DNA of 46,386 nt from Anaerolineae bacterium (GTDB lineage: Bacteria; Chloroflexota; Anaerolineae; UBA4142; SHND01): NCBI GenBank assembly GCA_020851635.1, contig JADZCJ010000010.1, positions 1-46,386 on the forward strand, written 5' to 3'. Numbering within the stretch: the stretch's first letter is position 1; every line of letters starts with the position of its first letter. This document shows positions 1 through 46,386 of this stretch, in pieces. The translations under genes were made by a program, and so were the position numbers. The notes beneath the pieces were generated by a model that was not told the origin of the DNA, ran no database searches, and saw only the letters and a program-made list of their open reading frames with translations.

Positions 1-147
1 GGGCTTGTTCGTAGGTCTTCCAGTTCCGAATGCGATATAATGACTTTTGGCATGAGCGTGTTTTCTTGTTTTGGTTTGGCATAACCCAAGATTATACGCT
101 TATGCCACTTTCATGCACCAACGCCGGACAAAGATAAAAAAGAGATG
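1..147. other. left-edge non-coding region with promoter-like elements
   Basis: No gene is supported here. A perfect 8-bp inverted repeat, TGGCATAA (77-84) and TTATGCCA (100-107), brackets a minus-strand TATAAT at 91-96, which would drive transcription leftwards out of the window. A second TATAAT lies on the plus strand at 36-41. Neither has a convincing -35 box. The simplest reading is the control region of a gene beyond the left edge; the inverted repeat could be an operator. Confidence 0.35.
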
Positions 148-187
148 AAAAAAACCGCACAGGCAAGACCTGTGCGGTTTTTTTCAT
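148..187. terminator. bidirectional intrinsic terminator after the macroglobulin gene
   Basis: The arms AAAACCGCACAGG (151-163) and CCTGTGCGGTTTT (169-181) pair perfectly around a 5-nt loop, with a T-run on both strands. It starts a few bases past the stop codon of the minus-strand macroglobulin gene, so it most likely ends that transcript. Confidence 0.9.
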
Positions 188-191
188 CCAG

Positions 192-3100
192 TTATTCCCC
201 CGTTACCGTGAACTCGGAGGCGGCGCTCCTGCCAAACACACCGGGTTCGTACATTTGCTGGGCGAATGTCGGGAGGGCGGTAAACTCGCCGCCGACGCTT
301 GCGCGTATGAGATAGGTGTATTCGTAGGTGCCGCGCGAGAGATAGTTGGCAAAGAGCGCCACCCTGTCATCCCGGAGCTCGGTATTCGACCAATAATACC
401 AGAAGGGATGATAATACTCGCTGCACGCCGTGCAATCGCTAATCTGTTTTTCCAGTTCCGGCGCGGCGGCGCCCGCTGACGTCGTCTTGAGCGACGTATC
501 AACCGCTTCGAAACCGGACGGCAACGGGTCTTCCACCAGCAGATAGTGCAGATTGATCGGAGCGATGACGGTCAACTTGACCTGGACGTAATCACCCACC
601 TGCGCGCTCGTGATCGCTTCGTTGGTCGGGTTCAACGTCGCCTGGTCCACTGCCAAGTACTGGCGGGCAACCAGCACCCCATGATCCAGCGCCTGAATTT
701 CCGAGGCGGGTAGATAGTAATTCAGAAAGGCGCTGTAATACAGATTGCCGGGACCCTGGGTGCGGGTGAACAGCAATTCGTTCGCCGTGTCAATGAGCAA
801 ATCCTTTATCGCCACATCGAGCTGCTGATTGTCCGCGACCGTTTCTTTGGTGACCGTTGTTTGCGCGAGGGGCGCGTCATTCAACGCAACCTGATAGCTA
901 TAGTCGGCATCGAGTTCGCCGCTGGCAGTCATGTACTCGGTCAGACCGAGCACCGACCACGCGGTTTCCTGCGTCGTTTCCCAATGTCCCTGTTGACGCA
1001 TAGTCGTGAGCCAGCGCACGGCATTTTGCAAGAGGGCATTTTGCGGGTCAACGCGCGCGAGACCATACAGGACGATGGCGGTTGTGCGCGTGTCGGTGTT
1101 CATCATGTACCAGTCGGGCTGCTTTTCTTGCCACTGCGTGCCTGCCGCGCTCGGGATGGCGGCGGCGGTGAGTTCCTGGGCGAGCGCGGCTGCCTGGGTC
1201 TTGTTGTCGGAATCAAACAACGCGACCATGAGCAGTGACTTGGCGAAATTGTCCAACTGCGTGCGGCGTTCGTAGAGGTTCAACGCGCGAGCGCCGTATT
1301 CTCCCGTCACCTCTTGCATCGCATAGATGACAAAGGCGCGCTCGTTGTATGCATACGGTTCTGTCGCATTCACGGGTTGATCGAGATACTGGGTCAGATA
1401 GTCACGCGCCCGCTGCATGACATACTCATCCACGCTGAAGCCCTGTCGGTTTGCCGTATCGAGAGCGAGCAAGGCATAGGCGGTGGTGTGCGGCATCGAG
1501 TTGTCGTTCGCCCACAAGCCCCAACCGCCGTCACCGTGCTGAAGCTGATATAGCTGTTGAATCTGTTTGCTGATATTTATCGCAAGATCAGATTCCAATT
1601 CCTCATTCTCGACATTGAATTTCTTGAGCGCCTGATACGTGACGATGTTCGGATAGAACTTGCTGACAACCTGTTCGGAACATTCATACGGATACGCTTG
1701 CAGAAATTTGAGCGATTCGAGCGAGACGGCGGCAAGCGACGGGCTGGTTGTGATCCGCAAACCACCCGCGGTCGGGTCCGCATTGGCGGGGACCTGAATT
1801 TGCTCTGCCACACTCGCATCCACCGTGCCGGAGGCGCCGACCACTTCGGGAGACGTGGCGCGAACGACGGGCAGCGTCGCTTCGAGCGCGTCGGAATAAC
1901 CGTCCCCCTCGGCGCTGAACTTGACCCGGACCGCTTGTGCGTCCGTGTCCACGCTCGTTTCCCATGTCACCTTGGCGCGGTTATTGGCAGGCACGGTCAA
2001 GGGTTGTGTGGCGCTGCCGCTCAGCGTTATTCCGGTCGCCGTGAGGTTTACGTCCACCGTAACCGCTTTGTCGGTATTGTTGTTGACGACTGCCTGAATC
2101 AAGACCTGGTCGCCGGGAACAAAGAACCGCGGGACAACCGGACGCACGAGCACCGGTTTGGTTGAAAGAATGTCGAGCTTGCCCGTGCCGACGAGCGTTT
2201 CCTTGGTCACACCTTTGGCAGTCAGATTCCATGTCGTCAGATTGTCGGGCAGCGGAATCGTGACGCTCGCTATGCCGTTCGCATCGGTCACGAGGTCGGC
2301 TCGCCAGTACGCCGTATCCTGGAAATTGCGGCGCACGGGAGAAGCTTGTTCCCGTCCGCCGCCACCGCCGCCGCCTTTGGCTTGGGCTTGGACGTTTTGA
2401 TTGATGCGTTCCACCGAACGCACCCACGACGCGGCCGTTTGGACGCCGATGCCGCGCGTGCCCCAAAAGGCGTTTTCGAGCGAGACGGAACGGTCGTCGG
2501 CGAGCGCCTGCACGGCTTTGTCCACCAATGCGACGGAAAATTCGGTTTGCGCGGGATTGCCCCCGGCGTCGGTCGCTTCCACCGTGAAAATCACATTGTC
2601 GCCCGGTTCATATTGCGCGATGCCGTTTTCGTTTGGCGCCTCGTCCGGCGTAATTTTCACTGCAAGAATTTTCCCCTCGGGATTGATATTCAGCGTCGCA
2701 TACCCGAGTTTGAACTGCGGCGTGGGCGAATCCTCGGTGCGTCCTTTGACGAGCATCACCGACACATACGCGGTTGGCAGGAGCTCTTCAGTGATCGGAA
2801 TTTCGAGCGTATCGCTGTTGCCGATGACGCCGAGTGGTTTCACCTCAAGGATGCCGCCGCGCTCGATGGTCATGAGCGCCTGCGCGTTCGCAAAGGGTGC
2901 AGGAATCAACACTTTTGCCGTGTCGCCAACGCTGTATTCCTTTTTGTCCGCGACGAGCTCGATGCGGTCGTTGTTTTCGATGCGCCAATTCACAAACTGG
3001 TCGGTAGCAACCCATTGATAGGTCGCACTGCGAATGGCATTGTCATTTTCGTCCTGCGCTTGTCCGACAATCTTGAAAACGCCCCCAACAGTCGGCGTAT

Positions 3101-5915
3101 AGAACGCGCTCGCCGTGCCGCTGATGTCGGTCGTCACATCGATTGTCGCTTGGAGCGTATCGGTGTACGAGCTCTTCCAGTAGAAATTGCCATCGGTGTC
3201 ACGCTCGCGCACACTGAACCACTTGTGCTCATAGACCGAAATCGTTACGGGCACATTCGGGAAGGGGTTGCCTTCGGGCGAGACGGTAATGATATCCACG
3301 CCCTGCGGCTCCATCACCTGTCCCACATACGACTGCGGGCGCAAGCCGATATAGAAATCGCCCTTGTGCACGGGAACGACGACGCGCGAGGCGACGACCG
3401 CATTGTTAATGTCGGTTACCTCGACATCAATCGTCAAGTTTTGCGAGAGCGCAAAGTCGCGCACGTCCGCCGGGATGGCAAAGTCAAAGTTGCCCTGCGC
3501 GTCGGTCTTGCCCTTGCCTTCGCGGATGACGCCGCCCGACGGACGACGGTCTGCGGTCAAATCATAGTCGCTGAAATCCCAATAGCCCTCGACCTTGTCG
3601 GTCGAGAAAAAGAGATCATCGCTCAACAGCCGCCACTGCACATCCGCATCCGAGACCGCGCCGCCGAAAAAGAAGGCGGTATTTGACTTGACGCGGATCG
3701 TCTCGCCATTCACATAGGATGGCTTGTCGGTCGTCACCTCGACTTGGAATTCCGGCGCTTTGTATTCGGCGACCTGAAAATCAATGCTGTTGTAAAAGCG
3801 GCGATTTTCGGGACCAAATTCGAGAATGATCGTGTAGAAACCGAGTGACGCGCCTTTATTCAGATCAATCTTGCCATCAAACGTGCCATAAGGACCGAGC
3901 GGCAGTTCCTGATTGAGGATCTCGCGCCCGTTCGCATCACTGACCTTGATGGGCACGGTTTTCAGGTCGGTTGGCAGGGTGTAGCTCGCGTCGTTGTCTC
4001 GGCGCAGGATGCCCCTGAAATACACCACTTGGCCCGGACGATAGATTGCGCGGTCGGTGTACATGTTGGCGTAATATTCTTGCGCGCCATACTGGGTGCT
4101 GAGATTGAAATCATACGTCTGGATGCCCTCCGCCCAATCACTGCCGACTGCCGCGAGCAAATCGGTATTTTCTTGGCTCATGGCGAAAATCGGCTCGTAA
4201 TACTCTTGACGCGGAAAGGCGCCGCGAAAGACTCCATCCTTGTCGGTCTTGCCGCTGGCGGCTGCCTGACCGTTTGCGCCATAAATCGTGATGGGCAGGT
4301 CGGCGGCGGGTTTCCCGTCAGCAAGATTGGTCGCCCAGACGAGCGCTTCAGTCTCGTTGCGCTTGAGCGCGAGGTTGTAGGGCGTGACAATGAGCATGTG
4401 CCGCGAGCGGCTGGCGCTCTTGAGCTCTGCGGGCGGGCGCGCTTCCAGATAATACGCGCCGGGTTTCAAGTAGGTCGAAGGGGTGTCGCCGCCGAGCGAA
4501 GTCGAGATGACGCGCGAGGCGTTCAACGGCGCGCTCACGTCTTGCGACCACGAACGAATGAGGTTGTTGGAATCGGGCTTGTAATTGTCCCAGTACTGGT
4601 AGCGGTCAGCTCCGACGAGGCGCAGTAAATCGGCGCGCGGGACGTTGTAAAGCCCATATTCGATGGAAGGGACATTGACAAAGGTGGTGTAAATGAGCTG
4701 CGGCGCGTTCGAGTCATACAGCCCGGTGGTGCCGGTGACATTGAGATAGACTTCGGGGTCGAGCGGCGCGGCGACAAATTTGACGACCACATCCTCGCCC
4801 AACTTGTCGCCAAAGACCGTTTCGGACTCGCCGCTGATCGTGACGGTATACGCTTCCGAGGCGAGCCAACCACCCGCAATGGTCTGCTGGGTCGAATCGT
4901 TCCAGTACGAATACTGGTTGGTGATGGTCGGCTGAATTGTCACCGTGACCCCATCCTGCGCCATCGGCGAGGCATAGGTGATCTGAAAGCCGTTGCGAAT
5001 GGCAATCGAACTCTGATCACCATCCTTGGGCACTGTGCTCAGAACCCCGGGTTTGCGCGAGGTGCGATACTGCCATACCACATCCTGGAGCGTTGCAGCT
5101 TGCTGGTTAATGTCCTGTGCGCCCGCTTTCAACGTGGCGCGGTATTGTGCGTCATAGTCGAGTGGAGTATTTGGGACAAATTTCGCGACGGTCGCGTTCC
5201 ATTCGAATGTTCCGGGCACGTTGGCGCCGTCGGAGGTGCTGACCAGCGTGAACCGCGATTCGACCGACGCGCGGTCCATCTCGGTATTAAAGGTCATGCT
5301 GATCGGTTCGCTCGCGCCCGCGTTTTGTGTGCCCGCTTCGGGATAGGTCAGCTTGACCTGCGGCGAAGCGGTCTTGAATTTCCACGCATAACCATCCAGA
5401 GTCGAACCGAGCATATCGGTCATTTCCGCAACATTGACCGTGTACTCGGTCGCCACCCCCAAGTCCTGTGACGGGGTGAACGAATACGTGGATGTGTTGA
5501 TCCAAATGCCGCTGCCCGCGAGTGCGGGGGAAATGGTGAGCGGCTGAGGCAAACCCGCCTGCTCTGATACGGAAACGAGCGGGACGACGGGGTGGTTGAA
5601 TTGGACGATGATGCGCGTGGCTTGGCGGTCAACGGCGATTTCTTGCGCGTCGGCAGCAGGTGACGTGGAAATCACTTGCAGCGGCGCGTTGGCAATGCTC
5701 GGAAACATTGTGGTCGTGCTGACACCCTGTGTAGCTGTCAGCGTGCCGGTCGCGGCCGGGGTAGCTGTTGTCTGCGCGTTGGGCGCGAGATTGGCGACGC
5801 CTGCATCGGAGCCATTTTGGATCTGTGCGCCTTGCACGTTCATGGTCTGCGGCACGCCGCAGGCGACAAACAGAGAGAGAAAGAATATGAGAGTGAGGTT
5901 GAGATGGGATGTCAT
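192..5915 (-). CDS. alpha-2-macroglobulin family lipoprotein
   Basis: A 1907-aa envelope protein. Residues 1-19 form a lipoprotein signal peptide ending in F-V-A-C, so it should be lipid-anchored outside the membrane. The N-terminal third carries bacterial Ig-like repeats and is followed by macroglobulin (MG) domains. Near residue 1180 there is a seven-glycine run followed by Arg/Glu-rich sequence, placed where a protease bait region is expected. The thioester motif is intact: C-S-E-Q, with Cys near residue 1412. It is followed by the helical thioester domain (HGDGGWGLW). Bacterial relatives are thought to trap foreign proteases in the cell envelope. I chose the start at 5915 because that ATG overlaps the TGA of the upstream gene (ATGA), which suggests coupled translation; an in-frame start at 5939 is less likely. 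The protein is longer than E. coli YfhM (about 1650 aa). Confidence 0.93.
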   Translation of the reverse strand: MTSHLNLTLIFFLSLFVACGVPQTMNVQGAQIQNGSDAGVANLAPNAQTTATPAATGTLTATQGVSTTTMFPSIANAPLQVISTSPAADAQEIAVDRQATRIIVQFNHPVVPLVSVSEQAGLPQPLTISPALAGSGIWINTSTYSFTPSQDLGVATEYTVNVAEMTDMLGSTLDGYAWKFKTASPQVKLTYPEAGTQNAGASEPISMTFNTEMDRASVESRFTLVSTSDGANVPGTFEWNATVAKFVPNTPLDYDAQYRATLKAGAQDINQQAATLQDVVWQYRTSRKPGVLSTVPKDGDQSSIAIRNGFQITYASPMAQDGVTVTIQPTITNQYSYWNDSTQQTIAGGWLASEAYTVTISGESETVFGDKLGEDVVVKFVAAPLDPEVYLNVTGTTGLYDSNAPQLIYTTFVNVPSIEYGLYNVPRADLLRLVGADRYQYWDNYKPDSNNLIRSWSQDVSAPLNASRVISTSLGGDTPSTYLKPGAYYLEARPPAELKSASRSRHMLIVTPYNLALKRNETEALVWATNLADGKPAADLPITIYGANGQAAASGKTDKDGVFRGAFPRQEYYEPIFAMSQENTDLLAAVGSDWAEGIQTYDFNLSTQYGAQEYYANMYTDRAIYRPGQVVYFRGILRRDNDASYTLPTDLKTVPIKVSDANGREILNQELPLGPYGTFDGKIDLNKGASLGFYTIILEFGPENRRFYNSIDFQVAEYKAPEFQVEVTTDKPSYVNGETIRVKSNTAFFFGGAVSDADVQWRLLSDDLFFSTDKVEGYWDFSDYDLTADRRPSGGVIREGKGKTDAQGNFDFAIPADVRDFALSQNLTIDVEVTDINNAVVASRVVVPVHKGDFYIGLRPQSYVGQVMEPQGVDIITVSPEGNPFPNVPVTISVYEHKWFSVRERDTDGNFYWKSSYTDTLQATIDVTTDISGTASAFYTPTVGGVFKIVGQAQDENDNAIRSATYQWVATDQFVNWRIENNDRIELVADKKEYSVGDTAKVLIPAPFANAQALMTIERGGILEVKPLGVIGNSDTLEIPITEELLPTAYVSVMLVKGRTEDSPTPQFKLGYATLNINPEGKILAVKITPDEAPNENGIAQYEPGDNVIFTVEATDAGGNPAQTEFSVALVDKAVQALADDRSVSLENAFWGTRGIGVQTAASWVRSVERINQNVQAQAKGGGGGGGREQASPVRRNFQDTAYWRADLVTDANGIASVTIPLPDNLTTWNLTAKGVTKETLVGTGKLDILSTKPVLVRPVVPRFFVPGDQVLIQAVVNNNTDKAVTVDVNLTATGITLSGSATQPLTVPANNRAKVTWETSVDTDAQAVRVKFSAEGDGYSDALEATLPVVRATSPEVVGASGTVDASVAEQIQVPANADPTAGGLRITTSPSLAAVSLESLKFLQAYPYECSEQVVSKFYPNIVTYQALKKFNVENEELESDLAINISKQIQQLYQLQHGDGGWGLWANDNSMPHTTAYALLALDTANRQGFSVDEYVMQRARDYLTQYLDQPVNATEPYAYNERAFVIYAMQEVTGEYGARALNLYERRTQLDNFAKSLLMVALFDSDNKTQAAALAQELTAAAIPSAAGTQWQEKQPDWYMMNTDTRTTAIVLYGLARVDPQNALLQNAVRWLTTMRQQGHWETTQETAWSVLGLTEYMTASGELDADYSYQVALNDAPLAQTTVTKETVADNQQLDVAIKDLLIDTANELLFTRTQGPGNLYYSAFLNYYLPASEIQALDHGVLVARQYLAVDQATLNPTNEAITSAQVGDYVQVKLTVIAPINLHYLLVEDPLPSGFEAVDTSLKTTSAGAAAPELEKQISDCTACSEYYHPFWYYWSNTELRDDRVALFANYLSRGTYEYTYLIRASVGGEFTALPTFAQQMYEPGVFGRSAASEFTVTGE

Positions 5916-6151
5916 GGGCGTTGGTCCTTGTAGTGCCAAACATGAAACGTAAAATCTCTAATCGAGAAGATAAGCGCAAAAAACGCGGCGAATGCGGCGG
6001 TGGCAGTCCACAGATAAAACATAGAGTGAGTTGCCAATTCCAGCCATACATATAGATCAAGTCCGACCGGCAGCAATGACGCGACGGTGAGAAGGGAGGC
6101 GGTGGCGAATGAGAGCGTGTATTTGCGGGTTTGGATTTGTGGGTTGAGCAT
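5912..6151 (-). CDS. small two-helix membrane protein
   Basis: A 79-aa protein with two hydrophobic segments (about residues 13-33 and 38-63) and a short charged C-terminus ending HYKDQRP. I do not recognise the family. The gene is tightly packed: its ATG lies one base after the TGA of the HAD gene, and its own TGA overlaps the macroglobulin ATG. This arrangement suggests an operon and possibly a role connected with the macroglobulin, such as assembly or anchoring, but no motif supports a specific function. Confidence 0.7.
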   Translation of the reverse strand: MLNPQIQTRKYTLSFATASLLTVASLLPVGLDLYVWLELATHSMFYLWTATAAFAAFFALIFSIRDFTFHVWHYKDQRP

Positions 6152-6152
6152 A

Positions 6153-6845
6153 TCAATCCTTTACAAGCTCTGACAGCTCGGCAAGGGTGTGGACCTCGAC
6201 ATCGGGCACAGCTGTTGTGGGCGGTGTAGCTCCCGCGCCGGGTTTGTCCCAGCGGCGGTTTACCCAAACGGTACGCAAGCCCATCTTTTTGGCGGGCGCA
6301 ATGTCATGGAACAAGCTCTGGGCGACATGGAGCCACTGCTTTTTGGGCACGCCCACGCGTCCGGCGGCAACCCGAAAATTGTTGAGCGCGGGTTTATACG
6401 AGCCGCATTGTTGTGCCGTAATCACATCGTCAAACGGGACCTGGAGTTTTTTTGCCGAATGGGCAAAGAGCTCGTCATCCACATTAGAGAGAATGCATAA
6501 TTTGTATTTTTGTTTCAGCGCGAGGAGAGCGTCCACCGTGTCGGGAAAGGGAGACCAATCGGCGACCGACTGCCCAAAGGCGCGAATCTCTGATGGGGAC
6601 GGCGAAAACCCCAACCGCGTCCCCATCGTCTTGAGCACATTTTCCAGGACCAGATAATAACGCTTGTATTCCTCTTGCTCTGCCGATTCCAATTCACCAA
6701 ACAGTTCCAGCGCATCATCCTGGCTGATTCGCACATGATGCTCAACAAAGACAGGTTTGAGCGCGTTCAGAATTCCGCTTTCCCAATCTATCAAGGTCCC
6801 GTAACAATCAAACGTCAGGACACGAAAATTGTTCCAGTTGAGCAT
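6153..6845 (-). CDS. HAD-superfamily hydrolase, haloacid dehalogenase type II-like
   Basis: A 230-aa cytosolic HAD hydrolase with all four motifs. Motif I is FDCYGTLIDWE, with the nucleophilic Asp13. Motif II is the Ser-Asn in LCILSNVDD. Motif III is the Lys in GSYKP. Motif IV is the acidic HDIAPA segment. The D-x-Y-G-T-L form and the length fit the haloacid dehalogenase type II group, whose members hydrolyse 2-haloacids or small phosphate esters; the actual substrate cannot be read from the sequence. It is the first gene of a packed run into the small membrane protein and the macroglobulin. Upstream lies a heptad-repeat array. Confidence 0.85.
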   Translation of the reverse strand: MLNWNNFRVLTFDCYGTLIDWESGILNALKPVFVEHHVRISQDDALELFGELESAEQEEYKRYYLVLENVLKTMGTRLGFSPSPSEIRAFGQSVADWSPFPDTVDALLALKQKYKLCILSNVDDELFAHSAKKLQVPFDDVITAQQCGSYKPALNNFRVAAGRVGVPKKQWLHVAQSLFHDIAPAKKMGLRTVWVNRRWDKPGAGATPPTTAVPDVEVHTLAELSELVKD

Positions 6846-6865
6846 AGGATTCTCCGGCAGGGCGC

Positions 6866-6957
6866 CGATGACAGACGACAGACGGCAGATGACGGATAAA
6901 GGTCAAAAGGCAAAAGACGAGTGACTCGAGACCGATGATCAGAGACTGCAGCTCGCG
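6866..6957. repeat. degenerate 7-bp repeat array A
   Basis: The spacer between the methyltransferase and HAD genes reads as successive 7-mers such as CAGACGA, CAGACGG, CAGATGA, AGGTCAA, AAGGCAA and AAGACGA. It lies in the leader of the HAD gene. It shares the 7-bp phasing of the arrays at 15.65, 17.83, 24.3, 31.2 and 43.95 kb, although it is the most diverged. Confidence 0.5.
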
Positions 6958-6961
6958 ATTG

Positions 6962-7675
6962 TCAGCCGGGTTTTGATGCCTTGAAAATGATAAAGTCGGG
7001 GCGACGCATCAGACGTTCGTATTGTTCCGGGAACTGGTCGCGAAATTTTATGGTCGGCTGAGGTTCGACGATTTGTTCGAGCGTCAGTCCGGCGCGGACC
7101 AACGGGTCAATCATCCGATGCAAAGGGCGGCGGTAGGTCGGCACGCGCAATTTAGGGTCAATGCTACGAAAGCGCGCGTGATACAGCTCGGTCTGCATGT
7201 AATCGTCCGCCAGATTGAGCACATAATCGGACAAGGGGTGCTGTACGGAAAAAAGAAAATGCCCCTGTGCGCGGAGGACCCGAAAAAACTCTCGAAAGAG
7301 ACCATCCCAATCGAGGACATAATCGAGCGTGAGCGCGCTGAGCACCAGGTCGAACGAAGCGTCCCCGAACATGCTCAACGGCTTTTCCAAATCCGCTTGA
7401 AACAGCCGCACACGCTCCCCCAGCCGCTTTTGCGCCGTCGCAAGCATAGTCGGACTCGCATCCACCCCGATCACGCGCGCGCCGCGCGCGAACATCTCTT
7501 CGGCATATACACCCGGACCACAGCCCGCGTCCAGCACATCGCGTCCGGTTACGTCGGGCAATTGCGCGAGGACGGCGGGGCGGTCATAATGCGCGTTCCA
7601 CGCGTAATAGTCCACCCGTTCGGCAAAGCGTTCGGCAATGGCTTCGTAGGCGTCAAACGCGATGGGTTTTTTCAT
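6962..7675 (-). CDS. class I SAM-dependent methyltransferase
   Basis: A 237-aa cytosolic methyltransferase of the Rossmann-fold (methyltransf_11-like) type. Motif I, VLDAGCGPGVYAEE, binds SAM. The following acidic strand (VIGVDASPTML) contacts the ribose, and FDLVLSALTLDYV is the post-II segment. These proteins methylate small molecules or cofactors; the substrate is not deducible. The start at 7675 (MKKPIAFDAYEAIAERF) fits the family. An in-frame start nine codons upstream would only add MRIYCVYQA. No strong ribosome-binding site is visible. It sits between two other small-molecule enzyme genes on the same strand. Confidence 0.85.
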   Translation of the reverse strand: MKKPIAFDAYEAIAERFAERVDYYAWNAHYDRPAVLAQLPDVTGRDVLDAGCGPGVYAEEMFARGARVIGVDASPTMLATAQKRLGERVRLFQADLEKPLSMFGDASFDLVLSALTLDYVLDWDGLFREFFRVLRAQGHFLFSVQHPLSDYVLNLADDYMQTELYHARFRSIDPKLRVPTYRRPLHRMIDPLVRAGLTLEQIVEPQPTIKFRDQFPEQYERLMRRPDFIIFKASKPG

Positions 7676-7772
7676 GGCTTGATAAACGCAATAAATTCGC
7701 AAGCTGCCCGGAGATTTGTTCTTTCACCCCTGGCTCGCGTTCGGTCCGTAAACCTACCTTTTGGGCATCGGC

Positions 7773-8330
7773 TCAGGCGCCGCGGTCGGCGACGCGCCAG
7801 CGCCAGTCATCCTCCAACATACCATAGACCAGTGTATCCCAATAACGCCCTTTGAAAAACTCTTGTTCACGCAGCCGCCCCTCTTGACGCATGCCAAGTT
7901 TTTCGAGCAGGCGAATCGAGGCGCTGTTGTTGACATTCACTCGCGCCGAGACGCGATGCAGGCGCAGCTGCTCGAACGCAAATTTGAGCATCGCGGTCGC
8001 GGCTTCCGTGCCATATCCGTTATTCCATTCGCGCGGCGCAAGCTCGTACCCCAATTCCGCCGAAATTGCCTGCGCGTCGGACTTGCGAATGCCCACATTG
8101 CCGATCATCTTGTTGTCTGCTGCCAGAACAATTGCAAGTTGAAATCGTGTGCGCGGCGATTCCTGCTGCTGGTCCAAAAAGCGTTGGGTGAACGCCTTTA
8201 CGTCTAGTTCACTGCGATGTTCCCACGGATAATATTCCAGATAACGCGGGTCATTTTGATATACATACATCGGTCGCCAGTCTTCGGCGACAAATTCACG
8301 CAACAACAGTCGTTCCGTCTTGATCAACAT
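7773..8330 (-). CDS. GNAT N-acetyltransferase, RimJ/RimL type
   Basis: A 185-aa acetyltransferase that opens with MLIKTERLLLREF, the typical start of the RimJ/RimL branch. The acetyl-CoA loop segment NNGYGTEAATAML (the R/Q-x-x-G-x-G/A region) is near residue 105. It is followed by HRVSARVNVNNSASIRLLEKLGM, the usual C-terminal half. These enzymes transfer acetyl groups to protein N-termini, antibiotics or small amines; the target is unknown. I chose the ATG at 8330 because it gives the family N-terminus and avoids overlap with the PBP gene that ends at 8395. Confidence 0.87.
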   Translation of the reverse strand: MLIKTERLLLREFVAEDWRPMYVYQNDPRYLEYYPWEHRSELDVKAFTQRFLDQQQESPRTRFQLAIVLAADNKMIGNVGIRKSDAQAISAELGYELAPREWNNGYGTEAATAMLKFAFEQLRLHRVSARVNVNNSASIRLLEKLGMRQEGRLREQEFFKGRYWDTLVYGMLEDDWRWRVADRGA

Positions 8331-8394
8331 GCTGCCAATCCAACGCTTTCTCTCCACCGATTCGTGTTTCTGTTTCGTATTTCCGGTCAACCGA

Positions 8395-10899
8395 TTAATT
8401 CGCCTGCGCAACCGAAAAATTCACAATCTCGCTTTTGATTTCCGCGCCATCAACGGCGATGCCGACGGCTTGCGCGGTGTGTTCGCCCACACTCAATTCC
8501 CACAGCGCGCGATAGGGTACGGTGGAAAATCTCCCGATCGCCTCGCCATCTATATACAACGTCAACCGGACAATTTTGACCGCCTGATTCAGGCGCGCGC
8601 TCACTTCGATTCGTTGTAGGTCTTTGGGAATCTGCGGGCTGGTCTCGAACTGTGAATGGTGCGCGGGCGAGACCACCTCCAACGCCGCGCGTGTAGAGAT
8701 TGCCCCGGGCATGACGCCCGAGGAGGGTTGCCCCACATTTGCCAATCGTCCCAGACAATCCAATTCGGGCGCGAGCGCGAGCCCTTTTCGTCTTGCCCAG
8801 TCCTGCGCGTCGGGCGGATACACACGGTAAACGCGTCGGATCCGCGGTCCGCGACAGTGATCGTTCCAGACCAAATTTGTCGCAGCGTCCAGTTCAAACA
8901 CCCGATAGGCATCGTCCTCGCGTTTGGGCTCGGCGCCCTCGATAAACAATTCGTTTCGCACACGCGGACAGATCTCTGTGGCGATGAGACCCGACGCGTC
9001 ACAAATTTCGACGCTGACAATACCCGGGGGGCGCGGGAACGCCTTTTCGGCCAAGCCGCGGTGCGCCGTTTCCATAAAATCATGCCAAATCGGACCTGCG
9101 CCCGTGATGCCCGTGACACGATACATGGGCGCATTGTCCGCGTTGCCCGCCCAGACGCCCACGGCAAGATCGGGCGTATAACCGAGCGTCCAGTTGTCGC
9201 GAAAATCGGTCGTCGTCCCCGTTTTTGCCGCCGCCGGGCGCGACAGATTGAGCACACTATCTTCACCAAAGGCGGGGATGCGCGCGAGATCGTCGGCAAG
9301 GATAGATGTGACCAGAAAAGCCACCTGCGGCGAGATCGCTTGGACAAATTCGCCGTGTTCGCCTGCGCGGTCATTGACCGACAGAATCGCGATGGGCGGG
9401 ACCCGCTTGCCCTCGTTCGCAAGCGCGGCATACGCGGCGGTCAGTTCGAGGAGTTTGACCTCCCCCCCCCCCAACGTCAGGGCAAGCCCGAAACGGTCAG
9501 ACTCGTCAAACGTCGTGATCCCCATCGCCCGGGCGGTCTCGAGCATGGCATTCAACCCGACATGCTCCAACACCTTGACCGCAATCATGTTGGACGAGGT
9601 CGCCAGCGCGGCGCGCAGAGACAGGGGACCATGCCACTGCCTGTCAAAATTTTGCGGCGCATACGGTTCGTTCTCTTGCGTCTGGAACGTGGTCGGAACG
9701 TCCGAGAGGACGGTGGCGGGCGTGTAATCCCGGGCGAACGCGGCGGCATAAGTGATCGGCTTGATCGAGGACCCGGGTTGACGCAGAGACAGGGCGACGT
9801 TCACCGCGCCATCAATGGACTCGTCAAAATAGTCCGCGCTGCCCACCATGGCGACACTCTCACCCGTCGCGGGGTCGAGCGCGATGAGCGCGGCATCATT
9901 CAGGTTATAATCGGGCGCGTTCTCGTTGCGTGTGCGGCTTTTGAGAGCATTGACGTGACGGCTGATGATTTCCTGCGCGCGCGAGTTCAGGTCCAAATCG
10001 AGCGTGGTAATCACATTCAACCCGCCCGCGTTCACCGCTTGCTCGCCGTATTGCTGTTCCAACAGGTTGCGCACATAGGCGACAAAATGGGGCGCGCGAA
10101 TGATCTCGCGCTTGTCTGTCGCCTTGAGATGCAAAACTTCGTTCGCCGCCAGGTCCGCGTCATCCGTCGTGATATAACCGGCTTTGACCATCAAATCCAA
10201 CACAACGCGCTGCCGCGCCCGCGCCGCATCCGGATTCACATATGGATCATGAGCCGCGGGCGATTGGATCAGTCCCGCAACCAGCGCGCTTTCCGCCAAA
10301 TCCAAATCTCGCGCGGGCTTGCCAAAATAGGTGCGCGCCGCCGCCTCGACGCCATACGCCAGATTTCCAAAATAGACCTCGTTCAGATACATGTTCAAAA
10401 TCTGGTCTTTGGAATACGCCTGCGTTATACGCAGCGCCAGCGCCATTTCGCGCAGTTTTCGCGCGACCGTGCGCGATTCCTGTTCCTCGCGCGACAAGAG
10501 GACGAGCCGTGAGAGCTGCTGGGTGATGGTGCTGCCGCCCGAAACTATATAACCCGCCTGAGCATACTGCACCATGGCGCGGACAACTCCCACCGCGTCC
10601 ACTCCGGGATGGGTGTAGAAATTGGCATCCTCGACGGCGACGACCGCATTTCGCAGGTGCGCGGGCAGTTCGTCCAACGCCACGCGGGTGCGTCGTCCCG
10701 CGCGCGGGTCGAGGATTTCATACAAAAGCTTGCCCTTGCGGTCAAAGATTTTGGTCGTGTCGGGAGAGGTGCGGGTTAGCAGGGCATCGGGCGCGGGGAG
10801 ATCGCCAAACAGCAAAAAAGCGAGCGCGAGAATGCCCACGCCCAGTAGAGCTGCGGCAGCGACCAGCCAACGAAGCGATAATTTGAGTGGAAATTTCAT
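8395..10899 (-). CDS. pbpC: bifunctional class A penicillin-binding protein (PBP1C type)
   Basis: An 834-aa peptidoglycan synthase with an N-terminal membrane anchor (about residues 11-32). The GT51 glycosyltransferase domain shows EDANFYTHPG, GGSTITQQL and the LNEVYFGN segment. The transpeptidase domain has all three active-site motifs: S-S-I-K (nucleophilic Ser), S-S-N, and K-T-G-T-T. The C-terminus ends in an Ig-like beta domain (IVRLTLYIDGEAIG onwards), the layout of PBP1C rather than short PBP1A. PBP1C genes often neighbour macroglobulin genes, as here about 2.5 kb away on the same strand. The start at 10899 puts the anchor at the N-terminus; an upstream in-frame codon at 10953 is less plausible. 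The symbol is assigned by architecture only. Confidence 0.88.
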   Translation of the reverse strand: MKFPLKLSLRWLVAAAALLGVGILALAFLLFGDLPAPDALLTRTSPDTTKIFDRKGKLLYEILDPRAGRRTRVALDELPAHLRNAVVAVEDANFYTHPGVDAVGVVRAMVQYAQAGYIVSGGSTITQQLSRLVLLSREEQESRTVARKLREMALALRITQAYSKDQILNMYLNEVYFGNLAYGVEAAARTYFGKPARDLDLAESALVAGLIQSPAAHDPYVNPDAARARQRVVLDLMVKAGYITTDDADLAANEVLHLKATDKREIIRAPHFVAYVRNLLEQQYGEQAVNAGGLNVITTLDLDLNSRAQEIISRHVNALKSRTRNENAPDYNLNDAALIALDPATGESVAMVGSADYFDESIDGAVNVALSLRQPGSSIKPITYAAAFARDYTPATVLSDVPTTFQTQENEPYAPQNFDRQWHGPLSLRAALATSSNMIAVKVLEHVGLNAMLETARAMGITTFDESDRFGLALTLGGGEVKLLELTAAYAALANEGKRVPPIAILSVNDRAGEHGEFVQAISPQVAFLVTSILADDLARIPAFGEDSVLNLSRPAAAKTGTTTDFRDNWTLGYTPDLAVGVWAGNADNAPMYRVTGITGAGPIWHDFMETAHRGLAEKAFPRPPGIVSVEICDASGLIATEICPRVRNELFIEGAEPKREDDAYRVFELDAATNLVWNDHCRGPRIRRVYRVYPPDAQDWARRKGLALAPELDCLGRLANVGQPSSGVMPGAISTRAALEVVSPAHHSQFETSPQIPKDLQRIEVSARLNQAVKIVRLTLYIDGEAIGRFSTVPYRALWELSVGEHTAQAVGIAVDGAEIKSEIVNFSVAQAN

Positions 10900-10970
10900 A
10901 CGCGCGACAAAACGCGCGGTCCACGCGCGCTCTGAGTGTAGGACGACAATCACCCTGTTTTGGTTCCGAA

Positions 10971-10976
10971 ATTATA
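10971..10976 (-). promoter_or_regulatory. candidate -10 box for pbpC
   Basis: A perfect TATAAT on the minus strand lies about 70 bases upstream of the PBP start, in the divergent spacer. No good -35 box is seen at the usual distance. A 6-bp inverted repeat, GGTTCC (10962-10967) and GGAACC (10990-10995), surrounds it. Confidence 0.4.
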
Positions 10977-11002
10977 CAGCTGCCAAAATGGAACCATTCG
11001 AT

Positions 11003-11008
11003 TATAAT
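11003..11008 (+). promoter_or_regulatory. candidate -10 box for the plus-strand lipoprotein block
   Basis: A perfect TATAAT lies about 17 bases before the lipoprotein ATG (11025), implying a very short leader. The -35 region is weak. It is back-to-back with the pbpC -10 box. Confidence 0.4.
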
Positions 11009-11024
11009 TCGGGTCGTTGGATAT

Positions 11025-11990
11025 ATGATTCCCAAACACCTCATCACTTTGTTTGTACTACTTTTGAGCATGGGATGCAGCGCATCATTGCCCACCGCAG
11101 CGCCGCCGGATGCCAACACCCCCAGCTCGGACACCGTTGCAGCGGCACTCTCCCAACCCACCGCGGCGGTGGAAATCTCAACCGCGACCGCCGAGCCAAG
11201 CGTCGCAGCCACAACTCGACCAACCGAGACCGAGGGCACGGCTACGCCCGTCCTCTCAGCGATGAATTTTCACGAGCAGAATTTTTCCTCGCCGGATGGG
11301 AAATGGTCGGTCAAGGTCCAAGTGGCGCTGCCCGCGGCGGGCCGCGCAATGTACTATACCCGAATGGTGGTGGACGAGGTGGAGGGTCCGCGCAACTGGA
11401 CAGTGCTGGACCGCTGGTCCAATTGGGGTCTGGGCTATACGGTGCCTGAGCCGTTTCACTGGTCAAAAGATGGCACTGCGCTCTATTACACGAACGTACC
11501 CGTTCCCGATGGCTGTCCCGTATTTGTGAACGGGTCGGATTTGGTGCGCTTGGATCTGACGGCCGGACATACCGAGCAAGTTGTGCCCAGTGTGGGGTTG
11601 TGGCTGTCGCTTGCGCCCGATGAAAAAACGCTCGCCTATATCGGCTATGGCGGACGCGGGCTGGTCATCCGAGATGCAAAAGGGAACGAACGAGAGCTGC
11701 CATTGGACTATGGTTCAGAACCGTATCAGGCGGGAAAAATCCTTTGGTCGCCCGATCAAAAAACGCTGGTCTATACTGTCGCACGCAGACCTTGTGCGGG
11801 CGACTGGGCGAAATCCACCTCGCTGATACGAGTGGATGCGGCAACACTGGAACAGACGGTTCTGGTTCGAGAAGATACGCGCCTCTTGACGACCGTCGAG
11901 TGGGAGACGCCCGGGCGCGTCCTACTGTCGGACAACGATGGCAGGCGCTGGTGGATGGACGCTCAAACCGGCGAGATGACACCGGAATAA
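11025..11990 (+). CDS. lipoprotein with TolB/WD40-like beta-propeller repeats
   Basis: A 321-aa secreted lipoprotein. The signal peptide ends in L-S-M-G-C and is followed by a Thr/Pro/Ala-rich linker. The folded part contains propeller-like blades with S-x-D-x-K/G-x-x-L/I-x-Y strands, for example FHWSKDGTALYYT, LAPDEKTLAYIG and WSPDQKTLVYTV. Such domains usually mediate binding; no enzyme motif is visible. The ATG at 11025 lies just after a TATAAT and starts the signal peptide directly. The stop is 6 bases from the following hydrolase ATG, so the two are very likely co-transcribed. Confidence 0.8.
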   Translation: MIPKHLITLFVLLLSMGCSASLPTAAPPDANTPSSDTVAAALSQPTAAVEISTATAEPSVAATTRPTETEGTATPVLSAMNFHEQNFSSPDGKWSVKVQVALPAAGRAMYYTRMVVDEVEGPRNWTVLDRWSNWGLGYTVPEPFHWSKDGTALYYTNVPVPDGCPVFVNGSDLVRLDLTAGHTEQVVPSVGLWLSLAPDEKTLAYIGYGGRGLVIRDAKGNERELPLDYGSEPYQAGKILWSPDQKTLVYTVARRPCAGDWAKSTSLIRVDAATLEQTVLVREDTRLLTTVEWETPGRVLLSDNDGRRWWMDAQTGEMTPE

Positions 11991-11996
11991 AAGACC

Positions 11997-13019
11997 ATGA
12001 AAACAAAAGAATCAATCGAGGAACCCCAAACAAAACAACGCTCTCGTGTCGTCACGTGGCTCGTCCGCATCCTCATTGCCCTGGTGGTGATTATCGCATC
12101 GCTTGTAGTCGGCGGTTTGGTCTATCAAGCGGTCGGCGAGGCAAATGACGCGCGCGCGTATCCGCCGCCGGGCAAGCTGGTGAACGTGAATGGGTTGAAC
12201 CTCCATCTCTACTGCACAGGCGAAGGTTCGCCCACGGTGATTCTGGAAGCCATGGCAAGTAACAATTCGACGGAATGGGGCTGGATTCAGCCGGAGATCG
12301 CCAAAACCACGCGCGTCTGCTCCTATGACCGTGCCGGAGCCGGATGGAGTGATTCGCCTGCCGCCGCGCGGACGGCAGAGCAAGCCGTGACGGACCTGGA
12401 TGGTTTGCTGCAGAACGCAAATATTCCACCACCCTACGTGTTTGTCGGACATTCGATTGGGGGAATCTTGGCGCGGATGTATACGGCAGAGCATCCCGAA
12501 AAAGTGACGGGCATCGTGTTGGTGGACTCGTCGCATCCCGAGCAGATGGTCCGCTATCCCGCGCTGCGCGCCGGAATGCAAGATTATGCCCAGCAAGCCG
12601 CCGCGTTTCCGTGGCTGGCGCGGTTGGGGCTCTTTCGGTTGTTTTTCGCGAGCGGAGAGGAATTGGATTTTGGCGCTTTGGCGCCCCAACAGCGCGCCGA
12701 ACTAAAAGCCATGTGGTCCGCGCCAAAATATCACGAGAGCGCGCTGCGAGACCTCCCCGCGGCGTTTGCGCTGTATGACCACCCGCCAACTCTCGGCGCG
12801 TTGGGCGATCGCCCATTGATTGTGCTGACCGCGGGCGAAAATCAACTCGAAGGATGGACGGGGCTGCAACAAGAGCTCGTCACGCTTTCGACCAATGCCA
12901 AGCATCAAATCGTGCAGGGAGCATCGCACGGGTCGTTGGCGTTCAACCCCGAGCACGCGCAGGTGGTGTCGCAGGCAATCCGGGAGGTAGTCGCCCAGGT
13001 CCAAGCCAAACTACAATGA
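11997..13019 (+). CDS. membrane-anchored alpha/beta hydrolase
   Basis: A 340-aa hydrolase with one N-terminal transmembrane helix (about residues 22-45), so the catalytic domain is probably extracytoplasmic. The nucleophile elbow is GHSIGG, and the region VILEAMASNN occupies the oxyanion-loop position. The late segment VQGASHGSLAF supplies the likely catalytic His, and LIVLTAGENQ is close to the acid position. The family splits esters, amides or epoxides; the substrate is unknown. It sits 6 bases after a propeller lipoprotein and before an SH3 lipoprotein, suggesting a small envelope-associated operon. Confidence 0.85.
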   Translation: MKTKESIEEPQTKQRSRVVTWLVRILIALVVIIASLVVGGLVYQAVGEANDARAYPPPGKLVNVNGLNLHLYCTGEGSPTVILEAMASNNSTEWGWIQPEIAKTTRVCSYDRAGAGWSDSPAAARTAEQAVTDLDGLLQNANIPPPYVFVGHSIGGILARMYTAEHPEKVTGIVLVDSSHPEQMVRYPALRAGMQDYAQQAAAFPWLARLGLFRLFFASGEELDFGALAPQQRAELKAMWSAPKYHESALRDLPAAFALYDHPPTLGALGDRPLIVLTAGENQLEGWTGLQQELVTLSTNAKHQIVQGASHGSLAFNPEHAQVVSQAIREVVAQVQAKLQ

Positions 13020-13074
13020 GACATTTCGGAGCATTTTTGCGAGAGAGATTGATGATGTCGCACGAGGAGAGGTT

Positions 13075-13575
13075 ATGAAAATTCTAATGCTCTTTGGTTT
13101 TTCATGTTTGCTGCTCGGGTGCGGCGCCTTGCCCGGCGCAAATCCGACGGCGGTGATCATCGTAGTTACGGCTACACCGGAGGGCACGCGCGCGCCCGTC
13201 GTCACTTTTTTTACGCCGACCCCGCCTGCCACCCGCGTATCCCGCACGCCTGCCGTCGCGGGTACAGCTGACCCGAACGCAACCCCCGCCCCAATCAATA
13301 CCGCAGCATTCGACATCCAACCAACCGACGTGCAATATGTGCTGGCAAAGGAGGACATCAACATTCGCAACGGTCCCGGCACAGATTTTGATATCGTCGG
13401 CGGCGTTTTTGCAGGCAATACAGCTCAAGTCACGGGCTATAAAAGCGCGGACGACAAGTGGTGGCGCGTGGTCTGTCCTGTAGCAGACGTGACCGATTGC
13501 TGGGTATCCGCCGATCCGGCGCTGACCGAACCAACAACCGGACCGACCGCCACGCCCACAAGCACACCGGGGTGA
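13075..13575 (+). CDS. SH3-domain lipoprotein
   Basis: A 166-aa lipoprotein. Its signal peptide ends in L-L-L-G-C and is followed by a Thr/Pro-rich stalk with many T-P and T-A-T-P repeats. The domain at about residues 80-145 is a bacterial SH3 (type 3) fold: INIRNGPGTDFDIVGG, then AQVTGYKSADDKWWRV and the closing CWVSADP. Two Cys residues (VCPVADVTDCW) may form a disulfide. Such domains bind cell-wall peptides or partner proteins. A GAGGAGAGG ribosome-binding site directly precedes the ATG. It lies 55 bases after the hydrolase gene. Confidence 0.85.
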   Translation: MKILMLFGFSCLLLGCGALPGANPTAVIIVVTATPEGTRAPVVTFFTPTPPATRVSRTPAVAGTADPNATPAPINTAAFDIQPTDVQYVLAKEDINIRNGPGTDFDIVGGVFAGNTAQVTGYKSADDKWWRVVCPVADVTDCWVSADPALTEPTTGPTATPTSTPG

Positions 13576-13755
13576 ACGCGACAACGTCAAAGGTCAGAAC
13601 AATGCGCCACAGACGCTCCGGCATCGTAATCTGATCGTTAGGTTGATTTCAAAAATAATGTGTATACTTGACTTGCCTGCCGTCGGTGCGGGCAGACACT
13701 CTCTCAACTGTCGCGGGACTATCCTGTGCCTGCGACACATTCAAGGAGGCATGGC

Positions 13756-14298
13756 GTGAGAAACGTTTTGGACGGAAATTTGAAAGTTTGGCATTTGCTT
13801 ATCGTTGGTCTGTTCGTCATACTCGCCACGGGCGGAACCATCGCACTCGCCGACACCGATGCAATCAACGCCCTCTGGCCCCAGGGAACCGTCTTGATGG
13901 CTTCTGCAAGCTCCGACACGCCTCTGACGACCACCTCCGGAGGACCCAAACTCGAAGTTTTGAGTATTTCCTTTGACATTCCCGCAGGGAAAAGAGGGGA
14001 TATTCAAGCCGTTTTTACAGGATTCTTGCAGCACAATAGCGGGCAGTATGCGTATTGCTATGGTGAATTTCGTTTTGATTCGGAAACAGGCACCCCGCTT
14101 CATCCCAACAAGAACGGTTCCTATCAACTCTATGGCGGCGAAACCGACGATCTGCCCTCCCAGCTCACCAGCACTTTCACCGGTTCCAGAAAGGGTCTCA
14201 AGCCCGGGCATTATATTCTCAAGGCGTATCTGAGCAGCTCGTATGCCACTTGTAATGTGTACGAACGCAATATGAACATCCTCGTCAATATGCGGTAA
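13756..14298 (+). CDS. secreted or anchored protein of unknown function
   Basis: A 180-aa protein of no family I recognise. A hydrophobic segment near the N-terminus (about residues 10-30) looks like a signal peptide or anchor. The rest is predicted beta-rich, with segments such as LEVLSISFDIPAGKRGD and GHYILKAYLSSSYATC, and two Cys (about residues 104 and 167) that could pair. The start is decided by an AAGGAGG box at 13743-13749 placed six bases before the GTG at 13756; the ATG between them leads to a stop after one codon. The gene is preceded by 180 bases without a gene and ends at a strong terminator. Confidence 0.7.
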   Translation: MRNVLDGNLKVWHLLIVGLFVILATGGTIALADTDAINALWPQGTVLMASASSDTPLTTTSGGPKLEVLSISFDIPAGKRGDIQAVFTGFLQHNSGQYAYCYGEFRFDSETGTPLHPNKNGSYQLYGGETDDLPSQLTSTFTGSRKGLKPGHYILKAYLSSSYATCNVYERNMNILVNMR

Positions 14299-14331
14299 TC
14301 AAAACACCCGACCCGAGCTGAAATAAACAAA

Positions 14332-14372
14332 TGCGCCCCGCGAGAATCATCTCACGGGGCGCATTTTTGTTG
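14332..14372. terminator. bidirectional terminator between convergent genes
   Basis: The arms TGCGCCCCG and CGGGGCGCA form a GC-rich hairpin with further pairing inside (GAG/CTC). T-rich tracts follow on both strands. It lies between the plus-strand unknown and the minus-strand DUF1501 gene and should stop both. Confidence 0.9.
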
Positions 14373-14395
14373 AATGGCAAACGCCCGGAACGAGA

Positions 14396-15646
14396 TCAAT
14401 TCACAATCTCGCGCATCGTCACCTGATAATTCGGGAAAACGTCCGCCAGATTCGGATTCTTGAGTCGTTTGAACACGATCTCCCCCAGCACATCGCGATA
14501 ATCCGTTGTGACCGCCAGGTCCATATGCTCGAACAAATTGTCGGGCTGCAAGCCGCGCCAAACTCCGTGCACGCGCCCACCGCGCACACTACCGCCCAAC
14601 AGCCACATCACACTGCCGTGCCCATGGTCGGTCCCCAGTCCGCCGTTCTCTTGCAGGCGTCTGCCAAACTCGCTCAAAACCACAATGCTCAATCGTTTCG
14701 AGAGATCCTCTACATCGTCATAGAACGCGGCGAGCGAATTGGCGACGTCACGCAAGAGCTCTGCCATGTTGCCCTCGCCCCCCCCCTGCACCACATGCGT
14801 GTCCCAACCGCCCACGTCGAGACACGCCACTTCCAGTCCCACCTGCGCTTTTAGCAGCGCGGCGACCTGTTTCAAGCCCATGCCCAAATCGCTCTCGGGA
14901 TAGGTCGCGCCTGCGCGGGGGCGATAATCCGTCGCATTCAGTTTTTCAATCAAGCCGAGCGTATCCAGCGTTTCGTCGCCGATCTCGCCCAGGATGTTAT
15001 CGGCAGAATACATGGCGGCAAGCGCATTTTGCATGGTCTGCACCGCGACGCCATCCCCGCGCAAATGAAAATCGGCGATCGAGCGCAGAGCCGAGGCGGG
15101 GACGCTGCCCTGGAGCATCCGCGGCACGCGCTCGCCAATGCCCAACGCGCGCAGGGGTGAATGATTGCCCGTGTCGAGCGAGGCGAGGTGGCGACCGAGC
15201 CACCCTGAGGCGGGCCCGCCGCTCGTTTCACATCCGCGCTCCATCAGTTCCATCGCTTGAAAGTGCGAGCGCGATTCGTCGGGCGCGCCGCAGGCGTGCA
15301 CAAAAGCCAGCTGCCGTGCCTGCCAGACCGGCAAGAGCGACGCGAGCGCGGGGTGAAGCCCAAAAAAGTCATCCAGATTTTGCGCGCGCAATTCGGCTCG
15401 CACGCGTGTGTCATCGGGACGAGCAATCGCGAGCGTGGGACGTTGCTTGTAATAATCCGCTTCGCCAAAGGGGACGACAATGTTGAGCGCGTCAGCCGCG
15501 CCTCGCAAAAAGAGGCAGACCAACACGTCCCCCTGCGCTTGCGCCTGCGCCGTCCGGGGCGTAAACGCGAGGCGCGGCATCCAGGTCGGCAAGACAGTGA
15601 ACGCGAGACCGGCGAGCGCGGATTGGAGAAAGGTTCGTCTAGACAT
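14396..15646 (-). CDS. DUF1501 family Tat-exported protein
   Basis: A 416-aa protein with a twin-arginine signal (MSRRTFLQSALAG) that directs export in folded form. The body matches DUF1501: VCLFLRGAADALNIVVPFGE near the start, a central DVGGWDTH, then VVLSEFGRRLQENGGLGTDHGHG. The conserved His/Asp residues resemble alkaline-phosphatase-like folds, but no activity is established from sequence. The ATG at 15646 begins the Tat signal; an open frame continuing upstream runs only through a heptad-repeat array and is not coding. DUF1501 proteins are typically paired with DUF1800, whose gene lies just upstream here. Confidence 0.9.
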   Translation of the reverse strand: MSRRTFLQSALAGLAFTVLPTWMPRLAFTPRTAQAQAQGDVLVCLFLRGAADALNIVVPFGEADYYKQRPTLAIARPDDTRVRAELRAQNLDDFFGLHPALASLLPVWQARQLAFVHACGAPDESRSHFQAMELMERGCETSGGPASGWLGRHLASLDTGNHSPLRALGIGERVPRMLQGSVPASALRSIADFHLRGDGVAVQTMQNALAAMYSADNILGEIGDETLDTLGLIEKLNATDYRPRAGATYPESDLGMGLKQVAALLKAQVGLEVACLDVGGWDTHVVQGGGEGNMAELLRDVANSLAAFYDDVEDLSKRLSIVVLSEFGRRLQENGGLGTDHGHGSVMWLLGGSVRGGRVHGVWRGLQPDNLFEHMDLAVTTDYRDVLGEIVFKRLKNPNLADVFPNYQVTMREIVN

Positions 15647-15650
15647 GATT

Positions 15651-15745
15651 GGTGATTTCTGATTTCTGATTTCTGATTTTCGATTTTCGATTTTCGATTT
15701 TCGATGTTTTTCGTCCTTCGTCCTTCGTCCCTCGTCCTTTGCCAA
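15651..15745. repeat. 7-bp repeat array B in the DUF1501 leader
   Basis: Plus-strand units are GATTTCT x3, GATTTTC x4, GATGTTT, then GTCCTTC x2, GTCCCTC and GTCCTTT. Because 7 is not a multiple of 3, all reading frames give the same heptapeptide cycle, which creates false upstream extensions of the downstream gene. Confidence 0.85.
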
Positions 15746-15752
15746 TTGACTC

Positions 15753-17222
15753 TTATCGCCACTGGTACTGCGGTGAGGCGATGAGCAGAGCGATGGCAGT
15801 TTGGACGACGTGGTCAGGAGAGACACTGCCCAGTCTTGCGACCGCGGCGTCAATCCGGTCGCGCGGCAGTTCAGCGTCGAGCAGGACAAGCCCCAAGCCA
15901 TCGAGCGCCGCGCGCAGAGAACCATCGCCGGAGATGGATAAAAGTGACTCCCAATTTACGCGCGTCCCCTTGATTTCATCCGATGCGAGCGCCAGGGCAA
16001 ACTGCCAACGCGGCAATAGGTTGTTTTGCCATGCGGTCGCGCGGTCGGGAAAACCGTCGGGCATTGCCCATTGAAAAAGCGGCTGTCCCATACGCACCAG
16101 GTGCGCGAGCAGCGCCGCGCCGCCGTTCGACTCCACGCCGAGTTGGCGCAGCGCGCCCGCCACGAGATGAAGCGGGCGTTTGTATTTGGGGGGCGCGTTA
16201 TGAAATTCGGGAGCGGCAAAGATGGCGCGCAAGGCGCTCTTGATGTCTCCCTGCGAATCACGGAACGCGCGCGCGGCCGAGTCCACCAATGCAGGCGGCG
16301 GCTCATCCGCCACAAACCGCCGAGCCAGCTTGAGCGCAATGAATCGCGGGAGCGCGGGATGCGCGCGAATGATCTCAAAGACCCGTTCGCCATCGCCCTC
16401 GCCGCCGTTGGCGGGAATGGACACGCCGAGGACGGTCTTGGTCGTTTCATCATGTTGGGAGCTGTCAAACTGAAAACGTCCGCGAGTCCAACCCTGATTC
16501 ACCGTCCAACCGGTCAGACAGCGCGCCGTTTCGCGCACATCGCGCTGCGAGTACCCCGCATCCACGCCGAGCGAGTGCAATTCGAGGAGCTCGCGCGCAT
16601 AATTTTCGTTGGGCGAATGGGCAAAGTTTTCATGATTGTCGAGATAATGCAGCATCGCGGGCGAATGCATGGACGCCCACAACAGGTCAAAAAAGTTGCC
16701 CAGCGCGTGCTGCCGGATCACGGCGCGGTCGTCCACCGTTTTCAACCACGCACAGTCGAGTTTGTCCTGCGCGATGTTAAAGTGGTCGGACCAAAATTCC
16801 ACCATGACCTCGTTCAACTGGCGGCGGCTGTAGACGGCGCGCAACAGCGTCGCTTGCTGGAGTTCGAGTTTGACCGCGTCCTGACGCACATTTAGGATCA
16901 GGTCGGGGTCCATCCACAGCGTATCCAGCCCGCGTGTGCGTAGTTCGCAGTCGAGATCGTCAATCCTTTCGGGAGCGAACTGTTCCTCGATCCATGCATC
17001 CAGACCGATTTCTCCCACTCGCGCGATTTCGTCCGCGCGCGGACCGAATGTCAAGCGGCTCAGGGCACGCCACGTCACGTCGGCGACGGGAAGCGGGTGC
17101 AGCAAAGCATCGCTTTCGCCGCGCGACAATTTGACAATCTCGCGTGCGGGCGCACACGCACTCAGGGCGAGTGTGCCCGCCGCGATGGCGCTCATGAAAA
17201 GGAATTGGCGACGCGTTATCAT
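15753..17222 (-). CDS. DUF1800 family Tat lipoprotein
   Basis: A 489-aa protein starting MITRRQFLFMSAIAAG, a Tat signal that ends in a lipobox (A-L-S-A-C). It is therefore probably exported folded and lipid-anchored. The body carries DUF1800 signatures: HPLPVADVTWRALSRLTFGP, then WIEEQFAPERID, VMVEFWSDHFNI, NENYARELLELHSLGVD and TARCLTGWTV. Function is unknown; the family is found with DUF1501 partners, as here. The ATG at 17222 starts the signal peptide. It is 38 bases downstream of a four-helix membrane protein gene on the same strand and may share its transcript. Confidence 0.9.
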   Translation of the reverse strand: MITRRQFLFMSAIAAGTLALSACAPAREIVKLSRGESDALLHPLPVADVTWRALSRLTFGPRADEIARVGEIGLDAWIEEQFAPERIDDLDCELRTRGLDTLWMDPDLILNVRQDAVKLELQQATLLRAVYSRRQLNEVMVEFWSDHFNIAQDKLDCAWLKTVDDRAVIRQHALGNFFDLLWASMHSPAMLHYLDNHENFAHSPNENYARELLELHSLGVDAGYSQRDVRETARCLTGWTVNQGWTRGRFQFDSSQHDETTKTVLGVSIPANGGEGDGERVFEIIRAHPALPRFIALKLARRFVADEPPPALVDSAARAFRDSQGDIKSALRAIFAAPEFHNAPPKYKRPLHLVAGALRQLGVESNGGAALLAHLVRMGQPLFQWAMPDGFPDRATAWQNNLLPRWQFALALASDEIKGTRVNWESLLSISGDGSLRAALDGLGLVLLDAELPRDRIDAAVARLGSVSPDHVVQTAIALLIASPQYQWR

Positions 17223-17260
17223 AAGGACTCGAGACGGTGACGACAAACGACGTTTGACGG

Positions 17261-17812
17261 TCAAATCTTTGGCGGCGCGGGCTGCAAGGCAGGTTGTGTC
17301 GCCTGTTCAGATGCCCTGTCCTTTTGGCGCGGCGTCCAACCGAGCAGAGCAAAGCCGGCAGAGCCAAGCGAGACCAAAAGCACAATCGGCAAGAGGATGA
17401 ACCAGCCGAGAATCGGAAAGACGACTGCAAATTCCAGGACGACAGCTCCGCGCAGCAACGCGCCCGGAGACGTTGCCCTGACACCCTGCCCGCGCAAGCG
17501 TTCGCCCATCAAGGCGGCGATACCCGCTGCGCCGATCGTGGCAATGGTGAGCAAAACAAAGAGGACCGTATACGCAACAAATTGAAAAGGTCCTGCCATT
17601 GCATTGAGAATTGCAAACGGCACGCTCACCACAAACAGGACCAACAACCCGAGCAAGAGTGTTTTCCACGGCGTTTGGCTGACGCGTTCGCGGGAACGTT
17701 CGACCATGTCGGGGATGAGCAGAAACCATGCGAGCAGCAGCCCCGGAAATACGATGCCGAGCGCGGCAAGAATTGCAAAAACGGTTGTGACATCACCGAT
17801 GCCGATACCCAT
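17261..17812 (-). CDS. four-helix membrane protein, paralog of the 17985-18482 gene
   Basis: A 183-aa protein with about four transmembrane helices and a short polar C-terminal tail. The second half (GERLRGQGVR, then VVLEFAVVFPILGWFILLP) aligns with the neighbouring gene (GERILPDASA, then GVLELASLAPLIGWVIVP), and helix order and length also match, so the two are probably old duplicates. I recognise no function. It stands downstream of a sigma/anti-sigma pair, separated from its paralog by a heptad-repeat array. Confidence 0.7.
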   Translation of the reverse strand: MGIGIGDVTTVFAILAALGIVFPGLLLAWFLLIPDMVERSRERVSQTPWKTLLLGLLVLFVVSVPFAILNAMAGPFQFVAYTVLFVLLTIATIGAAGIAALMGERLRGQGVRATSPGALLRGAVVLEFAVVFPILGWFILLPIVLLVSLGSAGFALLGWTPRQKDRASEQATQPALQPAPPKI

Positions 17813-17829
17813 GAGAACCCCTTTCTGAT

Positions 17830-17990
17830 TGCTGAGTGCTGAGTGCTGATTGCTGAATTTCGAATTTCGAATTTCGAATTTCGATTTTCGATTTTCGATT
17901 TTTGTTTGTCAATCGTCGTCCTTCGTTCTTCGTTCTTCGTCCTTCGTTCTTCGTCCATCGTCGTCCGTCCTTCGTCGTCCATCGTCATTC
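17830..17990. repeat. 7-bp repeat array C between the paralogous membrane-protein genes
   Basis: The longest array. Plus-strand units are GATTGCT, GAGTGCT x2, GATTGCT, GAATTTC x4, GATTTTC x2, GATTTTT, then a run of GTCCTTC/GTTCTTC variants ending around the stop codon of the upstream gene. Unit length stays at 7 throughout with little slippage. Confidence 0.9.
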
Positions 17991-18482
17991 TCGCCGCCAG
18001 ACCAGCGCAATGATGACCGCGCCGTATCCGGTGAGGAGAGCGACGAGGGGGACGATGACCCAGCCAATGAGTGGCGCGAGCGAGGCGAGTTCGAGGACGC
18101 CAATGCCCGTGATGACCTGACGCGGGGCGGACGCGTCGGGCAGGATGCGTTCGCCCAACCAACGCGCTACTGCCGTCAACCCCATCGCGAGGAACGCATT
18201 AAGGATGAGCAGCACGAACAAGGCAAAGAGGCGCAAGAGCGCTCCGACGCCATCCCCACCCGCTTCTTCTGCCAGTGAAAGCGCAGCGACGCTCACAATG
18301 GCGAAAAAGACGAGATTCACCAAACCCACCAGAGCAGAACGGACCGGCATTTTTCTCGTCGTGCTGCTCGCGCGGCGCACCAGGCGCGGAAATAACACAT
18401 CGAGCAAGAGGACCAGCGCGGCGATGCCGACAAGCCAGATCGCCAATATGATTATCGGGACCACCAGCTCGCTCAAATTCAT
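17985..18482 (-). CDS. four-helix membrane protein coupled to the anti-sigma gene
   Basis: A 165-aa integral membrane protein with about four helices and a central GERI loop. No family is recognised. Its ATG overlaps the anti-sigma stop (ATGA at 18482-18479), so it is probably translated together with the sigma and anti-sigma factors and may belong to the same signalling module, for example as a membrane partner or a first target. A diverged duplicate follows about 170 bases downstream. Confidence 0.75.
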   Translation of the reverse strand: MNLSELVVPIIILAIWLVGIAALVLLLDVLFPRLVRRASSTTRKMPVRSALVGLVNLVFFAIVSVAALSLAEEAGGDGVGALLRLFALFVLLILNAFLAMGLTAVARWLGERILPDASAPRQVITGIGVLELASLAPLIGWVIVPLVALLTGYGAVIIALVWRRE

Positions 18483-19009
18483 TTCGATGTCTCCAAGGGG
18501 CGATTGAGCGAAGAGAGAATCAAACGATTGACAACCAGCCAGACCACTGCCCCACCGCCCAACACGAGTCCCCAGACCCAAATATCGAACGAGGGAAGCG
18601 CAACGCCAAGCGGACCGATCCAAACGGAAACATCCGGAAACGGATTCAATGCGACGGATGGAAGCGAGATGTTGGTGAGTTGAGCCAGGAGGCGTGTCAG
18701 TATCGGCAAGAGCCAGATGAACAAACCGACCGCCACAAGCGTCTGCGCGGCGAGCAGGAACGCGCCCCACCGCGAAACATTGACGGGCGCCGGACGCTGC
18801 GCGACGCGCTGCATCACTCGCACCGAGAGATCATGCGGGATGGGCTCTGTCTGCCAGGCATCGAACGAGGTTGTCAGCGCGCGCAAGGAGGCGAGTTCGC
18901 CCGCGCAGACCGGACAGACTGCCAAATGCGCGTCTGCGCGCGCGCGCGCAACAGCGTCGAGCGCGTCGTCCAGATACAAATTGATGGTCGGGTTGTCGAG
19001 ATGGTTCAT
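18479..19009 (-). CDS. zinc-finger anti-sigma factor, membrane-bound
   Basis: A 176-aa protein with an N-terminal zinc-finger anti-sigma domain: H28-x3-C32-x2-C35 (HLAVCPVC), the hallmark of ZAS/zf-HC2 proteins that hold an ECF sigma factor inactive. Two hydrophobic segments follow (about residues 88-113 and 145-166), placing the C-terminal part in or across the membrane. The ATG overlaps the sigma factor TGA (ATGA), consistent with balanced production of the pair. The inducing signal is unknown. Confidence 0.9.
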   Translation of the reverse strand: MNHLDNPTINLYLDDALDAVARARADAHLAVCPVCAGELASLRALTTSFDAWQTEPIPHDLSVRVMQRVAQRPAPVNVSRWGAFLLAAQTLVAVGLFIWLLPILTRLLAQLTNISLPSVALNPFPDVSVWIGPLGVALPSFDIWVWGLVLGGGAVVWLVVNRLILSSLNRPLETSK

Positions 19010-19554
19010 TCCGTTTGCTCGAAAAGATGCTTGAGTTTTTGCCGCGCCCGAAACAAATGGCTTTTGACATCGCTGACAGGCAGATTCAGGGTGTCGGAAA
19101 TTTCCTGATAACTCATGTCCTGAAAGTGGCGCAGTTCCACCACTGCGCGCCAGGCGGGCGGCAATTGGAGCAGCGCCTGACGGACGCGCTGCTGTTGTTC
19201 CGCCGCGAGGATACCCCGCTCGGGGTTTGTGGTCATGTCGCTGATTTCAAAATCGTGTTCCAGCGATTCAGTCGGGCGTCTGCGCTGCGCTAAATTCAGT
19301 GCGAGATTAGCGACGATGGTATGCAGCCAGGGGGCAAAGGGACGCCGACGGTCAAAGGACGCCAGCGCATCATAGGCGCGCACAAAAGCATCCTGCGTCA
19401 CGTCGAGGGCATCCTGCGGGTCACCGACAATGCGTCGCGCGACGTTATAGGCAGAGGTCTGGTGCCGACGCACGAGTTCGCCAAAGGCGTCGCGGTCCCC
19501 CTGCAGGGTAAGCGTGACGAGACGGGCGTCGGTCTGTTTGGTCAAGATCTCCAT
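19006..19554 (-). CDS. ECF RNA polymerase sigma factor
   Basis: A 182-aa extracytoplasmic-function sigma factor. Region 2 includes GDRDAFGELVRRHQ and DALDVTQDAFVRAYDALASFD (core binding and -10 recognition), then FAPWLHTIVANLALN. Region 4 contains LLQLPPAWRAVVELRHFQDMSYQEISDTLNLPVSDVKSHLFRARQKL in several parts, with a clear helix-turn-helix for -35 recognition. I chose the ATG at 19554, nearest to region 2; another ATG at 19617 is possible. It is translationally coupled to the anti-sigma factor. A perfect inverted repeat upstream may control it. Confidence 0.92.
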   Translation of the reverse strand: MEILTKQTDARLVTLTLQGDRDAFGELVRRHQTSAYNVARRIVGDPQDALDVTQDAFVRAYDALASFDRRRPFAPWLHTIVANLALNLAQRRRPTESLEHDFEISDMTTNPERGILAAEQQQRVRQALLQLPPAWRAVVELRHFQDMSYQEISDTLNLPVSDVKSHLFRARQKLKHLFEQTE

Positions 19555-19644
19555 CGCGCAGTGGGCGGCGCGGACCGTCCATGTGAGCGCCGGGCGCAAG
19601 CTGGTGGTGTTTCCCATGACACCTTGTATACACTGCGAGGCGTC

Positions 19645-19680
19645 AAAAAGTTGCATTCCGGTGAGCGACTGCAACTTTTT
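19645..19680. promoter_or_regulatory. 11-bp perfect inverted repeat in the divergent sigma-factor spacer
   Basis: AAAAAGTTGCA (19645-19655) and TGCAACTTTTT (19670-19680) are exact reverse complements separated by 14 bases. The element lies between the sigma factor and a divergent small membrane protein. It could be an operator bound by a regulator, possibly autoregulatory, or an RNA hairpin with a T-tail acting as an attenuator on either strand. Confidence 0.6.
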
Positions 19681-19722
19681 GTCTCGATGCACGTAAATGG
19701 ATGCAAGAAGGGAGATGGACCA

Positions 19723-19947
19723 ATGACATCAAGCACCAAAAGTACGTCAATTTTGCTTGCGCCGTTCGTCTGGCTGTGGCAGTTGGTGACGTTTATACTG
19801 GGATTGACCGGACGCCTGCTGGCGGTGTTGTTGGGGTTTGTGCTGCTCGTTCTGGGCTTGCTCGTCACCCTGACCGTGATTGGGGCGATCATCGGCATAC
19901 CGATGCTGATCGTGGGATTTGCGTTGATCGTACGCGGGCTGTTCTAG
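19723..19947 (+). CDS. small two-helix membrane protein divergent from the sigma factor
   Basis: A 74-aa protein that is nearly all hydrophobic after a polar MTSSTKST start. It has two long membrane segments (about residues 12-35 and 38-72), rich in Leu, Val and Gly, with a P-x-x-I-V-G motif near the end. No family is recognised. A plausible AAGGGAG ribosome-binding site lies about 10 bases upstream of the ATG. It shares a short control region with the sigma operon, so it may be a co-regulated membrane stress protein; this rests on position only. Confidence 0.65.
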   Translation: MTSSTKSTSILLAPFVWLWQLVTFILGLTGRLLAVLLGFVLLVLGLLVTLTVIGAIIGIPMLIVGFALIVRGLF

Positions 19948-19967
19948 ATCACAAGAACAGAGAATGT

Positions 19968-20004
19968 CACGGGGCGACGCCATGGGGCGCCGTCCCGTTT
20001 TTTG
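19968..20004 (+). terminator. intrinsic terminator after the small membrane protein
   Basis: A GC-rich imperfect hairpin (arms at 19969-19981 and 19986-19998) is followed by six T. It lies between the plus-strand gene and the convergent dinB. Confidence 0.8.
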
Positions 20005-20016
20005 TTGAACTTGCTG

Positions 20017-21069
20017 TCACAACAGCTCCGGCTGCCACGTCCCCCGACTCTCTACCAGATTGTGAACGCCGACACCCAACAAGCGCACCGCGCGGGAGGA
20101 ATCCCAGTGCCGCGTCAGGAGGTCGCGTGCCGTCTTGCGAATCAACTCGCCGTCTCTTGTCGGCACGCGCAAAGTGGTCTGGCGCATCATGGTTATAAAA
20201 TCCTCATAGCGCAGCTTGAGCACAATCGTCCGCGCCAATAACCCCTCGCTTTCGAGTTCGCGCGCGACCCTCTCACTCATTTCATCAAGTTGTTTTTCCA
20301 AAAATTCGCGGTTCCGCACATCGCGCACAAATGTGTTTTCCTGGCTGATACTCTTGGTCGCGCGGTCCGTGACGATGGGCGAATCGTCCCGCCCATGCGC
20401 CGCCTCCGACAGGTAACTGCCGAGCTTGCCAAACTCGGCGCGCAGTTCGCCAGCCGGCACCTTTGCCAAATCCTCAATCGTTTCCACATTCCATCTCGTC
20501 TTGAGCCGCGCACGCGTGACCTGTCCCGCGCCCGGAATCTTGCCGACGGGCAAGGGCGCGAGAAACACTTCCTTGGCCGCGTCCGGCACGATGATAAACC
20601 CGCGCGGTTTGACCGTGTTACAAGCAATTTTGGAGACGAGTTTGTTGGATGCGACGGCAATGGTGCACGAGAGACCCAACTCCTCGTGGATGCGCGTTTG
20701 GATTTCGCGCGCGACGGCGGCGCCATCGCGTTCCGGTCCGATTTCGAGATATGCTTCGTCAATCGAGACCTGCTCGACCAGCGGCGTCGCTTGATAAAGC
20801 AAGCTCATGACGCGCTGTGAATGTTCGGAATAGATTTGATGGCGCGCCGGAACAATGATCGCCTGTGGGCACAGACGTTTCGCTTCGCGCAGAGGCATGG
20901 CGCTGTGGACGCCAAACTTGCGGGCTTGATACGAGCAGGTGGCTACAACCCCGCGCGTGTTGATGTCTCCCATCGAGACAATCAATGGTTTGTCGCGCAG
21001 GGCGGGATTGAGGAACATTTCGACCGTCGCATAGAACGCATCGAGGTCGAGGTGAAGAATTTGACGCAC
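20017..21069 (-). CDS. dinB: DNA polymerase IV (Y-family translesion polymerase)
   Basis: A 350-aa DNA polymerase that copies across damaged bases. The catalytic acidic residues are visible in LHLDLDAFYATVE (about residues 5-17) and SIDEAY (Asp104/Glu105). The steric/fingers segment CSYQARKFGVHSAMP is typical, and the HhH thumb region follows in LPVGKIPGAGQVTRARL. The C-terminal little finger ends LLGVGVHNL. I chose the GTG at 21069 because it gives the standard N-terminus and avoids the gene ending at 21086. An ATG at 21144 would add 25 residues inside that gene. It probably forms an operon with the nuclease-like gene 16 bases upstream. Confidence 0.93.
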   Translation of the reverse strand: MRQILHLDLDAFYATVEMFLNPALRDKPLIVSMGDINTRGVVATCSYQARKFGVHSAMPLREAKRLCPQAIIVPARHQIYSEHSQRVMSLLYQATPLVEQVSIDEAYLEIGPERDGAAVAREIQTRIHEELGLSCTIAVASNKLVSKIACNTVKPRGFIIVPDAAKEVFLAPLPVGKIPGAGQVTRARLKTRWNVETIEDLAKVPAGELRAEFGKLGSYLSEAAHGRDDSPIVTDRATKSISQENTFVRDVRNREFLEKQLDEMSERVARELESEGLLARTIVLKLRYEDFITMMRQTTLRVPTRDGELIRKTARDLLTRHWDSSRAVRLLGVGVHNLVESRGTWQPELL

Positions 21070-21085
21070 GCGGCTGGAATCGAGT

Positions 21086-21820
21086 TCAAAGGGATTCGTA
21101 CAGTATCGAACGCCCGCGCTTGCCGGCGATTTGCAGGATGCCAATTTGACGCATCACATAGGTCATGGACTGGGCGCGCGGGTAGCTGCAGCCGAGCGCG
21201 TCGGCGATATCGCGATTGGTGAACCGGGGCGGGAGATTCGACGGCAGGAACGCGCGCAGATCGTCGAGCGATTCGATCAGCCGCGAATCTATCACCTTGA
21301 CGAGCCGGTGATCGTGACGGTCCCAATCGCGGAAAAAGCGAGTGCGTTTGACGGGCTTGTCGCTCGCCTTGCGCACGCGGCGAATTTCTTCCTGACAAAT
21401 GAGCAAGATGTCGAGCGAAAAATTGGGGTGCGCGAGCAGGGTTGGGACGTGCACGAGTTCATCAAAAATGTCCTCAAAGGTCCCGTGTTTGGGCGAGCGT
21501 CGTCGCGCCAGTTCGGTGACGCCGTCCGCCGCCACGCGCACGAGCCATTTTTCGGCGGCGATAGGGTGGACGAGACGCAGACGGTGATTTTCGAGCAGCT
21601 TGGGCAGTTTGCGCTTGAGGGCGTAAAAGTTGCGCGTCTGAATTTCAATCAACAGGTCGCCGCGCACCAGATCAATATGAAAACCCTCGAGCGGCACCTC
21701 GGTCAGGTCGCCGGGCCGGGCGTACCATTTTTTGAGCGCGGCGTGGAGCGACCGTTCGGCAAGGACCCCAATGGTTTTTTTTACCGGCGGGTTCGCCTCC
21801 TTGACCCGGGCACGTTTCAA
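21086..21820 (-). CDS. unknown protein with possible PD-(D/E)XK-like core and C-terminal winged helix
   Basis: A 244-aa protein with no confident family. Residues about 19-80 look like a restriction-endonuclease-like core: helix VLAERSLHAALKKWY with Glu22, then HIDLVRGDLLIEIQTRN, giving D50-x8-E59-x-Q61, a plausible variant of the PD-(D/E)XK metal site. The C-terminus (FTNRDIADALGCSYPRAQSM, then GILQIAGKRGRSILY) reads as a winged helix. The start is uncertain: a TTG at 21820 overlaps the DUF1330 stop (TTGA), while an ATG at 21964 would overlap DUF1330 by almost 150 bases. It lies directly before dinB, which suggests DNA processing or repair. That role is an inference. Confidence 0.6.
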   Translation of the reverse strand: MKRARVKEANPPVKKTIGVLAERSLHAALKKWYARPGDLTEVPLEGFHIDLVRGDLLIEIQTRNFYALKRKLPKLLENHRLRLVHPIAAEKWLVRVAADGVTELARRRSPKHGTFEDIFDELVHVPTLLAHPNFSLDILLICQEEIRRVRKASDKPVKRTRFFRDWDRHDHRLVKVIDSRLIESLDDLRAFLPSNLPPRFTNRDIADALGCSYPRAQSMTYVMRQIGILQIAGKRGRSILYESL

Positions 21821-22107
21821 CCGACCCCCTCGACAAAAATCATTTCCGACGACGCATTGGCAAAACGAATGTTTGCGAGCGTCTGGTATTCGGGCGAGTT
21901 CCACCACGCGCGGGCGCGTTCCATGCTCGGAAATTCCAAAATGACAAAGCGTTCGGGCTTCCATGCCCCTTCGACAGTTTCGACCTTGCCGCCGCGCACC
22001 AGAAACCTGCCGCCAAATTTTTCGACTGTGGCAAGCACCCCTTTTTTGTATTCTTCATAAGGCGCCGGGTTGTGCACCCGGACCTGAACGATAACGTATG
22101 CAGCCAT
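21817..22107 (-). CDS. DUF1330 family protein
   Basis: A 96-aa small protein of the ferredoxin-like dimeric alpha/beta-barrel type. It matches DUF1330: MAAYVIVQVRVHNPAPYEEY at the N-terminus, then VEGAWKPERFVILEFPSMER and WWNSPEYQTLANIRFANAS. The pattern P-E-R-x-V-I/V-I-L-E-F-P-S-M-E-x-A is diagnostic. Biochemical role unknown. It is 24 bases downstream of a phosphodiesterase gene, and its stop overlaps the likely start of the next gene. Confidence 0.92.
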   Translation of the reverse strand: MAAYVIVQVRVHNPAPYEEYKKGVLATVEKFGGRFLVRGGKVETVEGAWKPERFVILEFPSMERARAWWNSPEYQTLANIRFANASSEMIFVEGVG

Positions 22108-22131
22108 ATTATTTTTTCGCGCTCATTCCTT

Positions 22132-23376
22132 TTATAGTTCGAGCAAGGCGAGCGGAATCTCCATTTCGCGGGCGGTCAAGCCGCCGTGATGTCCCAGATA
22201 TTTTTGGACAAACCTGTCCTCCTCATACCACCATACGCAGTTTTCGGGATACGGCAGGACCGCAAGATTGCCGATGCGCCCGAGCAGAGCCGCGCTGACG
22301 GGAACGGTCCCGAAATAACCCGCTGCGATCAAATCTGTGGTCTTGACCACATCCGCATAGCCCTCTAGTTTCTCGGTCAAGAATTCGTGCGCCTCTTGCA
22401 AACATTCCTCGCGCACATATACGAACGGGTCGCGTGGCGAACCCGCGGGCACAAGCAAATTGCCCTTTTTGTCCGTCCGCAACATGGGGAGAATCCCGCG
22501 CAGATCGCTGTGCGTGTTGAGATAACGCGTGTTGGCGGGGGTGACGCTCATGTGCCCGTGATCGGCATACATGACGAGCAGCGCGCGCTTGCCCAGATTT
22601 TTCACATAGGGCAGGAACCAGCGTTCCATCGCGTGAGCGAACGTTTCGATCTGGGCGCGCGCCTCGACCGAACCCGGTCCATGCTGATGGCACATGGTAT
22701 CAATTTCGCCATAATAGAAAAACATGTAGGTCGGGGCATGGGCATTTTTGGCGTGCGCGGCAAGACCAAGCAAGCCCTCGGTCAAAGGCAGAAACGGGCG
22801 CATTTGGGAACCGTGCATTACGACGCTTGAATAGGTCGAAGGCGTAAAGGGCTGCCAGCCAAAGGTGAAACTCGTAACCCCCTGTCGGGCAAGCGCCTGA
22901 TAGAGCGTTTGATTGGGGTACAACGATTTGGGGTCCACGCCGTCTTTTTTCAACTGATCGCGCTGAGTTGTGCCGGCATACGAAAATAAAAGCGGCGTGA
23001 TGACCGCATCAAGCGTCGGTTCGTAATACTGCCATTCAAAGACACCGCTCTGACCGACAGGCAAACCCGTGTGGATGCAGGTGACGTGCGCGGCAGTGGT
23101 CGAGGGAAATTGCGACGTAATTTTGGTCACGCGCCCATCGCGGTGCAGGCGTTGAAAAAAAGCGTTTTCGTACGAATATGTTTGCAGCAATTCCCAACCG
23201 AGACTGTCCACAAACAAGGAAATGACCAGATCGTACTGCCCCGAATATTCGCCCAACACGTCGGGGGCGAGTCCGGGCGCGCCCTGCCCAGTCAGCCAGT
23301 ATTGAATCGTCGCGGGAATATCCGCAAAGCAATGTCCGCCGTACTGCGGAGCGATGAATGAAGGATGGAGGTTCAT
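22132..23376 (-). CDS. alkaline-phosphatase-superfamily hydrolase, type I phosphodiesterase/nucleotide pyrophosphatase-like
   Basis: A 414-aa metal-dependent hydrolase without a signal peptide. The two-metal site can be followed in the sequence. The first Asp is in LFVDSLGWELL. The Thr nucleophile is in SQFPSTTAAHVT, followed by GLPVGQSGVFEW. The Asp and His of YGEIDTMCHQHGPGS and the Asp-His of MYADHGHM complete the set. Relatives split phosphodiesters or phosphonates; the substrate is not known. Its ATG overlaps the stop of the upstream esterase gene (ATGA), so translation is probably coupled. Confidence 0.88.
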   Translation of the reverse strand: MNLHPSFIAPQYGGHCFADIPATIQYWLTGQGAPGLAPDVLGEYSGQYDLVISLFVDSLGWELLQTYSYENAFFQRLHRDGRVTKITSQFPSTTAAHVTCIHTGLPVGQSGVFEWQYYEPTLDAVITPLLFSYAGTTQRDQLKKDGVDPKSLYPNQTLYQALARQGVTSFTFGWQPFTPSTYSSVVMHGSQMRPFLPLTEGLLGLAAHAKNAHAPTYMFFYYGEIDTMCHQHGPGSVEARAQIETFAHAMERWFLPYVKNLGKRALLVMYADHGHMSVTPANTRYLNTHSDLRGILPMLRTDKKGNLLVPAGSPRDPFVYVREECLQEAHEFLTEKLEGYADVVKTTDLIAAGYFGTVPVSAALLGRIGNLAVLPYPENCVWWYEEDRFVQKYLGHHGGLTAREMEIPLALLEL

Positions 23377-24287
23377 GCGGCACCTAAAGCATCGCGCACC
23401 GCAAACGCCGCGTCACGAAACGCCCCGTTCCCCATAAAGCCATGCACCATACTCTCGTAACAGTGAAAGCGCACGGGGACGCCTGCCGCCTTTAATTTTT
23501 CCGCATAAGCGCGGTCCTCATCCTGGAGGGGATCAAACTCGGCAGCCAGGACGAACGCGGGCGGCAGATTCGAAAAATCGGTTGCGCGGAGCGGCGACGC
23601 ATAGGGGTTTGCGCCGTCGGCAGGGTCTGCCAGATAATGATTCCAAAACCACTGCATGCCCGCGCGGGTCAAGCCGTAACCGGTCGCATTCCGCTCGTAG
23701 GAACCGGTCGTGAAATCGTGGTTCAACACGGGGGCATACAAAAGTTGAAACGCGATGGGAGGACCGCCGCGGTCGCGCGCCATCTGCGTCACGGCTGCTG
23801 CCAAACCGCCGCCCGCGCTGATGCCGCCGACGGCGAGCCGCGCGGCATCAGCGCCAATTTCGGACGCGTGCTCGCTGACCCATCTGGTGGCGGTATACGC
23901 ATCTTCGGGCGCGGCGGGAAACTTGTGTTCGGGGGCGTGGCGATAGTTCACCGAGACGATGAGGCATTGGGACAGGTTGGTCCAGCCGCGACACACCGCG
24001 TCACTGTTTTCCAGATTGCCCATGACAAAGCCGCCGCCGTGAAAAAAGACCCAGACGGGCAGGGTAGGTTTGTCGTTCGGGTAATACAGCCGCGCCGGAA
24101 TCACACCGTGCGGCGCAGGGATTTCGATATCGCGCACACGCGCGACGGGTTCCCTGTCGGCTTCGGGAACGATGTTGAGCCGGTTCGACTGGGCGCGCGC
24201 TTGCTCGACGGTCAGGTCTTCCGGATTGCGCGCACCTTTGGCGGCGCGCTCGGCAAAGAATTTTTGGACGTCAGGGTGGAGAGACAT
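23373..24287 (-). CDS. alpha/beta hydrolase of the hormone-sensitive-lipase (acetyl esterase) type
   Basis: A 304-aa cytosolic esterase. The oxyanion-hole motif HGGGF and the nucleophile motif G-I-S-A-G-G (usual form G-D-S-A-G-G) place it in the HSL group of bacterial carboxylesterases. The acid and His are probably in the AEFDPLQDED and YESMVHGFMG segments. It should hydrolyse short-chain esters. I chose the ATG at 24287 (MSLHPDVQKFFAERAAKG), which matches family N-termini; the upstream open frame runs through repeats. The following phosphodiesterase gene overlaps its stop codon. Confidence 0.92.
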   Translation of the reverse strand: MSLHPDVQKFFAERAAKGARNPEDLTVEQARAQSNRLNIVPEADREPVARVRDIEIPAPHGVIPARLYYPNDKPTLPVWVFFHGGGFVMGNLENSDAVCRGWTNLSQCLIVSVNYRHAPEHKFPAAPEDAYTATRWVSEHASEIGADAARLAVGGISAGGGLAAAVTQMARDRGGPPIAFQLLYAPVLNHDFTTGSYERNATGYGLTRAGMQWFWNHYLADPADGANPYASPLRATDFSNLPPAFVLAAEFDPLQDEDRAYAEKLKAAGVPVRFHCYESMVHGFMGNGAFRDAAFAVRDALGAA

Positions 24288-24303
24288 TGGCGTTGTGAGT
24301 TGA

Positions 24304-24428
24304 GATTGCTGATTTTTGAATTTCGATTTTCGATTTTCGATTGGTGACAGGCGAGTGTCACATATCGCGAGTACGAATCGCCTGGCGCGAATTGCGATTC
24401 GCGACTCGCGATACGCGATACGGGACAG
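24304..24428. repeat. 7-bp repeat array D between msrB and the esterase gene
   Basis: Plus-strand units are GATTGCT, GATTTTT, GAATTTC, GATTTTC x2, GATTGGT, GACAGGC, GAGTGTC, then CGAATCG, CGAATTG, CGATTCG, CGACTCG and CGATACG x2. The base composition changes from AT-rich to GC-rich, but the 7-bp phase holds to the end of msrB. Confidence 0.8.
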
Positions 24429-24433
24429 TGTTG

Positions 24434-24832
24434 CTATTCTTTTGGTTCCAGCTTGAGCGATGCCGAGTTCATGCAATAGCGCAAGCCGGTGGGCGCAGGA
24501 CCGTCCTCAAAGACATGACCCAGATGGGCGTCACAGCGGGCGCAGCGGGTTTCGACACGCACCATGCCGTGTGAATAGTCGCGGTCCTCTTGAATGGCGG
24601 TGTCGTTGACGGGCGCATAAAACGAGGGCCACCCGGAGCCCGATTCATACTTGGTGTCGGACGTAAAAAGCGGATTGCCGCAGCAGACACAGACATAGGT
24701 GCCGGGGGTCTTGGTCTTGTTATACTCGCCGGTAAAGGCGCGTTCGGTGCCATGCTCGCGCGTAATGCGGTATTGCTCGGGGGTCAGTTCCTTGCGCCAT
24801 TCGGCTTCGGATTTCTTGATCTTGTCACTCAT
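24434..24832 (-). CDS. msrB: peptide-methionine (R)-S-oxide reductase
   Basis: A 132-aa cytosolic repair enzyme that reduces methionine-R-sulfoxide in proteins. It has the two zinc-binding Cys pairs (CVCCGNPLF and [11 protein letters not shown]), the SGSGWPSF segment, and the catalytic Cys in [13 protein letters not shown]. The length and order are those of stand-alone MsrB. No msrA lies nearby. The upstream 100 bases carry its control region; the downstream spacer is a heptad array. Confidence 0.97.
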
Positions 24833-24932
24833 GATAATAACCTCACTCGAAAATGATCATAACAGGCACGAATTACTACCTTGCTCTTTTTCGGTGATAG
24901 ATATGCAGGGATTCTTACGGAAATCGTGCAAA

Positions 24933-25382
24933 TTAGCGACGCGGCTCCAAAAGCAACTTGCCTCTGCCCTCGGCAAAGGTGATCGAGAGTTGATTGTCGC
25001 GTTTTTCAAACATTCGCGCGCTTGCGAGGGCGGACATATATGCCGCTTCGAGCGTCATGATCTCGTCCGGCGCGCAAGCCATCACGGTCTGGCGAATCTC
25101 TTTGATCACAAGCATCTCACCCATTGCCGCATAACTCCCGCCGAACGAGTTACAGCCACCTGTGCCGCCTATTTCGCCATTCGGATGCCAGTCGAGCGTG
25201 GGCAAAGCCGCTTTATTCGGCGTTTGGGTGACACCATCCAATGTGAGACTCACCAGTTCCCACCGGGTTCCTGCGAGGTCAAAGGAACTTTCGGGTGTGA
25301 CAGTCGGCGGTGTGGGAATCGGGGCTGCACACGCCACGAGAACAACGCAGAGGAACATCAAAAACATGACGGTTCGTCTCAT
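24933..25382 (-). CDS. META-domain (HslJ-like) lipoprotein
   Basis: A 149-aa lipoprotein with a signal peptide ending in L-V-A-C and a short Pro/Thr linker. The single META domain shows LAGTRWELVSLTLDG, then GEIGGTGGCNSFGGSY and IKEIRQTVMACAPDEIMTLEAAYMSAL in pieces, the usual order. The two Cys at GGCN and MACA are those often conserved in this family. META proteins are linked to heat-shock resistance and motility in other bacteria; the molecular role is unclear. Confidence 0.92.
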   Translation of the reverse strand: MRRTVMFLMFLCVVLVACAAPIPTPPTVTPESSFDLAGTRWELVSLTLDGVTQTPNKAALPTLDWHPNGEIGGTGGCNSFGGSYAAMGEMLVIKEIRQTVMACAPDEIMTLEAAYMSALASARMFEKRDNQLSITFAEGRGKLLLEPRR

Positions 25383-25427
25383 ACCAGATTCTGCGCTATC
25401 TTGTCGAACAAATGCAGTTGCTGCTTT

Positions 25428-26996
25428 TTAACGGTGACTGACCGCGTTATCCCACACATACAGGGCTGCCGGAACCGCATGCCGGGATTGGCGAGAGCAG
25501 CGACAGGAACTGATGGTCTGTGGTTTCAAGCCACCCCCCAACTCGACTGCGACTGTCTCTGAAGAAATCAATATTCCTGAGGGGGTGCCCGAAATTCGCT
25601 CGCGTACTGCCCGAATTTGTGCGGCATCCTGCACCTGAACAACCTCAACCGGGCGTTGTGCCAGACGCAAATAGTAGAGGAGGACTTTGCCCGTCTTTAC
25701 CTTGGCCACATCGGAACTGATCCAGAGCGGCAGTTCAGGACGTTCTTGAGCATACCGGACCATGTCGAGCCAAACCTGTTCACCGACCGGCGCTTCCGCC
25801 GCCAAAGCATATCGTTCCTGCAAATTCCAGTGGGAGGTGAAAATCAGCCCCAAGAGAACGGCAAGGCAAGCAAGTCGCGTCCCCCATTTGACAACCCGAA
25901 ACCCTCCCGGTCTGATTTTTTGAGCGCCTGCCCAATCCCAGAGCGCAACCCCGGCCGCGGCATAAGCCGCAAAGAGAACGGGCAACATATATGCGACGTA
26001 ACGACCCTGAAAGTTGAGATAAATGTCATTGATCACCAAGAGTCCAAAAGCGCCCACCAAAATGGCGATAAGCGGAAAAAAATCACGACGAGTGAACCAG
26101 ACCAGGCAAGCGGCTGTAATGACAAAATACGCGATCGCGAGCGACACATCTTGGGCATGTTGATTGACCGGTGGCGGTTTCACCTCACCGCTGACGAGAA
26201 AAGCCATTTGAACGTCAAGTTCATAGGCGCGTGCAACGAGCTCGGGGGGTGAAAATGAGGGTTGAAAGGCGTAATCTCGTCTCGCCGCTTCCTGTATTGC
26301 GCTCGCTTGAGTGACCATGTTGTGAATCAGGACGGGGCTAAAGACCAGCAATGCCACTCCGGCTGCCACATAAGGATAGGGTGTGCGTAGCAGCTTGCGC
26401 GTGCGCGGCAACAAGAGGAAATCAACAATAAAAATTGGCGCTGCCGCGAGCGCCGTCGGGTGCGTTTGAGCGGCAATGCCAAAGAATAATCCTGCCGCGA
26501 TCAGCAGGGCGGGGCGCTCGCGGCGCGTGGCGACGAGGTAAAAATAGAATGCGAGAATGATAAAGAACGGCGTCGTGTGGTTCGAATGCGCGATGTGGCT
26601 GTTCCACATAATGTGCTGTGGGTTAAAAGCAAGCAGCAGCGCAGCAATAATCCCCACGCGACGGTCGCCGTGGACCAATTCTTTGGCAAAGAAAAATGTG
26701 GCGACGACCGTGAGCGCGCCAATCAGCATGACGGTTGCGCGCGGTTGTTCAATATGACGCCCGAAAATACTAATGATCAGGGCATTGAGATAGATCCAAA
26801 AAGGTCCGATGTAGCTGGTCTCGCCAACGAGCAGCACGCGCCATTTCTCTGAAAGGTCCAGGGCATAGTTAATGACGATGTATTCGTCCTTTAACCCCGG
26901 CACTGTCAATAGGTTCGGGAGTCTCAAGCCGAGGGCGACGACGAACAAGACAGCGGGCAAAAAAATGTCCCATACCCTCGAGGGTATTTGGGACAT
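25428..26996 (-). CDS. GT39/ArnT-like membrane glycosyltransferase
   Basis: A 522-aa polytopic membrane protein with about ten helices. The first extracytoplasmic loop contains PGLKDEYIV, with the Asp-Glu pair typical of GT39 (PMT/ArnT) catalytic sites. It is followed by the GPFWIYLNALI region and a His-containing loop, SHIAHSNHTTPF. Such enzymes transfer sugars from polyprenyl-phosphate carriers to proteins or lipids outside the membrane. The acceptor is unknown. I chose the ATG at 26996, which has a GGAGAG box nine bases upstream; an ATG at 27029 is also in frame. A terminator-like hairpin contains this start codon. Confidence 0.8.
   Translation of the reverse strand: MSQIPSRVWDIFLPAVLFVVALGLRLPNLLTVPGLKDEYIVINYALDLSEKWRVLLVGETSYIGPFWIYLNALIISIFGRHIEQPRATVMLIGALTVVATFFFAKELVHGDRRVGIIAALLLAFNPQHIMWNSHIAHSNHTTPFFIILAFYFYLVATRRERPALLIAAGLFFGIAAQTHPTALAAAPIFIVDFLLLPRTRKLLRTPYPYVAAGVALLVFSPVLIHNMVTQASAIQEAARRDYAFQPSFSPPELVARAYELDVQMAFLVSGEVKPPPVNQHAQDVSLAIAYFVITAACLVWFTRRDFFPLIAILVGAFGLLVINDIYLNFQGRYVAYMLPVLFAAYAAAGVALWDWAGAQKIRPGGFRVVKWGTRLACLAVLLGLIFTSHWNLQERYALAAEAPVGEQVWLDMVRYAQERPELPLWISSDVAKVKTGKVLLYYLRLAQRPVEVVQVQDAAQIRAVRERISGTPSGILISSETVAVELGGGLKPQTISSCRCSRQSRHAVPAALYVWDNAVSHR
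26959..26996 (-). promoter_or_regulatory. terminator-like hairpin that contains the GT39 start codon
   Basis: On the minus strand ATGTCCC (26996-26990) pairs with GGGACAT (26971-26965), and between them ATACCCTC pairs with GAGGGTAT, with a 2-base bulge. Seven T follow (26965-26959). This is the form of an intrinsic terminator, yet it spans codons 1-12. It could end the upstream S33 transcript, attenuate, or hide the start codon. Confidence 0.6.
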
Positions 26997-27154
26997 GGAA
27001 TCTCTCCAGACAGCGCGCGCTGTTGACATGGCATTTATTGTACACCAAGTTCAATTCACCGCGAAACCTGTCTGCCTGACCTCCGCCGCATCGAGCATAA
27101 AGCTCTCGACCGCCCGAAACGCGCCGCGAAGATTGGCGGGTATGGACCCGTCCA

Positions 27155-29227
27155 TCAACCGAGAAACGCCAAGAGCAAACCATTCGTTCCAAACCATATC
27201 ACCAGAACCAGCGCGGCGACGGCAAGGACCGAGTAATAGAAGCGGCGCGGGATGCCCCAGTTTTTCCGCAGCCACGCAAGAATGACCGCGGCGGCGAATC
27301 CAAAGACGAGCGCGCTGAAAATCAACGGCATCCAAAAGACAATTGACCATGCCCGCGGCGCGCCGACGACAAGCCCGATGGTATCGGTGTTTTGCAGGGC
27401 AACGACTATCACCAACACCGGGACGATGACAAAAAAGAACAAGGCGATGGCGGAAGCGCTCGCGACAAGCCACGGGGCGAGTTTGGCGGCAAGGTGCGGT
27501 TCCGAAGGGCGTTTTTGAGCATGTCGAATGACCCATGCGAGTGGCGCAACGACCCAGACCGACAGCAAGACGAGAATAATTATGATAGCCGGGACGAATT
27601 GTTCAATCTTGCCTTGCAGCATCGCAAACTGCAGTTTGCCGATGGCGGGTGAGAGCAGATGCGTAGAGGGGGTCAAAAATCGAACGCGCGATGCTTCGTC
27701 GCGAATGCATTGAGCGTCGGGCGCACGGTCCGGATCGCGCACAAACGCGTCAATGATGGCGTTCGGGCAGTTGCCGCTGGTCATGGCGCCGTGCCCATAC
27801 GCGGGAAATTCATATACATAGCTGGGCGAAATGGTCTCGGCTGCCGCTTCGCCAAAGCTCGGCGGGGTGATCGGGTCAAAATCTCCCGACAGAACGAGGG
27901 TCGGCACGTTCGCGCTGACCGGAGCATCCGCCGCGGGTCCCAACTGCGGCACATTCCATTTTTGGCACAGGTCAAGAAAAGAAGCGGTATCACGCTTTTG
28001 CGCGTCGGCGATATGCGGGTCCACACCCTCCAGCGCGAGCTCGTCCAGGGTAAAGTCAGCGTCCTCGGCGCACATGACGGAATAATACATGCCACTGGCA
28101 AAAGTGCGATCAAAAACAACCAGCGGATAGAACGCTTGAATCAGCGCATACCGTCCCTGGCGCGCGTCATAGATCATTTGCGGCAGTCCCGGCAGGATCT
28201 CGGTGTTGTACACAAACTGGAATAACAGGTTCATGAAATCGTCGCCATTCATGACGGCGTTATACGATTTGCCGGTTTCGCTGTCCGTCAGCGGGACACG
28301 CGCAGGGGTTTCGTTCAACGTCTCGACCAACGCATAAAAAACCTGCTCCAGATTGGGATAGGCGCGGTTGCAGTCTGAATCGGCAGCGCACGCGGCAAAC
28401 AGCCGCGCAAAAGCGCGCTCTTGCGATTGGGCAACCGCCGAGTTGGGATTATTTTGCGCGGGCACGACCGCATCGAGGACCATACTGCGAAAAGTGGATG
28501 GCGTTTCGCGCAAGCCATGCAAACCGAGCAGCGTGCCATACGAGACGCCATAGAAATCAAACGCCTCGTAACCCAGCGCGCGACGCAGGGATTCGATATC
28601 GAGAGCATTTTCGATGCTGTTGTAGGCGGCGAGGTTGACGCCTTGATTGACGAGCCGTTTGCGACACTCGAGCGCAGCCAACGTCAATTGGCGGAGTGAT
28701 TCTGCCGGGGTGATTTCCTGCTCGATCGTTTTTAGCGTTTGATCCAGTTCCTCGGGACACATGAGCGCGGGTTGGGAGTGCAGCGTCCCGCGCTGGTCAT
28801 ACAACACGATATCGCTCCGGGAGCGCAGATCGTCGAGCGCGGGATAGTAGCCCGCTTGAAAAAAGGATGCAAACGTATCGAGCGAGCTTCCGCCGGGACC
28901 GCCCTGCGCGACGACAAAGGCGTTGCCCGTGTCTGCGCCGCCGGTGCGCGGGAGAATGGCGACGGCGAGTTTGATTTGTTTGCCGTCAGGCGCAGCATGC
29001 AATTCGGGCACACTGACATAACCACATTCAAATTCATCGCTCGAAATTTCAAATGTCGAACACGGAACGGGTTCAAAATTCTTGTCGCGCTCCCGTTGAG
29101 GGGTTGACGCAAACGCCGTGGTTGAGAGAACAAACACAAGCGCAAAGGCAAAAAGCAGAGAGAACAATTTCAAGGGTGATATCCTGTTTGCCGGCGCCGG
29201 ATGGTTAGAACGCGGCATCGCATCCAT
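27155..29227 (-). CDS. secreted S33-type alpha/beta hydrolase with a C-terminal membrane domain
   Basis: A 690-aa protein with an N-terminal signal peptide (about residues 18-40). The hydrolase domain has the VAQGGPGGSS oxyanion region, YDQRGTLHS, the nucleophile G-V-S-Y-G-T (Ser229), and the TAP-like C-terminal part with Asp in GDFDPITPP and His in YGHGAM. This set is typical of tripeptidyl/prolyl-aminopeptidase-like (S33) enzymes. Unusually, about 180 further residues add four transmembrane helices, so the catalytic domain is probably tethered outside the cell. The peptide or ester substrate is unknown. The start could also be the ATG at 29218. Confidence 0.87.
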   Translation of the reverse strand: MDAMPRSNHPAPANRISPLKLFSLLFAFALVFVLSTTAFASTPQRERDKNFEPVPCSTFEISSDEFECGYVSVPELHAAPDGKQIKLAVAILPRTGGADTGNAFVVAQGGPGGSSLDTFASFFQAGYYPALDDLRSRSDIVLYDQRGTLHSQPALMCPEELDQTLKTIEQEITPAESLRQLTLAALECRKRLVNQGVNLAAYNSIENALDIESLRRALGYEAFDFYGVSYGTLLGLHGLRETPSTFRSMVLDAVVPAQNNPNSAVAQSQERAFARLFAACAADSDCNRAYPNLEQVFYALVETLNETPARVPLTDSETGKSYNAVMNGDDFMNLLFQFVYNTEILPGLPQMIYDARQGRYALIQAFYPLVVFDRTFASGMYYSVMCAEDADFTLDELALEGVDPHIADAQKRDTASFLDLCQKWNVPQLGPAADAPVSANVPTLVLSGDFDPITPPSFGEAAAETISPSYVYEFPAYGHGAMTSGNCPNAIIDAFVRDPDRAPDAQCIRDEASRVRFLTPSTHLLSPAIGKLQFAMLQGKIEQFVPAIIIILVLLSVWVVAPLAWVIRHAQKRPSEPHLAAKLAPWLVASASAIALFFFVIVPVLVIVVALQNTDTIGLVVGAPRAWSIVFWMPLIFSALVFGFAAAVILAWLRKNWGIPRRFYYSVLAVAALVLVIWFGTNGLLLAFLG

Positions 29228-29285
29228 ATACGTTTGGATGGGGATTACGGTTCCACGTCAATTGCAGACAAAAAAAAGTCAAGGC

Positions 29286-29421
29286 GGAACGCTGCGGCGA
29301 GCGTTCCCTACAAGCGAGCGTTCCCTACAAGTGGGTGCTCTGATGTAACGAACGAACGCCGTTTCGTTCCCTCCGCCCGCAACCCCGACGGCGATGGAAC
29401 GCTGCGGCGAGCGTCCCCTAC
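29286..29421. repeat. cluster of palindromic GAACGCTG repeats
   Basis: Two copies of a palindromic element with arms AACGCT/AGCGTT and the tail CCCTAC lie at 29286-29311 and 29396-29421. Seventeen bases (29297-29313) are duplicated in tandem at 29314-29330. A related palindrome, GAACG...CGTTC, lies between. A further copy occurs at 42340-42364. The second copy overlaps the stop codon of the VWA gene. Confidence 0.75.
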
Positions 29422-30470
29422 GAATTCAGGGCGCCCCACCAGATGGACAGTCCGACCGCGCCGAGCAGGAAAAAGGCGGCGGCGGCAGTGAACCAGGCGG
29501 TGAGTTCGAGTTTTTCGAGTTTGAGGACGAGGTTGACGCCGAGGTTGCTGTAGATTTTTTCAAGCTCTGCCGAATCCCGCGCGTAAAAGTATTCGCCGCC
29601 CGTATTTTCGGCAATCGCGCGCAGCGTTTCTTCGTCCAACTCCTGGCGGCGTCCACCTCCACCAAACCCACCCCCTCCAAAATTGCCGCCAAACCCGCCA
29701 CCACCGGGCATAAAGCCGCCCTCTCGTGAGCCGATGCCGACAGTATAGATCCTCACGCCGCGCTCTACCGCCAAGCGAGTTGCCTCTTCGGGGTCAATGC
29801 CGTTGCGGTTTTGCCCGTCGGTCAACAGCACAATGATATGAGGAATGATCGTACCGGGAGGGACCGGCGGCAGCAAGAGCTCACGCTCGGCATCAAGCGA
29901 CGAATCAGCGTTTGGGGCAGGACCCTGGAGCTCTGAGAGGGCAATCGCATCCATCGAAGTGAGAATGCCCTCTCCAATCGCCGTCCCGCGTCCCATATAG
30001 AGGCGATTGATCGCTGCGTTCAACTCGCGCGGCTCGCCGGTGGGCAGCTGCACGATGGCGGCGCTTCCGGCAAACGCGACGAGACCGATTTGGGCGCCGG
30101 GTCCGCGTTTCTCGATAAACGCGCGCGCGGCGGCGCGGGCGGCTTCAAAGCGATTGGGCTGCATATCCTCGGCGCGCATGCTGAGCGACGAATCGAGGGC
30201 GAGGATGATAGTGCCCTCCTGACGCGGGGTGCGCACCAACGCGACAGGGCGCGCGAGCGCAACGAGCATGATAGTCAGCGCGACAAAAAACAACGCGGGA
30301 GGAATGTAACGTCGCCAGCGCGCGCTCGATGTGACGACAGGTTTGACCAGCGAGAGACTCGCATAGCGCACCGCGTACTTGGTGCGACGCCTTTGGAGCC
30401 AGACAAACAGGGCGATCAAAAGCGGGACGAGCGCGAGCGACCACAGCAGCGGCGACCACAAGAATTGCAT
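29418..30470 (-). CDS. von Willebrand factor A membrane protein, BatA/BatB-like
   Basis: A 350-aa protein. Two N-terminal helices (about residues 7-25 and 50-70) match the BatA aerotolerance N-terminus. The VWA domain follows with the metal site D-S-S-L-S and later LLTDGQNRNG. A last helix lies near the C-terminus (about residues 325-347). An unusual glycine-rich loop (GGGGFGGNFGGGGFGGGG) is inserted late in the VWA domain. Relatives work with MoxR ATPases in envelope or metal-cofactor processes, but no MoxR gene is nearby. The ATG at 30470 has an AAGGGGG box 6 bases upstream. Confidence 0.88.
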   Translation of the reverse strand: MQFLWSPLLWSLALVPLLIALFVWLQRRRTKYAVRYASLSLVKPVVTSSARWRRYIPPALFFVALTIMLVALARPVALVRTPRQEGTIILALDSSLSMRAEDMQPNRFEAARAAARAFIEKRGPGAQIGLVAFAGSAAIVQLPTGEPRELNAAINRLYMGRGTAIGEGILTSMDAIALSELQGPAPNADSSLDAERELLLPPVPPGTIIPHIIVLLTDGQNRNGIDPEEATRLAVERGVRIYTVGIGSREGGFMPGGGGFGGNFGGGGFGGGGRRQELDEETLRAIAENTGGEYFYARDSAELEKIYSNLGVNLVLKLEKLELTAWFTAAAAFFLLGAVGLSIWWGALNS

Positions 30471-30660
30471 GGCAACCCCCTTGCACGATTCGCGCGGAGC
30501 AAACGCAAAACCGCAGGTCATTATACACGGAACGCGTGGATTCCTGACCTACGGTTTCGAATTGCCGGGATTTGCGAGTTTGGATGGATGTGATGGAGAA
30601 CAAACACCGTTTCGCGCCCTCGCGGACGCGGTGGCACGGCGGGCGCGCCCCATGAAACGC

Positions 30661-31158
30661 TCAGGCGACGGCGGCTTGAATGTCCGAAATGGCTGTTTTT
30701 TCTGCCTCGTTCACAATAGTGCCGCCGATGCCCATAAAGCCCCCCTCTTTGGCGGCATTTGCCACATTTTCCGCCACCTGGACAATCAGCTTTTTATAAT
30801 CGGCAATTTCGTCCGACGAACCCTTGCTCGAAATAATCGCCACAGCTCCCTTGACGTCCGCGAGCATCTTGGCTTTTGCCTCGCCCATATTCTGCGCGCC
30901 CGCCGTGCTTTCCTTGGTCTCTTGCTGCATTTTGTCCTGCTGCTGTTTCATGTTTGCTTCGGAAAAGAGCGTATGCAAAACGGAATCGGGGGCAGAGTTC
31001 TTGGCAACGTTCATGGCGGTTTCAACACCGGACATCATTTCCTTGACCAGACCGATCGGACCCGACAGGGACGAGCCCATGACATACATCGCGACCAACA
31101 TCGGCGCCGCCATCAATTTTTCGATCTCGTCCTGGGTGTAATCGCTGACCGCACTCAT
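30661..31158 (-). CDS. unknown alpha-helical protein, family member 1
   Basis: A 165-aa soluble protein predicted almost entirely helical, with a Gln/Lys-rich middle (SEANMKQQQDKMQQETKE). The C-terminal block DYKKLIVQVAENVANAAKEG followed by GFMGIGGTIVNEAEKTAI is shared with the gene at 36204-36695 (VAHATAEGSVMGLGGTSLDAKE), so the two are distant paralogs. I recognise no named family. A GGAGGA box precedes the ATG. The gene is just downstream of the twin-motif membrane protein, with a heptad array in between. Confidence 0.75.
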   Translation of the reverse strand: MSAVSDYTQDEIEKLMAAPMLVAMYVMGSSLSGPIGLVKEMMSGVETAMNVAKNSAPDSVLHTLFSEANMKQQQDKMQQETKESTAGAQNMGEAKAKMLADVKGAVAIISSKGSSDEIADYKKLIVQVAENVANAAKEGGFMGIGGTIVNEAEKTAISDIQAAVA

Positions 31159-31198
31159 CAGTGTTCCTCCAAATGGATAATACAGAATGGGGATTAAA

Positions 31199-31262
31199 GA
31201 TTGCTGATTTCTAATCCTAGATTGCCGTCCGCCGTTCGTCCCATGTCGTTCGCCCGCAGTCT
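31199..31262. repeat. 7-bp repeat array E
   Basis: Plus-strand units are GATTGCT, GATTTCT, AATCCTA, GATTGCC, GTCCGCC, GTTCGTC, CCATGTC, GTTCGCC and CGCAGTC. It opens with the same GATTGCT-GATTT edge as the arrays at 17830 and 24304, and it lies in the leader of the unknown helical protein. Confidence 0.65.
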
Positions 31263-31295
31263 ATTCACATCTTGTGATGCGCGATGCGCGCGCCG

Positions 31296-32405
31296 CTACT
31301 TGACCGGTTGGTGTTTGATAAACCCCGCGCGTTCCACACGTTCGGCAACCCACGCGCCCAGCAAGAAACTGGCAGTGCCGACAAGGACGCCAACAGGAAT
31401 CATCCTCAGCGTATTTTCGATGGGCCACCACGGATAGCGCGTGAGATACCACGCCCATAGATATTCCGTGGCATAGAATGTGAGCACAAAGACGGGTCCA
31501 AACCACAAGAGCCATTTATAGCCGCGCCCAAAGCGCTTGAACGCGAGGTCGAGCAGCAGCGCGCTGACAAGCGCCATGATGGGCAGCCCCGCGGCTTTGG
31601 GAAAACCATAAAGGTCGCGCACAAAAAATGCGACGCCCGCATTCAAAACAAAGCCCAGCGCGACGGCAAAGGTGGCGGCGCCCGCCCGATTGGTGATGCG
31701 CTGCGAAAGCACAAGCACCGCGGGTCCCAACAAGAGCGCAAGCAGGGGATAGACCGCCCCATCAAACCGCAGTTTGTCATAGATCACATAGCGGTCCATC
31801 GAGATGGCGGCAACCATAAAGGAGAGGTAGGTAAAAGTGAGCAGCAGACCCAGCGCGGGGACGCTAAAATGCTGCCAAACCCAAATCGGTTTGCCGTTCG
31901 CGCGCGTGGGAATGGGGACTTCACGCAAGACAAAGAGGACCGCGCCGCCCAAGGTGCCCAGCGCGCCAATCAAGCCGAGAAAGTGCGGCGGGCTCCACAA
32001 CACAACGTCCCCTTCGATGTGACCGATGTTGGTGTGCCACCAATCGTCAAAGGCAGCCGAAGCAAACATAAATGCCATGCCGGCGATTGAAATCCAGATT
32101 CCGAGCGGAGCTTGCAGAGGACCGATCCGAATATAATCGGCATCGCGCTTGTGACGCGACAAGACGATCAACAACCCGACCGCCATCGCCATCGCGAGCG
32201 AAATCCCACCATACATCAGATTGTGCGGCGGAATGAAAAAAGTATCGCGTCCCCACGAGGCATGCCAGGCGCCGTCCCATAAAAGCCCGATGAACGCGCA
32301 CAGACCCGCAATCACAAACGCCCAACTGGCGAGCGACAATCCCCAAACTTTTCTGAGGATAAAGCTCTCGCCCCAGTCCATTGCCGTAGCGACCATTGCC
32401 GTCAT
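31296..32405 (-). CDS. polytopic membrane protein with duplicated D-x2-W-H...P-P-H motif
   Basis: A 369-aa membrane protein with about nine helices. Two copies of one motif sit at the ends of neighbouring helices: D44-x2-W47-H48 with P59-P60-H61, and D120-x2-W123-H124 with P139-P140-H141. The repeated Asp, Trp and four His suggest an internal duplication and a metal- or heme-binding site in the membrane. I do not recognise the family. A GGAGG box lies 7 bases before the ATG. It is probably co-transcribed with the unknown helical protein downstream. Confidence 0.75.
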   Translation of the reverse strand: MTAMVATAMDWGESFILRKVWGLSLASWAFVIAGLCAFIGLLWDGAWHASWGRDTFFIPPHNLMYGGISLAMAMAVGLLIVLSRHKRDADYIRIGPLQAPLGIWISIAGMAFMFASAAFDDWWHTNIGHIEGDVVLWSPPHFLGLIGALGTLGGAVLFVLREVPIPTRANGKPIWVWQHFSVPALGLLLTFTYLSFMVAAISMDRYVIYDKLRFDGAVYPLLALLLGPAVLVLSQRITNRAGAATFAVALGFVLNAGVAFFVRDLYGFPKAAGLPIMALVSALLLDLAFKRFGRGYKWLLWFGPVFVLTFYATEYLWAWYLTRYPWWPIENTLRMIPVGVLVGTASFLLGAWVAERVERAGFIKHQPVK

Positions 32406-32608
32406 ACCAAACCTCCGTAGTAACAGTCCAAATCGCGGCTAATAGGTTGTAGGAGCGAAATCAAATGATGGGTAATTTTTGAGATGCTACGACGCGCGTT
32501 CATAGTTACAAACGAATTCTCTCCGACAACCTGCTAGAGTATAACTCAGTTTTTGGTTAAGTGTATATTTTGCATAAATTTATATTTATGCTTTCCGCGG
32601 CAACACAC

Positions 32609-32649
32609 AAAAAAAAAGTCGCACCCTTTTCCACAGAAAAAGGTGCGAG
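32609..32649 (-). terminator. intrinsic terminator after the PEP-utilising enzyme gene
   Basis: On the minus strand TCGCACC pairs with GGTGCGA, extended by an A/T-rich stem, and is followed by nine T. It lies about 50 bases past the stop of the 32701-35478 gene. Confidence 0.9.
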
Positions 32650-32700
32650 CACATCATCAACCAGATTGCCTTGCGTCCTTTTCGACAAATCTTTGATGTC

Positions 32701-35478
32701 TCAATTCGATGCAAGCAAGACAATCCCCCTGGTGCCATCCACCGTGATACGCTGCCCATCCTGCAAGATTTGGGTGGCATCGGGCACCGCCATGACCGCC
32801 GGAATCCCATATTCCCGTGCCACAATCGCCCCGTGCGATAGGATTCCCCCCACCTGGGTGACGATGCCTCCGGCAATCGCAAACAGCGGTGTCCAGACCG
32901 GATTGGTCAGGGGCGCAACCAAAATCTCACCTTGCTGCAGTTTTTCAAATTCGTGTGGTCCGCGCACGACCCGCACAATCCCCTCTGCCACGCCCGGGCT
33001 GCCCGCGATTCCCCGCAGTTGTCCGTCCAGGGCAGGCGCCTGAACATGTGCCAGCTGCACGGGGACGCCATCGCGCAGAATGGCGGGCGGCGACTGCGCG
33101 GCATTGCGCTCAAATTCAGAGCGGCGCGCGCGAACCGTCTCGCGCGGTGACTGCGCCAAGACGTCCGCGTCTGCGCCATCGGCAATCACTTGCATTTCTT
33201 GCAGCGTCAAAAAAAAGATGTCGTCTTGCGCCTGGAGCAGACCCTGCTTTTCCCAGCGCGCCCCCAATTCCAGCAGTGCGCGGCGAAACGGCGGAAAGAG
33301 GCGGGTCAATTCAAAATGCATCGTGTCGCGTTCGCGCGTGTGTACCTGGGTATTTTTGAGGACCCACTGAAACAGCGGCGCAACCGCAACGCGCCCGGGC
33401 AAGTCGCGCTCCACCTGCGCCTTGACCTCTTGAGCCAATTGTTCGCGTTCGCGCACAAGCCGCGCCTGCTGAACCTGTGGACTGGCTTTTTCGTCGGCAT
33501 CAAAATAGCCGCGAATGAACTGCAAGACGGGCGCGGGGTCCTGGCTCCATGTCGGATACAGAATATCCATTCGCACTTCACGGTGGCCGTACTGTTCCAT
33601 AAAAGCGTCGAATTTGGCAATAAAGATCCTGCCATCGCCATCCGCTTGCAGCGCCGCGCGCAGGTTGGTCGAGTCGCCCCACTCTCCCTGATTGACCGGG
33701 ACGCTGCTTTGCTGAACCCCCTCCGCGTCTTGGTCTATCCCCCCTCCCCCTTTTGAGAGTTTGGGGCTGGACGAGAGGATTTGGCGGACGGTGGGACTGC
33801 CTTTTGCCTCTTGCGCGAGCTGCCAGAGTTTGACGTTGGTCTGCATCGTGATGTTGCCTGTGACGCCGCTGATGAGTTTGGCGCGCACCTGTTCACTGTC
33901 ATCACCATAATATTTCTCGAGCAGCGTGCCAAGCATCTGATAGGTGATGCCGATAAGAGCAATCATCAAAAAGTCATAATTGAGCAGCTTGCTCGCCTGG
34001 GTAAAGATCAACGCGTTGATGCGGTCAACAATCGCGCGGTCCGGCATCGCGGAAAAAGGCAGCGCGTTGAATTTTTCGATTTCGGCGCGATAGGCGGCGA
34101 GCAATAAAGGAAGCTGTCTGGGGAAACCGGTCATGAACCAAAAGAGCCGCGTGACCATGCCGACAAACGCGGACGATGCTTCGGTGGGCAGCCGGCGTTC
34201 ATGTCTGCCAAAGGGGTTGACGATTTGGGTGACGAGCGCCTCTTGTACCCGGGGCGCAAGAGAGGCGAGCGCTGCCTTGATATACTCGCGGTGAAAATAG
34301 GGTTGGTTGTAAAAGACGCCGATCGCGGGAATTTTCTCATCGGTCGTGAATCCCAGCGTCTCGAACGTGAATTTCAGCATCGAGTGAAAGAGCGGCGCGA
34401 TGGCTGAGAGAAACGCGGGCGACAACGGATCGGGAAAAATCTCGATAAACATACTGCGGTTGTATTCACCGGGGGCATCGAGTCGCTCCGCATCCTGCCC
34501 GGCAGGCGGCTCCGCCTGCAATGTCGTAATCGGGCGCGCCTGGAGCATGTAAAAGGTTTCGCGCGCATATGCCCATTCAATATCCATCGGACGCGCATAG
34601 TGCATCTGCACGCGGTCGCCCAACCCGATCACCGCCCGAACCCGGGCATCGTCCAGACAGGGCACAGCAGATTTTTCGCGCGAGACGGTAATTTCGCGCG
34701 TGCCGCCATCTGGCGCGTACTCGATGGCAATTTCCTTGCTGGCAATCTCGCGTTCGAGGATATCGCCGGATTGGGTCGTGATCCAGGTGTCGGGCGTGAC
34801 CAACCCCGAAACAATCGCTTCGCCCAAACCCCAACTCGCGTTCAACACCATCTCGTCGCGTTGATTGTTCACGGGATTGGCGGTGAAAAGAATTCCTGCG
34901 ACCTCGCTTTCGATCATTGCCTGCACGACGACGGCGAGCGCGACCTGCATGTGGTCATACCCTTGTTTGTGACGATAAGTCACGGCGCGCGCGGTCCACA
35001 ACGAAGCCCAGCAGCGTTTGACATGCTCCAGCAGCGACGAGTCACCGCGCACGTTGAGATAGGTGTCCTGCTGTCCCGCAAACGAGGCATCGGGCAAGTC
35101 TTCGGCGGTGGCGGAAGAGCGGACCGCAACGGGCAGTCCGCTATCGGGTTGATTCATGGAGCGATTCAGGTCGGCGTAGGCGCGCGTGATTTGATCGGCA
35201 ACCTCGTCAGGCATGGGCTGTGCGATCAGCGCGTCGCGCAGCTGCGCCGCTTTGATTTCCACGTCGTCCGCATCGTCCGGGCGCATATTTTTGAGCAGCG
35301 CCGTGATTGTGGGTCCAACGTGCGCGGTAAATTTGCGGTATGCCTCGGCAGCGACGCAAAAGCCCGGCGGCACGGGCAAACCGGCGTGGGTCATTTCACC
35401 CAGGTTCGCCCCCTTGCCACCGACGCGACCGACATCCTGCGCAGTGATTTCACCAAATGTGAAAATGTAATCGCTCAT
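32701..35478 (-). CDS. PEP/pyruvate-binding and PEP-utilising protein, rifampin-phosphotransferase-like
   Basis: A 925-aa enzyme in three parts. The N-terminal ATP-grasp domain (PPDK_N type) opens FGEITAQDVGRVGGKGANLGEM and contains AVRSSATAEDLPDASFAGQQ. A long middle domain begins near FPDPLSPAFLSAIAP. The C-terminal swivelling domain carries the phospho-accepting His in GGILSHGAIVAREYGIPA. The C-terminal PEP-binding barrel of true PEP synthase is absent, so the layout is that of rifampin phosphotransferase and related antibiotic or secondary-metabolite kinases. Its substrate is unknown; resistance to rifampin is possible but unproven. The ATG at 35478 gives the family N-terminus. Confidence 0.85.
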   Translation of the reverse strand: MSDYIFTFGEITAQDVGRVGGKGANLGEMTHAGLPVPPGFCVAAEAYRKFTAHVGPTITALLKNMRPDDADDVEIKAAQLRDALIAQPMPDEVADQITRAYADLNRSMNQPDSGLPVAVRSSATAEDLPDASFAGQQDTYLNVRGDSSLLEHVKRCWASLWTARAVTYRHKQGYDHMQVALAVVVQAMIESEVAGILFTANPVNNQRDEMVLNASWGLGEAIVSGLVTPDTWITTQSGDILEREIASKEIAIEYAPDGGTREITVSREKSAVPCLDDARVRAVIGLGDRVQMHYARPMDIEWAYARETFYMLQARPITTLQAEPPAGQDAERLDAPGEYNRSMFIEIFPDPLSPAFLSAIAPLFHSMLKFTFETLGFTTDEKIPAIGVFYNQPYFHREYIKAALASLAPRVQEALVTQIVNPFGRHERRLPTEASSAFVGMVTRLFWFMTGFPRQLPLLLAAYRAEIEKFNALPFSAMPDRAIVDRINALIFTQASKLLNYDFLMIALIGITYQMLGTLLEKYYGDDSEQVRAKLISGVTGNITMQTNVKLWQLAQEAKGSPTVRQILSSSPKLSKGGGGIDQDAEGVQQSSVPVNQGEWGDSTNLRAALQADGDGRIFIAKFDAFMEQYGHREVRMDILYPTWSQDPAPVLQFIRGYFDADEKASPQVQQARLVREREQLAQEVKAQVERDLPGRVAVAPLFQWVLKNTQVHTRERDTMHFELTRLFPPFRRALLELGARWEKQGLLQAQDDIFFLTLQEMQVIADGADADVLAQSPRETVRARRSEFERNAAQSPPAILRDGVPVQLAHVQAPALDGQLRGIAGSPGVAEGIVRVVRGPHEFEKLQQGEILVAPLTNPVWTPLFAIAGGIVTQVGGILSHGAIVAREYGIPAVMAVPDATQILQDGQRITVDGTRGIVLLASN

Positions 35479-35822
35479 TCGACCTCGTATGTGTCGCTTT
35501 CTCGCGCGGTTCCGATACGCGCGCGCCAGAGTTCTCGGGACCATCGCCTTGGTGACAAGTGCGTTCGCGCCGCGCGTCTCTTATAGAAACAAAATCTCCG
35601 TGCCAATACCAGCGCACAGACTGCCAATCACCGCCAAATCGGGATCAGAAACAGAGAGACCGCGGCGCGGTCCAGCCAACAGACTACATGGAGATAACAC
35701 CACAGCGGAACGAACGGCAGAAAGAGCGCGGCGAACAAGTGGAACATAGAGGAGAGGAATTAGAGATACGCCAAAAAGGATTTGCAGAGCTCGACTGCAG
35801 CTCGCCCGCCGGGTGAATTTCG
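35479..35822. other. 344-base gap without a convincing gene
   Basis: No conserved protein, RNA or terminator was recognised. A minus-strand 39-codon frame from about 35700 to 35580 ends in a hydrophobic stretch, but it has no ribosome-binding site and no family. Part of the gap should hold the promoter of the PEP-utilising enzyme gene. Confidence 0.4.
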
Positions 35823-36188
35823 CTATTCGTCGCGACCGTCCTCTTCGAGATGAAAGATGTGAAAAAAACGATGGATGATGGGAGTAAATGCGAGACCCAC
35901 GATGCCGATAAAGACGAGACCGGAAGTCAGCGCGTAAAAGGAGGCAAAGATTTTGGAAGGGGTAGTCGTGAAATTATATACGGGTCCCATCGCGCTGACC
36001 ATCATCGCAGAATTGTAGAGCGCATCCGCCCACGAGAGTTCAGCAATGAAATGAAACCCGACACCCCCGACCAACAACCACAACAGAGTAAAGGCGAACG
36101 CCAACATCAAGTAACGCAGGACACGACTGCGGAACTCGACAAAGCTTGCAAGCGGTTGGAACTTGTTTTCCAGTTTGAGGTTTCCCAC
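35823..36188 (-). CDS. two-helix ion-channel-like membrane protein lacking a K+ filter motif
   Basis: A 121-aa protein with two strong helices (about residues 24-50 and 84-108). Between them SWADALYNSAMMVSAMGPV sits where a pore helix and filter would be in two-helix K+ channels, but T-x-G-Y-G is absent and S-A-M-G-P is found instead. The polar C-terminus (HRFFHIFHLEEDG) is His/acid rich. It starts with GTG at 36188, 15 bases after the stop of the second unknown helical protein, so the two are likely one operon. Function is uncertain: a degenerate channel or another two-helix membrane protein. Confidence 0.65.
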   Translation of the reverse strand: MGNLKLENKFQPLASFVEFRSRVLRYLMLAFAFTLLWLLVGGVGFHFIAELSWADALYNSAMMVSAMGPVYNFTTTPSKIFASFYALTSGLVFIGIVGLAFTPIIHRFFHIFHLEEDGRDE

Positions 36189-36203
36189 GTTGGCTCAACC
36201 TCA

Positions 36204-36695
36204 TCAGGCGCCCAGCGCCCGCCGCACCTGAGCAATCACGGCGGATTCCTTTGCATCGAGCGACGTTCCGCCCAACCCCATTACGCTCCCTTCGGCGGTC
36301 GCGTGCGCCACGCGGTCGCACACATCCATTACTGTTTTTTTAAACAGCGCGGCGTCCGCGGGGCTGGCTTGAGCATCCATCAACGCTGCCGCCTGAGCGC
36401 ACCGGTTCAGCGCCGCCATTTTGAATTCGTTAAACACGGACTGCTTGGGGTCTTGCTCGAATTGGCGTTTGAGCTGCGCAATCTCGGTCGGCACGATCGG
36501 CAAGAGCAAAAGCTGCAGTAGCGGGCTGTCGGGGTTTTGCCGCGCGACGTTGGTATACTCGTTGAGCATCGCGTCAAATTCGCGGTTTTGCCCGCCCTTG
36601 CCGCTGTATTTCGAGATCGCTACGGTGGCTGCCGCGAGGATAGCCGCGCGGGCAATCACGGTCTGTTCGTCCGGGGTTAGAGTCATATTGTTCAT
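36204..36695 (-). CDS. unknown alpha-helical protein, family member 2
   Basis: A 163-aa helical protein. Its C-terminal block FKKTVMDVCDRVAHATAEG followed by SVMGLGGTSLDAKES matches the equivalent block of the gene at 30661-31158, while the N-terminal halves differ. No named family is recognised. A perfect TATAAT lies six bases upstream of the ATG at 36695, which implies a leaderless or nearly leaderless mRNA; a second in-frame ATG is at 36686. The channel-like gene follows 15 bases downstream. Confidence 0.72.
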   Translation of the reverse strand: MNNMTLTPDEQTVIARAAILAAATVAISKYSGKGGQNREFDAMLNEYTNVARQNPDSPLLQLLLLPIVPTEIAQLKRQFEQDPKQSVFNEFKMAALNRCAQAAALMDAQASPADAALFKKTVMDVCDRVAHATAEGSVMGLGGTSLDAKESAVIAQVRRALGA

Positions 36696-36701
36696 GCCGC
36701 T

Positions 36702-36707
36702 ATTATA
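36702..36707 (-). promoter_or_regulatory. candidate -10 box, probably giving a leaderless mRNA
   Basis: A minus-strand TATAAT ends six bases before the ATG at 36695. Initiation at the usual distance would place the mRNA start at or next to the A of that ATG. No good -35 box is visible. Confidence 0.45.
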
Positions 36708-36816
36708 ACCGCGTTGAAGCCAAGTTCCACGATGTGCCGATTGTGAATTTGAGCAAGCTGCATTGAATCACGCGCGTCGGCAATCGGACATTTTTAGCGT
36801 CAAGTGGCTGCAACAA

Positions 36817-36850
36817 GAGGGCGGGCGGAGAAAATTCTCCGCCCGCCCTT
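36817..36850 (-). terminator. GC-rich terminator after leuS
   Basis: AGGGCGGGCGGAGAA pairs with the matching arm TTCTCCGCCCGCCCT directly after the leuS stop. The minus-strand tail is CTCTTGTTG, only partly T-rich; the plus strand has TTTTATTT. Confidence 0.75.
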
Positions 36851-39535
36851 TTATTTCACAACCACATTCATCAACCGCCCCGGCACGTATGTGACCCGTT
36901 CGATGGTCTTGCCCTCCATCCATTTTTTGACGCCCGGTTCCGCGAATGCTTTTTCTTTTGCCTCATCCTCACTCACGCCAACGGGCAGTTCGAGCTTGCC
37001 GCGCACCTTGCCGTTAACCTGGATGACCAGCGTAAACGCCTCTTCTTTGGCTGCAGCTGCGTCGTACGCGGGCCATTTTTGTTGATGGACGCTGTACGCC
37101 TTGCCCCAGCGCGACCAGATTTCTTCTGCCATGAACGGCGCAATGGGCGCCAACATCAACAGCAGCGTGTTCAGCGCGTTGTCCCACACCGCCGTCGGAT
37201 ACGTGGCAGTGTCCTGTGCGCGAATCAGGACATTCGTCAACGACATGAGCGACGAAATCACCGTGTTGAACGCAAAGTCGTTGACATCGTCCTCGACCTT
37301 TTTCAGCGTCTGATGCAGCGAGCGGCGGAGGGACTTGATTTGTTCATCGGTCGCGGCGGGCAGGTCCGGGTTGGGTTCCGCGCCCAACAGCAAATTCCAC
37401 ACGCGCGTCAACCAGCGAAAGGTGCCCGCCAGCCCATCCGTCTGCCAGGGAGTCGCCATCGTAAAATCGCTGATGAACATTTCATAGGCGCGCAGGGCAT
37501 CTGCACCGAATTGTTCGACCATTTCGTCGGGCGTGATGACGTTGCCTTTGGATTTTGACATTTTTTCATATTTGCCGTCCTTGAGCTGCGGCGACAGGAT
37601 CATGCCCTGGTTGCGCAGGCGCTGAAATGGTTCGACGAACGAGATAATCCCCAAATCGTAGAGCACTTTGGTCCAAAAGCGCGCGTACAACAAGTGCATG
37701 ACGGCGTGTTCCGCGCCACCCACATACGTATCCACCGGCAGCCAATAGTTGACCTCTTTCGGGTCAAAGGCGCGCGCTTGATTCTGCGGGTCGGCAAAAC
37801 GCATATAGTACCACGAAGAACACGCAAAGGTGCCCATCGTGTCGGTCTCGCGGCGACCCGGTGTGCCGTCGGGCAAAGTGACGTTTACAAATTCCGGAAT
37901 GGTTGCGAGCGGTGATTCACCCGTCGCGGTTGGTTCGTACGAATTTACATCGGGCAGTTCGACCGGCAGCGACTCGGGCGAGACCGGCGCTTCGCCGTCT
38001 GCCGTATGAACGATTGGAATCGGCGTGCCCCAGTAGCGCTGGCGGCTGATCCCCCAATCGCGGAATTTATAGTTGATGCGCTTGGCGCCAATGCCCTTTC
38101 CCTCCAGCCATTGCGTCACCTGGGCAACCGCGACATCCGCGCCTGTCCCATCGAACGGACCGGAATTGACCATGACGCCGTCATGCGGAAACGCGCGCTC
38201 CATCGTGTCCGCGTCCAGCGTTTCACCTTGCGGTTGAATGACGACGCGGATGGGCAGCTTGAATTTGCGCGCAAATTCAAACTCGCGCTGGTCGTGCGCG
38301 TGGACCGCCATGATCGCCCCCGTGCCATAGGTCAGCATCACATAGTCCGCCACCCAAATCGGGATGCGTTCGTCGTTCACGGGATTGACCGCATACGAGC
38401 CGGTAAATACTCCCGTTTTTTCTTTGCCTTCTTCGGCGCGCTCGACTTCGGTCTTGGCTTTGGATTCTTTGACATATTGGTTCACGCGCGCTTTGTGCTG
38501 TGGCGTGACCAGTTTTTCGACAAAAGGATGCTCGGGCGCCAGCACCATAAAGGTTGCGCCCCACAGCGTATCGGGTCGGGTCGTGAAAATGCGCAAAGGA
38601 CCGGCATCGGTCACAAAATCCACTTGTGCGCCGACGCTCTTGCCAATCCAGTTGCGCTGCATCAATTTGATGTGGTCGGGCCAATCAATCGTATCCAAAT
38701 CATTGATCAAGCGTTCGCTGTACTCGGTGATCCGAAAAAACCACTGCGGCAGCAGTTTTTTCTCGACCAGCGCGCCGCTGCGCCAGCCGCGCCCGTCAAC
38801 CACTTCTTCATTCGCCAGCACGGTCTTGTCCACCGGGTCCCAATTTACAAACGACGCTTTGCGATATGCCAAACGAAAATTGGACAGAAATTCGCTGCGC
38901 TCCTTTTTGCCAAAGGAATTCCACTGCTCGGCTGTCACCTCCGCATGTGGGTTTGGGATGTTGCCGGCGCCCGAAACGCCCAATTCGTTTTCCAATTCAG
39001 AAATCGGACGCGCGGCGTTCAGACGCGGGTCGTACCACGCATGATACAATTGCAAAAAAATCCACTGCGTCCAGCGATAATATTCGGGCGTGGACGAGTT
39101 GATTTCGCGCGACCAATCGAACGAAATTCCAATCAGACGGAACTGCCGTTTGTAGTTTGCCGAGTACTGGGCGATCAACCTGGCGGGATTGGTTTTCATT
39201 TTGATCGCCGCGTTCTCGGCAGGCAAGCCGAACGCGTCCCAGCCCATCGGATGCAGCACGTTATAGCCCTTCATACGGTAATAACGGCTCAACACATCGG
39301 TCGGGACATAATTGCGGCAGTGTCCCACGCTCAAGCCATCGCCCGACGGATAGGGGAAAAAATCCAGGATGTATGCTTTGGGACGCTCGTCCGCCGGCGA
39401 GGTCTTGTACAATTCGTCCTGTTCCCATTTTTGCGTCCAGCTCGCTTCAAAGTCCTGCGGCACATATTTGGCTGGGTCGGCGTTGGCAGCAGTGGCTTGC
39501 GCGGATACAGGTCGCTCTTGAATCGTAGTTTCCAT
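36851..39535 (-). CDS. leuS: leucyl-tRNA synthetase
   Basis: An 894-aa class I synthetase that charges tRNA-Leu. The N-terminal FFPYPSGDGL leads into the HIGH-type motif, here S-V-G-H (residues 69-72), with Ser in place of the first His. The segment GYNVLHPMGWDAFGLPAENAA follows. The editing (CP1) insert is present, as in GTGAIMAVHAHDQREFEF, with the editing Asp in the VHAHD region. The KMSKS motif is intact (KMSKSKGNVI), followed by the anticodon-binding region and the C-terminal domain. The ATG at 39535 has a GGAG box. It is the third gene after a T-box whose specifier reads CUC (Leu), so it is likely induced when tRNA-Leu is uncharged. Confidence 0.96.
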   Translation of the reverse strand: METTIQERPVSAQATAANADPAKYVPQDFEASWTQKWEQDELYKTSPADERPKAYILDFFPYPSGDGLSVGHCRNYVPTDVLSRYYRMKGYNVLHPMGWDAFGLPAENAAIKMKTNPARLIAQYSANYKRQFRLIGISFDWSREINSSTPEYYRWTQWIFLQLYHAWYDPRLNAARPISELENELGVSGAGNIPNPHAEVTAEQWNSFGKKERSEFLSNFRLAYRKASFVNWDPVDKTVLANEEVVDGRGWRSGALVEKKLLPQWFFRITEYSERLINDLDTIDWPDHIKLMQRNWIGKSVGAQVDFVTDAGPLRIFTTRPDTLWGATFMVLAPEHPFVEKLVTPQHKARVNQYVKESKAKTEVERAEEGKEKTGVFTGSYAVNPVNDERIPIWVADYVMLTYGTGAIMAVHAHDQREFEFARKFKLPIRVVIQPQGETLDADTMERAFPHDGVMVNSGPFDGTGADVAVAQVTQWLEGKGIGAKRINYKFRDWGISRQRYWGTPIPIVHTADGEAPVSPESLPVELPDVNSYEPTATGESPLATIPEFVNVTLPDGTPGRRETDTMGTFACSSWYYMRFADPQNQARAFDPKEVNYWLPVDTYVGGAEHAVMHLLYARFWTKVLYDLGIISFVEPFQRLRNQGMILSPQLKDGKYEKMSKSKGNVITPDEMVEQFGADALRAYEMFISDFTMATPWQTDGLAGTFRWLTRVWNLLLGAEPNPDLPAATDEQIKSLRRSLHQTLKKVEDDVNDFAFNTVISSLMSLTNVLIRAQDTATYPTAVWDNALNTLLLMLAPIAPFMAEEIWSRWGKAYSVHQQKWPAYDAAAAKEEAFTLVIQVNGKVRGKLELPVGVSEDEAKEKAFAEPGVKKWMEGKTIERVTYVPGRLMNVVVK

Positions 39536-39583
39536 TCTCTCGCTCCGTATTATTTCAACTGGAGGACAAACTAACAAATTGTC

Positions 39584-40123
39584 CTATTTGAGGTAGAGTT
39601 TTGCGCGCAGGTCATCGAGGTCGGTCCAACTATAAGCGACCTCGGTAACGGTCACATCGTCTATGTCATATTCTTTGCCGCCTGCAAGGACGCCGTCCAG
39701 GCGTTCATAGAACACCCGGACGGGGTTAGCTTCAATCGTCCATAGAAAAATCACGGTTTTGCCAAGTGCCTGCATTTCGCGCACCATTCGTGAAAACAAT
39801 TTACTGCCAATGCCGCGGCGCTGGTATTGCGGCAGGACGTGGAGCGCCACCAGCTCACATTCCCACGGTTCAAATTCTTCGGGCTTTACTTTGCCCAGCG
39901 CATAGCCGACGAGCTCGTTGTCAGTTGTGACCGCGACAAATACGGGGTCTGCCCCGGGCGCACCCAGCAGGTCGCGCCAATCTTGCGTCTGTTCGCCCTC
40001 GGTCATTTGTTCGAAATACGATGACGGAAAAAAGCGCGCATAAGCGGCGCGATAGCTCGTGACTTGGACGTGCGCGATACCGGCACTGTCGGCAGGCGCT
40101 GCACGTCGGATCTCGATGTTCAT
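39584..40123 (-). CDS. GNAT acetyltransferase in the leuS operon
   Basis: A 179-aa GNAT-family acetyltransferase. It opens MNIEIRRAAPADSAGIAHVQ, typical for the fold. The acetyl-CoA loop is QYQRRGIGSKLF (Q-x-x-R-R-G-I-G), and the last strand carries EANPVRVFYERL. The substrate is unknown; relatives modify protein N-termini, amines or drugs. Its ATG overlaps the stop of the upstream hydrolase (ATGA), so they are translationally coupled. leuS starts 48 bases downstream. Placement behind a Leu T-box suggests expression during leucine shortage. Confidence 0.88.
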   Translation of the reverse strand: MNIEIRRAAPADSAGIAHVQVTSYRAAYARFFPSSYFEQMTEGEQTQDWRDLLGAPGADPVFVAVTTDNELVGYALGKVKPEEFEPWECELVALHVLPQYQRRGIGSKLFSRMVREMQALGKTVIFLWTIEANPVRVFYERLDGVLAGGKEYDIDDVTVTEVAYSWTDLDDLRAKLYLK

Positions 40124-40746
40124 TCCTGTAAAAATTCCGTAACCGTCTTGTTGAACCAGAGTGAATGTGTCAACTGCGCCCAATGACCGGTGTGTCCGAC
40201 CATGTCGGGGTCTCGCTGTTCCGCCGGAAAAATCACCAACCGGGAGTCGCGAATTGCCATGTTTAAAATGTGCGCCCACTGCGCCGGAATCAATTGGTCA
40301 TCCTGGTCCCAGACAATCAATGTCGGAGCTTGAATCTTGGCGAGCTGAGCCAGTCCCGGCTCTGTCGAGTCAAACAAGGAATCTACGAGGACCAGTTTGT
40401 CCACGCGCTCGGGGTAACGTTCCGCAATTCCCTGAACGATTTGCCCGCCCCACGACAAGCCGATTAAACTTGCCCGAGCAATTTCTTGAGCTTTCATGAG
40501 CTCGACAAGGGACGCCGCGTGCTCTGCTGTATCCAACGCCTCTTTAGGTTGATCTGACTCGCCATACCCCAACAACTCGACTGCATACACTCGCGCAAGC
40601 ATTGACAACGCATCTACGTTCTTTACCCAGGTCTGCCATGTGTTGCTGTCGCCAAAGCCGTGAACGAGAATCAGCGCAGGTCCTTCACCACCGACCACCG
40701 CATGAATTTTGCCGAAAGACGTAGGAATGAATTTATATTCGAGCAT
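40120..40746 (-). CDS. alpha/beta hydrolase in the T-box operon
   Basis: A 208-aa hydrolase of the alpha/beta fold. LILVHGFGDSNTWQTW is the oxyanion segment. The nucleophile elbow is G-L-S-W-G-G, the acid is in LIVWDQDDQLIP, and the His is probably that of VGHTGHWAQ. The protein is shorter than most relatives (about 260 aa), with a reduced cap region. The substrate is unknown. I chose the ATG at 40746, preceded by AAAGG; a GTG at 40785 lies closer to the T-box terminator. It is the first gene after the T-box, an unusual neighbour for leuS. Confidence 0.85.
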   Translation of the reverse strand: MLEYKFIPTSFGKIHAVVGGEGPALILVHGFGDSNTWQTWVKNVDALSMLARVYAVELLGYGESDQPKEALDTAEHAASLVELMKAQEIARASLIGLSWGGQIVQGIAERYPERVDKLVLVDSLFDSTEPGLAQLAKIQAPTLIVWDQDDQLIPAQWAHILNMAIRDSRLVIFPAEQRDPDMVGHTGHWAQLTHSLWFNKTVTEFLQE

Positions 40747-40797
40747 CTCGACCTTTGGCTCAATCGCAGAGGGTCGCCTCATCACAATCCGCGGAAA

Positions 40798-41075
40798 ATA
40801 AAAAAACCTTCATCCCCATTGGGACGAAGGCGTTTTGCTCCGCGGTACCACCCAAGTTAGCTGCCGTGCGTTGCCCGGCAATCTCGCTTTGAGCGCGTAA
40901 CGTGCGCATACGGCGCGCTCTAGAGTGGAAAAATTTCTGCCACGTTCAAGCGAACAGCTCGCGGGCGAGTTCGGTCTGAAAACGAGTGGTCTCTGGGTCC
41001 ACCGGATGTTGGGCTTGCACCTTGTTTTTCCCAACTCGCTGCAGAGATGACCTACTGCTCCCGGTCCATGCGGTT
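40798..41075 (-). ncRNA. T-box riboswitch leader, tRNA-Leu specific (specifier CUC)
   Basis: Read on the minus strand, the leader ends in the T-box hallmark GGGTGGTACCGCG, whose T-G-G-T would pair with an ACCA tRNA end (A73, as in tRNA-Leu). A terminator follows: CCTTCGTCCC pairing with GGGATGAAGG plus a T-run (40798-40830). In stem I, GAGCAG pairs with CTGTTC and GGTC with GACC, leaving AGTA opposite GAA, the usual loop-E arrangement. The specifier after GAA is CTC (40969-40967), a Leu codon. The distal part GAGTTGGG...GGTGCAAGCCCAAC is also typical. Uncharged tRNA-Leu should favour read-through into the hydrolase, GNAT and leuS genes. Confidence 0.93.
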
Positions 41076-41093
41076 ATTATTCTGTTTTTCAGG

Positions 41094-41166
41094 TGGAGCT
41101 GATCGGGCTCGAACCGACTACCTCATCGCTGCCAGCGACGCGCTCTCCCAGCTGAGCTACAGCCCC
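41094..41166 (-). tRNA. tRNA-Ala (anticodon GGC)
   Basis: A 73-nt cloverleaf. The acceptor stem GGGGCTG/CAGCTCC has the G3-U70 pair that marks alanine tRNAs. The anticodon loop is CTGGCAG, with anticodon GGC. The D stem (GCTC/GAGC) and T stem (GTCGG/CCGAT) are intact. The 3' CCA is not encoded. It lies about 20 bases upstream of the T-box leader on the same strand and could share its transcript. Confidence 0.97.
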
Positions 41167-41231
41167 ATATTGAGAATTTAGCGTGGTTCAGACAAATAAC
41201 ATGACAGACAGCAACAGAATTCAATCCAAAA

Positions 41232-41663
41232 TCAAGTATCGTTTTCCAATATTTCGCCAATAACGCCTTGCGCCAATGCATCCAGATAACGGCGGATCGC
41301 AAGTGAATAATAATGAACTACGCAGACACCCTTGTAACCGTCGCGCTTTTTGCTTCCAGGATTCTTCTTGACTGATCCTTCATAAACCGGTTGAGTGGAA
41401 TGCGTGTTACTTTCGACCAGTACTCTGTGAGGTCGCTTTCATTCATCCCTTTGCTAATGGCTAATTGACATCGAAACTTGCTCTCATCAATCTCAAAGTT
41501 TCGTCTCAAAAAGGCCATCCAATACCCAACTCTGCATCGTAGCCAAGGGCACCGCGCCACCGAGTTTGTTGATAATCTCGCTGTAACTCAAACCCGCCCA
41601 TCGCAACTCTCGAGCTTGTTCGCGCAATCCGGGCGGGTGTGGTGAACCACGACGATGCAACAT
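41232..41663 (-). pseudogene. decayed HTH-domain protein gene between two tRNA-Ala genes
   Basis: Three pieces of one protein can be read in different frames. The N-terminal piece starts at 41663 (MLHRRGSPH) and includes the helix-turn-helix LREQARELRWAGLSYSEIIN; it ends soon after. A second frame gives FLRRNFEIDESKFRCQLAIS and YWSKVTRIPLNRF. A third gives KKRDGYKGVCVVHYYSLAIR and RYLDALAQGVI, ending at 41232. The shift between the last two fits one T lost from a run: CGG-TTT-TAT-GAA would restore R-F-Y-E. The middle of the protein seems deleted. The reassembled C-terminus resembles an uncharacterised HTH-protein family I know from many bacteria but cannot name. Confidence 0.7.
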
Positions 41664-41680
41664 CGTTGGCGTTCTCCGAG

Positions 41681-41753
41681 TGGAGCAGAAGGGGCTCGAA
41701 CCCTCAACCTTCGCATTGCGAACGCGACGCGCTCCCAGTTGCGCCACTGCCCC
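41681..41753 (-). tRNA. tRNA-Ala (anticodon CGC)
   Basis: A 73-nt cloverleaf with acceptor stem GGGGCAG/CTGCTCC including G3-U70, D stem GCGC/GCGC, anticodon stem TCGCG/TGCGA, loop TTCGCAA (anticodon CGC) and T stem GAGGG/CCCTT. The 3' CCA is not encoded. It reads the GCG alanine codon. Confidence 0.96.
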
Positions 41754-41762
41754 GTTTTTTAT

Positions 41763-41790
41763 ATTGTACCCATTTGCGCAGACGCGTCAA
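41763..41790 (-). promoter_or_regulatory. sigma-70-type promoter of tRNA-Ala(CGC)
   Basis: On the minus strand TTGACG (41790-41785), a 16-base spacer and TACAAT (41768-41763) lie about ten bases before the tRNA 5' end, a good match to a housekeeping promoter. Confidence 0.7.
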
Positions 41791-41821
41791 ATTTCTTGCG
41801 CCTGCATGTGACAAATTCAAC

Positions 41822-41861
41822 GGGGTTGGGGTGTCGAGGTCTTGGCGATACCCCAAGCCCC
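41822..41861 (-). terminator. probable terminator after rplL
   Basis: ACCCCAAGCCCC and GGGGTTGGGGT form a strong stem with one bulged base 20-odd bases beyond the rplL stop. The T-tract that follows is weak, so efficiency is uncertain. Confidence 0.5.
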
Positions 41862-41883
41862 TTTGAATCGGTGCGCCCAAAAA

Positions 41884-42282
41884 TTATTTGACTTCGACGC
41901 TTGCGCCGACTTCTTCCAATTTCTTTTTCGCCTCGGCGGCTTCGTCCTTGGAAACTGCCTTTTTGATGGCGGCGGGGGCGCTCTCTACCAGTTCTTTGGC
42001 TTCTTTCAAACCAAGACCGGAAACGAGTTCGCGCACGACTTTGATGACCGGGATTTTTTGTGCGCCCGCGTCTTTCAAAATGACATCAAATTCGGTTTGT
42101 TCTTCAGCTGCAGGCGCCGCAGCGCCACCGGCAGCCGCTGCGCCGGGCATGGCAGCCACTGCGACGGGCGCCGCGGCACTGACGCCCCAGTGTTCTTGCA
42201 ATGCCTTGGACAGTTCGGCAACTTCGAGGATGCTCAGGGTATCGAGCGTATCAATAATAGATTGGACTTTATCGGAAGCCAT
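41884..42282 (-). CDS. rplL: 50S ribosomal protein L7/L12
   Basis: A 132-aa stalk protein of the large ribosomal subunit that recruits translation factors. The N-terminal dimerisation domain ([20 protein letters not shown]) is followed by an Ala/Gly/Pro hinge, here longer and richer in Ala-Gly than usual. The C-terminal domain is standard: [10 protein letters not shown], then [21 protein letters not shown] and [20 protein letters not shown]. An AAGGAG box precedes the ATG at 42282. It is the last gene of the cluster. L7/L12 binds L10, encoded just upstream. Confidence 0.97.
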
Positions 42283-42339
42283 GTTGGTTTCTCCTTGATT
42301 TTCTGAACGCCGCATATAGGGTCGTTCCTGATTGGCGCA

Positions 42340-42364
42340 GAACGCTGTGGACAGCGTTCCCTGC
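42340..42364. repeat. palindromic GAACGCTG repeat, third copy
   Basis: GAACGCTG and CAGCGTTC arms with the CCCTGC tail match the elements at 29.3-29.4 kb. Here the repeat fills most of the rplJ-rplL spacer. Confidence 0.7.
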
Positions 42365-42374
42365 CCGTGTTCTG

Positions 42375-42905
42375 TTACGTTGGTTGTGCGCCGCCTTGTT
42401 CGGCTTTGGCTTGAAGGATATAGACGAGCTGCGAGAGCGCGCCGTTCAAGACGCCGACAAGACCGGCAGAGGGACCCTGCAGGGCGCCCAGAACGCTCGC
42501 ATACAATTCATTGCGACCGGGCAGGTTGCCCAACGCTTCGACACCCTTGGCATCATAGACAGTTTGACCGACGATTGCGCCGCGAATCGGCAATTCCTTT
42601 TCTTTGAAAAACGCGGTCAGCCGTTTTGCCGGACCGGACAGATCGTCGCGCAAAAAGGCGACGGCGGTCGGACCCTCGAGCAAATTCGAGGGCGTCGGCA
42701 ATCCAGCATCTTTGAGCGCGATTTCGAGCAGGGTATTTTTGGCGACGTGATAGCCCGCTTTCATGCCGCGCAGTTCGTTGCGAATTCCCTGCAAATCGGC
42801 GACCTTGAGCGTGCGATAATTGGTGATAATGACCGCTTGCGCTTGTTTCAGTTCATCCGTCAATTCGTTGACGAGTTCGGCTTTACGTTCACGCGTGACT
42901 GGCAA
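42375..42905 (-). CDS. rplJ: 50S ribosomal protein L10
   Basis: A 176-aa protein that forms the base of the ribosomal stalk and holds L7/L12 dimers. It shows the usual N-terminal [20 protein letters not shown] and [18 protein letters not shown], then [13 protein letters not shown] and [19 protein letters not shown]. The start is a TTG at 42905 ([10 protein letters not shown] follows), supported by an AAAGGAGGTGA ribosome-binding site nine bases upstream. No in-frame ATG is better placed. Expression is probably controlled by the leader before it. Confidence 0.96.
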
Positions 42906-42907
42906 TT

Positions 42908-43003
42908 GGACTCACCTCCTTTGTGAGGTGACCTCATGGCTGAGGTCTGCACTGTGAGAAAAACAAAAGACTCTTGCGCCAAGACGACGCAAAGAGTCTG
43001 TGA
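42908..43003 (-). promoter_or_regulatory. L10-type leader: attenuator plus hairpin over the rplJ ribosome-binding site
   Basis: Three hairpins lie between rplA and rplJ. The first, AGACTCT/AGAGTCT (42968-42999), is followed by TTTTGTTTTT and looks like an intrinsic terminator. The second is GACCTCA/TGAGGTC (42930-42947). The third, TCACCTC/GAGGTGA (42912-42931), includes half of the rplJ ribosome-binding site. The layout fits feedback control by L10 or L10-L7/L12 binding, as known for rplJL leaders. Confidence 0.7.
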
Positions 43004-43023
43004 GTTCAAAATCACTTGTTACG

Positions 43024-43145
43024 GACGCCCGCGGGCGTCTGAAACCTTCTTTGCCTCGGCAGGATGATTACGCGACACAATGTGTCGCAACCTGCTGTCT
43101 CGGGCGCTATGCTGTTGAGCAGAGACGTCATCGCGGAGCGTCTCT
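43024..43145. repeat. mosaic of three unrelated palindromes in the rplA-rplJ spacer
   Basis: The spacer holds GACGCCCGCGGGCGTC (43024-43039, perfect 16 bp), GCGACACA-A-TGTGTCGC (43072-43088) and AGAGACG...CGTCTCT (43121-43145, 11-base loop). They have no T-tails and are unlike the L10 leader, so they look like small mobile or REP-like palindromes that accumulated here. Confidence 0.65.
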
Positions 43146-43166
43146 ACGCGCGATGGATGATTATAT

Positions 43167-43886
43167 CTAGATCGCGGCGGGACGCAAATTTTGCGCCGCG
43201 TTCGCATCAACCCGAACGCCAGGACCCATAGTGGACGCGAGCGAGATCTTTTTCAAATAGACGCCCTTGGCGCCCGCCGGTTTGGCTTTGATGAGCGCGT
43301 CCATCAATGCCGAAAAATTCTCCAGCAGTTGGTCTTCGGTAAAGCCGGACTTGCCGATAATACTGTGAATGCCGCCGGTCTTGTCCGTCTTGAATTCGAC
43401 GCGTCCCAGACGGGTCTCTTTGATGAGCTGCGGCAGCTGCTCGGGAGGAACGATGGTCCCGGCTTTGGGGCTGGGCATCAAGCCACGTGGACCCAGCACC
43501 TTGCCCAAGCGACCGACCTTGCCCATCAGCTGCGGGGTCGCGATGGCGACATCAAAATCAGTCCAGCCGCCTTCGATTTGTTTGATCAAGTCGTCGTTAC
43601 CGACAAAATCCGCGCCCGCTTCCTGCGCGAGCCGCGCTCCATCGCCTTCGGCAAAAACAAGAATGCGGACTGTTTTACCCGTGCCGTGCGGCAAAAGCAC
43701 CACACCGCGCACCTGCTGGTCCGCCTGTTTTACATCCAAACCGGTCTTGAAATGCGCTTCGACCGTTTGGTTGAATTTTCCGTACGCCGTCTTTTTGGCA
43801 AGCGCCACCGCTTCGAGCGGCTGGTATTCTTTGTCAACGTCTACGAGTTTGACTGCATCCTGATATTTCTTGCCGTGCTGTGCCAT
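43167..43886 (-). CDS. rplA: 50S ribosomal protein L1
   Basis: A 239-aa protein of the L1 stalk that helps move deacylated tRNA out of the ribosome. Typical segments are [60 protein letters not shown] and [20 protein letters not shown] (in parts), then a C-terminus with [20 protein letters not shown]. The ATG at 43886 carries an AAGGAG box. It follows rplK, with a short heptad-phased leader, and may also regulate this operon by binding mRNA, as in other bacteria. Confidence 0.97.
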
Positions 43887-43949
43887 TTCAAATGCTCCTT
43901 GTGGTAAGTGTCGCGCGTTTTCGCGCTCCCACAAAATAGAGACCGGTCA

Positions 43950-44016
43950 CCGAAGACAAACAGACGACAAATCCCGACTGTCCAATCCCCAATCTCTGGT
44001 CTCTGATCTCTAATCC
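43950..44016. repeat. 7-bp repeat array F in the rplK-rplA spacer
   Basis: Plus-strand units include CCAATCC, CCAATCT, CTGGTCT, CTGATCT and CTAATCC, preceded by more diverged 7-mers. It overlaps the last codons of rplK, showing that such arrays also occur in core operons. Confidence 0.55.
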
Positions 44017-44435
44017 TTTACTTCGATCCCCATGTTTCTCGCCGTGCCTTCGATCATTTTCATTGCGCCTTCGATGTCTACGGCGTTGAGGTCTTTGGCC
44101 TTTTTTTCGGCGATTTCGCGCACCTGCTTGCGCGAGACGCTGCCGACTTTGGTGCGATTCGGCGCCCCGGAACCCTTTTCGACGCCCGCCGCTTTTTTCA
44201 ACAGCTCACCGGCGGGTGGTGATTTCAATTCAAAGGTGAACGAACGGTCCTGATAAATCGTAATGACGACAGGAACAACGGTCCCCGCATCTTTGGCGGT
44301 GCGCGCGTTGTATTCTTTGGTGAACTGCATGATGTTGATGCCATGCGGCCCAAGGGCGGTGCCGACGGGCGGCGCCGGGGTTGCTTTGCCCGCTTGAATT
44401 GCGAGCTTGACGAGGGCTTTGACTTTTTTCGCCAT
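44010..44435 (-). CDS. rplK: 50S ribosomal protein L11
   Basis: A 141-aa protein of the GTPase-associated centre. It shows [20 protein letters not shown] followed by [18 protein letters not shown], then TYEL-like [19 protein letters not shown], and the C-terminal RNA-binding domain [19 protein letters not shown] and [10 protein letters not shown]. The Pro-Pro thiostrepton-site segment is intact. Standard length and position after nusG. Confidence 0.98.
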
Positions 44436-44507
44436 GATTCAGTCAGCAGCAGTCAGTAATCCGGGTCGGACCCTTTGTCCGGAGCGCAACGGGTTACTGT
44501 CAACTGT

Positions 44508-45461
44508 TTACACTTTCTCTACTTGGAGTAAATCCAGCTCTACGGGCGTTTCGCGTCCAAAAAACGAGACGAGCACGCGCACTTTGCCTTTGACCATATC
44601 TACCGTATCCACGTTCCCGCGGAAATCGGCAAAGGGTCCATCAATAATATGAACGGTCTGTCCGACACGAAACGTGACATGCACTTTGGGTTCTTCGCTC
44701 TCCATGCGCTTGAGGATCTTGTCTACCTCTTCCTGGCGCAATGGGACGGGACGCTGCAAATCGCCGGAACTGACAAAACCCGTGACACCCGGCGTATTAC
44801 GGACGGCGTACCACACTTCGTCGGATTGCGCCGCGCGCTTTTTCCGCCATTCGGACGCGTCTGCGGTGAGGGTTTCGCGGTCAACCAATTCCATCATTTC
44901 GACAAGAATATAGCCCGGAAAGACGCGGCGTTCAATATTTTTGCGCTGACCCTCGCGAATTTCGACCTCGCGCTCGACCGGCACCACCACGCGGAAAATA
45001 CGGTCCTGCAAACCCATCGAGTTGATACGCTGCTCAAGACCCTTTTTGACCTTGTTCTCGTAACCCGAATAGCAATGGACAACATACCAGACGTGTCGGA
45101 TTGGTTCTTGCTCTGGCTCGGGTGTCTCTGGCGCCGGCGCGGACGCAATCGGCGCGACGTCGGCGTCGGTGACGGCAGAAGATTGTGGCTCTGCGGTCTC
45201 TGATTCCGCTTCCGTTTCGTCCGACAAACTCATGTCCCCCCACGGGATCTCGATCTCGGACTCGGCGGCAGCGGGCGATTCCGCTCTTGCCGCGGGCAAA
45301 TCCGTCTCCATATCCCCCATTGTGATATCGAGCGCGGCTTGAGGCACGTTTGCGTCCGGCGCAACCGACGCAGCAACAGGTTCGGAGGTTGTCGTTTCCG
45401 TTTCGACGGTGAGCGAGTCATCCCGATTTGGTTCGGGCAAAGTTTGTTCCGATTCGTTCAT
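44508..45461 (-). CDS. nusG: transcription antitermination factor NusG with an acidic N-terminal extension
   Basis: A 317-aa protein. The conserved NusG part begins near residue 122 (RHVWYVVHCYSGYENKVKKG), with the RNA-polymerase-binding NGN domain up to about residue 240, including FPGYILVEMMELV and RNTPGVTGFV. The KOW domain follows (VGQTVHIIDGPFADFRGNVD). Residues 1-120 are a low-complexity tail rich in Glu, Asp, Ala, Pro and Thr, including two similar short motifs, ITMGDMETD and IPWGDMSLS. E. coli NusG is about 180 aa. The tail is predicted disordered; its role is unknown. secE ends two bases upstream. Confidence 0.95.
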   Translation of the reverse strand: MNESEQTLPEPNRDDSLTVETETTTSEPVAASVAPDANVPQAALDITMGDMETDLPAARAESPAAAESEIEIPWGDMSLSDETEAESETAEPQSSAVTDADVAPIASAPAPETPEPEQEPIRHVWYVVHCYSGYENKVKKGLEQRINSMGLQDRIFRVVVPVEREVEIREGQRKNIERRVFPGYILVEMMELVDRETLTADASEWRKKRAAQSDEVWYAVRNTPGVTGFVSSGDLQRPVPLRQEEVDKILKRMESEEPKVHVTFRVGQTVHIIDGPFADFRGNVDTVDMVKGKVRVLVSFFGRETPVELDLLQVEKV

Positions 45462-45463
45462 GC

Positions 45464-45694
45464 TTAGCGCACCAAAAGAAATTCCAAAATTGCGGTCAAC
45501 ACCGCATCAATCCCGCCCAAAAAGATCGCCATCGCAATAACGACGATGACCACAATCACCGTAAGATTCTGCGCCTGCTCACGCGTGGGCCAAACAACTT
45601 TGCGGAGTTCCGCCGTCGTCTCGCGATAAAATTGCACAAAGCGGTTCTCGGGTTGAACTTGTTGCGTCAACCGCGCTTGCTTTTTTTCTGCCAT
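45464..45694 (-). CDS. secE: protein translocase subunit SecE
   Basis: A 76-aa short bacterial SecE that clamps SecY in the inner-membrane protein channel. The amphipathic helix and conserved elbow FYRETTAELRKVVWPTREQA precede a single membrane helix (about residues 46-70). The ATG at 45694 gives a standard N-terminal polar segment. Its stop is two bases before the nusG start. The usual tRNA-Trp upstream of secE is absent in this window. Confidence 0.95.
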   Translation of the reverse strand: MAEKKQARLTQQVQPENRFVQFYRETTAELRKVVWPTREQAQNLTVIVVIVVIAMAIFLGGIDAVLTAILEFLLVR

Positions 45695-45717
45695 AGTGCT
45701 GGGTTTGCGAGGAAACA

Positions 45718-45776
45718 GGTAAATCGGATCGGCGGGGCAGCCGTTCACTTGCCTCTATCGCCGGACCGGATTTACT
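45718..45776. other. imperfect long inverted repeat in the rpmG-secE spacer
   Basis: GGTAAATCGGATCGGC (45718-45733) is largely complementary to GCCGGACCGGATTTACT (45760-45776), with three mismatches. No T-tract follows on either strand. It may be an RNA processing or control element, or a degenerate palindromic repeat. Confidence 0.35.
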
Positions 45777-45787
45777 TGATCTGCGCG

Positions 45788-45952
45788 TTACTTGGTCTCG
45801 CGATGCGCGGTGTGCTTGCGGCAGAACCGGCAATATTTTTTGAGTTCCAGACGGGCGGTCGTGTTCTTTTTGTTCTTTTGGGTCGTGTAATCGCGCCGCT
45901 TGCATTCGTTACAGGCGAGGGTTATCACGAGCCGATTCTCTTTTTTTGCCAT
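45788..45952 (-). CDS. rpmG: 50S ribosomal protein L33
   Basis: A 54-aa ribosomal protein. [20 protein letters not shown], then [20 protein letters not shown] and HRETK are all diagnostic. Both zinc-binding pairs (C-N-E-C and C-R-F-C) are present, so this is the zinc-containing form. I chose the ATG at 45952; upstream in-frame codons add no conserved sequence. It lies between tuf and secE, the standard order. Confidence 0.96.
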
Positions 45953-45980
45953 TTCACATCCATCCCATACCACACAAGTT

Positions 45981-46012
45981 ACAGGTCACAGGAAGAGTAC
46001 CCTGTGACCTGT
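45981..46012. other. 12-bp perfect inverted repeat between tuf and rpmG
   Basis: ACAGGTCACAGG (45981-45992) and CCTGTGACCTGT (46001-46012) are exact reverse complements around 8 bases. No T-tract follows on the minus strand, so it is not a standard terminator. It may protect or process the tuf 3' end, or act as a weak terminator. Confidence 0.6.
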
Positions 46013-46033
46013 GAGTTGAATCCCGAGTGTGGC

Positions 46034-46386
46034 TTATGCAGTCACCAGGGTAATCACACCGGCGCCCACCGTTCGGCCGCCTTCCCGAATCGCAAACCGC
46101 GAGCCATTCTCCAACGCCACCGGCACGATCAATTTCACGTGCATCTTGATGTTGTCTCCCGGCATCACCATCTCCACCCCTTCCGGCAGCGCAATGTCTC
46201 CCGTCACGTCCAACGTCCGAATGAAAAACTGCGGCCGATATCCGTTGAAAAACGGCGTGTGCCGCCCCCCTTCTTCCTTTTTCAACACATACACTTCCGC
46301 ATCAAATTCCGTGTGCGGCTTGATTGACCCCGGTTTCGCCAACACCATCCCCCGCTCCACGTCCGTCCGCTCGATCCCGCGCAGCA
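46034..46386 (-). CDS. tuf: elongation factor Tu, C-terminal part (cut by window edge)
   Basis: The last 117 codons of EF-Tu, the GTPase that carries aminoacyl-tRNA to the ribosome; the 5' part lies outside the window. The readable sequence begins [20 protein letters not shown], then [40 protein letters not shown] and the C-terminal [15 protein letters not shown], all characteristic of domains 2-3. It heads the rpmG-secE-nusG-ribosomal protein cluster. Confidence 0.97.

Follow-up and report, generated by a model that had tools for sequence, protein, structure and literature searches.

A leucine-specific T-box that probably closes a tRNA-Ala operon ahead of leuS in Anaerolineae

The classic T-box with a CUC (Leu) specifier is that of Bacillus subtilis ilv-leu (Marta et al. 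1996, cited in PMC2494555). In the portions of PMC2494555 and PMC3766115 drawn on here, the T-boxes of Chloroflexi precede aminoacyl-tRNA synthetase and amino acid genes, the named examples in PMC2494555 being the ileS and trp genes of Dehalococcoides, and these portions make no mention of tRNA genes beside or inside a T-box. A search of the open-access literature likewise found no description of tRNA genes adjoining or lying inside T-boxes. Transcription of a protein gene from a tRNA promoter is itself familiar. In Escherichia coli, thrU-tyrU-glyT-thrT-tufB forms a tRNA-mRNA operon in which the tRNA promoter transcribes a downstream gene for a protein of the translation machinery.

Here we analysed a 46,386-nt stretch of DNA (hereafter the window; GCA_020851635.1, contig JADZCJ010000010.1, positions 1-46,386) from the 5.8-Mb genome of an Anaerolineae bacterium, in which a T-box leader lies between tRNA-Ala genes and leuS (Table 1). 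Like other transcriptional T-boxes (RF00230), this leader has a Stem I with loop E, a CUC specifier, the UGGU bulge, the RRRNG-Stem III-AA arrangement, an antiterminator/terminator pair and leuS downstream, and it agrees with the T-boxes already reported for the phylum in preceding a synthetase gene. Unlike them it is attached to tRNA-Ala genes, has no evident promoter of its own and has an alpha/beta hydrolase and a GNAT acetyltransferase ahead of leuS, while many of its relatives carry a tRNA-Ala gene in the Stem III loop. The likeness to the E. coli operon is that a protein gene of the translation machinery lies downstream of a predicted tRNA promoter; the difference is that here a tRNA-sensing riboswitch is placed between tRNA and mRNA, and that it is specific for an amino acid other than that of the putatively co-transcribed tRNA. 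We regard a Leu T-box that appears to end a tRNA-Ala operon as a novel form of transcriptional T-box; its tRNA sits at the 5′ edge in the window and is nested within Stem III in many relatives.

Table 1. Positions of the elements of the tRNA-Ala/T-box/leuS locus in the window.
Feature	Position	Strand	Basis or remark
Predicted sigma70-type promoter TTGACG-16-TACAAT	41763..41790	-	10/12 matches; immediately 5′ of tRNA-Ala(CGC)
tRNA-Ala(CGC)	41680..41753	-	ARAGORN; Rfam 60.3 bits
513-nt insert between tRNA-Ala genes	41167..41679	-	decayed ORF remnant
tRNA-Ala(GGC)	41092..41166	-	ARAGORN; 15 nt before the Rfam T-box match
T-box leader (RF00230)	40817..41077	-	Rfam covariance-model match
Stem I with AGUA/GAA loop E	40958..41065	-	conserved with covariation across class Anaerolineae
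Specifier codon CUC (Leu)	40967..40969	-	loop E position; cognate tRNA-Leu(GAG) in genome
Stem III (AGAUUGCCG / CGGCAGCU)	40859..40884	-	flanks AAGCG and AA; motif rule from PMC7778990
T-box bulge UGGU	40847..40850	-	complementary to discriminator A73
Intrinsic terminator, GCCTTCGTCCCAATGGGGATGAAGGT then T7	40806..40831	-	terminator prediction
Alpha/beta hydrolase	40120..40785	-	Ser111-Asp163-His201 conserved
GNAT acetyltransferase	39584..40123	-	start within ATGA overlap
leuS, leucyl-tRNA synthetase	36851..39535	-	downstream of GNAT

At the Rfam gathering threshold a scan of the window returned tRNAs only, with no T-box. When the threshold was relaxed, RF00230 (gathering score 93) matched the leader across the full model (positions 1-219) with 69.7 bits and an E value of 3.7e-15; the scores of the genome's seven T-boxes span 70-85 bits, every one of them below gathering. 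The loop E region reads AGUA...GACC-GAA-CUC-GCCC, and the discriminator of tRNA-Leu(GAG), in a sequence read with G1-C72, is A73, which fits the UGGU bulge. The antiterminator aligned by the Rfam model is overlapped by the terminator (40831-40806), making the two structures mutually exclusive. The original prediction, made from the letters of the DNA, had called a T-box leader with this bulge and terminator and proposed a search with the Rfam model together with an inspection of the specifier; the full-length match and the CUC codon confirm, at the level of sequence, a Leu-specific transcriptional T-box. The interval given for it (39584-41075) takes in the T-box, the hydrolase and the GNAT gene, but stops short of the adjoining tRNA-Ala genes.

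The nearer of these, tRNA-Ala(GGC), is the genome's only hit to a GGC pattern. The insert that separates it from tRNA-Ala(CGC) has no predicted terminator on the minus strand; its decayed ORF, of about 230 aa, is intact in three other genomes (G001, G004 and G005; loci L226, L054 and L225), where it resembles a helix-turn-helix protein with an endonuclease-like domain and has no Pfam match. By chance, about 0.0025 tRNAs would be expected within 100 nt upstream of the seven T-boxes, and the genome has two, the second being a tRNA-Val before a Thr T-box. R1, a covariance model for the Leu Stem I, whose pairs show covariation, had hits in 86 of 120 genomes of class Anaerolineae. Upstream sequence was sufficient at 66 class loci; in 58 of these a tRNA lies within 150 nt upstream of the Leu T-box, always of the Ala isotype, and the remaining eight, which have no tRNA-Ala within that distance, count against an operon model. 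Of the 66 class genomes that carry both elements, 63 have tRNA-Ala(GGC) either inside the T-box (36) or no more than 450 nt upstream (27), and in 59 the GGC pattern has no other match, a single-copy status that rests on a strict pattern and draft genomes. On these counts the T-box/tRNA-Ala linkage is found throughout the class. Two leuS loci with no Leu T-box match (L124:5841-5916 and L136:4722-4922) still have a tRNA-Ala upstream of leuS, at a distance of 85 nt in the one that belongs to a Dehalococcoidales MAG; the link between tRNA-Ala and leuS may thus be older than the T-box, or may outlast it.

In the window the Stem III loop is short, and in relatives the same loop holds tRNA-Ala(GGC). 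A tRNA-Ala(GGC) gene separates Stem I from the antiterminator at 35 of 74 class loci and at 9 of 15 loci from other Chloroflexota, giving 44 surveyed loci in the phylum. In a contig labelled Thermoanaerobacteraceae (L175:3907-4210), the leuS T-box encloses a whole tRNA-Ala(GGC) gene whose CCA end is encoded, and of the sequences compared with its LeuS the nearest come from Moorellales and Pelotomaculum; given this Clostridia-type locus, the nested form may extend beyond Chloroflexota. The Rfam T-box model aligns across the nested tRNA as an insertion, with L175 scoring 114.1 bits, above gathering. Duplex energies of the tRNA flanks gave p = 0.11 and tracked flank length, and were replaced by a test of fixed arms that uses the context of Stem III (RRRNG-Stem III-AA; PMC7778990), in which the six bases after RRRNG are compared with the six before AA. 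In this test, which was designed after the duplex-energy result and the sequences had been seen, full 6/6 pairing around the tRNA is seen at 32 of 43 loci; arms swapped among genomes reach it in 13%, and 0 of 2000 permutations reached the observed sum. In minimum free energy folds, 35 of 45 cases formed a helix of 5 bp or more between the flanks, although the fold of the tRNA itself was poorly predicted. Judged by this pairing, the nested tRNA-Ala(GGC) occupies the Stem III loop. In members of the order with the tRNA upstream (e.g. L057, L060 and L225), imperfect repeats (copies of GGTTGTTAGG and their complement, for example) often make Stem III much longer, a further sign that this loop can hold large inserts.

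Promoters were scored as matches out of 12 to sigma70-type hexamers. The best minus-strand candidate between 36.7 and 42.0 kb is the one that precedes tRNA-Ala(CGC), and identical hexamers precede the same tRNA in G002; we predict it to be the promoter of the whole tRNA-Ala/T-box/leuS unit. Across the class, 51 of 61 loci have a promoter of at least 9/12 directly ahead of the first tRNA-Ala, compared with 2% of shuffles, and 4 of 61 have one in the spacer between tRNA and T-box. As a control, a promoter of 9/12 or better adjoins the leader in 27 of 35 other T-boxes from the order, and four Thr T-boxes with an upstream tRNA-Val score only 7-8. Thus T-boxes without a tRNA mostly have their own promoter and those with a tRNA mostly do not, and the window T-box appears to have no evident one. 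By these consensus scans, the window and most of the class show the layout of a tRNA-mRNA operon, with a promoter 5′ of the tRNA and no intervening promoter or terminator. Co-transcription is not universal, since the G038, G071 and G120 lineages have a separate full promoter (TTGACA-TATACT) between tRNA and T-box, and G050, G081 and G125 have a terminator-like hairpin there. Within the window, the best candidate before tRNA-Ala(GGC) matches 7/12, and the 513-nt insert that separates the two tRNAs may contain a promoter. A strong promoter or terminator isolating leuS, which would have spoken against the predicted operon, was also looked for: no strong separate promoter was seen, and the one weak candidate before leuS (39577-39549; 9/12), which counts against the operon model, is of a kind that occurs at chance level in this region.

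These scans bear on the plainest alternative, an ordinary Leu T-box operon with an unrecognised promoter of its own, to which the tRNA-Ala genes are mere syntenic neighbours. T-boxes normally carry their own promoter, the spacer does contain one in a few lineages, and synteny by itself can hold neighbours together. However, spacers of 16-35 nt leave scant room for a promoter, with none reaching 9/12 in any of the 26 loci whose spacers measure up to 35 nt; the tRNA is nested within the T-box itself in the 44 Chloroflexota loci; and the linkage reaches other classes and the Clostridia-type contig. We consider this alternative unlikely.

It is instead probable, in our assessment, that the Leu T-box is a conditional terminator of the tRNA-Ala operon. 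The original prediction saw the T-box solely as the leader of a leuS operon, missing its apparent membership in a tRNA-Ala transcription unit and the lack of an evident promoter of its own. From the sequence elements, the specifier, the placement of promoter and terminator, their conservation and the Stem III pairing, we infer co-transcription, processing and regulation as follows. RNA polymerase would start at the strong promoter before tRNA-Ala(CGC) and transcribe both tRNA-Ala genes and then the Leu T-box. Transcription would end at the T-box terminator when tRNA-Leu is charged, and only the tRNAs would be made. Uncharged tRNA-Leu(GAG), bound through CUC and UGGU, would let the antiterminator form and permit read-through into the hydrolase, GNAT and leuS genes, the first two being accessory read-through genes. 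The output of leuS would then be gated by leucine, and that of tRNA-Ala would be independent of it because both tRNAs lie 5′ of the terminator. The wider survey agrees with this layout: no tRNA occurs within 700 nt 3′ of the T-box core in the surveyed loci, so transcription of the tRNAs would go ahead with or without termination at the T-box.

A fuller version, to which we give an even chance, is that Chloroflexota contain a composite RNA. In this version a tRNA-Ala operon has a Leu T-box as its terminator, and a nested and often single-copy tRNA-Ala(GGC) is excised from the Stem III loop, leaving the riboswitch to work or survive as two pieces. In the nested architecture the base of Stem III would hold the two riboswitch halves together after tRNA excision; in window-type genomes, 3′ processing of the tRNA-Ala at the 5′ edge would set the 5′ end of the leader. 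If this is true, a single transcript physically couples tRNA maturation with leucine sensing. With one tRNA sensed and a second tRNA gene carried at the edge or core of the riboswitch, it would also follow that Stem III of a T-box can accommodate an entire functional RNA, and a question of order would arise, namely whether RNase P and RNase Z cut before or after the termination decision. Such a riboswitch would further provide a natural case of an aminoacyl-tRNA synthetase whose promoter belongs to a tRNA but whose expression is gated by the charging of a different tRNA. The locus also serves as a warning that operon calling based on promoters misses T-box operons joined to tRNA genes.

Downstream of the T-box, leuS is not the first gene, as had been predicted: the order is T-box, hydrolase, GNAT, leuS, with an ATGA shared by hydrolase and GNAT (40120-40123), and with 48 nt and no overlap between GNAT and leuS. 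For the hydrolase, a short protein, the annotated GTG probably lies upstream of the true start; an ATG at about 40746 is likelier because orthologues begin there. Besides this genome, nine relatives in the order have the hydrolase between T-box and leuS, two of them across contig breaks. Its dN/dS is about 0.1 among close relatives and the catalytic Ser-Asp-His triad is invariant among the orthologues compared, which indicates purifying selection on a gene that is conserved in the order. The GNAT gene occupies this position in 2 of 20 genomes, this one and G004.

The original prediction suggested that the two enzymes may act in leucine supply, peptide breakdown, detoxification or tRNA quality control. 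A related proposal, which concerns only these passenger genes and is compatible with the tRNA-Ala operon, is that they are working parts of a leucine or tRNA-quality response, for instance by hydrolysing aminoacyl or thiolactone products of LeuRS editing. Retention of the hydrolase in its slot, with its low dN/dS and invariant triad, is in keeping with such a role, as is a distant alpha/beta hydrolase (about 30% identical) in the same slot of G048, a member of another family. However, within the genus the hydrolase is a C-terminal remnant in G002, is frameshifted in G001 (one of the nine) and is absent between T-box and leuS in G003, and GNAT is shared with a single relative. The slot is also filled very differently elsewhere in the order and class, by ilvE, double NUDIX genes, a methyltransferase or others, or it is empty; ilvE (NCBIfam TIGR01122, 418 bits) is the commonest occupant elsewhere, at 16 loci by inspection. 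Comparisons of the hydrolase with PDB and NCBIfam gave generic alpha/beta-hydrolase relatives only, all far below equivalog cut-offs. These comparisons do not support the roles first suggested, and we doubt the response proposal, although a specific role in leucine metabolism is possible for the two enzymes. On the present comparison, hydrolase and GNAT are not a fixed leucine module, and the T-box-to-leuS slot is a variable place where genes come under putative Leu control. In the sister family (f2; L198-L211), about 110-125 aa appear to be inserted into LeuS itself near residues 435-452, and the open frames reach up to 1175 aa.

That this control would be by leucine, as predicted, follows from reading the specifier as CUC. 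The genome has the cognate tRNA-Leu(GAG), and GAACUC occurs in the T-boxes of relatives, and those of other genera precede leuS or ilvE. The alignment behind R1 (A1) was selected by a pattern containing AACTC, so that specifier invariance within it is partly built in; the support from downstream genes is independent of this selection. A serine reading, UCG after a one-nucleotide spacer (GAAC-UCG), draws on the single base found between GAA and codon in most T-boxes of the genome (GAAA-AUC for Ile, GAAA-UUC for Phe, GAAC-GUC for Val and GAAA-UCC for Ser), but is very improbable, since the Trp T-box before trpE has no spacer base (GAA-UGG), GAACUC precedes leuS and ilvE in relatives, and serS already has its own UCC T-box. 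The CUC/Leu reading therefore stands on these comparisons, and no non-Leu specifier was found.

The six other T-boxes of the genome precede pheS, trpE, valS, a glycosylase-like gene with serS, lysC-asd and an alaX-like gene. The Thr T-box before lysC-asd has tRNA-Val(GAC) 5-38 nt upstream (L011, G000:C15:95345-95676; also L093, L096 and L107), an arrangement that is conserved in the genus and makes a second tRNA/T-box tandem with no evident promoter of its own. In several genomes of the order, a T-box with an apparent AUC (Ile) specifier precedes an AlaXM-like alanyl-tRNA editing gene (L001/L008:3668-4776, L085, L089, L092, L097, L103 and L110). At the Ser (UCC) T-box (L013, G000:C144), a gene that resembles a mismatch-specific DNA glycosylase, named by eye from its sequence, lies ahead of serS and appears to be another passenger between T-box and synthetase.
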